DNA of 48,217 bases, taken from contig NZ_RCBY01000034.1 of NCBI RefSeq assembly GCF_003838195.1, positions 1-48,217 on the forward strand, written 5' to 3'. The notes under the pieces were generated by a model, which searched no databases, was not told where the DNA came from, and saw nothing but the letters and a program-made list of their open reading frames with translations. The stretch's first letter is position 1; every line of letters starts with the position of its first letter. The position numbers and the translations under genes were made by a program. Below, piece by piece: positions 1-48,217 of this stretch. Origin of the DNA: Okeania hirsuta (GTDB taxonomy: Bacteria > Cyanobacteriota > Cyanobacteriia > Cyanobacteriales > Microcoleaceae).

Positions 1-57
1 CCCCTCACCCAATAAGACTTTTTCAGCAAACCCTAATTATTAATTATTAATTATTTA
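1..57 (+). repeat. Right end of a mobile repeat (family M8, TIR TCAGCAAACCCTAATTA)
   Basis: The end sequence TTCAGCAAACCCTAATTA at about 23-40 matches the ends of elements near 21300, 26810 and (inverted) 37425. It is followed by a small tandem TTAATTA run that reaches the stop codon of the pentapeptide gene. Only this end of the copy lies in the window. Confidence 0.6.
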
Positions 58-576
58 ATACCCATCAGGTCCAATAGTAGTGTCGTTGTGTTCTGCCATA
101 GATAAATCAACTTTTTTAGCTCGAAATAAATTACACCATCCCAATTTAGCATTATCTAATTTTGCCTTCTCTAGATTAGCTTTTCTTAAATCTGCATGGC
201 TTAAATCTGTGTCTGTGAGGTCTGCATTATATAAATTTGCACCTTGTAAATTGGCTCGATTCAAATTTGCACCACTCAGAATAGCATTACGCAAATTAGC
301 TCTCGATAGATTTCCCTGCGAAATATTGGTATTAGATAAATTAGCTTGATAAAGTTTAATATCTCCCATTTCCACTTCTTGTAAATTACATCCTTTAAGA
401 TTAGCTTGATTCAAATTTGCATAAGGCATATAAGCTTTTGTTAAATCACAACCTTTTAAATTAATTCCTTCTAAATCAGCCTCAAATAATTCAATATTAC
501 TCAAATCAATATCACAAAATTCTCTTTGACCCTCCGCGTATCTTGCCAGTAATTCCTCTGCACTCATTTTCTCCAT
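55..576 (-). CDS. Pentapeptide-repeat protein, soluble
   Basis: A 173-residue protein. From about residue 24 to 155 it is an almost unbroken A(D/N)LXX series (for example ANLNQANLKG, ADLTDTDLSHADLRKANL), which folds as a right-handed quadrilateral beta-helix in this family. There is no signal peptide or membrane segment, so it is probably cytosolic. The short N-terminal cap (residues 1-22, with an ELLARYAEGQREF-like stretch) is typical of small cyanobacterial pentapeptide proteins, whose roles are mostly unknown. The start could be at 576 or at the ATG at 567; neither has a convincing Shine-Dalgarno sequence. The stop codon directly abuts the end of a mobile repeat. The family call is certain; the function is unknown. 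Confidence 0.9.
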   Translation of the reverse strand: MEKMSAEELLARYAEGQREFCDIDLSNIELFEADLEGINLKGCDLTKAYMPYANLNQANLKGCNLQEVEMGDIKLYQANLSNTNISQGNLSRANLRNAILSGANLNRANLQGANLYNADLTDTDLSHADLRKANLEKAKLDNAKLGWCNLFRAKKVDLSMAEHNDTTIGPDGY

Positions 577-767
577 CTTAATATTTTTATAACTACTTGA
601 TTAGCAGTTGATAATTATTATTTATGTGTTAAATTATGAGTATTTATACTCGGTTTTTTTTATTAAGCTTAATATTAAGATTGCCTTATAAAAATTACTG
701 CGATTCTAATCCTTTTTTAAGATTTGTAAAATTTTTATTCAGAAATGTCAAAATCATAACTATACCT

Positions 768-893
<126 letters not shown>

Positions 894-907
894 ACCTAAC
901 AAGAATT

Positions 908-2437
908 ATGACAGAAGTTAAACAATCCATCGCTCAACACTACCATGAACGGACAAAATACGACCCAGAAACAATAGCAAGTAAGAATAACCAACTAGAC
1001 TGGGAAAAACAACCAATACCATTCAAAGAATATAAAGTCGGGACAACTATTGACCTCAAACCCTATCTACAAGAACAAATTGATCAAGAAAAAGATTTAG
1101 GAGAAGGAGAAAGGCTATCTAATTTATTTTTATGTAGCTATGGTTTAACTGGTAAAGTGGCAACAATTATGGGAAATCATTACTTAAGAGCTGCTCCCTC
1201 TGCTGGAGGTTTGTATCCTGCGGAGGTTTATTTAATTTCCCGTGGCACACCTCTATTACCTGCCGGACTATATAATTATCAGGCCAAAACTCATTCCTTA
1301 CTCAGATTTTGGGATAATAGAATCTGGCCAGAATTGCAAGATGCTTGTTTTTGGCATCCAGCTTTAGAAAATACAAAATTAGCGATCGCCATAACTACTA
1401 TTTTCTATCGTTCTGCTTGGCGTTACGAAGACCGAGCATATAGAAGAATATTTTTAGATACAGGTCATTTACTAGGTAATATTGAATTAGCTTCTGCTTT
1501 CACCAACTATCGACCTCATCTAATTGGTGGGTTTACCGATGAAGCAATAAATCAAATGCTTTATCTAGATACTCAAGAAGAACAGGCGATCGCTATTATC
1601 GCTCTGGCAGACCTACTAGATATTGAACAAAATCTCTCACAATGGGAAAGTGCTTTACCTTCTAGCACTCAAACAGATTACCCTATGATTCCAGATGGTG
1701 AACTGCTAAAATATTTACATCAAGCTGCTCACATCAACTCAAATTCTCCAAAAGTGCCTACCTGGAAAACAAGAGAAACTCCTGAATACTCAGAAGATAA
1801 ATACAACTTTCCATTCTGTACAAAAGTCTCCACTGTCACTCCCTCTATCTCATGGGGCAAAGACTTAAGAGCTTTAAGAAAAACAATTCTCAAAAGACGC
1901 TCTACTCGGGAATATACAGGGGAACCAATTGCTTTAAAGGAACTATTAGCAGCATTAGATTTTACTTATCAACCCGATCATTATATTAATCAAGACTTAG
2001 ATCGTAACCCTGATTATTTTGACCTGAGTTTAATCGAAACATTTATTGCTGTTTCAGGAGTAGATGGTTTAGAAGAAGGTTGTTATTATTATGCTCCAGT
2101 TGCTCAAGAGTTACGGCAAATTAGGTTTAAAAATTTCCGACAAGAGCTACATTTTCTGTGCTTGGAGCAGGAATTAGGGAGAGATGCTGCTGTTGTGCTA
2201 TTTCATACCGCTGACCTCAAAAAAGCTGTAGCAAAATATGGCGATCGCGTTTACCGTTACCTCCATGCAGATGCAGGCCATCTTGGGCAAAGGCTAAATT
2301 TAGCAGCTATTTATCTTAATTTAGGTGTTAGTGGTATCGGTGGTTTCTTTGACGATTATGTGAATGAAGTTTTAGGTATTCCTGTAGATGAAGCCGTTGT
2401 GTATATTTCTACCTTAGGCCAAGCGCGATCACAATAA
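908..2437 (+). CDS. SagB/ThcOx-family dehydrogenase (tandem nitroreductase fold)
   Basis: A 509-residue protein with two nitroreductase-like halves, about residues 70-240 and 320-505. The first half has the family hallmark RAAPSAGGLYPAEVYL at residues 94-109. The second begins at RRSTREYTGEPI (about 333-344). SagB/ThcOx enzymes are FMN-dependent and oxidise azolines to azoles in thiazole/oxazole-modified peptides. Stand-alone, double-domain forms like this one are common in cyanobacteria and have no proven substrate. No YcaO cyclodehydratase or precursor peptide lies nearby, so a peptide-modifying role is not supported by context. The gene stands alone: an M7 repeat ends 14 bp upstream and an M4 inverted-repeat element begins 19 bp downstream. 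Confidence 0.88.
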   Translation: MTEVKQSIAQHYHERTKYDPETIASKNNQLDWEKQPIPFKEYKVGTTIDLKPYLQEQIDQEKDLGEGERLSNLFLCSYGLTGKVATIMGNHYLRAAPSAGGLYPAEVYLISRGTPLLPAGLYNYQAKTHSLLRFWDNRIWPELQDACFWHPALENTKLAIAITTIFYRSAWRYEDRAYRRIFLDTGHLLGNIELASAFTNYRPHLIGGFTDEAINQMLYLDTQEEQAIAIIALADLLDIEQNLSQWESALPSSTQTDYPMIPDGELLKYLHQAAHINSNSPKVPTWKTRETPEYSEDKYNFPFCTKVSTVTPSISWGKDLRALRKTILKRRSTREYTGEPIALKELLAALDFTYQPDHYINQDLDRNPDYFDLSLIETFIAVSGVDGLEEGCYYYAPVAQELRQIRFKNFRQELHFLCLEQELGRDAAVVLFHTADLKKAVAKYGDRVYRYLHADAGHLGQRLNLAAIYLNLGVSGIGGFFDDYVNEVLGIPVDEAVVYISTLGQARSQ

Positions 2438-2456
2438 TAGGATTGGGTAGCATAAT

Positions 2457-2563
2457 TATAGCGATTTTCACAAAGGTAGACTACAGACAAAATATAAGTA
2501 TGTTTTAAGTTTAATAAGTTACAGATATGACAGCTGTATTCTATGTTAATGAAAACCGCTATA
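2457..2563. repeat. Short inverted-repeat element (family M4, TIR TATAGCGRTTTTCA)
   Basis: A 107-bp element. The left end TATAGCGATTTTCAC and right end GTTAATGAAAACCGCTATA are inverted copies over about 20 bp with a few mismatches. It has no ORF. The outer TA dinucleotides fit TA-target insertion, as for IS630/Tc1-type MITEs (inference). Confidence 0.6.
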
Positions 2564-2740
2564 AAAAAGTTTGACTGTGCTACCTTTCTATAATAGACTT
2601 GTCGCTTTATGACTTAAAAAATCCCCAAAAACCTTGTTCTGTAAGGATTCTAGATATTAGAAATTAAAAATGCTTAGAATTATTGCTCTGTCTAGGTTGG
2701 AGCGATTTTTTCCCTCTATTTAGCGACAACTCTAATGAAA

Positions 2741-3148
2741 TCAAATATGGTAGACATCTAATCTTTCTACTGCTTCGGCAGCAACAAAAGTATCTTGAGG
2801 TATTTCTTGGAGTCAATCTATAGCTTCTTGCCATACCTCCGGTGGATGAGGAGGGAGTGGTTGATATTTAACCATATTCTTAGCTTGAATATTTAGTTTT
2901 TGAGCTTCTTTGAAATCTTTTTCTTCAGGAGAAACAATTACTATTCTTTGACTAGCTTGTAGAGCATAGACAACTATACTTACTTCTATCATTAGAATAG
3001 ATAATAATAAGATGATCAGAGGTTTCTGTGAAAATTTTGTTTCTTCAGAAAGTTGTTCTTCCTGCTGTTGCTGTTGTTCTATTTCTTGTAGTAACTATTC
3101 AGAATCTAAACTTTCCTCAAGTTCACTTAAAAGTTGATTTGGTTCCAT
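2741..3148 (-). pseudogene. Broken gene for a small one-pass membrane protein (two in-frame stops)
   Basis: Read from the ATG at 3148, one frame gives 135 codons interrupted by TAG (3095-3097) and TGA (2813-2815) and ended by TGA (2741-2743). The frame holds an acidic Gln-rich N-terminus (QQQQQEEQ), one hydrophobic segment (about residues 44-64, LIILLLSILMIEVSIVVYAL), and a C-terminal part with WQEAID(stop)LQEIPQDTFVAAEAVERL. That last part looks like the WxxAxxxLxxIP repeat common in cyanobacterial TPR-like membrane proteins. The preserved frame on both sides of each stop argues for recent inactivation, or for sequencing error. It lies convergently between SagB and the ABC permease. Its function is unknown. 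Confidence 0.65.
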
Positions 3149-3271
3149 TGCTAAATTAAGTACCTGTGGAAGATTAATTTAACATTTAGAAGTAAAGAAG
3201 AGGGGGCAGAAAATATATCTCAGTATATATATCTCAGTATAAATATACAAATAATTTTGCCCACCTACTTA

Positions 3272-4054
3272 TTAACTAGAAGCACTTGTATAGTAGCGCA
3301 AAGCCAGCCGCCAAAATCCAATAGAAGCAAATAATAACCCACTTGCCAAAATAAAAGAAACTATTATCCAAGTTCCTCCAATTCTACCTAAGATTGCTTG
3401 AGTTGGAATTGTTGTTAAAAATGCAACTGGTACTAGAAAAGTAAAAAAGAAACGATAAGCATTGGGATAGGCACCCATTGGGTATCTTCCTGCTTCTAAT
3501 AGGCCTTTGAGGACTTCTGTCACATTATAAATTTTGACGAACCAAATACTTGTTGAACCCAAAATAAACCACAGACTATAAAGAGTAATTATCCCACAGA
3601 CTAGGGGTACTAAACTAAACAAATAATTATCTATTCCTAAGCCTAATTTACTACCAGCATATTCCAATAACAGAATACCAAAAATTACATCTGGTATTCC
3701 CCAAGGAGAAATTGTACGAGTAGAAAGCCAAAATTGACTACTGATAGGTTTTAGTAGTACAAAATCTAGAGTACCTTCTTGTACTTGTGTGACAATGCGA
3801 TTCAGATTTGGAGTCAAAAAAATAGCAGATATACCCTGTAAAATAGTAAAAATTGCTAAGACAATTAAAGCTTCTTCCCAATTCCAAGCATCAAATTTAT
3901 AGCCTGTTCTATAAAATAAAAATAACCCAAATAAGCTACCTAATAAATTCCCTAAACTGCTGATTGCTGCTATAACAAAATTGAAGCGGTATTCTAATTC
4001 AGCAGCGATCGCTGTCCCCCAAAATAATTTTAATATTTGTAGGTATCGTTCCAT
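3272..4054 (-). CDS. ABC-2 type transporter permease
   Basis: A 260-residue membrane protein with about six hydrophobic segments. The conserved central signature VQEGTLDFVLLKPISSQFWLS lies at about residues 90-110. This is the ABC-2 permease family found in cyanobacteria in pairs with a second permease and an ATPase (COG3694-like). It would form part of an efflux or export channel in the plasma membrane. Neither the partner permease nor the ATPase is in the adjacent DNA, so the complex must be encoded elsewhere or the gene is orphaned; the substrate cannot be inferred. The ATG at 4054 starts a typical N-terminus (MERYLQILKLFW), but no strong Shine-Dalgarno sequence is visible. Confidence 0.87.
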   Translation of the reverse strand: MERYLQILKLFWGTAIAAELEYRFNFVIAAISSLGNLLGSLFGLFLFYRTGYKFDAWNWEEALIVLAIFTILQGISAIFLTPNLNRIVTQVQEGTLDFVLLKPISSQFWLSTRTISPWGIPDVIFGILLLEYAGSKLGLGIDNYLFSLVPLVCGIITLYSLWFILGSTSIWFVKIYNVTEVLKGLLEAGRYPMGAYPNAYRFFFTFLVPVAFLTTIPTQAILGRIGGTWIIVSFILASGLLFASIGFWRLALRYYTSASS

Positions 4055-4094
4055 TTTTATTTGATTTCATCAGAAAATTTACATCTTTAAAAAT

Positions 4095-4229
4095 TATACA
4101 GCAATCCTATTTCAGTTGTAGGTAAAAATATCTTTGAATTTAGGGAAGAGGAAACAGGCAACAGGAGTAAAAGTTTCAGAGTTTTTATATATCCTTAGAT
4201 TTTTTACAAAAGATTTTTGATTGCTATAT
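4095..4229. repeat. Short inverted-repeat element (family M5, TIR TATAGCAATC)
   Basis: The ends TATACAGCAATCC and GATTGCTATA are inverted copies. The interior shares the stretch TAGGTAAAAATATCTTTGAA with sequence at about 44258-44280, and carries a GGAAACAGGCAACAGGAG purine run. A sister element is at 43686-43817. Confidence 0.5.
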
Positions 4230-4648
4230 CAAAATAATGTTTAGTTTATGCCAATTATATGTGAGACTGCACAAAATTATGAAATTTATTCACTTGTCTT
4301 GTTGATCTATATTTACAGTCAACTCTAATTCAAATATTATTCTATGCAACTTTATATGAATTTGATATTAATCTCCTTTTTTTCAAGAAGGTGATTCGGG
4401 AGTTTTAGCAATTATTGAGTTAGAGTTAAATCTGCATTCTAATTGATGTATAGCAGGTAAGGGTGGGGTATTAAATTTAATAGTGGAGGAGTGAAACAGT
4501 GAGATTTATTTTTTCCTAATTCCCCTCCAATTCAGGAAAAGGTAATTCTGAAAAATAATAAGTTTAATTTCCTCTTATCTAGCAACAAGTCTACAGACAA
4601 CTTATCAAAAGTAAAAATCTCTATCTTTAGTCGTTATTTCTCTCTTCT
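4230..4648. other. Non-coding spacer, AT-rich
   Basis: No ORF with recognisable content on either strand, and no clear terminator. A short GGGTGGGGTATTAAATTTAA stretch near 4460 weakly resembles the hairpin part of the M7 repeat. Confidence 0.5.
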
Positions 4649-5314
4649 TCAATGAATCAAACTTGGAGAAGTCAGAACAAATACATCTCGATATCCTACT
4701 TCTTCAGTTACAGGTTTAATCGGAGTTGTAAAGTGGAAAAATTCATGGTCATTTACCAATAATAAATCCCCAGGATTGAGAATTTTACTAAATACTGGCT
4801 TTTCTTTTCTAGCAGTATAAAGATGAGTTGCACCGCCTTGAATATTATGTCTATTTACTGCAAATATGCCAATAAAATCTGTTCCGTCTCTGTGGATACC
4901 TTCTGGTGCTGGATTACCTGAATTCTTAGGGGAACAAATCGTTCTAATTTGATGTACTCCTATTTCTGCTTCTGGATGTATTTTGCAGGAATCACAGAAG
5001 GCTAATATCATTTTTTTAAAGTTATCTAAGGCGATAAGTCTGTCGTCTATTTCAGCATATTCCCTTTTAATATCTCCAGCTAAAGGATTATAATTTTTGC
5101 TTTGGAAAAGATAACCATGAGGCTGTTTTATTACCTCTTCCCCTGAAATAATAAAACGAGAAAGTCTTCTATAACGATAGTTACCTTTTATGTATGGATC
5201 GACAGGAAGGTCAGCAAAAAACTCTTCAAAACCTTCCATACTAATTGAGTTTACCTTTTTGTAGGTAAACATAAAAGCGTAATCTAAATTAATTGATTCT
5301 AAGACTTTTTCCAT
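4649..5314 (-). CDS. 2-oxoglutarate/Fe(II)-dependent dioxygenase (2OG-Fe_Oxy_2 family)
   Basis: A 221-residue protein. The iron triad is visible as H141-x-D143 (GIHRDGTDF) and a distal H194 (EFFHFTTPI), with R209 (GYRDVFVLT) in the position that would bind 2-oxoglutarate. The match is to the bacterial family that includes L-isoleucine and other free amino-acid hydroxylases. Hydroxylation of an amino acid or a small metabolite is therefore plausible, but the substrate is inference. A good Shine-Dalgarno sequence (GGGAG, about 8 nt upstream) supports the ATG at 5314. It is monocistronic. The neighbours (an ABC permease and an HpcH/HpaI aldolase) are same-strand but more than 500 bp away with mobile repeats between, so no operon is implied. 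Confidence 0.9.
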   Translation of the reverse strand: MEKVLESINLDYAFMFTYKKVNSISMEGFEEFFADLPVDPYIKGNYRYRRLSRFIISGEEVIKQPHGYLFQSKNYNPLAGDIKREYAEIDDRLIALDNFKKMILAFCDSCKIHPEAEIGVHQIRTICSPKNSGNPAPEGIHRDGTDFIGIFAVNRHNIQGGATHLYTARKEKPVFSKILNPGDLLLVNDHEFFHFTTPIKPVTEEVGYRDVFVLTSPSLIH

Positions 5315-5439
5315 AGATATTTCTCCCTATTTTCATAGAGTAAAAATTGAGTTTTATATTGTTTATATTTTTAGTATAGCTCAGGTTTCTGAGAAGTGTT
5401 GCTAAGTATTATACAAAGCATTAATTTTTTTTAAAAAAT

Positions 5440-5604
5440 GTGGCGTTGGTGAAGGGCATGTATGATATTAATCTTAATTATTTAGGAGTCAGGAGTCAGG
5501 AGTCAGGAGGAAAGAAAGAAGAATAAAGAGGAATAGAAGGAGAAAGTTTTTTGTTTGCTCTCTTATCCGGACAAGACATCATACCTCAAATTACCAACGC
5601 CAAC
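5440..5604. repeat. Short inverted-repeat element (TIR GGCGTTGGT) with heptamer tract
   Basis: The ends GTGGCGTTGGTGAA and TTACCAACGCCAAC are inverted copies. Inside, after a TATGATATTAATC stretch, lies a (GGAGTCA)3 heptamer tract at 5483-5508 and a purine-rich run. Confidence 0.55.
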
Positions 5605-5656
5605 AAGTCTAATACTAATTGAATAAATGTTGGCTAAAAATAGCTAGGCTATTTAT

Positions 5657-5690
<34 letters not shown>

Positions 5691-5847
5691 GAATCGTTTT
5701 TATACTATTTAGTCAAAGGAACATTTCCTGTAAAATCTTTTAGTCACTCCAATTATTGATAACATTCTTAGATTAACTTTTTCCCTCTTCCCTCTTCCTT
5801 CTTCCTTCTTCCTTCTTCCCTCTTCCTTCTTTCTTCCAGAGTAAAAA

Positions 5848-6609
5848 TTAACCTCTTACAGCTCTGACCAAACCTTGACAACCTTGTAAGAAAATACTCA
5901 CATCTATACCCAATCCAATATACTGAACTCCACAGTCAATCCATTTTTTTGCAGTCTCAGAATTATTAGTAAAAGTACCGACTGCTTTGCCAGAACTCCG
6001 AATAATTTCTACCGATTTTTGCATTAATTCAACTACTCGAATATCATCAACCTGACCGGGAATACCTAAAGATTGGGATAAATCATAAGGACCGAGAAAA
6101 ATCACATCAATATGAGGAATTGTAACAATTTCTCTCAGATTTTCGACACCTTTTGTACCCTCTACATGAACGACAACTAAAGATTCTGCATTTAATTTAT
6201 CGGTAATATTACTACCTGCTGAAGTGTAAACTCCCGCACGAGTTCCAAATGATAAACCACGGCAACCAATGGGATTATATTTAGCACTTTGCACTACTAT
6301 TTCTGCGTCGGTTATTGTTTCTATCTGTGGAACTTGTACACCTGCACTACCAATATCAAGAGCACGTTGAATTTGTGCGGCATCATTTTTGCTGACTCTA
6401 ACAACGGGGGCAATACCAACACAGTCAGCAGCACGACATAGGTCTTCTGCGACTAGAATATTTAGAGGTCCGTGTTCCAGGTCAATGACTGCAAAATCAA
6501 ATCCTGCTAGACCACAAATTTCTATGAATGCAGGGTAAGCACAATTCATAAAAAGTCCGAGTACAGTTTCGCCGTTTTTGAGTTTTTGTTTGAGTTGATT
6601 TTTTTGCAT
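5848..6609 (-). CDS. HpcH/HpaI-family aldolase (2-keto-3-deoxy acid aldolase type)
   Basis: A 253-residue protein from the ATG at 6609. It is a metal-dependent class II pyruvate aldolase of the HpcH/HpaI family. Visible family motifs are D-L-E-H-G-P (H46, general base), VVRVSKND, the VQVPQIET block with the metal-binding Glu, the GCRGLSFGTRAG loop and the FLGPYDLSQSLG block with the metal-binding Asp. The substrate is probably a 4-hydroxy-2-oxo acid or 2-dehydro-3-deoxyglucarate-like compound; it cannot be fixed from sequence. An upstream in-frame start (6699) would add 30 residues encoded by a GGGAGCATCTTGCTCCC palindromic repeat, so it is rejected. It is flanked by repeat tracts and has no operon partner. 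Confidence 0.88.
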   Translation of the reverse strand: MQKNQLKQKLKNGETVLGLFMNCAYPAFIEICGLAGFDFAVIDLEHGPLNILVAEDLCRAADCVGIAPVVRVSKNDAAQIQRALDIGSAGVQVPQIETITDAEIVVQSAKYNPIGCRGLSFGTRAGVYTSAGSNITDKLNAESLVVVHVEGTKGVENLREIVTIPHIDVIFLGPYDLSQSLGIPGQVDDIRVVELMQKSVEIIRSSGKAVGTFTNNSETAKKWIDCGVQYIGLGIDVSIFLQGCQGLVRAVRG

Positions 6610-6651
6610 GGTTGATAAATATATAGAAAAGAGGTAATAGGGAATAGTAGT

Positions 6652-6668
6652 GGGAGCATCTTGCTCCC
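6652..6668. repeat. Small intergenic palindrome GGGAGCATCTTGCTCCC
   Basis: A 17-bp palindrome just upstream of the aldolase start. A related GCGGGCATCTTGCCCAC copy is at about 32556-32572. It artificially extends the aldolase reading frame. Confidence 0.6.
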
Positions 6669-6892
6669 GTTCCTGGTATTTCTTATTCCTGTATACCATT
6701 ACTATGTAAAACTACCAACAATATTACTAGAGAGTTTGGAGACCAAACCCCTACCAAGAATTTTAAATTTTTGGAATAATGCTTATAGAACCCATTTGAG
6801 ATCTATATAATTATGGTGGTCAAGTCTTTTCGCGCATCAATTTTGACCGAAAATCTTGGTGTTGGTGTGTTGAATTTTTTGTATTATTTCTC

Positions 6893-7014
6893 CCCACATC
6901 TTCCCTCTTCCCTCTTACCTCCTGTCTCCTGACTCCTTGCTTTTTGTATTATTTCTCCCCACATCTTCCCTCTTACCTCCTGTCTCCTGTCTCCTGTCTC
7001 CTGACTCCTTGCTA
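6893..7014 (-). repeat. Heptamer tracts (GGAGACA/GGAGTCA and GGAAGAG), duplicated
   Basis: About 60 bp (TTTTTGTATTATTTCTCCCCACATCTTCCC... followed by CTCCTGT units) occurs twice in tandem, at about 6877-6940 and 6942-7010. The tracts are (CTCCTGT)n and (CTTCCCT)n. The small ORF across it only translates the repeats. Confidence 0.75.
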
Positions 7015-7049
7015 AATTTATGAAGATACGATCAGGGGTTCTATACATT

Positions 7050-7222
7050 ATATCATGTCCGGTAGCATCGGTCTTGTATAGCAAAGGTAAGGAAGAAGGA
7101 AGAAGGAAGAAGGAAGAAGAAAGAGGGAAGAGGGAAGAAGGCTACCCTCGCAAGAAAAAACCATCATTTCCTGTAGATATTCACCCTTAGGTTTACACAA
7201 ACGATATAAACGGACATGATAT
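7050..7222. repeat. Inverted-repeat element (family M1, TIR ATATCATGTCCGG), copy 1
   Basis: A 173-bp element with ends ATATCATGTCCGG and CGGACATGATAT. The interior carries a long (GGAAGAA)n heptamer tract at 7087-7140. Sister copies are at 20931-21057 and 38941-39069. Confidence 0.85.
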
Positions 7223-7336
7223 TATCCGGATTAATTCCTCTTTCCTTGAGCATTTATACTGCTCTGTCTGCACGTTGTTTTTCCTGAATAGTTTTGTAGA
7301 ATGAGCGTCTTGCCTTTTAGTTGTTTTATCCTGAAC
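7216..7336 (-). pseudogene. C-terminal remnant of an Uma2-family nuclease gene
   Basis: On the minus strand one frame reads IQEKQRADRAV(stop)MLKERGINPDNI. This resembles the typical C-terminus of cyanobacterial Uma2 (DUF820) proteins: a KQRAD-rich coiled segment ending in LRELGINPD. Reaching the upstream piece QDKTTKRQDA needs a frame change. The end overlaps the inverted end of the M1 element, so the insertion sits at or cut into the gene's 3' end. Only debris remains. Confidence 0.4.
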
Positions 7337-7489
7337 AAACACTCAGCTCTTGGTATTAGCGGTTAAAGAGATGATTTTTTCCTAGGGGTAACATTCTTAG
7401 TCGGGTATTCAGGGCGATCGCTTTGGATGACCTTTAAATTTTTACCTCTTGATTTACTAACGCCCAAATTTAAACTTTAGGTGCAACTG

Positions 7490-8218
7490 ATGACTACTTC
7501 ACAAAATCCAAACAATCAAAACACTCAAGCAAATCAAAAAAATTTCTTGCACAGATTTATTGAATCTTTCCGTAGAAATAGTACGGTATTTGTTGTTGCT
7601 ACTATTGCTAGTATTATGATTTCTATCATAGGATTTGTTGTTGATTTTGTAGAATTTCAAGCAATTATCCATCCTCCAATAGATATTAGCAATTATAAAT
7701 CGGGGTCGGTTTTGGTCAAAATCACAGGATGGTCAGAAACATCTTATAATTTTGCTGAACAAGATGGAACAGATGGACTCAGAGCTTTTTTTGTTCAGAG
7801 ATTAAAAGGAAAATCTGAACAAACTTCTATGATTTATACAGACCATCAACCTACGGATCGAATGCTAAATAAAGGTGTATCTCCAGAGAAAGATATTAGT
7901 GTTCTTAAAAATGTAGACTACGAAGGCACAATTCCTGATATTACCAAACCCATATCAAAAAGAAATTCTCAAACGCTTCTTGCACGACTTATTCAGGCCA
8001 GTAGAAATGAAGAACCTGTTTGTCTTTTTGTTTATGGTATACGTGATAATGAAAAGTCTCAATTCTTGAATATTATAGACTTTAAAACAGTGAATCAAAA
8101 TTTTCAAGATGAATATAATACTCTTATAAAGGAAGAAAATCTACATAGGAAACAAGATAAATTAGTTAAGTTAACTGGGGATGCTTGCTCTGGTCTTGGT
8201 AAACCCTTATTTGGGTAA
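7490..8218 (+). CDS. Uncharacterised one-pass membrane protein
   Basis: A 242-residue protein from the ATG at 7490, which has AGGTG 6 nt upstream; a GTG three codons earlier is less likely. A polar Asn/Gln-rich N-terminus (about 25 residues) is followed by one strong membrane segment (about residues 31-54, FVVATIASIMISIIGFVVDF). The remaining soluble domain of about 185 residues contains GSVLVKITGW, a Lys-rich central part and a C-terminal Cys (DACSGLG). I do not recognise the soluble domain. It stands alone between an Uma2 remnant and an inverted-repeat element. An N-in, C-out topology with an external sensory or binding domain is possible but unproven. Confidence 0.65.
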   Translation: MTTSQNPNNQNTQANQKNFLHRFIESFRRNSTVFVVATIASIMISIIGFVVDFVEFQAIIHPPIDISNYKSGSVLVKITGWSETSYNFAEQDGTDGLRAFFVQRLKGKSEQTSMIYTDHQPTDRMLNKGVSPEKDISVLKNVDYEGTIPDITKPISKRNSQTLLARLIQASRNEEPVCLFVYGIRDNEKSQFLNIIDFKTVNQNFQDEYNTLIKEENLHRKQDKLVKLTGDACSGLGKPLFG

Positions 8219-8220
8219 TT

Positions 8221-8483
8221 ATCAAACCCACATTCCGCACCACAAAATGTAGTATAGAAGAAGGAGTCAGGAGACAGGAGACAGGAGACAGAATTTTAGA
8301 AGAAAATCATAACTGCCGCGATCGAGTACATGATCGAGCAAGTATTTATGCTTCATTATTTACTCGGAATTTGATCGACGAAAAAAGTAATTGAGATGAC
8401 TTGCATAGTATAAATACCTACCAAGCTACGGATTTATATACTACTTTTAATGATACAAATTGAAGTGCGAAATGTGGGATCAA
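8221..8483. repeat. Inverted-repeat element (TIR CCCACATTCCGCAC) with heptamer tract
   Basis: The ends ATCAAACCCACATTCCGCAC and GTGCGAAATGTGGGATCA are inverted copies about 260 bp apart. It contains (GGAGACA)n at 8264-8292 but no ORF. It may be a deletion derivative of an insertion sequence. Confidence 0.55.
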
Positions 8484-8644
8484 AATATCAATCCTTGGTT
8501 GATAGATACTTTGACTCTCGAATATGAGCTTTCGTTAATCAACAGAAACCTGGTTTTTTAACAACCATTAATATTTTGAGTGAATAGAGAAAATAGGGAA
8601 CAGGGAACTCTAGGGTTTTGCGGACCAAACCCGTACAAATTATC

Positions 8645-9253
8645 CTATTTCTCATCATCCTCTTCTACTAATTGAACCAGGTTTTCCAAAGCACCATAAA
8701 CTCTTGGCAAATTATCGATAGTGAAATTCCCAGAATCTTTGATAAAATTGTCTCCCGCAAGCTTTCCAAACTGCCATAAATTACCATCTGTAACAATTCC
8801 ATATACTGCCCTTAAAAAATTATCATTTATTTTCTGTGACGCGAACAACTCTGCCAGACATTGCCCCCAACCATACTCAAAATCATTTTTTTTTGCTTCA
8901 ACAACAATGACAATAGGCTTTTCTAATACAGTTTTACCAAGTTCAGAACGTCGTGAAAAAATATAATCAGGTGTTCCAGAGAGAATTTCATCATAAGAAA
9001 TACTTTTGCGAATCCAAAATGAATACTTCTGATAATATTTCTTATAAACTTCACGCAATAGTGGCGAGATTATAATTTCACTGCGAGATGCTTCTGAGGC
9101 AAACAAGTCTATATTTTCTTTGTTAAATTCAAAGTCTTTGATAAAACTGTCTGAAGGCAATAATTCCTGACTAACTATCAAATTCTCTTCTGAATATTTA
9201 ATTCTATACTTTTTTTGTACATCCGAGATTGTCTTAAAATCACTGAAAGCCAT
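8645..9253 (-). CDS. PD-(D/E)XK-nuclease-like protein of unknown role
   Basis: A 202-residue protein from the ATG at 9253. Residues D96 (SGTPDYIFS), E119-x-K121 (VIVVEAKKN) and Q131 (GWGQCLAELF), with an upstream acidic E59, fit the PD-(D/E)XK nuclease core, including the motif-IV Gln. The same layout is known in many cyanobacterial single-domain proteins of unknown function and in the N-terminal region of type I restriction subunits. The longer in-frame start (9298) would translate part of a GTAGRGACGTTG-type palindrome and is rejected. The neighbours (an antitoxin-like fragment and a PIN toxin/antitoxin pair) suggest a defence or mobile island. No methylase partner is visible. The fold is inferred from motifs only. 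Confidence 0.7.
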   Translation of the reverse strand: MAFSDFKTISDVQKKYRIKYSEENLIVSQELLPSDSFIKDFEFNKENIDLFASEASRSEIIISPLLREVYKKYYQKYSFWIRKSISYDEILSGTPDYIFSRRSELGKTVLEKPIVIVVEAKKNDFEYGWGQCLAELFASQKINDNFLRAVYGIVTDGNLWQFGKLAGDNFIKDSGNFTIDNLPRVYGALENLVQLVEEDDEK

Positions 9254-9279
9254 ATTTGATATAATGTTATTTACAAATG

Positions 9280-9307
9280 GTAGAGACGTTGTATGCAATG
9301 TCCCTAC
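9280..9307. repeat. 28-bp palindromic repeat (GTAGGGACGTTG / CAACGTCCCTAC), copy 1
   Basis: A diverged copy (GTAGAGACGTTG, then CAATGTCCCTAC). Others are at 10266-10293, 29625-29652 (inside an M2 element) and 32484-32511. Three of the four lie right at gene starts and distort start prediction. Confidence 0.75.
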
Positions 9308-9309
9308 TA

Positions 9310-9503
9310 AATCAGAAGGGCTAAACGTTGAAGAAAAACTTCAATTAATGTGTTATTTATCAAGTCATCTTCAAAGAGATGATAATTCAACCCCTAAACC
9401 TAGGCGTCAATGGCATAATATTCAAGGAAAAGCAACTTATCCATTAGTAGGAGAAGATGCTCAACAATGGATTTATTGAACTCGTCAAGAAGACACTTAT
9501 AAC
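9310..9503 (+). pseudogene. Broken antitoxin-like gene (DUF2281-type C-terminus), plus strand
   Basis: The frame reads LNVEEKLQLMCYLSSHLQ, then PRRQWHNIQGKATYPLVGEDAQQWIY(stop)TRQED. The core PRxWxxIxGxxxYPLxGEDAQxWVSRTR is common in small cyanobacterial antitoxin-like proteins. Here the residue before TR is a TGA stop (9477-9479), and the 5' end runs into a palindromic repeat with no convincing start. Such genes usually sit directly before a PIN toxin on the same strand. Here the next PIN gene is on the opposite strand, so this one has lost its partner. Confidence 0.5.
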
Positions 9504-9956
9504 TTAAACATACTTATTAACAAAAGCTTCAGGAGTTAGACACTCAAACTCTCCAGTTTTTTCTACAATAGCCTTAATTAATTTATAGTTAGCCGACACA
9601 AAACATTGAGCTTTAGCTGTTTTAGCAGTTAAATAAACTCCTGCATCCTCTCTAGGAATATTACCTGAATTTTTAATTATTTCTAGTTCATTTTCATCCA
9701 GTAGAACATAACAGACTTGAAAATATTGCCATATTTTATCGACTATTTCTCCACTCCAATCTTTATGTTTTAGACGTTTTGCCACTCGCAAAATTTCTGC
9801 AAGCAATATTTCTGAAATTACAACTTCAATTAATGCAGATTTTTTCATACCTAAACCAGCCCATTGAAGACATCTAAACTCATTACTTTCTGGAGCAGCG
9901 AAACCAATAATATAAACATTAGTGTCGAAAAATATACGACTTGGAGAAATAGTCAT
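9504..9956 (-). CDS. PIN-domain ribonuclease toxin (VapC-like)
   Basis: A 150-residue single PIN domain. D11 starts the FFDTNVYI motif, acidic residues E49/E54 and D104 (PREDAGVYLTA) occupy the second and third metal positions, and the C-terminal motif reads SANYKLIKA where most active PINs have S-x-D. The Asn at position 123 in place of that Asp could lower activity. VapC-type PIN toxins cut RNA. A 76-residue protein encoded 45 bp upstream on the same strand (10002-10232) is the likely antitoxin. The end of the gene runs close to the broken antitoxin-like gene on the plus strand. Confidence 0.82.
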   Translation of the reverse strand: MTISPSRIFFDTNVYIIGFAAPESNEFRCLQWAGLGMKKSALIEVVISEILLAEILRVAKRLKHKDWSGEIVDKIWQYFQVCYVLLDENELEIIKNSGNIPREDAGVYLTAKTAKAQCFVSANYKLIKAIVEKTGEFECLTPEAFVNKYV

Positions 9957-10001
9957 TTTTTTAATTTAAAAGTATTATCAAATTTAATAAAGTTAGCGAT
10001 G

Positions 10002-10232
10002 TTATTGTGAAATTTCCTTTCTAACTTCTCGTACTAAATTCACTATATCCTCTCTTGATTTATATCCTGCTTCTGCTAAGTCTTTAGCAAATTCTGATTG
10101 TAACCTTTCTAGAGGCATTAAAGAATATTGAGAAGATTTATTTTTCCTAAGTTCAACTATCATTTTTTCAATTAAAATAATTTGTTCAGAAACAGGAAGC
10201 TGTTTGGCTAAATTAAACACTTGTTCTAACAT
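10002..10232 (-). CDS. Probable antitoxin of the PIN toxin
   Basis: A 76-residue protein from the ATG at 10232. The N-terminus, MLEQVFNLAKQLPVSEQIILIEKMI, is the amphipathic LPxxEQxxLIxxM helix typical of cyanobacterial DUF2281-like antitoxins. The charged C-terminus ends VREVRKEISQ, and a YKSREDIVNLVREVR segment probably contacts the toxin. It precedes the PIN gene by 45 bp in the same direction, the usual antitoxin-toxin order. A longer frame to 10280 would translate the palindromic repeat at 10266-10293 and is rejected. The assignment rests on context plus the N-terminal pattern. Confidence 0.7.
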   Translation of the reverse strand: MLEQVFNLAKQLPVSEQIILIEKMIVELRKNKSSQYSLMPLERLQSEFAKDLAEAGYKSREDIVNLVREVRKEISQ

Positions 10233-10265
10233 AATAATATTGTCTCCGTGAAAAATAATAACCCT

Positions 10266-10293
10266 GTAGGGACGTTGCATGGAACGTCCCTAC
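10266..10293. repeat. 28-bp palindromic repeat, copy 2
   Basis: GTAGGGACGTTG, CATG, GAACGTCCCTAC: an almost perfect palindrome 34 bp upstream of the antitoxin start. It may form a hairpin in the leader. Confidence 0.8.
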
Positions 10294-10422
10294 TTTTTTA
10301 AGGGGAATTTAGGGGAATCGTCAATGTACTTCATCTTTATGAGAAATGCTATACATAGAATTTAGAATTAGTAAATTTACCTCATTTTCTAAATTCTACA
10401 TTCTAAATTCTAAATTCGGAAG

Positions 10423-11955
10423 CTACTGCACCGTCACCACTTGTTCCGAACTTTCATTTGCCAAGCGATCGACTGCTCGTAAAGCATAAATTCCTGGGGT
10501 AACTCTCACCGCATTAGTAGCAGAATTTAATACCTGTACAAGTGACCATTGATTACCATTTTGCTGATACAACGCCCAAGAACGAACATCTCCAGTATTA
10601 TCAACATTCCAACTAATAACATCAGAATTAACCTGTACTCCTGTAGGTGGTGCGGGAGGTTGGTTATCTAACCACGGCATCGCTGGAGGTAATGCTGGAG
10701 TTGGATAAACTGAACTTTTGAACACATTATTTACACCCGCTACATTATCTCGAAACATCTTCATACTAAAAAAGATATTTCCTAAAGAAAGTTGACTTGC
10801 TCTCTGACGAGAAATAGCAACTTGTCTCTCAAACTCAGATACTGACCAACCTGCACCTTGCAACTGACTTAAATAGTTTCCGGCATAAATATGACGACGT
10901 TGTGGGTTTTGTTGTAACCACCAATTTAACAAAACTGGATAACTTTGTTGAGGGGGGTCGATTCGCCAATAAAGTTGCGGTGCTAAATAATCTACCCAAC
11001 CCTGCTCCATCCATAATTTCACGTCAGCATATAAACTTTCATATTGATCTAACCCGACAATACCAGGAGGGTTCCCTGGGCGATAAATGCCAAATGGACT
11101 AATGCCAAATTTCACATAAGGTTTCTCAGCGTGAATACCTTGGTAAAGACGTTGTACCATGTTATTCACATTCTGTCGTCGCCAGTTAGATAAAGAGAGA
11201 GTACCACCAGATGCTTTGTATGCGTTATAGGTTTGGTAGTCGGGGAACTCTTGTCCGCGTTGAGGGTAGGGATAGAAATAGTCGTCAAAGTGAATGGCAT
11301 CAACGTCATAACGACGGACTACATCCATAATGGTGTTGAAAGTTTGGTCTTGAATAACTTTCGCCCCTGGGTCCATCCAAATGTTGTTGCCGTATCTATA
11401 AGCATATTGGGGATATTTGACTGCCATGTGATTTCCAGCAAAGGAACCATCATTGGGACTAAGTTGAGCGCGGTATGGGTTAAACCAAGCATGGAGTTCG
11501 ATATTGCGTTTATGACTTTCGGCGATCGCAAATTCTAGTGGATCGTAATATGGTTGTGGTGGGGTTCCCTGTTTGCCTGTCATCCAACCACTCCAGGGTT
11601 CGATCGGAGAATCATACAAAGCGTCTCCATTGGGTCGAACTTGCAAGACTAAAGCATTAAGGTTAAGTTCTTGCATCCGGTTGAGGATGTTGAGTAATTC
11701 TGATTTTTGTTGCGCAACAGATAGACCACGTTGGGATGGCCAGTCAATATTGGCAACGGATGCTACCCATACTCCTCGAAATTCTCTGGGGGAAAAGGAA
11801 GAGGGTTGTTGAGCAGTGGCGGTTGGTAGATAGGTGTAGATTTGAGTGAGGGTTAGTCCAAATATTATTAGGGAAACCCAGAGGAGGTTTTTGGGTCGAA
11901 AGCGAATATTTTGAGGGATATTAATTTTGGAAAATAGTTTGCTGATTAAGTTCAT
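10423..11955 (-). CDS. Family 10-like glycosylhydrolase (GHL10/DUF187), secreted or membrane-anchored
   Basis: A 510-residue protein. After a basic N-terminus, a hydrophobic segment at about residues 22-46 ends in ATAQQ, a probable signal peptide or anchor. The catalytic TIM-barrel (about 53-400) begins REFRGVWVASVANIDWP and includes LVLQVRPNGDALYDS, HAWFNPYRA and IHFDDYFYPYP (221-231), the DUF187 signature. A C-terminal fibronectin-III-like domain (about 430-510) follows. GHL10 proteins act on cell-wall or surface glycans; the substrate is unknown. A second, divergent barrel protein lies at 32611-34146. The gene is monocistronic. Confidence 0.9.
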   Translation of the reverse strand: MNLISKLFSKINIPQNIRFRPKNLLWVSLIIFGLTLTQIYTYLPTATAQQPSSFSPREFRGVWVASVANIDWPSQRGLSVAQQKSELLNILNRMQELNLNALVLQVRPNGDALYDSPIEPWSGWMTGKQGTPPQPYYDPLEFAIAESHKRNIELHAWFNPYRAQLSPNDGSFAGNHMAVKYPQYAYRYGNNIWMDPGAKVIQDQTFNTIMDVVRRYDVDAIHFDDYFYPYPQRGQEFPDYQTYNAYKASGGTLSLSNWRRQNVNNMVQRLYQGIHAEKPYVKFGISPFGIYRPGNPPGIVGLDQYESLYADVKLWMEQGWVDYLAPQLYWRIDPPQQSYPVLLNWWLQQNPQRRHIYAGNYLSQLQGAGWSVSEFERQVAISRQRASQLSLGNIFFSMKMFRDNVAGVNNVFKSSVYPTPALPPAMPWLDNQPPAPPTGVQVNSDVISWNVDNTGDVRSWALYQQNGNQWSLVQVLNSATNAVRVTPGIYALRAVDRLANESSEQVVTVQ

Positions 11956-12414
11956 TTTTGGACAATTTGGATAATTGGCGTTGTTGAATAGTAATAATTT
12001 TTAGATTAAGTATCAACGCAAAACATAAGTTTTTCAATTTTATCTTCAGCTACTTACCATTACATTTCAGCAAGGCAGGATAATTTAACTTTATAGTAAA
12101 TCTAATTCTCCTTAAAAGGAGAGACTTTCAACCTTTGGGAATTAATTATCAATTTTATTATTTGTTAATATTCTTTAAATTTTTTGAAGTTATAGCTGAT
12201 TTATCAAGTAAATATTAAGAGGATGAATTCTTTACTATACTTAGGCTTTGCGATTTATCGTTCAGTCAGACCCAAATTACTAAAAGCTAGGTAATATAAG
12301 ACTTTTCCAGGGTCATGCTGCGCAAACAGCTAAGTTTACAAATTAGCTCTTAGTACAACTGTAGTTTTTTATGGGTTAGGATGGTGGAGAAAATACTAAA
12401 GAAATAACTTTCAG
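11956..12414. other. Non-coding spacer
   Basis: No gene seen. It holds a fragment of the CTGCGCAAACAGCT repeat (about 12319-12333) that recurs near 41066, and a CTCCTTAAAAGGAG palindrome near 12110. The HEAT-repeat gene downstream must be transcribed from here, but no clear -35/-10 pair could be fixed. Confidence 0.5.
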
Positions 12415-14559
12415 ATGGATACTTTAATAAGAATAGGAAGTCGAGGGTATCAAGTTATTCAGCTTCAAGAACAATTAAATAACTGGGGATTTCCAGTCGG
12501 GAAAGTAGATGGAATATTTGGCCCTAAGACTCTTGCTGCAGTTATTCGTTTTCAGGAATATCATAATTTAAAGCCAGATGGTATTGTTGGTCCAGAAACA
12601 AATAAAATTTTGTTAACACCTCCTAATGTTCAAGCTTTAATTAACGTCATAATAGATACTGGTACGAGTAGTGATATTCGTAGTAGTGTAATTTACGCAT
12701 TAGGAGACATAAAATCAAAAGAGGCGGTTCAACCTTTAATTAACATTATCACAACTGATAGAGATAGTGATGTTCGTAGTAGGGCAATTGACGCATTAGG
12801 AGACATAAAATCAAAAGAGGCGGTTCAACCTTTAATTAACATCATCACAACTGATAGAGATAGTGATGTTCGTAGTAGTGCAATTGAAGTATTAGGAAGG
12901 ATAGAATCAAAAGAGGCGGTTCAACCTTTAATTAACATCATCACAACTGATAGAGATAGTTTTTTTCGTTTTATAGCAATTGAAGCATTAGGAAGGATAA
13001 AATCAAAAGAGGCAGTTCAACCTTTAATTAACATCATCAAAGATACTGATACGGATAGTTCTGTTCTTATATTGGCAATTTACGCACTAGGAAACATAGA
13101 ATCAAAAGAGGCTATTCAAGCTTTAATTAACGTTGTTCAACCTTTAATTAATATTATCACAAATACTGGTGAACATATTCATGTTCGTAAGAGTGCAATT
13201 GAAGTGTTAGGAAACATAGAATCAAAAGAAGCTGTTCAAGCTTTAATTAATATTATCACAAATACTGGTGAACATATTCATGTTCGTAGTAGTGCAATTG
13301 TAGTATTAGGAAGGATAGAATCAAAAGAGGCGGTTCAACCTTTAATTAACATCATTGATACTGATACTAATAGCGATATTCGTAGTATTGCAATTGACGC
13401 ATTAGGAAACATACAGTCAAAAGAGGCGGTTCCACCTTTAATTAATATCATTACAAATACTGGTGAGGATATTGATGTTCTTTGTAGTGCAATTGAAGTA
13501 TTAGGAAACATACAATCAAAAGAGGCGGTTCCACCTTTAATTAATATCATTACAAATACTGGTGAGGATATTGATGTTCTTTGTAGTGCAATTGAAGTAT
13601 TAGGAAACATACAATCAAAAGAGGCGGTTCCACCTTTAATTAATATCATTACAAATACTGGTGAGGATATTGATGTTCGTAAGAATGCAATTGAAGTATT
13701 AGGAAACATAGAATCAAAAGAGGCGGTTCCACCTTTAATTAACATCATCACAGATACTGATACTGATGTTCGTAGTAGTGCAATTAGAGCATTAGGAAAC
13801 ATACAGTCAAAAGAGGCGGTTCCACCTTTAATTAAAATTGTCACAGATACTGATACTGATGTTCGTAGTAGTGCAATTAGAGCATTAGGAAACATACAGT
13901 CAAAAGAGGCGGTTCCACCTTTAATTAAAATTGTCACAGATACTGATACTGATGTTTTTGTTCGTAGTAGTGCAATTGACGCATTAGGAAACATACAGTC
14001 AAAAGAGGCGGTTCCACCTTTAATTAAAATTGTCACAGATACTGATACTGATGTTTTTGTTCGTAGTAGTGCAATTGACGCATTAGGAAACATACAGTCA
14101 AAAGAGGCGGTTCCACCTTTAATTAAAATTGTCACAGATACTGATACTGATGTTTTTGTTCGTAGTAGTGCAATTGACGCATTAGGAAACATACAGTCAA
14201 AAGAGGCGGTTCCACCTTTAATTAAAATTGTCACAGATACTGATACTGATGTTCGTAGTAGTGCAATTAGAGCATTAGGAAACATACAGTCAAAAGAGGC
14301 GGTTCCACCTTTAATTAACATCATTACAGATACTGATACTAATAGTTCTCTTCTAGAGATAGCAATTAGAGCATTAGGAAACATACAATCAAAAGAGGCT
14401 ATTGAATCTTTAATTAACATCATCACAGATACTAATACGGATAGATATGTTCGTAGGATTGCAATTGAGGCATTACTAGGAATAGAGCCTGAGCAGTATC
14501 AGGGTTATTCCATTACACATTGGACAAATCTATTGAGCAATAGGATCAGAAATAGGTAA
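12415..14559 (+). CDS. Peptidoglycan-binding domain fused to a long HEAT-repeat array
   Basis: A 714-residue protein. Residues 4-70 form a PG_binding_1 domain (SRGYQVIQLQEQLNNWGF, VDGIFGPKTLAAVIRFQEYHNL, DGIVGPETN). From about 72 to 690 there are about 19 HEAT repeats (PBS-lyase-like) of 31-33 residues with consensus NIQSKEAVPPLIxIVTDTDTDVRSSAIxALG. There is no visible signal peptide, so how the PG domain would meet the wall is unclear. HEAT arrays are protein-binding solenoids, so a scaffold role is likely (inference). Several central repeats are identical at DNA level, so copy number probably varies by slippage. An inverted M7 element begins 3 bp after the stop. Confidence 0.88.
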   Translation: MDTLIRIGSRGYQVIQLQEQLNNWGFPVGKVDGIFGPKTLAAVIRFQEYHNLKPDGIVGPETNKILLTPPNVQALINVIIDTGTSSDIRSSVIYALGDIKSKEAVQPLINIITTDRDSDVRSRAIDALGDIKSKEAVQPLINIITTDRDSDVRSSAIEVLGRIESKEAVQPLINIITTDRDSFFRFIAIEALGRIKSKEAVQPLINIIKDTDTDSSVLILAIYALGNIESKEAIQALINVVQPLINIITNTGEHIHVRKSAIEVLGNIESKEAVQALINIITNTGEHIHVRSSAIVVLGRIESKEAVQPLINIIDTDTNSDIRSIAIDALGNIQSKEAVPPLINIITNTGEDIDVLCSAIEVLGNIQSKEAVPPLINIITNTGEDIDVLCSAIEVLGNIQSKEAVPPLINIITNTGEDIDVRKNAIEVLGNIESKEAVPPLINIITDTDTDVRSSAIRALGNIQSKEAVPPLIKIVTDTDTDVRSSAIRALGNIQSKEAVPPLIKIVTDTDTDVFVRSSAIDALGNIQSKEAVPPLIKIVTDTDTDVFVRSSAIDALGNIQSKEAVPPLIKIVTDTDTDVFVRSSAIDALGNIQSKEAVPPLIKIVTDTDTDVRSSAIRALGNIQSKEAVPPLINIITDTDTNSSLLEIAIRALGNIQSKEAIESLINIITDTNTDRYVRRIAIEALLGIEPEQYQGYSITHWTNLLSNRIRNR
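13797..14283 (+). repeat. Intragenic 93/99-bp tandem repeats of the HEAT array
   Basis: The phrase ACATACAGTCAAAAGAGGCG recurs at about 13799, 13892, 13991, 14090, 14189 and 14282, with spacings of 93, 99, 99, 99 and 93 bp. The 99-bp units at 13991 and 14090 look identical base for base. The 6-bp difference adds VF after the TDTDTD loop. A second set of 99-bp near-identical repeats lies at about 13420-13720. Confidence 0.9.
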
Positions 14560-14562
14560 AGC

Positions 14563-14687
<125 letters not shown>

Positions 14688-14735
14688 GACTTTTTACGGT
14701 TTCGTACCATGAAAGTAGCGATTGCAAATAAAGTC

Positions 14736-14846
14736 GCTTTTTACTATAATTATAGTCACCTCTATTACTGTGTTTCTGGCTTTTCCAGACACAGATAATG
14801 CCAAGTCCAATGAATTGTACTAGCACTTTTTATTGGTATTAATATA
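14736..14846 (+). pseudogene. Degenerate duplicate of part of the downstream membrane-pentapeptide gene
   Basis: This 111-bp stretch matches 15227-15349 inside the next gene over most of its length (for example CTTTTTACTATAATT, CACCTCTATT and TTTATTGGTATTAATAT versus TTGTATTGGTATTAATAT). A short deletion and a stop break the frame. It reads LFTIIIVTSITVFLAFPDTDNA against LFTIIVLTSIAMFMALPGTDDA. It is best explained as the trace of a deleted paralogue or of a partial tandem duplication. Confidence 0.7.
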
Positions 14847-14861
14847 CTGTATTTCCAAAAA

Positions 14862-16715
14862 ATGTTTAAAGATTTCCCACAGCAAAACTTGCAAGGTGGT
14901 ACTGTCAAAAGTCAAGATAATGCTAATTTTAGCCATAGCAAGATTCAGGGACGAAACTTTTCTCAAGCTATGCTTGTTAGTGGAAATTTTCGTTATGCCC
15001 AAGCTGGGCTAAAAATAAGTTGGTTGCTGATTTTAGGAACAATTTTATTATTTTTAGCAATGCTAGGTGGATTTATCTGTGGCTATGCAGGAGCTTTTAT
15101 AGGTAGTATATTGAAATGGAAAGGTCTAACTTGGATAGGACCATTATTAGTCCTTGGTTTTGGATTAATTTTATTCTTGGGTTTTATTTTAATCACAATT
15201 TATAGAGGTATAGGTACGGCTTTATGGCTTTTTACTATAATTGTACTCACCTCTATTGCTATGTTTATGGCTCTTCCAGGCACAGATGATGCCGGAGCTG
15301 ATGCCAGAGCAGACGCAATTTTACTAGCATTTTGTATTGGTATTAATATTTCAGGGGTATTGTTAGAGGCAATTGCGATCGCAGTGATGAGAATTTCATT
15401 CCCAAACAGAATGTTATTATTATTGATTCAATTTGTAACTCTAGCTACAGCAATACTGGGAATAATAGCAGCGACTCAGGAAGAGAATAAAAATTTGCTC
15501 TACACTTCATCTGTTGTCAAAATTTTGGCCATTGCAATTCCTGCCACGATAACTTTGCTCGCTCTAAGTCTTTTTATTGGTTGCCGTGCTGTGGTTGGCG
15601 ATCGCAAATACGCTTTGATTAGAAATATTGCAATTATTCTATGTAGCTATGGAGGAACTAGCTTTTACGAAGCAAATTTAACTGATGCCAACTTCTCTGG
15701 TGCCAGTCTCAAAAACACTAATTTGAGAAAAGCTATTCTCACTCGCACTTGTTGGTTAAATGCTAAACACCTAGACAAAGCTAGAGTTGAAGGAACCTAC
15801 TTAGAAAATAAAATAATTCGTCAATTGGTTGTAACAGGTAACGGACGAGATCAGAACTTTGACAATTTAGACTTACGGGGATGTAACTTACGATACGCTG
15901 ACTTAACTGATGCTAGTTTCATTGGTACAAAGTTGAGCGAAGCTACTTTAGAAGGGGCAAACTTAACAAGAGCAAAACTTGTGAAAGCTCAACTGTACGG
16001 TACTAACCTAACAAATGCAATACTAACAGGTGCTTGTATTCAGGATTGGGCAATTTCCCTGGATACCCAATTTGAGGGGATTAAATGCGATTATGTTTAT
16101 ATGCGCTTAGAAACAAAAGAAGACCGCGACCCTTGGCGCAAACCAGACAACCGCAATGAGATTTTTAAAGATGGAGACTTTAGCAGTTTTATCGCCCCTA
16201 TTATCAAAACTAAACAACTTTATCAAACTCAAAATGTAGACCCACGGGAAGTAGCAGAAAATTATTCAATTTTAGATATATTTCACCATGAAGGAGTAGA
16301 CCCCAGTGCCGCAGCAATAGCTTTTCAAAGATTAATCGAAAAATATCCAGAATCAGGATTACAAGTTCTTTCAATTGAAGGGCGAGGTAATGAAATAGTT
16401 CACTTTCAAGCACAAGTTACTGATGATGTTGACCGCTCATTTCTCAGTCAAGAATATAATGAAATTTATCATCAAATAAAATCAGGAAGTTATCCAGATT
16501 TATTAGCACTTTTAGCTGGAGTAGCGGAAAAAGACAAACATATTATTGAGCTGAGAAATTTATTAGAAACAGCCTTAAAGCAGAACAAATTTTATGTCGA
16601 AACCTATCAAGAAACCCGGAATATTGAAGTCCAGAAAGGTGATTATCGAGAGACTTCTGTTAACGATCGAGGGAGTTATGTTGAAGGGGATACTCATCAT
16701 AACTCCCCAGAGTAG
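14862..16715 (+). CDS. Polytopic membrane pentapeptide-repeat protein with C-terminal GDYRET motif
   Basis: A 617-residue protein. A short N-terminal repeat-like region (1-45) is followed by about six or seven membrane segments (about 52-245). Then come pentapeptide repeats (about 268-395: ANLTDANFSGASLKNTNL, DLRGCNLRYADLTDASF), a soluble region with coiled-coil character (about 425-583), and a terminal motif at 584-617, RNIEVQKGDYRETSVND followed by RGSYVEGD. The same motif (about 22 of 31 positions identical) occurs in the CHAT protease encoded convergently 52 bp away. Shared short C-terminal motifs in membrane and protease partners are how several bacterial death or immunity pairs find each other (inference here). 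Many related pentapeptide proteins continue past this motif with a helical domain that this one lacks, so it may be truncated. Confidence 0.82.
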   Translation: MFKDFPQQNLQGGTVKSQDNANFSHSKIQGRNFSQAMLVSGNFRYAQAGLKISWLLILGTILLFLAMLGGFICGYAGAFIGSILKWKGLTWIGPLLVLGFGLILFLGFILITIYRGIGTALWLFTIIVLTSIAMFMALPGTDDAGADARADAILLAFCIGINISGVLLEAIAIAVMRISFPNRMLLLLIQFVTLATAILGIIAATQEENKNLLYTSSVVKILAIAIPATITLLALSLFIGCRAVVGDRKYALIRNIAIILCSYGGTSFYEANLTDANFSGASLKNTNLRKAILTRTCWLNAKHLDKARVEGTYLENKIIRQLVVTGNGRDQNFDNLDLRGCNLRYADLTDASFIGTKLSEATLEGANLTRAKLVKAQLYGTNLTNAILTGACIQDWAISLDTQFEGIKCDYVYMRLETKEDRDPWRKPDNRNEIFKDGDFSSFIAPIIKTKQLYQTQNVDPREVAENYSILDIFHHEGVDPSAAAIAFQRLIEKYPESGLQVLSIEGRGNEIVHFQAQVTDDVDRSFLSQEYNEIYHQIKSGSYPDLLALLAGVAEKDKHIIELRNLLETALKQNKFYVETYQETRNIEVQKGDYRETSVNDRGSYVEGDTHHNSPE

Positions 16716-16767
16716 GAATGGGAAATAAACTAGCAACCTTTGTGTGAGAATTTGTTTTTTATTTGCC

Positions 16768-17796
16768 TTAATTTTTGGTATTTTTCCACTCTTCCAAAGC
16801 ACCAATCACAAAACTTGCTGCCGGATGATTTAAAGTTTGCTCAAAAACACTCATACCACCAGCTTTTAAAGCACTAAAAACCCGATTCATCAAAGCAGGA
16901 TTAGTTTCAATTTTCTCAATTACTTCCCCTGCTATTTTCATATTTCCAGTCATTGTATCAGTAGGGTTATTTTTGCTTAGTTGTTCCAGCAATTGTTGAA
17001 TTTCATTAGCAGCATCAGCCAGGTTTTGTTTTTCTGCGGAATTATTATAGTAATCTCCTTCAACATAACTTCCTTGGTCATTAATAGTTGTCTCACGATA
17101 ATCACCAGTTCCAATTTGTATATTACGTTCACCAGTCATTGTTTTATCTCCTTGATTAGAAGTATTAAAATCAAATTTATTACGAGGTATAAAAGTCGCA
17201 GTTTTAGGAATTGAATTTTCGCTATTTTTAGCAGACAACTGAGGAATTAACTCTTGAGGTATTCCTGCAATCATAATAGCATTACATCCTAACTGATAAG
17301 CAAAATCATAAGTTTGTCCAGCTCCCAAAGCATCATAAAAAGCCACAGCAAATTCAATTGCAGCTCTATCATTTATAGCCTGACTCATACCAATCACATA
17401 ATTAATATATTTAACTATTTCTTGAGCTTGATACTCTGAATAACAAGCATTCAGAACAACACATTCTACCTGTTCCGAAAATAATTGAAAAAGTCCGGCA
17501 ATAGCTTCAGTATCAACTAATTTTTGAGACCCAGTTTCATCCTCAAAAACTAAACCATCATGGCCTGCTCCATGTCCGCTAAAATGAACAATATTCGGTT
17601 GATAATCTAAAATAGCTCTACGAATATCTCTATATCGAGTAGCTTCCGCAGATTCAATTAAAAATAAATCTCTAGAAGGCGATCGCCTCAATCCTTCTTT
17701 TATTTCTCGCATTTCTTCATCTAACCTTAAATAACTTGTACTTTTAGGATTAGCTGATAAAATTAATATTTTCCGATAAGTAGCATGATTATTCAT
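16768..17796 (-). CDS. CHAT-domain (caspase-like) protease with C-terminal signalling motif and helical domain
   Basis: A 342-residue protein. Residues 8-185 form a CHAT domain: the start KILILSANPKSTSYLRLDEE is typical of cyanobacterial CHAT proteins, the catalytic His is H75 (HFSGHG) and the catalytic Cys is C118 (VVLNACYS). After a linker, residues 223-250 carry RNIQIGTGDYRETTIND then QGSYVEGD, shared with the neighbouring membrane pentapeptide protein. Residues 256-338 form an alpha-helical domain (NLADAANEIQQLLEQL, ALKAGGMSVFEQTLNHPAASF) seen in many cyanobacterial proteins of conflict or signalling type. CHAT proteases such as TPR-CHAT act in CRISPR-linked and other death pathways; here the trigger is unknown. 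An IS605-type element ends 15 bp upstream of the start, so the native promoter may be displaced. Confidence 0.85.
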   Translation of the reverse strand: MNNHATYRKILILSANPKSTSYLRLDEEMREIKEGLRRSPSRDLFLIESAEATRYRDIRRAILDYQPNIVHFSGHGAGHDGLVFEDETGSQKLVDTEAIAGLFQLFSEQVECVVLNACYSEYQAQEIVKYINYVIGMSQAINDRAAIEFAVAFYDALGAGQTYDFAYQLGCNAIMIAGIPQELIPQLSAKNSENSIPKTATFIPRNKFDFNTSNQGDKTMTGERNIQIGTGDYRETTINDQGSYVEGDYYNNSAEKQNLADAANEIQQLLEQLSKNNPTDTMTGNMKIAGEVIEKIETNPALMNRVFSALKAGGMSVFEQTLNHPAASFVIGALEEWKNTKN

Positions 17797-17811
17797 AAAC
17801 TAATACCTCGT

Positions 17812-17854
17812 GAAGTTCTCTCCCGTTAAATCAAAGATTATAACCGGAGCTTCT
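17812..17854. mobile_element. IS605-type right end with subterminal hairpin
   Basis: GAAG..CTTC encloses CCCGTTAAATC..GATTATAACCGG, an imperfect hairpin. The stop codon of tnpB lies inside it. The same core (GTTAAATC..GATTATAAC) forms the hairpin at the other end (19157-19210), as expected for IS200/IS605 ends recognised by a Y1 transposase. Any guide (omega) RNA would span the 3' part of tnpB and this end on the minus strand. Confidence 0.65.
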
Positions 17855-19094
17855 CAACAAACAAAGAAGTTTCTTGTTTTGCTGGCTGACCAATATCTAA
17901 GCCTCCACAAGCAGACAAGATGATACCCACCTCGTTTAACGCTTTATTTAATATGTTTTTTGCTGCATTTTCATCCCTATCTAAAACTGTTCCACATTTC
18001 TGACAAGAATGAGTTCTAACTGATAAAGTCTTAGGTACTTTTTGACCACAATTACTGCAATTTTGTGATGTATTGTGAGGATTAACTTTTACTACATGAA
18101 CACCGCGTTTTACCGCTACTGCATTCAATTTTTCAATAAAATTACCCCAGGCTACATCATAAATTGATTTTGATAGTTTCGTGTTTTTTGCCAGACCTCT
18201 AATATTTAAGTTTTCAACTGCAATCATATCATATTGTTTAACTAATTTATGAGCAGTCTTATAGTGAAAATCTTCTCTTTGCCTAGCAATATGTTGATGT
18301 AATCTAGCTATTTTGTTTTGTGCCTTTTTCCAGTTGTTTGAACCTATTTCTTTTCTAGATACTTTTTTTTGCTTTCTTGCTAAATTCGATTGAGATTTTC
18401 TATAGAATTTAGGTACAGAAACAGTCTCACCAGTATTAGTAGTTAAAAACTCTTTTAACCCTACATCAATACCTACAGCAGTTTTGATATTATTTGTAGG
18501 AATTAGATTAGGAACTTATTTATCTTCTAAACTGAAACTTATATAATAACCATCAGCTTTTTTGGTTATAGTTGCAGTTTTTATCGTCATACCATCTGGT
18601 ATAGGTCTATGAACTATGACTGGAATAGTACCAAACCTACTAATAATGATTTGCTTACCATCAAACTTAATTGCTGCTTTAGAATGATTGACTCTGCTGA
18701 AACAAAATGACCTTAACTTTCCTGATTTTTTAAATCTAGGTCGCCCTCCACGTTGACCTTTTTTGTCAGGTATTAACCAACGTTTCCAAGCTTTATCTAG
18801 CCTTTGTAAGTTAATTTGTTGAATTTCTGAATATATTTCCTTGTAGTCAGGAAATAACTGTTTTGTCTGTTTAAGTGCTGATTGTTGAAAATAATAATCT
18901 GGTCTAGTAGAAATTTCACCAATAGGACATGAAATTAATGAACAACGGTCAACTTGACATCTAGTTCTATTTAACCAATCTAGTCTTTGACCTAGAGCAT
19001 AATTCCAATGTCTTCGTAACAGTTCTAGCCAATAATCTATTTTGACTGACTGTTCAGTAGTGGGCTTAATTTTGTAGCAATGAGTAATTATCAT
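17838..19094 (-). pseudogene. tnpB: TnpB (IS200/IS605 family RNA-guided nuclease) interrupted by one stop codon
   Basis: One frame of 419 codons broken only by TAA at 18516-18518. The N-terminal half (192 residues, MIITHCYKIKPTTEQ, helix-turn-helix region, WKRWLIPDKKGQRGGRPRFK) ends ISFSLEDK. The frame resumes VPNLIPTNNIKTAVGIDVGLKEF with the first RuvC Asp, then AVENLNIRGL (RuvC Glu), a CSNCG..CQKCG zinc ribbon and LDRDENAAKNIL (third acidic residue). All catalytic residues are intact, so the lesion is a single nonsense codon just before the nuclease core. No TnpA is present, so this is a non-autonomous IS1341-type element. A split protein made by re-initiation at an internal start (for example 18227) would lack the first catalytic Asp. 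Confidence 0.88.
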
Positions 19095-19156
19095 AATTTT
19101 ATACTACTCTTTAGTGCTACATTTGAACAGCAATCGAAACCTGTTTAATTTGCAGC

Positions 19157-19210
19157 TCGGCAATTCCCCTCCTGTTAAATCGCAGATTATAACGGGAGAC
19201 CCCTTGCCGA
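19157..19210. mobile_element. IS605-type left end with large hairpin
   Basis: TCGGCAA at 19157 pairs with TTGCCGA at 19204-19210. Inside, CCCCTCC pairs partly with GGAGACCCC, and GTTAAATC with GATTATAAC. This is the tnpB upstream end, so the element spans about 17812-19210. Confidence 0.65.
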
Positions 19211-19275
19211 ATCAAGTTGGAAATAAACATTTTTAGCTTTTATGTCACTAAGGATTTATCTTTGCCATCATAACC

Positions 19276-19941
19276 TTAGTTTCCTTGGAACTTCCTTATA
19301 TCTAAAAGTTGCTGTAATTTTTCATCACTAAAATCATTAATAACAATACTCGCTCCTACTTCTAATAAAGATTCAGGTTCATGGGTAGAAGCAACTCCTA
19401 CTGTGTAAATTCCTGCTCCGACTGCTGACTTAATTCCAGAACGAGAATCTTCAAAAACAATTGCCTCTTCCGGGGAAATTTCCAATTTTTCTAAACATAA
19501 TTTATAAGGTGCAGGATCTGGTTTTGCGACAGTCATTACTCCACCTAATATTACTAATGGAAAAGTATCTGTTAGCTGCAAAACATCTAACATAAATTCA
19601 GCATTTTCTGGAGGTGCATTTGTCACGACCGCTTTCTGAAGTTTTTGTTTTTTTACCCATGCAATAAATTCTAATAATCCTGTCATTGGTTCTAAGTTTG
19701 TAGCCATTTCTCGAAATTTAGCTTCTTTATAATCTGCTAGTTCTTCTACTTCTGTAGTTGATAGGTGTGGTAGTAATTTTTTCAGAATTGTGGGATTAGT
19801 TCCACCACTAATTTTTTCCTTATAAGAGTTATGGTCAATTACTATTCCGTAATTATTTAAAATTTCTTTCCATACCTGGAAATGCAAGGGGTCTGTATTA
19901 ACTATGGTGCCATCTAGGTCAAACAAAATTGCTTTTAGCAT
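19276..19941 (-). CDS. HAD-superfamily hydrolase, beta-phosphoglucomutase-like
   Basis: A 221-residue protein. Motif I is FDLDGT (nucleophile D8, acid/base D10), motif II T107 (VVTNAP), motif III K140 (VAKPDPAPY), motif IV E164-D165 (VFEDSRSGI). The cap domain (about 15-85) is helical, as in subfamily I phosphatases and beta-phosphoglucomutases. The DxDGTIVNTDPLH start is the beta-PGM/phosphatase type that handles small sugar or organic phosphates; the substrate cannot be assigned. The ATG at 19941 begins MLKAILFDLDGT directly. It is monocistronic and separated from the TnpB element by about 65 bp. Confidence 0.92.
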   Translation of the reverse strand: MLKAILFDLDGTIVNTDPLHFQVWKEILNNYGIVIDHNSYKEKISGGTNPTILKKLLPHLSTTEVEELADYKEAKFREMATNLEPMTGLLEFIAWVKKQKLQKAVVTNAPPENAEFMLDVLQLTDTFPLVILGGVMTVAKPDPAPYKLCLEKLEISPEEAIVFEDSRSGIKSAVGAGIYTVGVASTHEPESLLEVGASIVINDFSDEKLQQLLDIRKFQGN

Positions 19942-20163
19942 CTCTTATATAGATAGTGTTTACTTTATGAGGTCTGAACTGAAAATTGAATTTCTCAGAG
20001 AAAATCTAGATCGAAGGTTCGTGCAATGAGGGGCAATTAAAGCTTAAAAGTATTGATTTATATGAATTTTAGCCCTCTTACTGAACGGTTATTTAACAAA
20101 ATGATACTATCATTGTATCAACTTAATTCTAATATCTGAATAAAATAAGGTATGAAATGGATA

Positions 20164-20319
20164 GAATTGAAGAAGGAGACAGGAGACAACCCACCTCCAA
20201 CCCCTCCCAGGAGGGGAAGACAGGAGACAGGAGGAAAATTACATGGGGATTCTAACCCCAAGTAATTTTGAACACCCCCGTTGACGGTGGGGTATTAAAC
20301 CCACAAAGAAAATGATAAA
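20164..20319 (+). repeat. Mobile repeat family M7, copy 3, with a nested GC-rich palindrome
   Basis: Same backbone as 768-893, but the heptamer tract is interrupted by about 30 bp (ACCCACCTCCAACCCCTCCC then AGGAGGGG). That inserted block also occurs at about 26711-26741, 29733-29766, 37102-37135 and 44013-44046. One hairpin of the backbone is mutated here. Confidence 0.85.
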
Positions 20320-20439
20320 TCTTATGTAGAAACCGGAATCTCTAATTTAGACTCTGAACTTTATGGTGGCTTTTTCTATGATAAATTAACTTCTATTAAA
20401 GGAAGAGTTGCTGTGGAGAAAACAACCTTTATAGTGTAA
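20320..20439 (+). pseudogene. Gene tail truncated by the M7 repeat (unknown product)
   Basis: An open frame without a start follows the repeat directly: SYVETGISNLDSELYGGFFY then DKLTSIKGRVAVEKTTFIV, ending at TAA 20437-20439. The amino-acid composition looks coding, but no family is recognised. It is probably the 3' end of a gene whose 5' part was lost. Confidence 0.3.
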
Positions 20440-20480
20440 CTGATAATCAGTAAATAAAAAGGAAAAAAAAGCAGCAAAAT

Positions 20481-20807
20481 TTACAATCTGTGACGTTTAA
20501 GTAAGCGATCGCGTACTCTTTGGGGGTCAAATTTCGCCTCATTTTTTCGACGTACTTCTTGTGCTATTTTTTGTCGTTCCTGTAAATACTTTTCTACTTC
20601 TTCTTGATGCCTTAAATAATAGACAATCACTGCATAAACATCTGCTAAATTTAATGATGGATATGCCAAACAAATTTCTTCTGCTGTTGCTCCTTGTTGA
20701 AAAACATAAACAACTGTATCTAGGGTAACTCGTGTTCCGGCAACTAGGACTACACCATCCGTATTTATTGTTAAAGGAATAGGTTCTGCTGCAATTGAAA
20801 TTGTCAT
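20481..20807 (-). CDS. DUF433 protein (antitoxin-like, MerR-type fold)
   Basis: A 108-residue protein from the ATG at 20807. The DUF433 core VVLVAGTRVTLDTVVYVFQQGATAEEICLAYPSLNLADVYA is followed by YYLRHQEEVEKYLQERQ, the helical tail usual in this family. DUF433 proteins are DNA-binding-like antitoxins often paired with a DUF5615 PIN-like toxin encoded directly downstream. Here the downstream 40 bp and the following repeat hold no such toxin, so it is an orphan. An upstream extension to 20924 only translates GAAGTAA/GAAGCAA heptamer repeats and is rejected. Confidence 0.85.
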   Translation of the reverse strand: MTISIAAEPIPLTINTDGVVLVAGTRVTLDTVVYVFQQGATAEEICLAYPSLNLADVYAVIVYYLRHQEEVEKYLQERQKIAQEVRRKNEAKFDPQRVRDRLLKRHRL

Positions 20808-20825
20808 AATATTTTTGTTACTAAT

Positions 20826-20880
20826 AAGGAAGAAGCAAGAAGTAAGAAGTAAGAAGCAAGAAGTAAGAAGCAAGAAGAAT
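20826..20880 (+). repeat. Heptamer tract (GAAGYAA)n
   Basis: Alternating GAAGCAA and GAAGTAA units with a 7-bp period, directly upstream of the DUF433 start. Confidence 0.8.
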
Positions 20881-20930
20881 TCATTAATGAATAATGAACA
20901 ATGAATAATGGATAATGAAAACAATCTCTA

Positions 20931-21056
20931 ATATCATGTCCGGTAGCATCGTTTGTGTATAAAATAAAGGTAAAAATGGCAGAAAAGCTTCTGCCTTCTG
21001 CCTTCTGCCTTCTGCCTTCCTTCCTCCAAAATGTAACTATTCAACCGGACATGATA

Positions 21057-21057
<1 letters not shown>
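20931..21057. repeat. Inverted-repeat element family M1, copy 2
   Basis: A 127-bp element with ends ATATCATGTCCGG and CCGGACATGATAT. The interior has (TTCTGCC)4, a heptamer tract with a different unit from the copy at 7050. Confidence 0.88.
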
Positions 21058-21310
<253 letters not shown>

Positions 21311-21463
21311 CAATTATCAATTATCCATTATCCATTGGTAATACCATGCATGAAAAAACAACTTTACAAACAGTAAGTCTGGTTAAAAGACTTTCTAAAA
21401 AATGGTATTAAAGCCATTCCCATACGACTCCTGAGGACTGACTCCTGACTCCTAAAATCCTAC

Positions 21464-23191
21464 TTAATACTTCCGCTCCTGTGGTTCAAACATAGTAACT
21501 GCCACAGGTCGATAACTAATATCAATTCCTGCTAACGAATAATATGCCAAAGTATGCCGTAAAAACTGCTCGTCATTTCGTTGCAGAAAATCTTCCCGAC
21601 TGTGAGCGCCACGACTTTCCTGACGACTCAACGCCGAACTTAAAATTGTCTCCCCCACCACAATAATACTCCGCAACTCCAATGCTTCAATAATCTCCGT
21701 ATTCCACAACTTACCTTTATCATCCAAATAAACTTCCTGATATTGCTCCTGCAACTGTTTCAACTTTTCCAACCCTTCTTGCATCACATTCTGAGAACGA
21801 AATACACCGCAATGCTCAGTCATCGTATCCTGAAACTGCTGCCGTAAAAAATCAATACGATATTCTCCCGAACGGTCTAACAACCCTTGAATTTGTTCTC
21901 GTGCCTCCTGAATATAAGGTTCTTCCTCAATATCCGGTAATTTGCGACCTTCCACAAACTCAGCGATCGCTGCCCCAGTCCGTCGCCCATAAACCACACA
22001 TTCCAACAAAGAATTACTGCCCAAACGATTCGCCCCATGTACCGAAACACAAGCACATTCCCCCGCAGCAAATAACCCATCCACCAAACTATCAGCACTC
22101 GCCCAAACTCTACCATCAGTATTAGTAGGAATGCCACCCATAGAATAATGAGCAGTCGGACGAACTGGCATCGGTTTGTTCACCGCATCAATACCTAAAA
22201 GACGATGTGCTTCTTCCCAAGCAAACGGTACTCGACTCATAATTTTTTCCCGTCCCATGTGCCGTAGATCGAGATAAATAAACGGACCACCCGCAGTACC
22301 ATCCATATTAATTCCGCGACCAGCACTAATTTCCAAAGTAATAGCACGGGAAGTAATATCGCGGGGTGCCAACTCCATGCGACTAGGAGCATAATTTGCC
22401 ATAAAGCGATCGCCATCACTATTAATCAGATAAGCACCCTCACCGCGCACCGCTTCCGAAATCAAAACTCCTGCTGGATATAAACCTGTAGGATGAAACT
22501 GTACAAACTCCATATCTTGCAGAGGAAGGCCAACCATTGCTGCCATTGCCAAACCGTCGCCAGTAGAAGCATAATCATTGGAAGTGGTATTAAATACTCG
22601 ACCATAACCACCAGTGGCAAACATTACTGCCTTTGCTCGCAGCACAACAATTTCACCATCCAGAATATGGTACATAACCACGCCCTTTGCCTGACCATCT
22701 TCGAGTATCAAGCGCATTACATACCATTCCTGATAAATATGCACCCCATAACGACGGAGGTTATTTACCAATTCATGTAAAATAGCGTGACCAGTTTTAT
22801 CCGCAGCGTAACAAGTGCGGTTGTGGGAATGACCGCCGAAAGCACGTTGAGCAATGCGACCATCTGGCAACCGAGAAAATAATACCCCTAAATGTTCGAG
22901 GTCGATAATTACATCTGGCGCTTCTTTTGCCAAAATTTCTACTGCATCCTGGTCAGCTAGATAGTCCGAACCTTTTACAGTATCAAAAGCATGAGCTTTC
23001 CAACTATCTTCTGGATCTACATTTTGGAGGGAAGCCGCTATTCCACCTTGAGCTGCTACCGAGTGGGAACGAATGGGGTGAGTTTTGGCAACAACTGCTA
23101 CATTTAAGCTAGGATTTTTGCGAGCTATTTCTACAGCAGCGCGACTGCCTGCTAGTCCGCCACCTACTATTATTACGTCGTGTTCTAACAT
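21464..23191 (-). CDS. sdhA: Succinate dehydrogenase / fumarate reductase flavoprotein subunit
   Basis: A 575-residue protein. The FAD Rossmann motif GGGLAGSRAA is at 10-19. The His in RSHSVAAQGG (H43) is the usual covalent FAD site. Active-site blocks are HPTGLYPAGVLISEAVRGEG (233-252) and RPTAHYSMGGI (344-354). The C-terminal FAD loop is FAAGECACVSVHGANRLGSNSL, followed by the C-terminal helical domain with RESRGAHSREDF. It oxidises succinate (or reduces fumarate) and feeds the quinone pool; in cyanobacteria the iron-sulfur partner is usually encoded elsewhere, as here. No neighbour is functionally linked. The gene is full length, and the ATG at 23191 directly precedes the dinucleotide fold. 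Confidence 0.94.
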   Translation of the reverse strand: MLEHDVIIVGGGLAGSRAAVEIARKNPSLNVAVVAKTHPIRSHSVAAQGGIAASLQNVDPEDSWKAHAFDTVKGSDYLADQDAVEILAKEAPDVIIDLEHLGVLFSRLPDGRIAQRAFGGHSHNRTCYAADKTGHAILHELVNNLRRYGVHIYQEWYVMRLILEDGQAKGVVMYHILDGEIVVLRAKAVMFATGGYGRVFNTTSNDYASTGDGLAMAAMVGLPLQDMEFVQFHPTGLYPAGVLISEAVRGEGAYLINSDGDRFMANYAPSRMELAPRDITSRAITLEISAGRGINMDGTAGGPFIYLDLRHMGREKIMSRVPFAWEEAHRLLGIDAVNKPMPVRPTAHYSMGGIPTNTDGRVWASADSLVDGLFAAGECACVSVHGANRLGSNSLLECVVYGRRTGAAIAEFVEGRKLPDIEEEPYIQEAREQIQGLLDRSGEYRIDFLRQQFQDTMTEHCGVFRSQNVMQEGLEKLKQLQEQYQEVYLDDKGKLWNTEIIEALELRSIIVVGETILSSALSRQESRGAHSREDFLQRNDEQFLRHTLAYYSLAGIDISYRPVAVTMFEPQERKY

Positions 23192-23237
23192 TAAGTAAAT
23201 CTCTAATAGTTTTATGCTTTTATTATTTTATACCAAA

Positions 23238-23352
23238 TAGACATCTCCAGAAAAAAGGGAGTAGGGAGTAGGGAGTAGGGAGTAGGGGGAAATAATTTAT
23301 ATATCTAGTTCCATAATTGATTTTATTTTTAATTTATTATTAGAGATGTCTA
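23238..23352. repeat. Inverted-repeat element family M2 (TIR TAGACATCTCC), copy 1
   Basis: A 115-bp element with ends TAGACATCTCC and GAGATGTCTA. The interior starts with (GGGAGTA)4, a heptamer tract. The other full copy (29602-29716) is also exactly 115 bp. Single ends occur near 24264 and 43929. Confidence 0.85.
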
Positions 23353-23428
23353 ATTTAAAAAAAGGTATTTATATCATTTTCTGACAGGTCATTTCATTTA
23401 TCAGTTATCAGTACTTTTTTCTGAGATA

Positions 23429-23464
23429 AAAAACCTACCTGTGTCATTAAGCAGGCAGGTTTTT
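23429..23464. terminator. Bidirectional intrinsic terminator
   Basis: The stem AAACCTACCTG / CAGGCAGGTTT (one mismatch) encloses a TGTCATTAAG loop and is followed by a T-run on both strands. It could end transcripts from the minus-strand membrane-protein gene at 23745-24056. Confidence 0.75.
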
Positions 23465-23744
23465 AACTTTTTAAGTGCCTCGAATTAAATGAGGACTCTA
23501 GCTTTCGGTGTTGCTAAATTCAAAGTCAGTAAGCATTTCTTGCAGAATGCGCTCGTATTCAGCTTTTTAATGAATGAACCAAGTATTTGCTTAACTTCTA
23601 CTACATTTTTGAACAAAGAATTGAAGCACAAGAACAACAAGCTTAAATTGTCCACTAAAAGTAATAAAGCTGATAACGCAGTTCTGACCATAGGACACTA
23701 GCTGATAGTTGACCGCTGACCGCTGAATGCTTATTACAAAACAT

Positions 23745-24056
23745 TTAACCTAGAGAAGTTGCTGCTTGCTGACCAGACATTGACGTTTGAGACTCTTCTT
23801 CTTCGTTAGGTTCTACTGAAAGTACTTCAATATGATTTAATAGGGTAGTTACAAAAGCAAAAAGTAGGAAGGGTAGAGACAAAACCACGATTAAAGCAAT
23901 AGCTCCTAGAGCATAGACTTGGCTACTGCTAGTCCAAAGGGCAACTCCTCCAGCTATGCTTAAGAATACTACTATTAACCAAACAATAATTTGGCCATAA
24001 ATGTCACCGAAAGTGAGCGTGCATCGGATACTATATTTTTGCAAATTATTCATCAT
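23745..24056 (-). CDS. Small two-helix membrane protein, uncharacterised
   Basis: A 103-residue protein with two hydrophobic segments (about 22-44, IIVWLIVVFLSIAGGVALW, and 49-73, ALGAIALIVVLSLPFLLFAFV) and an acidic cytosolic-type tail (EPNEEEESQTSMSG). The hydrophobic residues, turn positions and tail look like a conserved cyanobacterial hypothetical, but I know no function. An alternative start one codon later exists (MMNN). It has its own spacer upstream and a terminator about 280 bp downstream, so it is monocistronic. Confidence 0.7.
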   Translation of the reverse strand: MMNNLQKYSIRCTLTFGDIYGQIIVWLIVVFLSIAGGVALWTSSSQVYALGAIALIVVLSLPFLLFAFVTTLLNHIEVLSVEPNEEEESQTSMSGQQAATSLG

Positions 24057-24449
24057 TTTTACCTCGTTGCATTACCTCAAATTAATAAGTTAGACGTATT
24101 GTCAAACCATAGTAATTTATAGGTTAGACTAACTGTCAAACTAGAGTAAAATTTATTACGATCAAAATCGTAATTGTTACAACACTTTACAGTTTTTAAC
24201 TGTAAAATAATATAGTTGTTACAAAAGTAACAATTAAATCTTTTTTATCTTTTTTTTATCTACATTAGACATCTCTGAAAAAGAATAGACTTTTTGCAAA
24301 AGTAGACAACAGCTTATCTGGGAATCAGGAAGAAAATTTATAAAAAAAGACACAAAAAATGATCTAGATGTGTAATTTTCGGAGATTTCTATTTTTCTCT
24401 TTCAAGCTATCCTTAATTTCTGGCAGAAGCATTACAAGTTAATGTGTAA
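24057..24449. other. AT-rich spacer with a lone M2-like end
   Basis: No gene. ATTAGACATCTCTGAAAAAG at about 24262 matches one end of M2 elements without a partner end. A TTAGAC..GTCAAACYA(T/G)AGTAA motif occurs twice (about 24091-24115 and 24125-24149). Confidence 0.5.
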
Positions 24450-24561
24450 TACTAGATCCGGTTTAAAAGAGATATTTATTGTGAAGATAAAGCAGAAGAC
24501 AGAGGGCAGAAGGGTTAGAATGATTTGGATAAATTAGCTTTTTATAACTGGATTTGGTATG
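24450..24561. repeat. Inverted-repeat element family M3-like (CCGGTT..AACTGGATTT)
   Basis: ACTAGATCCGGTTTAAAA and TTTTATAACTGGATTTGGTA are imperfect inverted ends. The interior has a GCAGAAGACAGAGGGCAGAA purine tract. It is directly upstream of the globin gene. Confidence 0.5.
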
Positions 24562-24624
24562 ATTTGATACTGAAAAATTTTATCTATAATAATCAATAGT
24601 TAATATCTAAATTTTACATAAAAA

Positions 24625-25647
24625 ATGCAATCAAAAATTGAAATTATAGAACAAAGTTTTGATAAAATTAAACTTTATACTAATGAATTTGCAGCCAGTT
24701 TCTACGAAAACTTATTTGCAGAATATCCAGAGACAAAACCACTGTTTGCTAATACTGACATACAACAGCAACAAAAAAAATTGCTGGATGCTCTGATACT
24801 GGTAGTCGAAAATTTGCGTCATCCAGAGATACTAAAAGAAGTCGTGCAAGCATTAGGCAGTCGCCACATTAATTATGGCGTGCTACGACAACATTATCCC
24901 CTCGTAGTTAAAGCACTACTAAAAACATTAAAGCAGTATCTTGGGGAATATTGGACTCCAGAAGTAAAAGCAGCTTGGATATATGCTGATGGTGGAATGG
25001 CAAAATTGATGTTGCAAGGTGCAAACTATCCATCGGAGACAGAGCGATCGCCCACTACGAACACTACAGAAACCGAAACCAAGACCCAGGAAAACCCCGA
25101 AATCAAGAACACCGCAACCGAAGTTCAAGCTATAGCAACCCAACCTCCACCCCCACAGTCAACCCCTACTTCACCAATAGAACTCATTGAAACCAGCTTT
25201 GAAAAAATCAAACCCCGTGGAGCAGAATTTGTCGCCAGTTTCTATGAAAATCTATTTGCAGCATACCCAGAGGCAAAACCACTATTTGCTAATACTGATA
25301 TACAACAGCAAGAAAAAAAGTTGCTTAATTCCTTAGTGTTAGTAGTAGAAAGTCTGCGCCACCCAGAAGTTTTAGCACAAGTATTGCGCGCTCTCGGTGC
25401 CCGTCATATTAATTATGGAACTCTTCCGCAACATTATCCTCTAGTTGGGGAAGCATTGTTGAAGACTTTAGAACAGTATCTTCAGCAAGATTGGAATTCG
25501 GAAGTCAAGAATGCGTGGGTATTTGCTTACGAACAAATTGTGCAATTGATGTTTGAGGGTGCAGGGTATTCTCCAGAAACTTCAAACACAGAAGTTGAAA
25601 CTACCTCGCCACCAAAAATAAAAATAATTTATAGAAAGCACCATTAA
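24625..25647 (+). CDS. Tandem double-globin protein (first two domains of a tri-globin gene)
   Basis: A 340-residue protein. Globin 1 spans about residues 5-135 and globin 2 about 185-315. Each has a B10-like Tyr (SFYENLF, Y27 and Y207), the NTDIQQQ distal region and the proximal F8 His in GSRHINYG/GARHINYG (H81 and H261), then HYPLV..LLKTL as in flavohaemoglobin globin domains. No reductase domain follows. A Pro/Thr/Glu-rich linker (about 136-184) joins them. Oxygen or nitric-oxide chemistry or sensing is plausible; electron transfer would need a partner. The frame ends at TAA 25645-25647, but a third globin starts at once in the -1 frame, so this is probably the front part of a broken longer gene. 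Its start is a clean ATG. Confidence 0.85.
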   Translation: MQSKIEIIEQSFDKIKLYTNEFAASFYENLFAEYPETKPLFANTDIQQQQKKLLDALILVVENLRHPEILKEVVQALGSRHINYGVLRQHYPLVVKALLKTLKQYLGEYWTPEVKAAWIYADGGMAKLMLQGANYPSETERSPTTNTTETETKTQENPEIKNTATEVQAIATQPPPPQSTPTSPIELIETSFEKIKPRGAEFVASFYENLFAAYPEAKPLFANTDIQQQEKKLLNSLVLVVESLRHPEVLAQVLRALGARHINYGTLPQHYPLVGEALLKTLEQYLQQDWNSEVKNAWVFAYEQIVQLMFEGAGYSPETSNTEVETTSPPKIKIIYRKHH

Positions 25648-26411
25648 CAAAATCATCTTCTAAATTACAGGTAGAAGTTATTGAAACGAGCTTTGAAAAA
25701 ATTAAACCCCGTAGCGCAGAATTTGCTGCCAGTTTCTATGAAAACCTATTTGCAGCATATCCAGAAGCAAAACCACTATTTGCTAATACCGATATGGAAA
25801 ATCAACAAAAAAAGTTGCTTAATTCTATAGTCTTAGTAGTAGAAAGTCTGCGCCACCCAGAAGCTTTAGCAAAAGTATTACGCGACCTCGGTGCTCGTCA
25901 CGTTAATTATGGCACTCTCAAACAACATTACCCTTTAGTGGGAAAAACTATACTGAAAACTTTAAAACAGTATCTCCAGGAAGACTGGAATCCCGAAGTT
26001 AAGACAGCTTGGGTATATGCACTCGGTCAGATTACTAGATTCATGTTTGAAGGAGCAGGTTATATAAAAACACCAACACCACTTCCCAAACAAGTAGAAT
26101 AAACAACGACACAACCCACTTCTGAACAAGAAAAAAAATCTCTGTCTCCTCCAAAAACTAGACAAAAAATAACAACTAAAACTAAGCAAAAAAAAGAACA
26201 GTCAGATCAAGAATATTCTGCTGAAAAAGCAACAGCAAAACTCAAAAAAATACTTACACAAATTATTAATATTTTCTGGAAATTGCCAAAAATATATGTA
26301 GTAATTATCGCCGTCATTATTGCAGTTATAGTTGTTAATTTAGTAGGTGAAGATTCTATTTTTGCTAAAACATTAGATTCTAAAGCATTGATAAATAAAG
26401 GTTTTATATAG
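25635..26411 (+). pseudogene. Third globin plus membrane anchor, cut off by a frameshift and a nonsense codon
   Basis: The frame is open from 25635 (after TAG 25632-25634) and reads VEVIETSFEKIKPRSAEFAA, a third globin of about 130 residues with FYENLF, LGARHVNYG (proximal His) and EGAGY. A TAA at 26100-26102 interrupts it. The same frame continues with a Lys/Thr/Glu-rich linker and one membrane segment (IYVVIIAVIIAVIVVNLV), ending KALINKGFI at TAG 26409-26411, which lies inside the end of a mobile repeat. The downstream part has no good start of its own, so it is expressed only if readthrough or frameshifting occurs, or if the lesions are sequencing errors. Confidence 0.8.
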
Positions 26412-26577
26412 AATCCGGTTATACAGTAATTGCAAAATTACTTTCTCTTAATACAGATGTTCTACTGAATACAAATTTAAAAATTCATGCTATTTCAATC
26501 TTTTCTTTCTCCTGACTCCTGAGGACTGACTCCTGACTCCTAGAGCGATACGATAACTAATTACCCGGATTCTATAT
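26406..26577. repeat. Inverted-repeat element family M3 (TIR ATATAGAATCCGGTTA)
   Basis: A 172-bp element with ends ATATAGAATCCGGTTA and TTACCCGGATTCTATAT. It includes TCCTGACTCCTGAGGACTGA (heptamer-like). Its left end supplies the TAG stop of the globin/anchor frame. Confidence 0.75.
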
Positions 26578-26820
26578 TAGCTGTTTGAAGTTGAAAAAAA
26601 GTGCCTGGTATCACGTCTAAAACGCTCAAAAAGTTAGTATTTTAGGCTCATAAGTTGGGCAGAAAAATCCCAAATTGACAATTCTTACTTCTACCTCCTC
26701 GCTCCCGATCCATTTCTCCCCTCCTGGGAGGGGTTAGGGGTGGGTTGTCTCCTGTCTCCTGTCTCCAGTATAGCTGTCTCCTACCCCTACTAAAAGACTA
26801 GTGAAGCGCAAACCCTAATT
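26578..26820 (+). repeat. Element family M8, copy 3, with nested GC-rich palindrome
   Basis: It shares AAAAAAGTGCC, GTTGGGCAGAAAAATC and GACAATTCTTACTTCTACCT with the copy at 21057. Between TTTCT and the CCTGTCTCC tract it carries an extra block of about 30 bp with CCCCTCCTGGGAGGGG. Its right end, CGCAAACCCTAATTA, contains the stop codon of the minus-strand TPR gene. Confidence 0.75.
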
Positions 26821-28073
26821 AATTTTCCAATTCCGTCATCATAGTTTCCACTTTTTCTTTACCTTCAGAATTATTCTGTTTCTCAAACAATTTTAATGCC
26901 CTTTCAAAAGACTTTCTGGCTTCTCGAACGCGCTCTCGACGGTGAAGAGCTAACCCCATTTTATAATGAGCATCTGCACGATCGGGATTTTTCTTAATTA
27001 CTTGCCGAAACATAATTATTGCTTGTAAATAATCCTGGCTTTCTAAAAGTATCTCTGCTGCCGCAAACTTAGCCTCCACTAGATCGGGATTAGCATAAGC
27101 AGCTCTTTGATAAAATTTCAAAGCAGCTTGAGGATTATTTTGCGCTTTATAAATTTCCGCAATTTGAAACTGAATCTCTCCATTTCGAGGTCCTAGACGA
27201 GAAGCTACTTCTAGAGTAGCTAAACCACCATTAATATCTCCAGTAGATAATAAAGCAGTTCCTAACTTGATTTGCACTCCTGGATCTCTCGGTGATAATC
27301 TAACAGCTTCTCGAAGTGCTTCTAATGCTTCAGGAAAACGTTCCTGTTTCAGTAATGTTAAACCCATTGAGGCATAAGCTTCAGCATTATTAGAATTAGA
27401 TTGAATTGCTACTTGATATGCAATGATCGCCTCATTGTATTTAACGTTCCTGTTTCAGTAATGTTAAACCCATTGAGGCATAAGCTTCAGCATTATTAGA
27501 ATTAGATTGAATTGCTACTTGATATGCAATGATCGCCTCATTGTATTTCTCTAGACGAAACAATGCAGCACCTAATCCTAAATGAGCATTAACATTATTG
27601 CGGTCAAGTAAAGAAGCACGGCGATAAGCTTCAACTGCGGCCTGATAGTTTTCTAACTTAGCCATACTATATCCCAAACCATATTGAAAATCTGCTTTAT
27701 GAGGCTCAATAGCGATCGCCTGTTGATAAAACTGACTTGCAGCTTGAAAATTTCCTTGGAGTGCTTCTAAATAGGCAATACCAGAATATATTTGTGCATT
27801 TTTTGGGTCTAAACGTGCTGCCTGTTGATATATTGTGATAGCTTTTTGGTATTTACCTGCATCCGCTAGCGCTCTTCCCTGGCGTAGTAGTTTGTCTAAG
27901 TTAGAACTCACGGATTGATTTTGAGCCAATAATTTGACCCCACAGCCAGGATAAATGTAGGTCTTTATGCCAGATGTTTTTTGACAAGCAACCCCATAGG
28001 CAACAGAAGGAATAGTGGCTGTTATTATGGCCACTACTAAACTACTAAATATTGATACTGTTTTTTTGTACAC
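26819..28073 (-). pseudogene. Secreted TPR protein split by a perfect 106-bp tandem duplication
   Basis: Two frames, 28073-27441 (210 residues) and 27367-26819 (182 residues), are parts of one TPR protein. The first has a signal peptide (MYKKTVSIFSSLVVAIITATIPSVAYG) and about four TPRs; the second continues with about five more (ALREAVRLSPRDPGVQIKLG, AIIMFRQVIKKNPDRADAHY). The segment 27337-27442 is repeated exactly at 27443-27548. Since 106 is not a multiple of 3, the frame is shifted. Removing one copy restores a protein of 382 residues joined at YASMGLTLLKQERFPEAL. The role is probably periplasmic or lumenal protein interaction. The duplication is either very recent or an assembly artefact. 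Confidence 0.88.
27337..27548. repeat. Perfect tandem duplication, 2 x 106 bp
   Basis: Units 27337-27442 and 27443-27548 show no mismatch by eye. They lie inside the TPR gene and cause its frameshift. Confidence 0.92.
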
Positions 28074-28991
28074 GGCCAGTCTGAAATATTAAATGTTCAT
28101 AGAAATTATTAATCATATCACCGCTTTGAAAAACTTAAGACAGGGAAATATTTTTCCTACTATTACCTCTGTTGGTGCGCTACCAGGTGCGTCTGTCGCG
28201 CCCCGCGGGGTCGCACCGCTGTTCCCTGTGGCCTATTCCCTGGCATAAAAAAGAAAATAAACCCATCTCCTGTCCCCCCACTATCGAAACTTATTGACAT
28301 AAACTTTGACCTTTCTTAGAAAATATTCACGAAATTAAACTTGTAGAAGGCTATGTTTTCCATTAATATGAGTGTTACTCCGGCAGAGTGGACTGTGTTG
28401 CCAGTTTCTACCTCATCCTGCGCATTATAGAATTTCAATCTGTTCATCAAATCAAACCTCTTGCTGACAAACTCTTCCCACTGGTAGCTTATTGTAGGGC
28501 AATGAATCGTCAATATGGCCTCAGACTCAACAACGCTTTGTCGATTATCACTACTCCTCAAGAGGCGATACGGCTGATGCCATGCTCTGCGAAAACTTGG
28601 TTTGAACCTAATGAAGTGATGAAATATTGGCACCAGTGGCCTATTTTTGGCAATTACAGAATGTAGTATAACTTGCTAATTTTGTAGGCTTTGTTAAGCT
28701 GGGTTTAAGGGTATAACTACTTCGGAAGAAAAATCTATTAATCCTCCTGCCTAATCAAGGATAAAACAGTGTATTTATTCTATGTGGTTTTTACCGGGAT
28801 TTATTTCTCAACCCACTGAAAACTTACCTAGAAAATTGTCTGGAATAGCTACACAAAAGCTCTTAGTAAACAAGCTGTTCCATATCTCTTTTTTGTGCTG
28901 AACTATTAGTCTATTTCTAGACATCAATTAAATTAAACCATGCTTAATTTTTTGCTTGTGATTTACCTAGTAACTTTACTAAATAAGGACA
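28074..28991. other. Long spacer without a confident gene
   Basis: A GC-rich hairpin (GGTGCG at 28186 to CGCACC at 28217, around the palindrome CCCCGCGGGG at 28201-28210) stands out from AT-rich surroundings. A plus-strand frame (28388-28666, 92 residues, GTG start, ending EVMKYWHQWPIFGNYRM) has a protein-like composition but no recognised family, and a minus-strand frame overlaps it. It may be gene debris. Nothing is seen in 28690-28990. Confidence 0.4.
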
Positions 28992-29345
28992 ATGAACATG
29001 AATCACCAACTCAGTCTAGTGCTTCAAAATGACAAAAATATTCAAAAATTAGGTTGTATTAGCGCTGTACATAATCCTAAAGATACTAATCATTTGGAAC
29101 GCCGACAACAACAACGTGCTATTAGTTTATCGATGATGAAAGTTGCCATAATTTATGGTAATAGACAATTTAGTTATGGGGCAGTCACTTATACTTTGAC
29201 TGATAAGAATTTATGCAGAACTCCTTATAAAAGGTTTATAGATGTGCTGCGAGGATTGCGAGTTGTTTGTGTTCATGGATTTCCAGAACCTAAAATTATG
29301 ACTGCTTATTGGCATAATAAAACGAAGCGAAAAGTTCATAGATAG
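28992..29345 (+). CDS. DUF4258-domain small protein
   Basis: A 117-residue protein. The core HLERRQQQRAISLSMMKVAIIYG, then FSYGAVTYTLTDK, RFIDVLRGLRVVCVHGFPEPKIMTAYW and a basic tail (HNKTKRKVHR) match the DUF4258 layout (a conserved HxxxR(x)nRxIS helix and an ITAY-type strand). This fold resembles RelE-like toxins and the related RNase families, so a toxin-like role is possible; no antitoxin gene is adjacent. AAGGAC lies upstream. The ATG at 28998 (third residue) is better spaced from it than the one at 28992. A repeat-rich spacer follows. Confidence 0.75.
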   Translation: MNMNHQLSLVLQNDKNIQKLGCISAVHNPKDTNHLERRQQQRAISLSMMKVAIIYGNRQFSYGAVTYTLTDKNLCRTPYKRFIDVLRGLRVVCVHGFPEPKIMTAYWHNKTKRKVHR

Positions 29346-29465
29346 ATGTTGATATATTGCTAATTTATGAGCTTAAAAAGTTTACATTCATTCAGCAAAC
29401 TTACCTTACTCAACCCAACTCACTACTATTTTATGTAGGCTAAAATGTTGGGTGAGAAAATTATT

Positions 29466-29503
29466 TATAGCAGAAGGAAGAAGGAAGAAGGAAGAAGGAA
29501 AAA
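29466..29503 (+). repeat. Heptamer tract (GGAAGAA)4
   Basis: Same unit as in the M1 copy at 7087-7140. Confidence 0.8.
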
Positions 29504-29526
29504 TATTACGTTATTTACTCCTTATT

Positions 29527-29811
29527 ATATCAAATCAGGTTAATTGCACATAGAATCCGCTTATATAATATCTGTTTATAATTCTATTATTACTTCAATA
29601 CTAGACATCTCCGCAAAAGAGGGAGTAGGGATATTGCATGCAACGTCCGTACAGGGAAATAATTGATAAATAAGAGTATGATAATTGATTTGATTTTTTA
29701 TTATTGGAGATGTCTATTTAATCTCCCATTTTCCCCTCCTGGGAGGGGGAGGGGCGAAGGGTGGGTCTCCTACTCTCAACTATATAATAAGTGTTCAACC
29801 GGATTTGATAT
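29527..29811. repeat. Family M3 element carrying a nested M2 element
   Basis: The outer ends ATATCAAATCAGGTTAAT and GTTCAACCGGATTTGATAT are inverted copies. Inside lie a complete M2 element (29602-29716), a 28-bp palindrome within that (29625-29652) and a CCCCTCCTGGGAGGGG block (29733-29748). Without M2 the outer element would be about 170 bp, close to the 172-bp copy at 26406. Confidence 0.7.
29602..29716. repeat. Inverted-repeat element family M2, copy 2 (nested)
   Basis: A 115-bp element with ends TAGACATCTCC and GGAGATGTCTA. Where copy 1 has a GGGAGTA tandem tract, this copy has one unit joined to the GTAGGGA..GTCCGTAC palindrome. Confidence 0.88.
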
Positions 29812-29829
29812 TACTTCTTCGTTCTGTCA

Positions 29830-29943
29830 TATAGCAATGTGCGCTGGCATATTTACAAATTACAGGAACTGTCTAATAGCTAAAAGTCTTATATTATTGG
29901 CAATTATTCCCCCTATTCCCTGTTGCCTGCGCGTAGCGCTATA
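29830..29943. repeat. Element family M6 (TATAGCAATGTGCGC ... GCGCGTAGCGCTATA), copy 1
   Basis: A 114-bp element. The same sequence recurs at 37203-37332 (GCTGGCATATTTACAAATT, AATAGCTAAAAGTCTTATAT). Its end abuts the stop codon of the minus-strand hydratase gene (29944). Confidence 0.8.
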
Positions 29944-30864
29944 CTATTCAAACTTCACAAATATTTCTACGGTTTCATTTGGAGTTAAACCTGTATATTG
30001 AGCGCGGATAGTAGTATTTGATTTAATAGTAAAAAAATTTGTAATACTCCCCAAAGAAAGTAAATCCCCTTTTTTTAATTGTTTACCTTCTGCTTGTAAA
30101 GAATTTTTAATCCAGAGAACAACATTTAGTGGATTACCTAATAAAGAACTGCTATTTCCTGATACTAATACTTTACCAGTTTCATCTAAAATTTCTAGGT
30201 TTAGATTCTTTAAACGATTTTCCCATTCATCAGTATCTGTTAAAGGAATAGGATTACCTAAAACTCCAGCTCTTGCCCCAACATTAATAGCTAAAAGAGT
30301 AGGTGCATCTAATTTTACATCTTGACTATAAACCAAATCTGGTAATTCAATAAATGGTATTACTGCATCAAGATATTTCAAAGTTTCTCTAGGAGTTTTA
30401 GCATTATTAATTTCTGCACTTCCAACTCTAACAATTAAATCACCTTCGCCTATTGGACGACTGCCAAATTTAGCTGGAATAACAGCACCACTTTCGAGGA
30501 ACATTTTTTCGAGTAAAGCACCTCGCAAAGGCTGAGAAACATTAAAACGTTGTTGAGCATTTGGATTAGTTAATCCTGCTTTGTAGCCAACTATTTCACC
30601 TAAATTTTTACTAATTTCTGTTATAAATTGCTTTTGAATTTGTTTTGCTTGAGGAATAGTTAAGGTTGTTGCAGTGTCAACAGGAGTTTTTGTCAGGTAA
30701 TTTTCTACAAGATTTTTTACTAGCTGAGAATCACTATTTTGAGTAACTATAGATGTAGAATTTTTATCCGATACTTCTGTTTCCGATGATGTTTTTGATG
30801 TTTCAAAAGTGCAGGCTGAAAGTAAGGAGATTAAGAGTAAAATAAGATATTTAGATATGTGCAT
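29944..30864 (-). CDS. 2-keto-4-pentenoate hydratase-like lipoprotein
   Basis: A 306-residue protein. The N-terminus MHISKYLILLLISLLSACTF is a lipoprotein signal with lipobox LSAC (C18), so the mature protein is membrane-tethered, probably periplasmic. A Ser/Thr-rich linker follows. The domain from about residue 50 on matches the 2-keto-4-pentenoate hydratase/fumarylacetoacetase-like fold: TIPQAKQIQKQF, EIVGYKAGLTNP, LRGALLEKMFLESG, IEAE-type metal region AVIPFIELPDL, and NPLNVVLWIKNSLQAEGKQLKKGDLLSLGS. The usual members are cytosolic enzymes of meta-cleavage pathways, so an exported lipoprotein form is unusual; activity is not established. A mobile repeat ends exactly at the stop codon. The pentapeptide fusion gene ends 33 bp upstream on the same strand. 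Confidence 0.85.
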   Translation of the reverse strand: MHISKYLILLLISLLSACTFETSKTSSETEVSDKNSTSIVTQNSDSQLVKNLVENYLTKTPVDTATTLTIPQAKQIQKQFITEISKNLGEIVGYKAGLTNPNAQQRFNVSQPLRGALLEKMFLESGAVIPAKFGSRPIGEGDLIVRVGSAEINNAKTPRETLKYLDAVIPFIELPDLVYSQDVKLDAPTLLAINVGARAGVLGNPIPLTDTDEWENRLKNLNLEILDETGKVLVSGNSSSLLGNPLNVVLWIKNSLQAEGKQLKKGDLLSLGSITNFFTIKSNTTIRAQYTGLTPNETVEIFVKFE

Positions 30865-30897
30865 AATTTTTAGTTTTTAATAAGGTTTTGTCAGTCT

Positions 30898-32451
30898 TTA
30901 CTCCCATTGAGAACAATCAGGAAGATTTTCAGGGTCGGAATCTTTATCTTGTTCAATTTCCTTTATTCTCTCTTGTTTAGCTTGCTTATCTTCAGGAATC
31001 CATTGAAATTCAAATCTTCTAGTGTCTATTAATTTTTCAGATATTGTGTCGATATTGTCTTCAAATAGTGTGTCTATATTGTTTTCTTGTATTGTACTCT
31101 TTACATAAGTTGCTTCTTTCCAATTGCAGGCTAATTTTATTTGTGCATTACGGAGGTTTTTGGCATTAAAAAGGTAAGCTCCACGGAGGTTAGCTCCATC
31201 AAGGTTAGCTGAATCGAAGTCAGCTTCACTAAGGTTAACTCCACCAAGGTTAGCTTTAGTGAACTTAATTCCAATCATGTTAGCTCCATTGAGGTTAGCT
31301 CCATTGAGGTAAGCTTCATTGAGCTCAGCTCCAATGAAGAAAACTTTACTGAGGTTAGCTAAAACCAGGTTAGCTTTAGTCAGTTTAACCCTACTGAGTG
31401 TAGCTTCACTGAGGTCAGCTTGAAATAGTCTAGCTCCACTGAGGTTAGCGTCATGGAGATTAGTTTTATTAAGTTTTAGACCAGATAAAGAAAATCCTTC
31501 ATTATTTAATCGTTCTACTGCAGCTGTCACAACCCCAGATTTATCGCTTTGACCTTCATTAATAATACTCCAGCTAGAAAAATGTCTTTGTTCTTTTCGT
31601 TCTTCACGCCCCGTGAACCAGCTCACTAAACTAACAATAAGAGTAATATTGGCAAGCAAACCAACAACATTTAAAATTGCGAAATTTGTTAACAAATAGT
31701 CTATATCTTCTACAAATTTCTCAATAGCAGTTGTTTCCCACCAATCTGCAAAACGTCTGATTGGTCTGGTTTGTTTTTCAGGAGTTTCTTTTTCAGGAGA
31801 TTGAACGTCTTGAGGAGAAGAAATATATTGTTGTTTCGGATTTTCTATTCCTTCCTCTTCAATATTTATTTTTTCTGGGAAAACTACATTTTCGTACAAT
31901 AAAGAAGTAGTAAATTCAAAATTAATGCTTTCTAATTTAAGCGAAAATTCCTGTTGACTATCAGCTATTTCCTCAAGAGAATAAGTAGTAAGTTCCCATT
32001 TATTTTTTTCATTAATTTGATAGTATTCAATACATATCTTTTCTGAGTCAATAAGAACATATTCTTTGAGACTTTCTATCTGACGATAATATTGGAATTT
32101 TTGAGCGCGGTCGAAATTTTCTGTACTTGATGATCAAACTTCTACAATTAAACAGGGATAATAGATAATATTTCTAGATTTTGTGTCTCGTGGATCGCAA
32201 CTTACAACTACATCGGGGTAGAAAAAGGAACCATTGCTGGAAACTGCGACTTTAGTATCTGCGATTTGCACTCTACAACCTTTTCCTTGCAGGTGACTTT
32301 TTAAAGCAGACGCTAAGTTGAGAGCAATGTCATTATGAGAAAGAGTTTCTCTAGTCATCCCGTAGACTTTGGCATTGATATATTCATATTTTACGGGTTG
32401 CTCTTCTTCCCATGCTAGATATTCTTCTGGAGTCATCTTTTCAGTTACCAA
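30898..32451 (-). pseudogene. Uma2 nuclease - membrane segment - pentapeptide-repeat fusion, broken by one TGA
   Basis: A single frame of 518 codons. Residues 1-105 are an Uma2 N-terminus (MTPEEYLAWEEEQPVKYEYI, FYPDVVVSCDPRD, CLIVEV). TGA at 32134-32136 then interrupts, where homologues read VEVLS. The frame continues SSSTENFDRAQKFQYYRQIESLKEYVLID.. to LYENVVF, the normal Uma2 C-terminus. It then runs on through a linker (SPEKETPEKQTRPIRRFADWWET), a membrane helix (NVVGLLANITLIVSLVSWF), and about 120 residues of pentapeptide repeats (DANLSGARLFQADLSEATL). There is no ATG between the TGA and the repeats, so the back half was not a separate gene. Uma2 is a PD-(D/E)XK-type putative nuclease. Confidence 0.8.
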
Positions 32452-32483
32452 GGAAAATTAATTGTGTTCCCTTAATTTAGCAG

Positions 32484-32511
32484 GTCGGGACGTTGGATGC
32501 AACTTCCCTAC
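32484..32511. repeat. 28-bp palindromic repeat, copy 4
   Basis: GGTCGGGACGTTGGATGCAA then CTTCCCTACC, just upstream of the Uma2 fusion start (minus strand). Confidence 0.7.
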
Positions 32512-32610
32512 CGGAAAATGATGTACAAGGTAAATAGTGAAAACCTTGTAGTGCGGGCATCTTGCCCACTATATGATCTGATTACAGCGGGAAGCGCTGT
32601 AATTCTATTT

Positions 32611-34146
32611 TCACAACCGACAAGACTTACGTTCGCGGGTTTCTTCCACATTTTGCCAACCATAAGAAAAATGACTAATAGAATTAATTTGAGGAGTTGC
32701 TCTTCTAATAGCTTGCATTTGGATCTCCAAGGAAGGGCGACCAGTAACAGGTTGTCCCCAAACTCCAGCGATCGCCGGAATAACTGCTACCCCATTTGGT
32801 GCCATACTTACCACTCTCTGCACTTTTGAAACAATACAATTGGGGTTGCGATCGCCACAAGTTCCATAAGACATGGGATGCCATTCCATTGAAGCTGGAA
32901 ATTGATCCCAAGGTTGGAGTCGAGAGTCAAACCCATTATCGCGTACTCTTTTGTTACCACCAGGGAAAAATACAGCACCAGCAGAAAGACCTTTTTGTTT
33001 CACTGGTTTAGTCGCCATTTTGAGAAAGTCAAGTATTCCTTGAGCTGCATGAGCAACACTCAATTCCCAAACTTGTCGTCCCGAACCTCCTTTCGGTAGT
33101 CTACCAGTAGCAGATTCAGTAGTAGCAGGTGAAAAGAAATTTTGCCACTTAGGAGTTTGCTTGTAAGAAACCGCAGAAATATCTCCAGAAGTTACATATC
33201 CTTTGTCTAAAAATCTTGTGAGTAATTCCTTTCCTGCTTCATTTTTCGCCCGTTGCAATAGAACTTTCCTAGAAGCTTCACCATAAACCCATAAATCTTT
33301 TACTTCATCCGCTACAGAGTCTGGTCCTACTCCACGCAAATAACGAACGTAGTCGAATAAAACACCTTGAGGTTGACGTTTGAGTACCTCATTAATCATA
33401 ACTGCATAATCTTGACGTGCTTCTGGACTATAAGGGTCAATAAAAGTATGAAAAGCATGACTTGCACCTAACTGGTCGTGCAAACTCGTATTGTCTGGAA
33501 TCACATCAAGGGTTGTTTGACCTTTACCATTGCGAGCTAAAGCTTGTTGGCGGTTGGGTAGTTGAGAGTAAGTATAGCCAAAGTTGATGGTAAATACCCA
33601 AGCATAAGCTCGCAAACCGCGATCGCCTGCTTTTTTGAGACTCTCAGCTAATAGATCGACATTTTCATAACCAGGGACGCGCAGTACAGACGGCCAAACT
33701 GTGGGGTTATTTGCTGCGGGAAGAAGTACTTGTCCATCATAAAAAGCTTCTATGTAAACTTGATTGTAGCCTTTATTAACTACATGGTCGAGTATTCTGT
33801 CGATTTCTCCTGGTCTAGCATCACAAGGATATAGTCGCAACCATATGCCTTGAGTTCTTGGCCAGTTTCTTAGGCGACAGTTGTTTACTTCTCTACCGTG
33901 TTGAATCAAGATATCTTGATATTGTTTTTCTACTTCTTTATTTCCTGTTAAGACTGCTTGACGTAAGTTTTCTTTTGTAGCGATCGCTTCTGGTGACAAC
34001 CGACAATAATTATCTGTTTGTGCTTGAGCTGGTTGCTGATACCAAAATAATGGGTTTGCTACTAGGCAAAATAAAGTGCCTAATATACTATTATATAAGG
34101 TTTTTTTTGCTTTAATTTTTTTGTGTGAAGTATAATTTTTGTTCAT
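32611..34146 (-). CDS. Secreted glycoside-hydrolase-like TIM-barrel protein (GHL10-type)
   Basis: A 511-residue protein from the ATG at 34146; an upstream TTG at 34176 is unlikely. It has a signal peptide (about residues 13-35, SILGTLFCLVANPLFWYQQPAQAQ, Ala-x-Ala cleavage). The body is a barrel: GIWLRLYPCDARPGEIDRILDHV, YNQVYIEAFYDGQVLLPA, LRAYAWVFTINFGYTYSQL, HTFIDPYSPEARQDYAVMINEVLKRQPQGVLFDYVRYLRGVG and, near the end, ASMEWHPMSYGTCGD. The LFDYVRY motif parallels the HFDDYFY strand of the GHL10 protein at 10423. It is a conserved cyanobacterial secreted protein; a glycan substrate is likely but unknown. It is convergent with nothing, and a repeat-rich spacer separates it from psb27. Confidence 0.82.
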   Translation of the reverse strand: MNKNYTSHKKIKAKKTLYNSILGTLFCLVANPLFWYQQPAQAQTDNYCRLSPEAIATKENLRQAVLTGNKEVEKQYQDILIQHGREVNNCRLRNWPRTQGIWLRLYPCDARPGEIDRILDHVVNKGYNQVYIEAFYDGQVLLPAANNPTVWPSVLRVPGYENVDLLAESLKKAGDRGLRAYAWVFTINFGYTYSQLPNRQQALARNGKGQTTLDVIPDNTSLHDQLGASHAFHTFIDPYSPEARQDYAVMINEVLKRQPQGVLFDYVRYLRGVGPDSVADEVKDLWVYGEASRKVLLQRAKNEAGKELLTRFLDKGYVTSGDISAVSYKQTPKWQNFFSPATTESATGRLPKGGSGRQVWELSVAHAAQGILDFLKMATKPVKQKGLSAGAVFFPGGNKRVRDNGFDSRLQPWDQFPASMEWHPMSYGTCGDRNPNCIVSKVQRVVSMAPNGVAVIPAIAGVWGQPVTGRPSLEIQMQAIRRATPQINSISHFSYGWQNVEETRERKSCRL

Positions 34147-35342
34147 AACAATAATTAAATTTATTTCCTCATACAAATAAACAGAATAACACCTAATATC
34201 ATGTCTCTTTGAATAACCACAATAAAAAATTTAGGGAGTAGGGAGCAGTAGGGAACAAGGGGAAATTTGTTTGCGCAGAATTCCGCACCGAAAAAATATT
34301 CTCGCCTACAGAGAAGAACATTTTTACCCTTGGCTAATTAATAAGACTTGATATAATTATTGATTAGCTATTCGGTCAATACCTAGTCTTTCAGTATAGT
34401 TTAAGAATAAATTGTATAGCGCTACGCAAATAAATAGTGCGCGGACATTCGTTTATTTCCTACTCCCTGCTCCCTACTCCCTTTTCACTCAAATTTGATT
34501 GTCAAACACCAAAGAACCTACTGCTAAGTAGGTAGGTCTAATTAAACGTTAAAAAAATTGTCGGGGCGGGTTTAACCAAAAGCTTTGACGTAAAGTACTT
34601 TTGAGTTCTAAAAACCCGCCTTCTAATATTGCGTTTATTTATGCTCACCTAAGATTGACAAAAAAAATTCGGATTATAGTTACCCGAATTTATACAGCTA
34701 CTAAGAAAAAACTGAGGAATTGATGATTTTTTCACCTTCTTTGTAAGACAAATTAAAATTAGTCGAATACCTACAACCTATTTTGTACTAAATAATAGGA
34801 GGTAGGATATAGTTATAACTACAATAATTTGAATTAATACTCTTTCATTGATTTTAGAAATTGAAAATCTTAACTATGATGACTATCATCTCATAGTCTA
34901 TGGGAAGTTCATCAGTTCAATGAAAAGAACCTCTAAATATCACCTCACATTTTTGTTCAAATTTTGTCTCAGTTTTTGTGTTTTTTTCAGCAATTATTTT
35001 TCTGTTATTTCCAGTTCTATAGCATTCTTAAATTATTGGTCAAAAATCCAGAATTGTATAGACAAAAAAATGTCAGTTATTAACCCCTTTTCCTTATTTC
35101 TAAATTCCCAAATATTTTCTGCACAACTTAAATATAACTGCCATATTTCTAGAGGTATAAAAAATATTTTCTTTAGTTAAAAGGCAAAGAGATAATTGCT
35201 AAAGTAAGAATTAATATAGTGTTTCTCAGACTTAGTTTAAGATACACTTATTTTCCCTATTTGATTTTTCCTTTTCTCTAAAACCAGTAACTTTGTACTT
35301 CAACAGTATGGTAATTGCGATAATCATAATTTAATCTGACAA
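34147..35342. other. Long non-coding spacer
   Basis: Contains GGGAGTAGGGAGCAGTAGGGA and TACTCCCTGCTCCCTACTCCC tracts (about 34231 and 34469), an AGCGCTACGCAAATAAATAG repeat (about 34418) also seen near 38815, and the element at 34525-34653. A frame at 34848-35180 has only a TTG start and a low-complexity Phe/Ser-rich product, and is not accepted as a gene. Confidence 0.5.
34525..34653 (+). repeat. Mobile repeat family M9 (hairpin GGCGGGTTT..AAACCCGCC), copy 1
   Basis: TAAGTAGGTAGGTCTAATTAA to TGCTCACCTAAG. The internal inverted pair GGGCGGGTTTAACC / CTAAAAACCCGCCT forms a hairpin. The second copy, at 47444-47572, interrupts one of two direct repeats, which shows it moves. Confidence 0.8.
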
Positions 35343-35741
35343 TTACGCTCCCCGACTTAAAGCAAGTTCTACTTGTCTAAATTCTTGATTTAAACGCTTC
35401 TTCAATTTTTCAGGCACAGGACGATTTGGATAAGAACTATAATGCCCTGCTAAAGAATTAAGAGCAGTTCGCATAGTAGTAAATGAAGGTAAATTCGATA
35501 CAGAATTATCACGTCGGTAGCGAGAGGCATAATCATTAATTGTTTGACGTGCTATTGCTTGAGCTTCCGCCTTACTTTCTGTATTCTCTGGTAACTCAAT
35601 AGCTGTTTTTAAGGTATTTATTAAAGCTAATGTGTCTTCTTGATAATTTCCAGTTAAAGTTGCGGGATTATTAGAACAGCCCATCAAACCTATTACACAA
35701 ACTAAAACTAAGGCTAGTACACGAGAAATAAAACGTTTCAT
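35343..35741 (-). CDS. psb27: Photosystem II assembly lipoprotein Psb27
   Basis: A 132-residue protein. It has a lipoprotein signal with lipobox GLMGC (C22), then the four-helix Psb27 domain: NYQEDTLALINTLKTAIELP, EAQAIARQTINDYASRYRRD, LPSFTTMRTALNSLAGHYSSYPNRPVPEKLKKRLNQEFRQVELAL. Psb27 binds the CP43 lumenal face of inactive PSII assembly or repair intermediates in the thylakoid lumen and keeps the oxygen-evolving cluster from loading too early. Length and motifs are typical. It is monocistronic. It lies 160 bp from the recF stop on the same strand, but the two are functionally unrelated. Confidence 0.95.
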   Translation of the reverse strand: MKRFISRVLALVLVCVIGLMGCSNNPATLTGNYQEDTLALINTLKTAIELPENTESKAEAQAIARQTINDYASRYRRDNSVSNLPSFTTMRTALNSLAGHYSSYPNRPVPEKLKKRLNQEFRQVELALSRGA

Positions 35742-35900
35742 AGAACTTTGTTTGCTATGGTGGCTAATTCGTTATTGATTATTTCATAGTATAGTCTAGC
35801 TCAATTTGAAATTTTAGTGTAGCTATATATCAAAAAAATATCTGTCTACTACAGTTTTTGATTTTTGTCAAATGTCAATTGTTTGACCACGATCAAATAA

Positions 35901-37073
35901 TCAAAAATCCCAGAAATAACTAATTTGTCCCGATCGCACCGAAAGAATTTGAGTATCTTGTAACCACTGACCATCAAAACACCCTAAATGAGTAGTAGTA
36001 ATCAAAGTTTGAAAACGGTCAGTAATTGCTTCTAACAACTGATTTTGTCGATGCAAATCTAACTCTGCCAACACATCATCCAATAGCAACAACGGCGGTT
36101 CCCTTACTACCTGCTCAATAAGTTGCAACTCCGCCAACTTTAACGCTAACACCAAAGTGCGCTGCTGTCCTTGAGAAGCATATTGTCTTGCTGGAGTATC
36201 ATTAATAGTAAAAACTACATCATCTCGATGAGGACCTACTACTGTAGTACCTTGATATTGTTCGGCGATCGCCCGTACCTTGATTTTTTCTAAAAAAGCT
36301 TGACGCACGCCATCCAAACTATCTTGAATAATCAATTCCTTGCTATCAACCATCACATTCGCTAAATATTCCATCCGCAAAACTTCCATATTTCCAGCGA
36401 TCGCCCGGTGCCACTCACTTGCTAACGGTGCTAACCTCTGTAAAACACGCTGTCTTCGGCGAATTACCCGCGCTCCAGTAGTTGCCAACTGGGCATCCCA
36501 CAAAGCTAACTCCTGAGTAGAAATAGGATTTATGGAACCAGTAGTTTCTGCTGCCATTTTCTGTTGGCGAATCTGCTTTAACAAAGCATTCCGTTGGCGC
36601 AAAACTTGATTGTACTGTTGCAGAATGTGAGCATAGACAGGTTCGAGCTGTACCAATAGTCGGTCTAACCAGTGACGGCGTACTTCAGGTCCACCCCTGA
36701 CTAAATCTAAATCTAGACTGGAAAACTGAACCACATTCAGAATGCTTAAAAAGTCTAAATGGCGACGTAAAGTTTCACCATTAATTGCTACAGTGCGTCT
36801 ACCTTGACTCCGTACAGTTAAAGTCAGCTCAATATTGCCAACTTGTCTTTCTAAGTTAGCTTGTATTTGTCCCGCTGGTTTGCCATCTAAAATTAAATCG
36901 CGATCGCGACTAACCCGATGAGATTTGAGAGTGGAAAGTAACTCTACTGACTCCAGTAGATTAGATTTACCTTGGGCATTATCTCCCACTAAAATTGTTT
37001 TGGCAGCATCAAAATTAACTTTTTGATCTAGATAGTTCCGAAACTGTCGTAAATGTAAATGTCTAAGGTACAT
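35901..37073 (-). CDS. recF: DNA replication and repair protein RecF
   Basis: A 390-residue protein from the ATG at 37073 (MYLRHLHLRQFRNY, the conserved RecF start). A longer frame to 37103 only translates a GGAGACA tract. Walker A is GDNAQGKS at 30-37. The ABC-type signature and Walker B lie near the C-terminus (ASQGQQRTLVLALKLAELQLIE, LLLLDDVLAELD). RecF loads RecA at single-strand gaps together with RecO and RecR. The catalytic motifs and length are normal. Upstream lies an inverted M8 element with an M6 element inside it. Confidence 0.95.
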   Translation of the reverse strand: MYLRHLHLRQFRNYLDQKVNFDAAKTILVGDNAQGKSNLLESVELLSTLKSHRVSRDRDLILDGKPAGQIQANLERQVGNIELTLTVRSQGRRTVAINGETLRRHLDFLSILNVVQFSSLDLDLVRGGPEVRRHWLDRLLVQLEPVYAHILQQYNQVLRQRNALLKQIRQQKMAAETTGSINPISTQELALWDAQLATTGARVIRRRQRVLQRLAPLASEWHRAIAGNMEVLRMEYLANVMVDSKELIIQDSLDGVRQAFLEKIKVRAIAEQYQGTTVVGPHRDDVVFTINDTPARQYASQGQQRTLVLALKLAELQLIEQVVREPPLLLLDDVLAELDLHRQNQLLEAITDRFQTLITTTHLGCFDGQWLQDTQILSVRSGQISYFWDF

Positions 37074-37079
37074 ATTCAC

Positions 37080-37440
37080 TAGGAGACAGGAGACAGGAGA
37101 CAACCCACCCCTAACCCCTCCGGTGGAGGGGAGAAATGGGAATGAGCGAGGAGGTAGAAGTAAGAATTGTCCTTTGATTTTTCAACCATAGTCAGCCAAA
37201 AATATAGCAATGTGCGCTGGCATATTTACAAATTGCAGGAGATGTCCAATAGCTAAAAGTCTTATATTATCGGTTTTTTATTCCCCCTGTTGCCTGTTGC
37301 CAGATGAGCTGTTGCCTGCGTACAGCGCTATACTAGCTTTTTGCAGCTCTTTGCACCGAAAAGCTGGCACTTTTTTGAACCCCAAAAAGGCTAATACCTT
37401 ATATTTATCAATACTTTGAGAATTAATCAGCAAACCCTAC
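37080..37440 (-). repeat. Element family M8, copy 4 (inverted), with nested M6 element
   Basis: In reverse it reads GTAGGGTTTGCTGATTAATT, AAAAAAGTGCCAGCTTTTC, then the M6 element (37203-37332), then TTGAAAAATC, GACAATTCTTACTTCTACCT, a CCCCTCC..GGAGGGG block and (CTCCTGT)3. The far end is missing next to recF. Confidence 0.75.
37203..37332. repeat. Element family M6, copy 2 (nested in M8)
   Basis: TATAGCAATGTGCGCTGGCA to TACAGCGCTATA. Close to 29830-29943, with an extra CTGTTGCC unit. Confidence 0.8.
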
Positions 37441-37792
37441 ATATTTACTAGAAGTCACGACGTTTAAATTAACGAGTTTAACCACCAGATTAAATAAAAC
37501 CGCCCCAAATATCTAACTATAACGTCTTAGTTTCTCAACATAAAACTCCTATTATTAAGTATACTAACGAGCGTCAGGGATTACTTCTGACTTTTGTACC
37601 TCACCAATCCAACAGCTCCCCTATCTTGTACCAATTCACTTGAAAAATGTCACAAATAGTTTCAAACTTTAAGTGTTAAATAATTTCCTGAAATTACTGT
37701 AGCATCAAAGTTTTGAGCTTCTATAAAATCTTACTTTTAATTTTTGACTTTTAATTTTTGACTTTTGACTTTTGACTTCTTGCTTAAATTCT
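37441..37792. other. Spacer upstream of fmt, with heptamer tract
   Basis: No gene. From 37737 to 37783 a TTGACTT/TTAATTT tract with a 7-bp period runs up to 10 bp before the fmt start codon and would form its 5' leader. Confidence 0.6.
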
Positions 37793-38791
37793 ATGAAAAT
37801 AATATTCTTTGGCACACCCCAATTTGCTGTTCCCACTCTGGAAAAATTATTAACTCGGCCAGAAATTGAAGTTGTGGCAGTTGTCACTCAACCTGATAAG
37901 CGACGGGGACGTGGCAATAAGCTCATCCCATCTCCAGTTAAGTCATTAGCAGTTTCTCACAGTATCCCTGTTTGGCAACCCCGTCGAGTTAAAAAACATA
38001 CTGAAACTCTCAATTTATTACGACAAGCACAAGTAGATGTATTTGTGGTAGTTGCTTATGGACAGATTTTGTCTGCGGAAATTTTAGATATGCCGAAGTT
38101 GGGTTGTGTAAATGTTCATGGTTCGATTTTGCCCAAATATCGCGGTGCTGCTCCTATTCAGTGGTCTATTTATCATGGCGAGAAGGAAACAGGCAATACC
38201 ACGATGTTGATGGATGTGGGGATGGATACGGGTCCAATGTTGTTGAAGAGTATTATTCCTATCGGTTTATTGGATAATGCTGCATCTGTGGCGGAGGTTT
38301 TGGCAAAGGATGGGTCTGATTTATTATGGGAAACTTTGTTGAAGTTGGAGACAGGGGATATTGAACCTATTGCTCAAGATAATTCTTTGGCAACTTACGC
38401 TCCGCTGATTCAAAATTCTGATTATCAAATTGACTGGTCAAGGAGTGCTTTGGAAATTCACAACCAAGTAAGGGGGTTTTTTCCCAACTGTGTCACAAGT
38501 TTTCGGGGTCAGTCTTTGAAGGTAATGGCAACTGTGCCAGTAGGTGCTGAATATTGGTCGGAGTTGCCACCTGAGTTACAGAAGTTGGAGAAGGTGTGGT
38601 CTTCTGAGTCTGAGGTTTCTGGGAGTGTGGGGGAAGTAGTGAAAGTTATTAAGGGTTTGGGACCGGTGGTACAAACTGGCGCTGGTTGGTTGTTATTGTG
38701 CCAGGTGCAGTTGTCAGGAAAGAAGGCGGTTTCTGGTTGGGATTTTGCTAATGGTACTCGTCTGGCCATGGGGGAGATTATTGGCAGTTAG
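37793..38791 (+). CDS. fmt: Methionyl-tRNA formyltransferase
   Basis: A 332-residue protein from the ATG at 37793 (MKIIFFGTPQFAVP); a TTG seven codons earlier translates heptamer repeat and is rejected. The catalytic triad of this family is visible: N107 (CVNVHG), H109, and D145 in MDVGMDTGP, with the SILPKYRGAAPIQW loop at 111-124. The C-terminal tRNA-binding barrel (about 210-332) carries the usual LYS-rich strands and QLSGKKAVSGWDFANG. It formylates initiator Met-tRNA from 10-formyl-THF. Codons become GC-richer toward the C-terminus (GTTGGGACCGGTGG-type), but the frame is sound. The usual partner gene def is not adjacent. Confidence 0.95.
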   Translation: MKIIFFGTPQFAVPTLEKLLTRPEIEVVAVVTQPDKRRGRGNKLIPSPVKSLAVSHSIPVWQPRRVKKHTETLNLLRQAQVDVFVVVAYGQILSAEILDMPKLGCVNVHGSILPKYRGAAPIQWSIYHGEKETGNTTMLMDVGMDTGPMLLKSIIPIGLLDNAASVAEVLAKDGSDLLWETLLKLETGDIEPIAQDNSLATYAPLIQNSDYQIDWSRSALEIHNQVRGFFPNCVTSFRGQSLKVMATVPVGAEYWSELPPELQKLEKVWSSESEVSGSVGEVVKVIKGLGPVVQTGAGWLLLCQVQLSGKKAVSGWDFANGTRLAMGEIIGS

Positions 38792-38940
38792 GATGGGTCA
38801 TTTCAGTTATCAGTTATAGCACTACACAAATAGGGCGCGGACATTGATAAATCCTCAAACTCAGTCAGGGATTACTTCTATAGGGGTGTTAATGATATTT
38901 TGCTTCGCATAACTATCGTTAATGTCCCTACTGACTTCTA
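38792..38940. repeat. Fragments of small dispersed repeats
   Basis: TTTCAGTTATCAGTTATAGC, TATAGCACTACACAAATAGGGCG (related to 34414-34450) and CGTTAATGTCCCTAC (half of the 28-bp palindrome). Confidence 0.5.
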
Positions 38941-39069
<129 letters not shown>

Positions 39070-39281
39070 AACTTCTGACTTGCGCGTAGCGCTATATCAA
39101 TACCTCCCACTGAAGCAGGAGGCTACGAAAATACGGAGTTCTCTTTTTTTTATCCCCTTAAAAGGGGAGACTTGAGACCTTATTTTTCGGTTATTGGTTG
39201 TTAAATTTAAAATTTAAACTTATAAATTTTAACTTTTAGTTTAGTTTCAACTGAAAAAATGGATAGGAATTAATTTAGACT

Positions 39282-39473
39282 ATGTTGACAATTTTACAAG
39301 TATTAGACTCTCCAAGAATCAATTTCCTGCTCTTGATTAAAGAGGACCTAAGTAATTTTCTAGGAGGTTTACTAATTTGGACTATTTTAGCCTTTATTTT
39401 ATATATAGTGGTCTTCTATGAGGCATGGATAAATTTTTACAGCAAATTGTTAATGCTAATAATAGTTTCTTAG
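39282..39473 (+). CDS. Small hydrophobic protein, uncharacterised
   Basis: A 63-residue frame with one clear membrane segment (about 27-48, GGLLIWTILAFILYIVVFYEAW). The last 49 bp overlap the next frame (39425-39706) in a different phase, an arrangement seen in translationally coupled pairs. No Shine-Dalgarno sequence is clear, and no family is recognised. It could be a real small membrane partner of the next gene or a chance frame; a frameshift joining the two is also possible. Confidence 0.4.
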   Translation: MLTILQVLDSPRINFLLLIKEDLSNFLGGLLIWTILAFILYIVVFYEAWINFYSKLLMLIIVS

Positions 39474-39706
39474 AAACTAAGTTAGATAACTATGGCGAAG
39501 AGTTATGGAAATGGATGGAGGATAGATTTCAAATTTATGCTGCTTGGCAACATCCCAAAATTTGGATGAACAATGTGACAATAAAAAGCACTGGAGAAGG
39601 GACTATAGATTTGGCTGTAAAGTTTTTTATTGATAATGTGAAATTGAAACAATGTCAGCGTGGTAACCGCATTTGCAGTGAAGTTCATGGAGAAATTGTT
39701 AGCTGA
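39425..39706 (+). CDS. Uncharacterised 93-residue protein
   Basis: The ATG at 39425 is preceded by TGAGG at 4 nt. The sequence has a helical, acidic N-terminus (MDKFLQQIVNANNSFLETKLDNYGEELWKWMEDRF) followed by a beta-rich part (IWMNNVTIKSTGEGTIDLAVKFFIDNVKLKQC) with two Cys residues. No known family is recognised. It overlaps the small hydrophobic frame upstream, which suggests coupling. Confidence 0.5.
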   Translation: MDKFLQQIVNANNSFLETKLDNYGEELWKWMEDRFQIYAAWQHPKIWMNNVTIKSTGEGTIDLAVKFFIDNVKLKQCQRGNRICSEVHGEIVS

Positions 39707-40068
39707 CTAAGGTAGGCTTATTTTTACAGATGAAGCACCCAATGGCAAACAAATCATCTAGGGATTTGCTCCTTCTTGAGAAAATCTGTTTTGGACTTAA
39801 ATTTAAATACTTAATACAATCAAGTTGGATGAGAATAGAGTTGTTTTTTTGACCGCTAATTATACCGGTTTATACAAATCCTTTATTTATGAAGGTAAGG
39901 AAGAAGGTAGAGAGAAGAAGGATTAGAGAAGAATTTGAAAAACGTGCTTTTGATATCTGGATTTGGTATTACTTGGACTAGAATTGATGAATTGAATGAA
40001 GTAAAAATTAATATTTTTATAATGAATATTATTAGATAACTCGGCTAATATACTATTGTTTATGTTTA
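39707..40068. other. Spacer with a weak M3-like element
   Basis: TATACCGGTTTATACAAATCC (about 39861) and ATATCTGGATTTGGTATTA (about 39953) are imperfect inverted ends around a GGAAGAAGG purine tract, as in the element at 24450. No gene. Confidence 0.45.
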
Positions 40069-40565
40069 GTGTTTTCTGTAAAAAAAATACCTGCGATAGT
40101 TGCTAATCAAGAATTGACAGAAAAAATTTCTAACGAAAGTCCAGAACTTCAAGTTTTTCAACTCAAAACTCAACTTTTGAGTAAGGGAAGAAGTGACTAT
40201 ACCCTCGCCAAAACTGATTTAATGAGCGTCAGAATTAAATGTTACGCTCAAGGTGGAGAAAATGTTCTACACTCTCATCCTGGAGAGGACATACTTTTGT
40301 AATTTTAGCCGGAAAAGCTAGGTTTTTTGGCAAAGATGGTGAAGTTGGAGTGTTCAGTAGAAACCAAGGTATATTAGTTCCTAGAGGTGGTTTTTACAAG
40401 TTTCAAAGTTGTGGAGATGAGCCTCTAGTCATGTTGAGAATAGGCGCGGAAAAGGAAAAAATTCCAGTTAATCGTATTGGTATTGATGGTAAGTCATTAC
40501 CAGGAAAATCAAAGGAAAACAAACATGAGGATGGTGTACTGATAGAAGGGTTATATTATGAGTAG
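40069..40565 (+). pseudogene. Cupin-domain protein, frameshifted
   Basis: Frame 1 (40069-40302) reads PELQVFQLKTQLLSKGRSDYTLAKTDLMSVRIKCYAQGGENVLHSHPGED then stops. Frame 2 continues at once with HTFVILAGKARFFGKDGEVGVFSRNQGILVPRGGFYKFQS to the TAG at about 40565. The join is at about 40290: one missing C (GAC-ATACT for GACCATACT) gives HSHPGEDHTFVIL, the standard cupin metal motif (two His, then Glu, then His). So this is one cupin gene of about 165 residues broken by a 1-nt deletion or a sequencing error. The start is uncertain (GTG 40069, or ATG 40062 if the nearby A8 run is also miscounted). The function is unknown. Confidence 0.8.
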
Positions 40566-41283
40566 CCGCTTTCTTAAGTAGCAATGTTAATGACGTTTTG
40601 AATCAATCAATGTTTTTAGTGATTCCTTCTCTAGAAACTACTAAATTTTTATTGGTAGGTTCTGGAGAAGATTATTGATATGAAATAGAAAATTTAAAAC
40701 CTTAGATTTTTCTATCAGAGAAGTTTGAAAGAGGATTTCCACTATAATATAATTTTTAATTTACGGTCATTTCAGTTATCAGTTATCAGTACCTCAAAAA
40801 TAACGTACTATACTATCAAGTCAGTTGAATATTTATAAATAAGAGAGTATGGAAAGATTTACTTTATGAAGTGAAGGGATTGTTTTTCCCTCCCGTGAGT
40901 GGAATGGAGTTCTATCGGGAATTAAACAGTCATCCAATTATCATTCCTTAAGTTTATTTTGAGCTTCTGTAATATTGTTAAAAACCCTTATTTAATCTCC
41001 CTTTAATATTGGTAGAATAGTCAAACTTATAAATCAAAAAATTAGCAAGCATTTCCTGCGGAATGCTGCGCAAACAGCTATTAGCTGTCAACTCTCAGCT
41101 CTCATGAGGGGGTTTGAATAAATATAGACTTTCAAGCCAGCTTTTATAGTAAGTATCAATTATGACTCAATTAGTAAAGCTTTTATATAAAATTAAAAGC
41201 AATAGCTGATAGCTGGCGGCTGAATGCTTACAGAAATAAAGCAGAAATAATTAGTAGTAAAATATTATAAATTTTCAAAGAAT
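40566..41283. other. Spacer with dispersed hairpin repeats
   Basis: No gene. AGCATTTCCTGCGGAATGCT (about 41047-41066), a near-perfect palindrome, is followed by GCGCAAACAGCTATTAGCTG and, after 100 bp, AGCTGATAGCTGGCGGCTGA. Pieces recur at 12319, 23700, 42080, 42160, 42235 and 46375. Confidence 0.5.
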
Positions 41284-42024
41284 ATGACCTATTTGTGGTT
41301 AGCATTAGCAAGTATTGTTGGGTGGTTTGTCAGTACTCTAGCAGGTGGCGGTAGTTCATTTATCTTAATGCCAGTCATTGGTTTATTTTTAGGAGCTTTA
41401 GCCATCCCACCAATTATTACAACTGGAGGAATGATTGGTAATGCTGAACGTGCTTTTACTTATCGGCAAAAAATTAACTGGACAGTGATTTTTTGGGAAC
41501 TACCTGGTGCTATTGTTGGTGCTTGTTTGGGGGCATTTATGTTGACCCAAATTTCTGTAGAATGGCTGAGTTTTTTAGTAGGATTATTTCTAGTTATCTC
41601 TGGGATAAATTTAATTATTAAGAATCAAGACCAATCTTTTACTGTTCGTGCTTGGTATTTTTTACCAGCAGGTTTTATTTATTCCTTTTTGTCTGGCATT
41701 ATTGGTAGTATGGGACCGATACTTGCACCTTTTTACCTGAAATTTGGCTTGGAAAAAGAGGAACTATTAGGCACTCAAGCAATGAACCGGATGGTAATTC
41801 ATATTATTAAGGTGATCGTCTACGCCATTTTTGGTACTTTAACTTTGCCTTTGTTTGGATATGGAATACTCATAGGAATAGCTGCTTTTCCAGGTAATTG
41901 GTTGGGTAATTTAGTATTAGAAAAAATTAGTCCGCAATTGTTCCGTCAGTTAGTAATTATTTTTGTGCTTTTTAGTGGTGTCTTTATTCTCTGGGAACAA
42001 AGGAATATATTAATATTGTGGTAG
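41284..42024 (+). CDS. TauE/SafE-family sulfite or organic-anion exporter
   Basis: A 246-residue protein with about eight membrane segments in two repeats. The first repeat has the motif VGWFVSTLAGGGSSFILMPVI; the second has SGIIGSMGPILAPFYL, then GTQAMNRMVIHIIKV. This is the family of putative exporters of sulfite, sulfoacetate and related anions across the plasma membrane; the substrate is not fixed by sequence. It starts with a plain ATG (MTYLWLALASIVGWF). It is monocistronic. The homocitrate-synthase gene lies convergently downstream, beyond an M3 element. Confidence 0.9.
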   Translation: MTYLWLALASIVGWFVSTLAGGGSSFILMPVIGLFLGALAIPPIITTGGMIGNAERAFTYRQKINWTVIFWELPGAIVGACLGAFMLTQISVEWLSFLVGLFLVISGINLIIKNQDQSFTVRAWYFLPAGFIYSFLSGIIGSMGPILAPFYLKFGLEKEELLGTQAMNRMVIHIIKVIVYAIFGTLTLPLFGYGILIGIAAFPGNWLGNLVLEKISPQLFRQLVIIFVLFSGVFILWEQRNILILW

Positions 42025-42260
42025 ATTTGGCAGTAATGCTAAAAAAATTTAACCAATATTTTTGTAAGCACTCAGCTATTAGTATTTCCTACGGAATGCT
42101 GTGCAAAAAGATGCATGAACGTAAAGGACTTACTAAGGTTAGCTTATTACCTTTTTCTTTCCTGCGGAATGCTGCATAAACATAATTTTGAATTCTCCTT
42201 CTAAGATAATAAGTTAATAACTGATAACTGATAACTGATAGCTGAATACTGAATGCTTAT

Positions 42261-42389
42261 ATCAAATCCGTTTAATTCGGTATAAAAACATTCTTGATCT
42301 TCACCATTACTAAATCTTCATAAATTTTTTCCCTCCTGACTCCTGACTCCTACTTCAAAAGATTTTATACCGATGCTAACGGATTTGAT
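42261..42389. repeat. Inverted-repeat element family M3, long TIR
   Basis: A 129-bp element with ends ATCAAATCCGTTTAATTCGG and, inverted, CCGATGCTAACGGATTTGAT. The inner parts GTATAAAA and TTTTATAC extend the match. It contains CTCCTGACTCCTGACTCCTA and ends one base from the homocitrate synthase stop codon. Confidence 0.85.
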
Positions 42390-42390
42390 C

Positions 42391-43551
42391 TTACATATTT
42401 TTTTGGGATGATAACAAAATTTCATCCACGTTTTCTAAGGTCATTTTTTGTCGGTCGGCTAAATTTTTAATTGTTTGAGTAATAGCTTGAATTTGGAAGT
42501 TGTCTAAATTCAAACCAAGTTGAATAGCACGATGATTAATACTATTTTTACCTGTAAGTTTATGGTTAATTAAAATTGACCGATTCAAATCAAAATCAGT
42601 GGGATTTATTGCTTCATAAGTTCTAGAATTATTGAGCATTGCTTTAGTATGAACTCCTGCTTTATGATTAAATGCAGCTTCCCCTACGATACAATGATTG
42701 AAAGGAATAGAAAGTTCAATTTTTTCCGCTACTAATTGATTTAATTTATGGAGATAAGATAGAGAATATTTATTGTTTAAAGTTTGTGGATCGAGGGTAT
42801 AAAGACGAGCAATTAATCCAGCTAAAGGAGTAATGCCATTACGTTCACCAATCCCTAAAACAGTTGTATCAATATGAGTTGCCCCTGCTTCAAAAGCAGT
42901 AAAACTATTAGCAATTGCACAACCTGTATCATTATGAGCGTGAAATTCTATATCCTCACAAAAACATTGTCTCATATTTTGAATTAGTTGATAAACCTGG
43001 TGAGGAGTTGCTATACCTACTGTATCAGCTACTCCAAAACGATTGACTATTCCTAATTTATTAATTGCTAAATAGACTCGCAGTAAATCTGAAAGAGAGC
43101 TACGGAATGAATCTTCAGTAGAAAAACGCAATTCTGCTTGAGGATTTTGTTGATGAATAAAACTGATAACTTCTGTAGCTATATCAATAATTTCTTCAAT
43201 ACTTTTACGGTGACCAAATTGACGTAAAATTTGTGAAGTACTGATAAACAGATTAATGCCATCTACACCTGTATCTAGGGCTATTTTTGCATCTTCTAGA
43301 TGGCAACGAATGTGGGTGACAACTTTAGCTTGTAAATCTAATTGAACTAATTTTTGACAATCTTGATAGGATTGAGGAGAAGCTCTCGGAGAAGTAACTT
43401 CTATGTATTCTACTCCAAATTGATCTAATCCTCGAGCTATTTCAATTTTATCACTCGTAGAAAAGTTAGATTTAAAAAATTGTTCTCCTTCTCGCAGAGT
43501 AGAATCAACTATGGCTAATTTACTTAATAGCATTTGTTTTAGTTTAGGCAT
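42391..43551 (-). CDS. Homocitrate synthase-like enzyme (LYS20 type)
   Basis: A 386-residue DRE-TIM metallolyase. Catalytic/metal residues are in DSTLREGEQ (D16, R20, E21) and HAHNDTG (H204, H206). The HIRCHLEDAK, FSTEDSFRS, GIGERNGITPLAGLIARL and GEAAFNHKAGVHTKA blocks resemble fungal and Thermus LYS20 homocitrate synthases more than NifV or LeuA. Homocitrate made from 2-oxoglutarate and acetyl-CoA serves either lysine via alpha-aminoadipate or the nitrogenase FeMo-cofactor. Cyanobacteria make lysine from diaminopimelate, so a nitrogenase or secondary-metabolite role is likelier (inference). No nif gene is in the window. The regulatory C-terminal domain of LeuA is absent. Confidence 0.88.
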   Translation of the reverse strand: MPKLKQMLLSKLAIVDSTLREGEQFFKSNFSTSDKIEIARGLDQFGVEYIEVTSPRASPQSYQDCQKLVQLDLQAKVVTHIRCHLEDAKIALDTGVDGINLFISTSQILRQFGHRKSIEEIIDIATEVISFIHQQNPQAELRFSTEDSFRSSLSDLLRVYLAINKLGIVNRFGVADTVGIATPHQVYQLIQNMRQCFCEDIEFHAHNDTGCAIANSFTAFEAGATHIDTTVLGIGERNGITPLAGLIARLYTLDPQTLNNKYSLSYLHKLNQLVAEKIELSIPFNHCIVGEAAFNHKAGVHTKAMLNNSRTYEAINPTDFDLNRSILINHKLTGKNSINHRAIQLGLNLDNFQIQAITQTIKNLADRQKMTLENVDEILLSSQKNM

Positions 43552-44442
43552 AATTCTATAATTTTCAGCTAAACATATTACAGGAATTATGGTTAGTATG
43601 GTTAATTACAATTAATGTCACAAAAAAATGCTATATATTAAAAATATTTAAGAAGATTTAAGAACATTTAAGTTATTGTTAAAATCTATAGCAAAGCAGT
43701 CTTATTTGAGTTGTGAGATATTGTAGATTTTAGGGAATAGGGAACAGGGAACAGGGAACAGGTATGGGAGAAACACCGAAGCAATAAAATGATCACAAAT
43801 GATTTAGGATTGCTATAGTAACCCTCAATCTTAAATTCTAATTAATATTTTTATAGTTATTTGAGTAAATTATATCAATTTGGAAAAAGAATGTTACGAA
43901 TAATCAGGGCAATTAAAATACTTTATCGGAGATGTCTCTTGGACTAAAAAGATAAATTACAACCTAAAAACTGGTATTAAAGCCATTGATTCTGACTCGG
44001 TCCGACTGACTTCCCCTCCTGGGAGGGGGAGGGGCGAGGGGTGGGTTAACTCCTAAGAAATATCCTAGCTATTTGTAGGAAAAATTTATCAATTTGGTAT
44101 TATAGCGTTTCTCAAGTTACTGAGGTACAGTTATTTTTCTTCTTTTCTACTTCCTACTCCCTAAAAAAATGAATATAGTCGAGAAAACAGCTTCTTAAAA
44201 ATATTCTATGACTACTTTTAAACAGAATATAAAGTTAATAAAATCTGGAAAGTTTTAGGTAAAAATATCTTTGAATTTAGGGAACGGGAAATAAGAGTCT
44301 TTTCAGTTATCAGTTATCACTACCTCTAGCTGAAGCAAAAAGCTTAACATCAGGAATATTCTCTTTTGACTCAGTCCTCCTACTAAAAAAAACTGTGTTT
44401 ATGATAGGGGAGCATTCCCCCATCAACAAAATAGTAGGAGAC
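43552..44442. other. Spacer with M5 and repeat fragments
   Basis: Holds the M5 element (43686-43817), a GGAGATGTCTC lone M2 end (about 43929), a CCCCTCCTGGGAGGGGGAGG block (about 44013) and a TAGGTAAAAATATCTTTGAATT copy (about 44258). No gene. Confidence 0.55.
43686..43817. repeat. Inverted-repeat element family M5, copy 2
   Basis: The ends TATAGCAAAGCAGTC and GATTTAGGATTGCTATA are imperfect inverted copies. It contains (GGGAACA)3 at 43741-43762. Confidence 0.55.
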
Positions 44443-45303
44443 TTAAACCCTCGAATTTTTAAGTAATAAGTAAGCAAGAATTTTTTGAGTTAGTTGTTGA
44501 GGTGAAAACTTAGTAGTATCTAAAAGCAAAGTTCGCTCAGGAGCAATTGTCTGTAAAGCTGTTTTTGTTGCTTCCGAATCATAATTTCTGCTCTCCTCAA
44601 CCAGAATGTTTAATCGTTCGCAAACATCTACAGAGTTATATACTCCTCTTTCCAGTAGAGTTAAAATTTCCTGCTCTTCATCAAAGGTAAATAAATTGGA
44701 TGCTTCGGGTATACCAAAGTCAGAAAAACTCATAATTTTTTGGGAATTAACTACTTCATTATCTGGATATTTTGTAATTCTATCGAAAGCATCACTTCTA
44801 GTTAAAAGACGTTTTAAGCGAACTGATAATGGAGCATCCAAAATTATAAATTTAGCTTTTTTCAAAGTATTAGCAGCATAAGTAACTTCATTTTCTCCTC
44901 GTAAACCATCAAAAATTAATGGACGATTAATTAAAGAGGGATTAACTTGTAACTGGGCTAAAATATGACCCATACCACCGGGAAAACTTTTTTGATACTG
45001 ACGAGTATATTTGAAGCGGTCTATACGACAAGTTGTTTGAACATTTTGCTCATTTGTGGCTTGAATATAAGGAATAATTAATTCTGTTGTTAGGGTGCGT
45101 CGATTTGGAAGTAAAGTGAAATCTAATCCAGATTCAGTTAATTTATTAATGACTGTGCTTTTCCCTACACCAGTTAAACCTACAATAATTACTAGAGCTT
45201 TATTTTTGATAGATACCCAATCTTGAGGTAGAGGTGTACCAATACCAATTCCCGACTGTAACTGTTGAAAAGTTTGATTAGTTTTAGTTATAGTTTGAAT
45301 CAT
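44443..45303 (-). CDS. P-loop NTPase, AAA/kinase-like, uncharacterised
   Basis: A 286-residue protein with a clear Walker A, GLTGVGKST (42-50). The body includes a small-molecule-kinase-like layout: LPNRRTLTTE, RPLIFDGLRGE (Walker-B-like Asp), and FIILDAPLSVRLKRLLTRSDAFDRI, which looks like a P-loop kinase lid with Arg residues. It ends LLLDTTKFSPQQLTQKILAYLL. The substrate is unknown. The gene is divergent from the formamidase-family gene, with an 83-bp shared promoter region. It is same-strand with the homocitrate synthase gene, but 891 bp lie between them. Confidence 0.75.
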   Translation of the reverse strand: MIQTITKTNQTFQQLQSGIGIGTPLPQDWVSIKNKALVIIVGLTGVGKSTVINKLTESGLDFTLLPNRRTLTTELIIPYIQATNEQNVQTTCRIDRFKYTRQYQKSFPGGMGHILAQLQVNPSLINRPLIFDGLRGENEVTYAANTLKKAKFIILDAPLSVRLKRLLTRSDAFDRITKYPDNEVVNSQKIMSFSDFGIPEASNLFTFDEEQEILTLLERGVYNSVDVCERLNILVEESRNYDSEATKTALQTIAPERTLLLDTTKFSPQQLTQKILAYLLLKNSRV

Positions 45304-45386
45304 TTTAAGTTAAGTTTATGAAAAATTGAAATTATTTTATTTAGATAGGTATTATATACGATAAATCTTAAAAAAAAATAAATAAG
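45304..45386. promoter_or_regulatory. Divergent promoter region
   Basis: An AT-rich 83-bp gap between the P-loop NTPase gene (minus) and the formamidase-family gene (plus). It must drive at least one of them. No operator is identified. Confidence 0.4.
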
Positions 45387-46355
45387 ATGAGAAAGCATAT
45401 TTTAAAAGCTCGATGTAACACTGTTCATTTAGGAGGTTTTTCCCATAAACTAGAACCAGCATTAATCATTAATTCTGGCGATCGCATTGATGTAGAAACT
45501 TACACGGGTTATTATCTTTACGACAGAGCACCTAGAGAATTTCTCACTCCAGAATTTCTAGAAATTTGTCACCATTTACCAGCAGAAAGAAAAGTTGGTG
45601 TTGGTCCTCATTTATTAACTGGACCAATATATATTAATGATGCTAAACCAGGAGATGTATTAGAAATTATTCTGGAAAATATTTACCCTAGTTTACCGAT
45701 GGGTTTTAATTCAATTCGTCCGGGATGGGGTGCATTACCCGAACAATTTACAGAAGCAAAACTAAACTTTATTCCATTAGATTTAGAAAAAAAGATAGCT
45801 GAATTTCCTCTTAATAGTGGGATAAAAATTCCACTTCAACCATTTTTTGGAATTCTCGGAGTTGCTACAGAAAATACTCAACGTTCATCTATTCCTCCTG
45901 GTATTTATGGGGGAAATATTGACTGTCGAGAATTACAAGTTGGTTCGCGAATTTTTTTACCTGTTTTTGTGCCTGGTGGTTTATTTTCTATTGGTGATGG
46001 TCATTCTGCACAGGGCGATGGAGAAATAAATGTAACGGCAATTGAAACTTCAATGAATGGTACTATTCAGATTAAGGTTAGGCAAGATTTACAACTAATT
46101 TTTCCCATGGCAGAAACATCGACTGATATTATTTCGTTTGGTTTTGGCAATACTTTAGATGCTGCTTTTGAATTAGCTTTAAAGCAAATGATTAGTTGGT
46201 TAGAAAATTTTGTTGGGTTGAGTGCTGAAGATGCTTATAGTTTGTGTTCTATTGCTGTGAATTTTCATATTACTCAAGTTGTGAATAATCCTCATAAAGG
46301 AGTTCATGGAATGTTACCAAAATCAATATTACCCGCAATAAACTCTATCATATAG
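45387..46355 (+). CDS. Acetamidase/formamidase-family protein
   Basis: A 322-residue protein matching the FmdA family: the start HLGGFSHKLEPALIINSGD, GPIYINDAKPGDVLEI, NSIRPGWGALPEQF, PFFGILGVA, PPGIYGGNIDCRELQVGSRIFLPVFVPGGLFSIGDGHSAQGDGEI and the SLCSIAVNFHITQVV segment. The family hydrolyses formamide or short amides to ammonia plus the acid, and the metal-binding DGHSAQGDGE block is complete. In cyanobacteria members may act on other amides. It starts with a plain ATG. It is divergent from the P-loop NTPase gene, so co-regulation is possible but unproven. Confidence 0.93.
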   Translation: MRKHILKARCNTVHLGGFSHKLEPALIINSGDRIDVETYTGYYLYDRAPREFLTPEFLEICHHLPAERKVGVGPHLLTGPIYINDAKPGDVLEIILENIYPSLPMGFNSIRPGWGALPEQFTEAKLNFIPLDLEKKIAEFPLNSGIKIPLQPFFGILGVATENTQRSSIPPGIYGGNIDCRELQVGSRIFLPVFVPGGLFSIGDGHSAQGDGEINVTAIETSMNGTIQIKVRQDLQLIFPMAETSTDIISFGFGNTLDAAFELALKQMISWLENFVGLSAEDAYSLCSIAVNFHITQVVNNPHKGVHGMLPKSILPAINSII

Positions 46356-46539
46356 AAGAAATTATCTTAAAAAGCTGAATGCGAGCGCATTCCGCACCGA
46401 GGAGCTGACTGCTAATAGCTGAAATTACATTCTGCGTAGGTGTTTAGATACCATAAAAAAGAGGCAAGATTTTTCCTTCTTTTTTCTTCCTTCTACTATA
46501 AAATAATAATCTAGTTATCGGTCTTAACTTTTTTGCCAT

Positions 46540-46740
46540 TCAGTAAAGCAAGAGGATGAACTTTTTTGCTGTTTTATTTGCTTGAATTTTTAATGCCTGA
46601 TCAAAAGTAGCGATCGCCTCTTCATAGCGGTGTAGTTTTCCAAGTATAGCGCCTAAGTTATGTAAAACATCAACATTAGCAGTTAAATTTTGGGAACTGA
46701 GAGCAGCAAGGGTTAAGACAGCTGTTTTAGAAATACGCAT
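46540..46740 (-). pseudogene. TPR fragment
   Basis: A 66-residue frame with a single TPR (VDVLHNLGAILGKLHRYEEAIATFDQALKIQ) and an irrelevant N-terminus that may start by chance. Real TPR proteins need more repeats, so this is probably the remnant of a longer gene. An inverted M7 repeat lies directly upstream. Confidence 0.45.
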
Positions 46741-46770
46741 ATTTGGCTTATTTATCTATATATATTAGTT

Positions 46771-46896
<126 letters not shown>

Positions 46897-46924
46897 TGGA
46901 ATTAGTTTTTATTGGAACAGATTC

Positions 46925-47244
46925 TATTTAAGTACAGGTGCAGTTTTTTATTTCTGTGGAGGAAAAAAATTGACTACCTGAGTTAACCATATAGTCTATT
47001 TGCCTATTACAAAAGTTTATTGTACTAACCCGGAAATTTATTTATCCAGAATTCAGTACATAAAATCAGTTAAGTTTATTCATCAAAATTACTTCAAGTA
47101 ATCAAATTTCAACTGGTAAGCTACTACGCAGTTAAATTTAATAAACTGTATTGCTTTGATCGCAGAAGTAAAAAGGAAAAATACGCTTAGTTATCTAGGA
47201 GAGAAGAAAAAAAGTTAATGATTGATATTCCGTTGTTTCTCCTA
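46925..47244 (+). repeat. Direct repeat, copy A (about 320 bp)
   Basis: Begins ATTTAAGTACAGGTGCAG, passes ATTGACTACCTGAGTTAACC, CTAACCCGGAAATTTATTTA and CAACTGGTAAGCTACTACGC, and ends CGTTGTTTCTCCTATTCC. Copy B follows directly. No ORF. Confidence 0.88.
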
Positions 47245-47246
47245 TT

Positions 47247-47695
47247 CCATTTAAGTACAGGTGCAGTGTTTTATTCCTGTAGAGGAGAAAAATTGACTAC
47301 CTGAGTTAACCATAGAGTTTACTTGCCTATTACAAAAGTTTATTGTACTAACCCGGAAATTTATTTATCCAGAATTCAGTACATAAAATCAGTTAAGTTT
47401 ATTCATCAAAATTACTTCAAGTAATCAAACTTCAACTGGTAAGTAGGTAGGTCTAATTAAACGTCAAAAAAATTGTCGGGGCAGGTTTAACTGAAAGCTT
47501 TGACTTCAGCGCTATAGAGTTCTAAAAACTCGCCTTCTAATATTGGGTTGATTTATGCTTATCTACTTAAGATCCTACAGAGTTAAACTTAATCAAAAGT
47601 ATTGCTTTTATAGCAGAATTAAAAAGGAAAAAGGTATTTAGTTATCTAAGAGAAAAGGAAAAAGGTGAATTATTCATATTCTGTTGTTTCTCCTA
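47247..47695 (+). repeat. Direct repeat, copy B, interrupted by an M9 element
   Basis: Colinear with copy A at about 90% or more by eye, except that about 130 bp (47444-47572) is inserted after CAACTGGTAAG. Confidence 0.88.
47444..47572 (+). repeat. Mobile repeat family M9, copy 2 (insertion in direct repeat B)
   Basis: TAGGTAGGTCTAATTAAACG to TTATGCTTATCTACTTAA, homologous to 34525-34653. Copy A shows the empty site. Confidence 0.88.
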
Positions 47696-47741
47696 CGGAG
47701 TTACACAAAAAGATATTCCATAACTCAAAAGTAGTAAGCAC

Positions 47742-48071
47742 CTACACAAAATTAATTACATATTCTTGACAATTTTTATCCAGAACTTTTTTGAGATAGT
47801 TAAGAAAGCTTGGAGAGTTTTCGAGTTTCATCAACTTTAATCCACTAATACTTAATAAATTTCCAAAGAATTTCGATTAAGTTGTGCTTGGGTGAGTAAG
47901 TTTGACACCAAAATATCTCTAATTTTTTTTCTTTCCATTCTGATAATTTTTCGCTCATTTTATCCCTCGTATAGATGAAAGCTCTATCCATAACTACAGA
48001 GCAAGAGTTTAGCTAAATATTGACTAAACTTATTTCAAAAATTTATGACAATTTTACTGTCAATTACTCCC
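47742..48071 (-). pseudogene. IS630-family transposase remnant
   Basis: On the minus strand the frame reads VVMDRAFIYTRDKMSEKLSEWKEKKLEIFWCQTYSPKHNLIEILWKFIKY, the DDE_3 C-terminal core: the second catalytic Asp in VVMDRA, and YSPxxNLIE with the catalytic Glu. TAG then interrupts, and after a frame change SFLNYLKKVLDKNCQEYVINFV completes the usual C-terminus. Upstream, in another frame, GVIDSKIVINFF continues it. At least two frameshifts and two stops make it inactive. The 5' half was not found in the window. Confidence 0.75.
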
Positions 48072-48217
48072 TGATGTATTTCGTAATTTAGTTAATTTTT
48101 ACATCATATATAGAGCTGCTATCTCTCACTTGAGGAAATTTACTTTGGAAACTTATTCTTTCTAATACCAAATTCACGCAAAGGCAGTTACATCTTAATT
48201 TGTGATTTCTTCTTAAA

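What the first reader, a model, noticed from the sequence alone, without database searches (positions are those of the whole stretch)
16611..17130. CHAT protease and membrane pentapeptide protein, encoded convergently, share a C-terminal GDYRET/YVEGD motif
Residues 584-617 of the polytopic pentapeptide protein and 223-250 of the CHAT protein align at about 22 of 31 positions (RNI.., GDYRET, ND.GSYVEGD), although the rest of the two proteins is unrelated. A short, repetitive Gly/Tyr/Asp motif shared by a death-type protease and a membrane protein is how bacterial amyloid-signalling (BASS-type) or effector-associated-domain pairs are built. The membrane protein may be the executor, or the sensor that recruits the protease. 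I do not know this motif as one of the described classes.
Basis: partly seen in the sequence, partly recalled or inferred. Interest (0 to 1): 0.78.

Follow-up and report, generated by a model that had tools for sequence, protein, structure and literature searches.

The report
Matching tail motif pairs protease, membrane protein
A caspase-like protease and a membrane protein encoded end to end in a filamentous cyanobacterium carry the same short motif, and such neighbour-specific matching tags recur across cyanobacterial genomes, which suggests a tag-coded assembly system that may switch on immunity or cell-death proteins.

Summary
PP (14862-16715, +) and CHAT (16768-17796, -) share a motif with 18 of 28 identical residues; the rest of the two proteins is unrelated. 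It is not a general linker: the motif class is rare (9 of 386 phylum genomes) and clustered (50 of 98 matches in 388 order-level genomes lie within 3 kb of another, 0.2 expected; 30 of 71 outside the genomes that gave the profile). In CHAT a four-helix module follows (AlphaFold2), found in 53 of 386 genomes. For 46 of 98 module proteins the stretch before the module matches an ORF of its own locus (rank p<=0.05; 4.9 expected); control segments gave 4 of 56 and 4 of 96. Partners include NLR-type ATPases, DUF6232 and other membrane proteins. One PP body carries different tail motifs in different loci. Best reading: pair-specific motifs co-assemble two proteins, here bringing a CHAT protease to a six-helix membrane protein. 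It works like BASS amyloid signalling, but lacks an NLR and adds a module. Amyloid formation and cell killing are untested.

The parts
14862..16715 (+). PP: 617-aa membrane pentapeptide-repeat protein; homologue of module-bearing PP proteins, several of which lie next to NLRs
   Evidence: Pfam Pentapeptide E 1.1e-26; 38% identity over 600 aligned positions to L131; alignment A4
15024..15578 (+). Six predicted transmembrane helices (PP residues 55-239)
   Evidence: Kyte-Doolittle windows; this part differs strongly between related PP proteins
15654..16046 (+). Pentapeptide-repeat region (about residues 265-395; limits set by eye)
16617..16700 (+). Shared motif, PP copy (residues 586-613), 4 residues from the C-terminus
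   Evidence: profile E 3.4e-14, one of two matches found in the genome
16768..17796 (-). CHAT: 342-aa protein = CHAT protease domain + variable linker + motif + four-helix module
17257..17775 (-). CHAT protease domain (residues about 8-180), candidate dyad His75/Cys118
   Evidence: Pfam PF12770 E 1.1e-9; PADLOC chat E 2.3e-23; PDB 8tl0 E 8.9e-14; H75 and C118 invariant in 7 of 7
17044..17127 (-). Shared motif, CHAT copy (residues 224-251)
   Evidence: 23/28 identical in L037, where the preceding linker is 5/37
16774..17031 (-). Four-helix module (residues 256-341); also ends ~130-aa proteins made of little more than motif and module, and many PP proteins
   Evidence: profile in 53 of 386 genomes, 3 copies in own genome; AlphaFold2 pLDDT 88-96 per 10-residue block over model residues 51-130
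12415..14559 (+). Candidate third component upstream of PP on the same strand: peptidoglycan-binding domain plus HEAT repeats (membership inferred from neighbourhood only)
   Evidence: PG-binding gene in the same place in L035 and L037, HEAT gene (cut by the end of the locus) in L250, a different gene in L253

Best explanation
The motif is a pair-specific co-assembly tag. Shown: two otherwise unrelated proteins encoded side by side share it; it stays conserved while the linker in front of it decays; the same pairing, with many different motif sequences, holds for about half of the module proteins examined in cyanobacteria; and partners are often an NLR or protease on one side and a membrane protein or small adaptor-like protein on the other. 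Inferred: when the system is triggered, the Gly/Tyr-rich motifs of several PP and CHAT molecules stack into a joint beta assembly (amyloid-like, or a short beta-solenoid). This gathers CHAT protease domains at the membrane protein and activates them by proximity. CHAT then cleaves PP or other proteins, PP (or its cleaved form) breaches or stalls the membrane, and the cell dies or goes dormant. The four-helix module behind the CHAT motif would hold the motif silent or give a second oligomerisation contact. The gene upstream of PP (peptidoglycan-binding, HEAT repeats) is a candidate sensor.
For: Motif similarity far beyond shuffles. Present in five convergent CHAT/PP loci: window, L035, L036, L037, L253. 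Selection on the motif: window versus L037 CHAT, linker 5/37, motif 23/28, module 65/86. Own-locus matching 46 of 98 (4.9 expected), non-redundant 31 of 72; controls 4 of 56 and 4 of 96. Motif class clustering 50 of 98 versus 0.2 expected; 30 of 71 outside the 11 genomes that supplied the profile. Within the class, own partners match better than swapped ones (18 hand-picked pairs, permutation p 5e-5). Same PP body with different tail motifs. Okeania SIO3B5 (L036): three motif units in both partners, units inside a gene more alike (19-24 of 30 nt) than between genes (14-17 of 30), which suggests separate amplification to the same number. Six membrane helices in PP. The same genome holds a second pair with a different motif (L134).
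Against: No amyloid test. The window motifs are charged (40% and 28% DEKR) and have lower AGGRESCAN means than the eight other peptides compared, except one published non-aggregating control (scale recalled). AlphaFold2 gives the motif no structure (pLDDT under 50), which is uninformative. 52 of 98 module proteins do not pass the own-locus test and 48 of 98 class matches have no second match within 3 kb. In L249 the CHAT gene next to a PP with this motif class carries no detected motif. In L250 no CHAT domain was detected beside the motif-module protein, so the protease may be dispensable. In L253 CHAT has an extra partial motif copy that PP lacks. In L036 the PP body is lost. No sensor is shown. 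Phylogeny is not controlled.
Confidence: 0.58

Rival explanations
1. Stoichiometric docking tag: the two motifs form a specific, non-polymeric beta pairing (strand exchange or solenoid capping) that keeps protease and membrane protein in one resting complex. No amyloid, no templating.
For: The motif is charged and rich in turn-forming residues rather than strongly aggregation-prone; units of about 10 residues can be repeated, which suits a solenoid; pair specificity fits docking as well as templating; on the module side the motif is internal, not terminal.
Against: In the nine NLR partners above Pfam cut-off the motif lies near the N-terminus, and in DUF6232 partners at the C-terminal end, as described for amyloid-signalling pairs; both proteins carry the same rather than complementary sequences.
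Confidence: 0.27
2. Protease-substrate (or protease-inhibitor) pair: the PP tail is a substrate-docking or pseudosubstrate copy that holds CHAT inactive or marks PP for cleavage, as caspase-like proteases do with adjacent effectors.
For: CHAT is a caspase-like protease next to a membrane protein with a tail copy of a CHAT segment. Some NACHT partners also carry a Peptidase_S26 domain (L062, L063).
Against: Many motif pairs show no recognised protease on either side, for example motif-module protein with DUF6232, or PP with NACHT; no CHAT domain was detected in L250 although motif and PP are kept.
Confidence: 0.09
3. The similarity is a by-product of recombination or gene conversion between convergent genes, without function.
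For: The two copies form an imperfect inverted repeat; PP genes in this family do recombine.
Against: DNA identity of the copies is 56/78 in the window and 52/78 in L037 while protein identity is kept; unrelated gene types in tandem show the same pairing.
Confidence: 0.02
4. The motif is a common low-complexity linker of cyanobacterial proteins.
For: 48 of 98 class matches have no second match within 3 kb.
Against: Rare class (9 of 386 genomes); strong clustering; control segments do not pair.
Confidence: 0.02

Closest known systems
BASS, bacterial amyloid signalling sequences (Dyrka et al. 2020, not read; known here through passages of PMC7889193, PMC8086366 and PMC12261475)
   Same: Short motif of 20-40 residues shared by proteins of adjacent genes, in filamentous bacteria including cyanobacteria; NLR-side motif N-terminal and partner motif C-terminal in many related loci; BASS with CHAT is mentioned in PMC7889193.
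   Different: No NLR in the window pair; partner is a six-helix pentapeptide membrane protein, no BELL domain identified; the CHAT motif is internal, followed by a four-helix module; amyloid not shown; motif class could not be compared with BASS1-10.
Effector-associated domains (EADs; PMC8195603, passages and section 9)
   Same: Logic of homotypic adaptors that join variable effectors to STAND ATPases, closest relatives within one locus.
   Different: The shared element is a ~28-residue motif, not a globular domain; the helical module is in one partner only.
CHAT proteases of SAVED-CHAT and related defence systems (PADLOC models; PDB 8tl0, a CHAT domain-containing protein)
   Same: CHAT domain with conserved His and Cys.
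   Different: No SAVED or TPR domain found by Pfam in this protein; short protease with motif and module.
Fungal HET-S/NLR and mammalian RHIM signalosomes (background knowledge and PMC7889193 passages)
   Same: Neighbouring fungal genes code an NLR and a membrane executor joined by a short motif.
   Different: Sequence relation was not tested; no ATPase in this pair.

Membership tests
BASS amyloid signalling pair | Short motif shared by proteins of adjacent genes | tested here: met
BASS amyloid signalling pair | One partner is an NLR with the motif at its N-terminus | tested here: not met
   No ATPase domain found in either window protein, and the genome scan found these two motif matches only; met in related loci such as L123, L062, L077
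BASS amyloid signalling pair | Partner with BELL domain and C-terminal motif | tested here: inconclusive
   PP motif is C-terminal; no BELL profile was at hand
BASS amyloid signalling pair | Motif forms amyloid and cross-seeds | not testable with these tools
   Only a crude scale was run
BASS amyloid signalling pair | Sequence belongs to one of the ten BASS classes | not tested
   Defining paper not held; supplements could not be read
Effector-associated domain (EAD) | Same globular helical domain in both partners | tested here: not met
   Module in CHAT but not PP: three module matches in the genome at E<=0.1, none in PP
CHAT protease | CHAT domain above Pfam cut-off | tested here: met
   38.6 bits, cut-off 24
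CHAT protease | Catalytic His and Cys | tested here: met
   H75 and C118 invariant in 7 of 7 aligned; catalytic roles assigned from general knowledge
CHAT protease | Proteolytic activity | not testable with these tools
   needs an experiment
Death-fold domain (for the four-helix module) | Structural match to a death-fold structure | tested here: inconclusive

The most novel reading that the evidence does not exclude
Cyanobacteria use an addressable signalling code: many mutually distinct short beta motifs, each shared by the proteins of one locus, plug interchangeable parts (NLR ATPases, CHAT proteases, pentapeptide and DUF6232 membrane proteins, small four-helix adaptors) into separate death or immunity assemblies, several per cell, without requiring an NLR. 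The window pair is an NLR-free protease/membrane version, and the four-helix module is a new adaptor domain.
Probability: 0.45. Interest if true: 0.85.

Novelty: new variant of a known kind. Interest (0 to 1): 0.7.

Why it matters
It would extend amyloid-type or motif-coded signalling beyond NLR/BELL pairs to protease/membrane-protein pairs, add a widespread four-helix module for which Pfam, NCBIfam and PADLOC gave no model when a stand-alone copy was scanned, and give a tractable set of naturally distinct motif pairs for testing how signalling specificity is kept between parallel pathways in one cell. The membrane pentapeptide protein would become a candidate executor class.

Full report
What is there. 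The window holds two convergent genes, PP (14862-16715, +, 617 aa) and CHAT (16768-17796, -, 342 aa). PP has six predicted membrane helices at residues 55-239, pentapeptide repeats (Pfam E 1.1e-26), a conserved domain at about 405-560 and a tail motif. CHAT has a CHAT protease domain (Pfam E 1.1e-9; PADLOC chat E 2.3e-23; PDB 8tl0 E 8.9e-14), a linker, the motif and a C-terminal module. The motifs align without gaps at 18 of 28 residues; the local alignment scores 126 against at most 55 in 300 shuffles, and cutting the motif off brings the score to background.

The motif is under selection. Among seven CHAT proteins the linker between protease and motif changes fast (5 of 37 identical between window and L037) while the motif (23 of 28) and the module (65 of 86) are kept. 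In the more distant L077 and L076 the motif has changed (9 of 28) and the adjacent protein carries the changed form; in L077 that protein is nSTAND1 plus WD40. His75 and Cys118 are invariant in all seven. At the DNA level the two copies in one locus are 56 of 78, 58 of 78, 52 of 78 and 82 of 138 identical in the window, L035, L037 and L036, so recent gene conversion does not explain the likeness.

The pairing rule. In front of the module lies a variable stretch, often Gly/Asn/Tyr-rich, with many unrelated forms. I took up to 60 residues before the module from 98 proteins and asked in which of 104 loci the best match among non-module ORFs lies. In 46 of 98 the own locus ranks in the top 5% (4.9 expected), in 23 of 98 it is the best of all. 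By my count of that list, 32 of 78 pass in loci fetched through the module alone (L114-L193) and 14 of 20 in loci fetched earlier through CHAT. Among 72 non-redundant stretches 31 pass (binomial tail 1.4e-21). Taking p<=0.06 and dropping five doubtful loci by eye leaves 46 pairs, 37 with the genes within 350 bp. Controls with the same procedure: 60 residues further upstream, 4 of 56; 60 residues inside the module, 4 of 96. Of the 72 non-redundant stretches 33 beat the best of 20 shuffles. The other 52 of 98 do not pass; some loci end at contig edges.

Who the partners are. Of the 46 pairs (45 distinct partner ORFs) 30 partner ORFs were scanned with Pfam. Nine have a NACHT, NB-ARC or nSTAND1 domain above cut-off and two a NACHT below it, one is CHAT plus AAA_35 (L132), six are DUF6232 above cut-off and one below, one is a pentapeptide protein, one has only TPRs, and nine have no Pfam hit; of those nine, L115, L122, L134 and L178 have strongly predicted membrane helices and L075 a marginal one. 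In the nine NLR-type partners the motif is near the N-terminus (residues 1-74), in the two sub-threshold ones near the C-terminus; in the seven DUF6232 partners it is at the C-terminal end. Two NACHT partners also carry Peptidase_S26 (L062, L063).

The window's own motif class. Fifty of the 98 lie within 3 kb of another match; random placement in 7.5 Mb would give about 0.2. Leaving out the 11 genomes that supplied profile rows, 30 of 71 matches in 33 genomes cluster, in 11 genomes. The other 48 of 98 are isolated at this threshold; in some the partner motif falls below it (L063, L076, L077). In this genome only the two window copies were found. For 18 hand-picked pairs, own partners resemble each other more than swapped ones (0.618 versus 0.416, p 5e-5; inside the GDYRET subclass of 7 pairs p 0.0035); relatedness of the organisms is not controlled.

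PP is a module of the wider system. PP aligns along most of its length with PP proteins that end in motif plus module (38% identity over 600 aligned positions to L131). L123, L129 and L118 lie next to NACHT proteins with the same motif. Tail motifs can differ wholly from the window's (1 of 26 identical in L131, L133, L118, L129, L068) although the bodies are alike. So the same kind of membrane protein carries different motifs, and for several the neighbour carries the matching one. In L250 a 127-aa motif-module protein, with no CHAT domain detected in the 9 kb fetched, faces a PP protein with the same motif class; in L251 a motif-module protein is followed by a PP body cut by the contig end, so its tail is unknown. 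In L249 a PP-motif-module protein is followed by a CHAT protein without a detected motif, a result against a strict rule. In L237 six ORFs within 8.4 kb carry the class.

Concerted change. In Okeania SIO3B5 (L036) both partners have three 10-residue copies of the motif unit instead of one. Units inside one gene share 19-24 of 30 nucleotides, units of different genes 14-17, so amplification seems to have happened in each gene. In L253 CHAT has an extra partial copy and PP does not, so equal copy number is not a rule. In L036 the PP body itself is lost and only the tail frame is open.

Site and history. The nearest named records are Okeania species (L035 94%, L036 87% CHAT identity), so the window is probably from an Okeania-like filamentous cyanobacterium (inference). 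The pair lies between an HAD gene and a GHL10 gene (HAD named by eye). L264 has this order; L265 has HAD followed by the pair and lacks the GHL10 gene, which is on another contig (L266); at the same site in L263, of the same genus, tblastn found HAD and GHL10 but no CHAT or PP. The pair is therefore accessory. Upstream of PP and on its strand lies a PG_binding_1 plus HEAT gene; L035 and L037 have PG-binding genes there, L250 a HEAT gene, L253 something else. I propose this as candidate sensor; it is unproved.

Mechanism and comparison. Shown: neighbour-specific shared motifs, selection on them, modular exchange. Inferred: homotypic beta assembly, recruitment and proximity activation of CHAT, membrane effect of PP, cell death or dormancy. 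It works like the BASS pairs described in the passages I saw (PMC7889193; PMC8086366; PMC12261475), where CHAT is mentioned as an occasional carrier. I do not file it as BASS, because the window pair has no NLR and amyloid is unshown, and I could not compare motif classes. I do not file the module as an EAD (PMC8195603, passages and section 9), because only one partner has it. Passages of PMC10907252 were seen and gave context only. Hence: new variant of a known kind, interest 0.7.

Noticed in passing
window 14862-16715 versus L250, L035: PP is a mosaic: residues 51-250 (membrane part) are 66-88% identical per 50-residue block to L250 but 20-36% to L035, while residues 451-600 are closer to L035 (86-96%) than to L250 (60-80%). 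Exchange of the membrane part suggests allelic diversification.
   Followed up: partly
window 14736-14845: Likely remnant of a second PP membrane region upstream of PP: 67 nt at 88% and 33 nt at 91% identity to parts of 15227-15349.
   Followed up: no
window 12415-14559: PG_binding_1 domain followed by many near-identical HEAT repeats, apparently recently expanded.
   Followed up: partly
window 17807-19198: IS605-type TnpB-like gene split into two ORFs (17838-18227, 18516-19094) between 43-nt near-repeats (17807-17849, 19156-19198); no tblastn match of it between HAD and CHAT in L265.
   Followed up: partly
L134 (own genome, contig C41): A second motif pair in the same genome with an unrelated motif: a 130-aa motif-module protein and a 664-aa protein with four predicted membrane helices and no Pfam hit.
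   Followed up: partly
L071, L073, L116, L144, L149, L180: DUF6232 proteins with predicted membrane helices end in the motif of an adjacent motif-module protein (L071 was not among those checked for helices): a possible function for DUF6232 as membrane effector.
   Followed up: partly
L237 1-8417: Six ORFs in 8.4 kb share the motif class, including two P-loop proteins with 7 and 6 predicted membrane helices.
   Followed up: no
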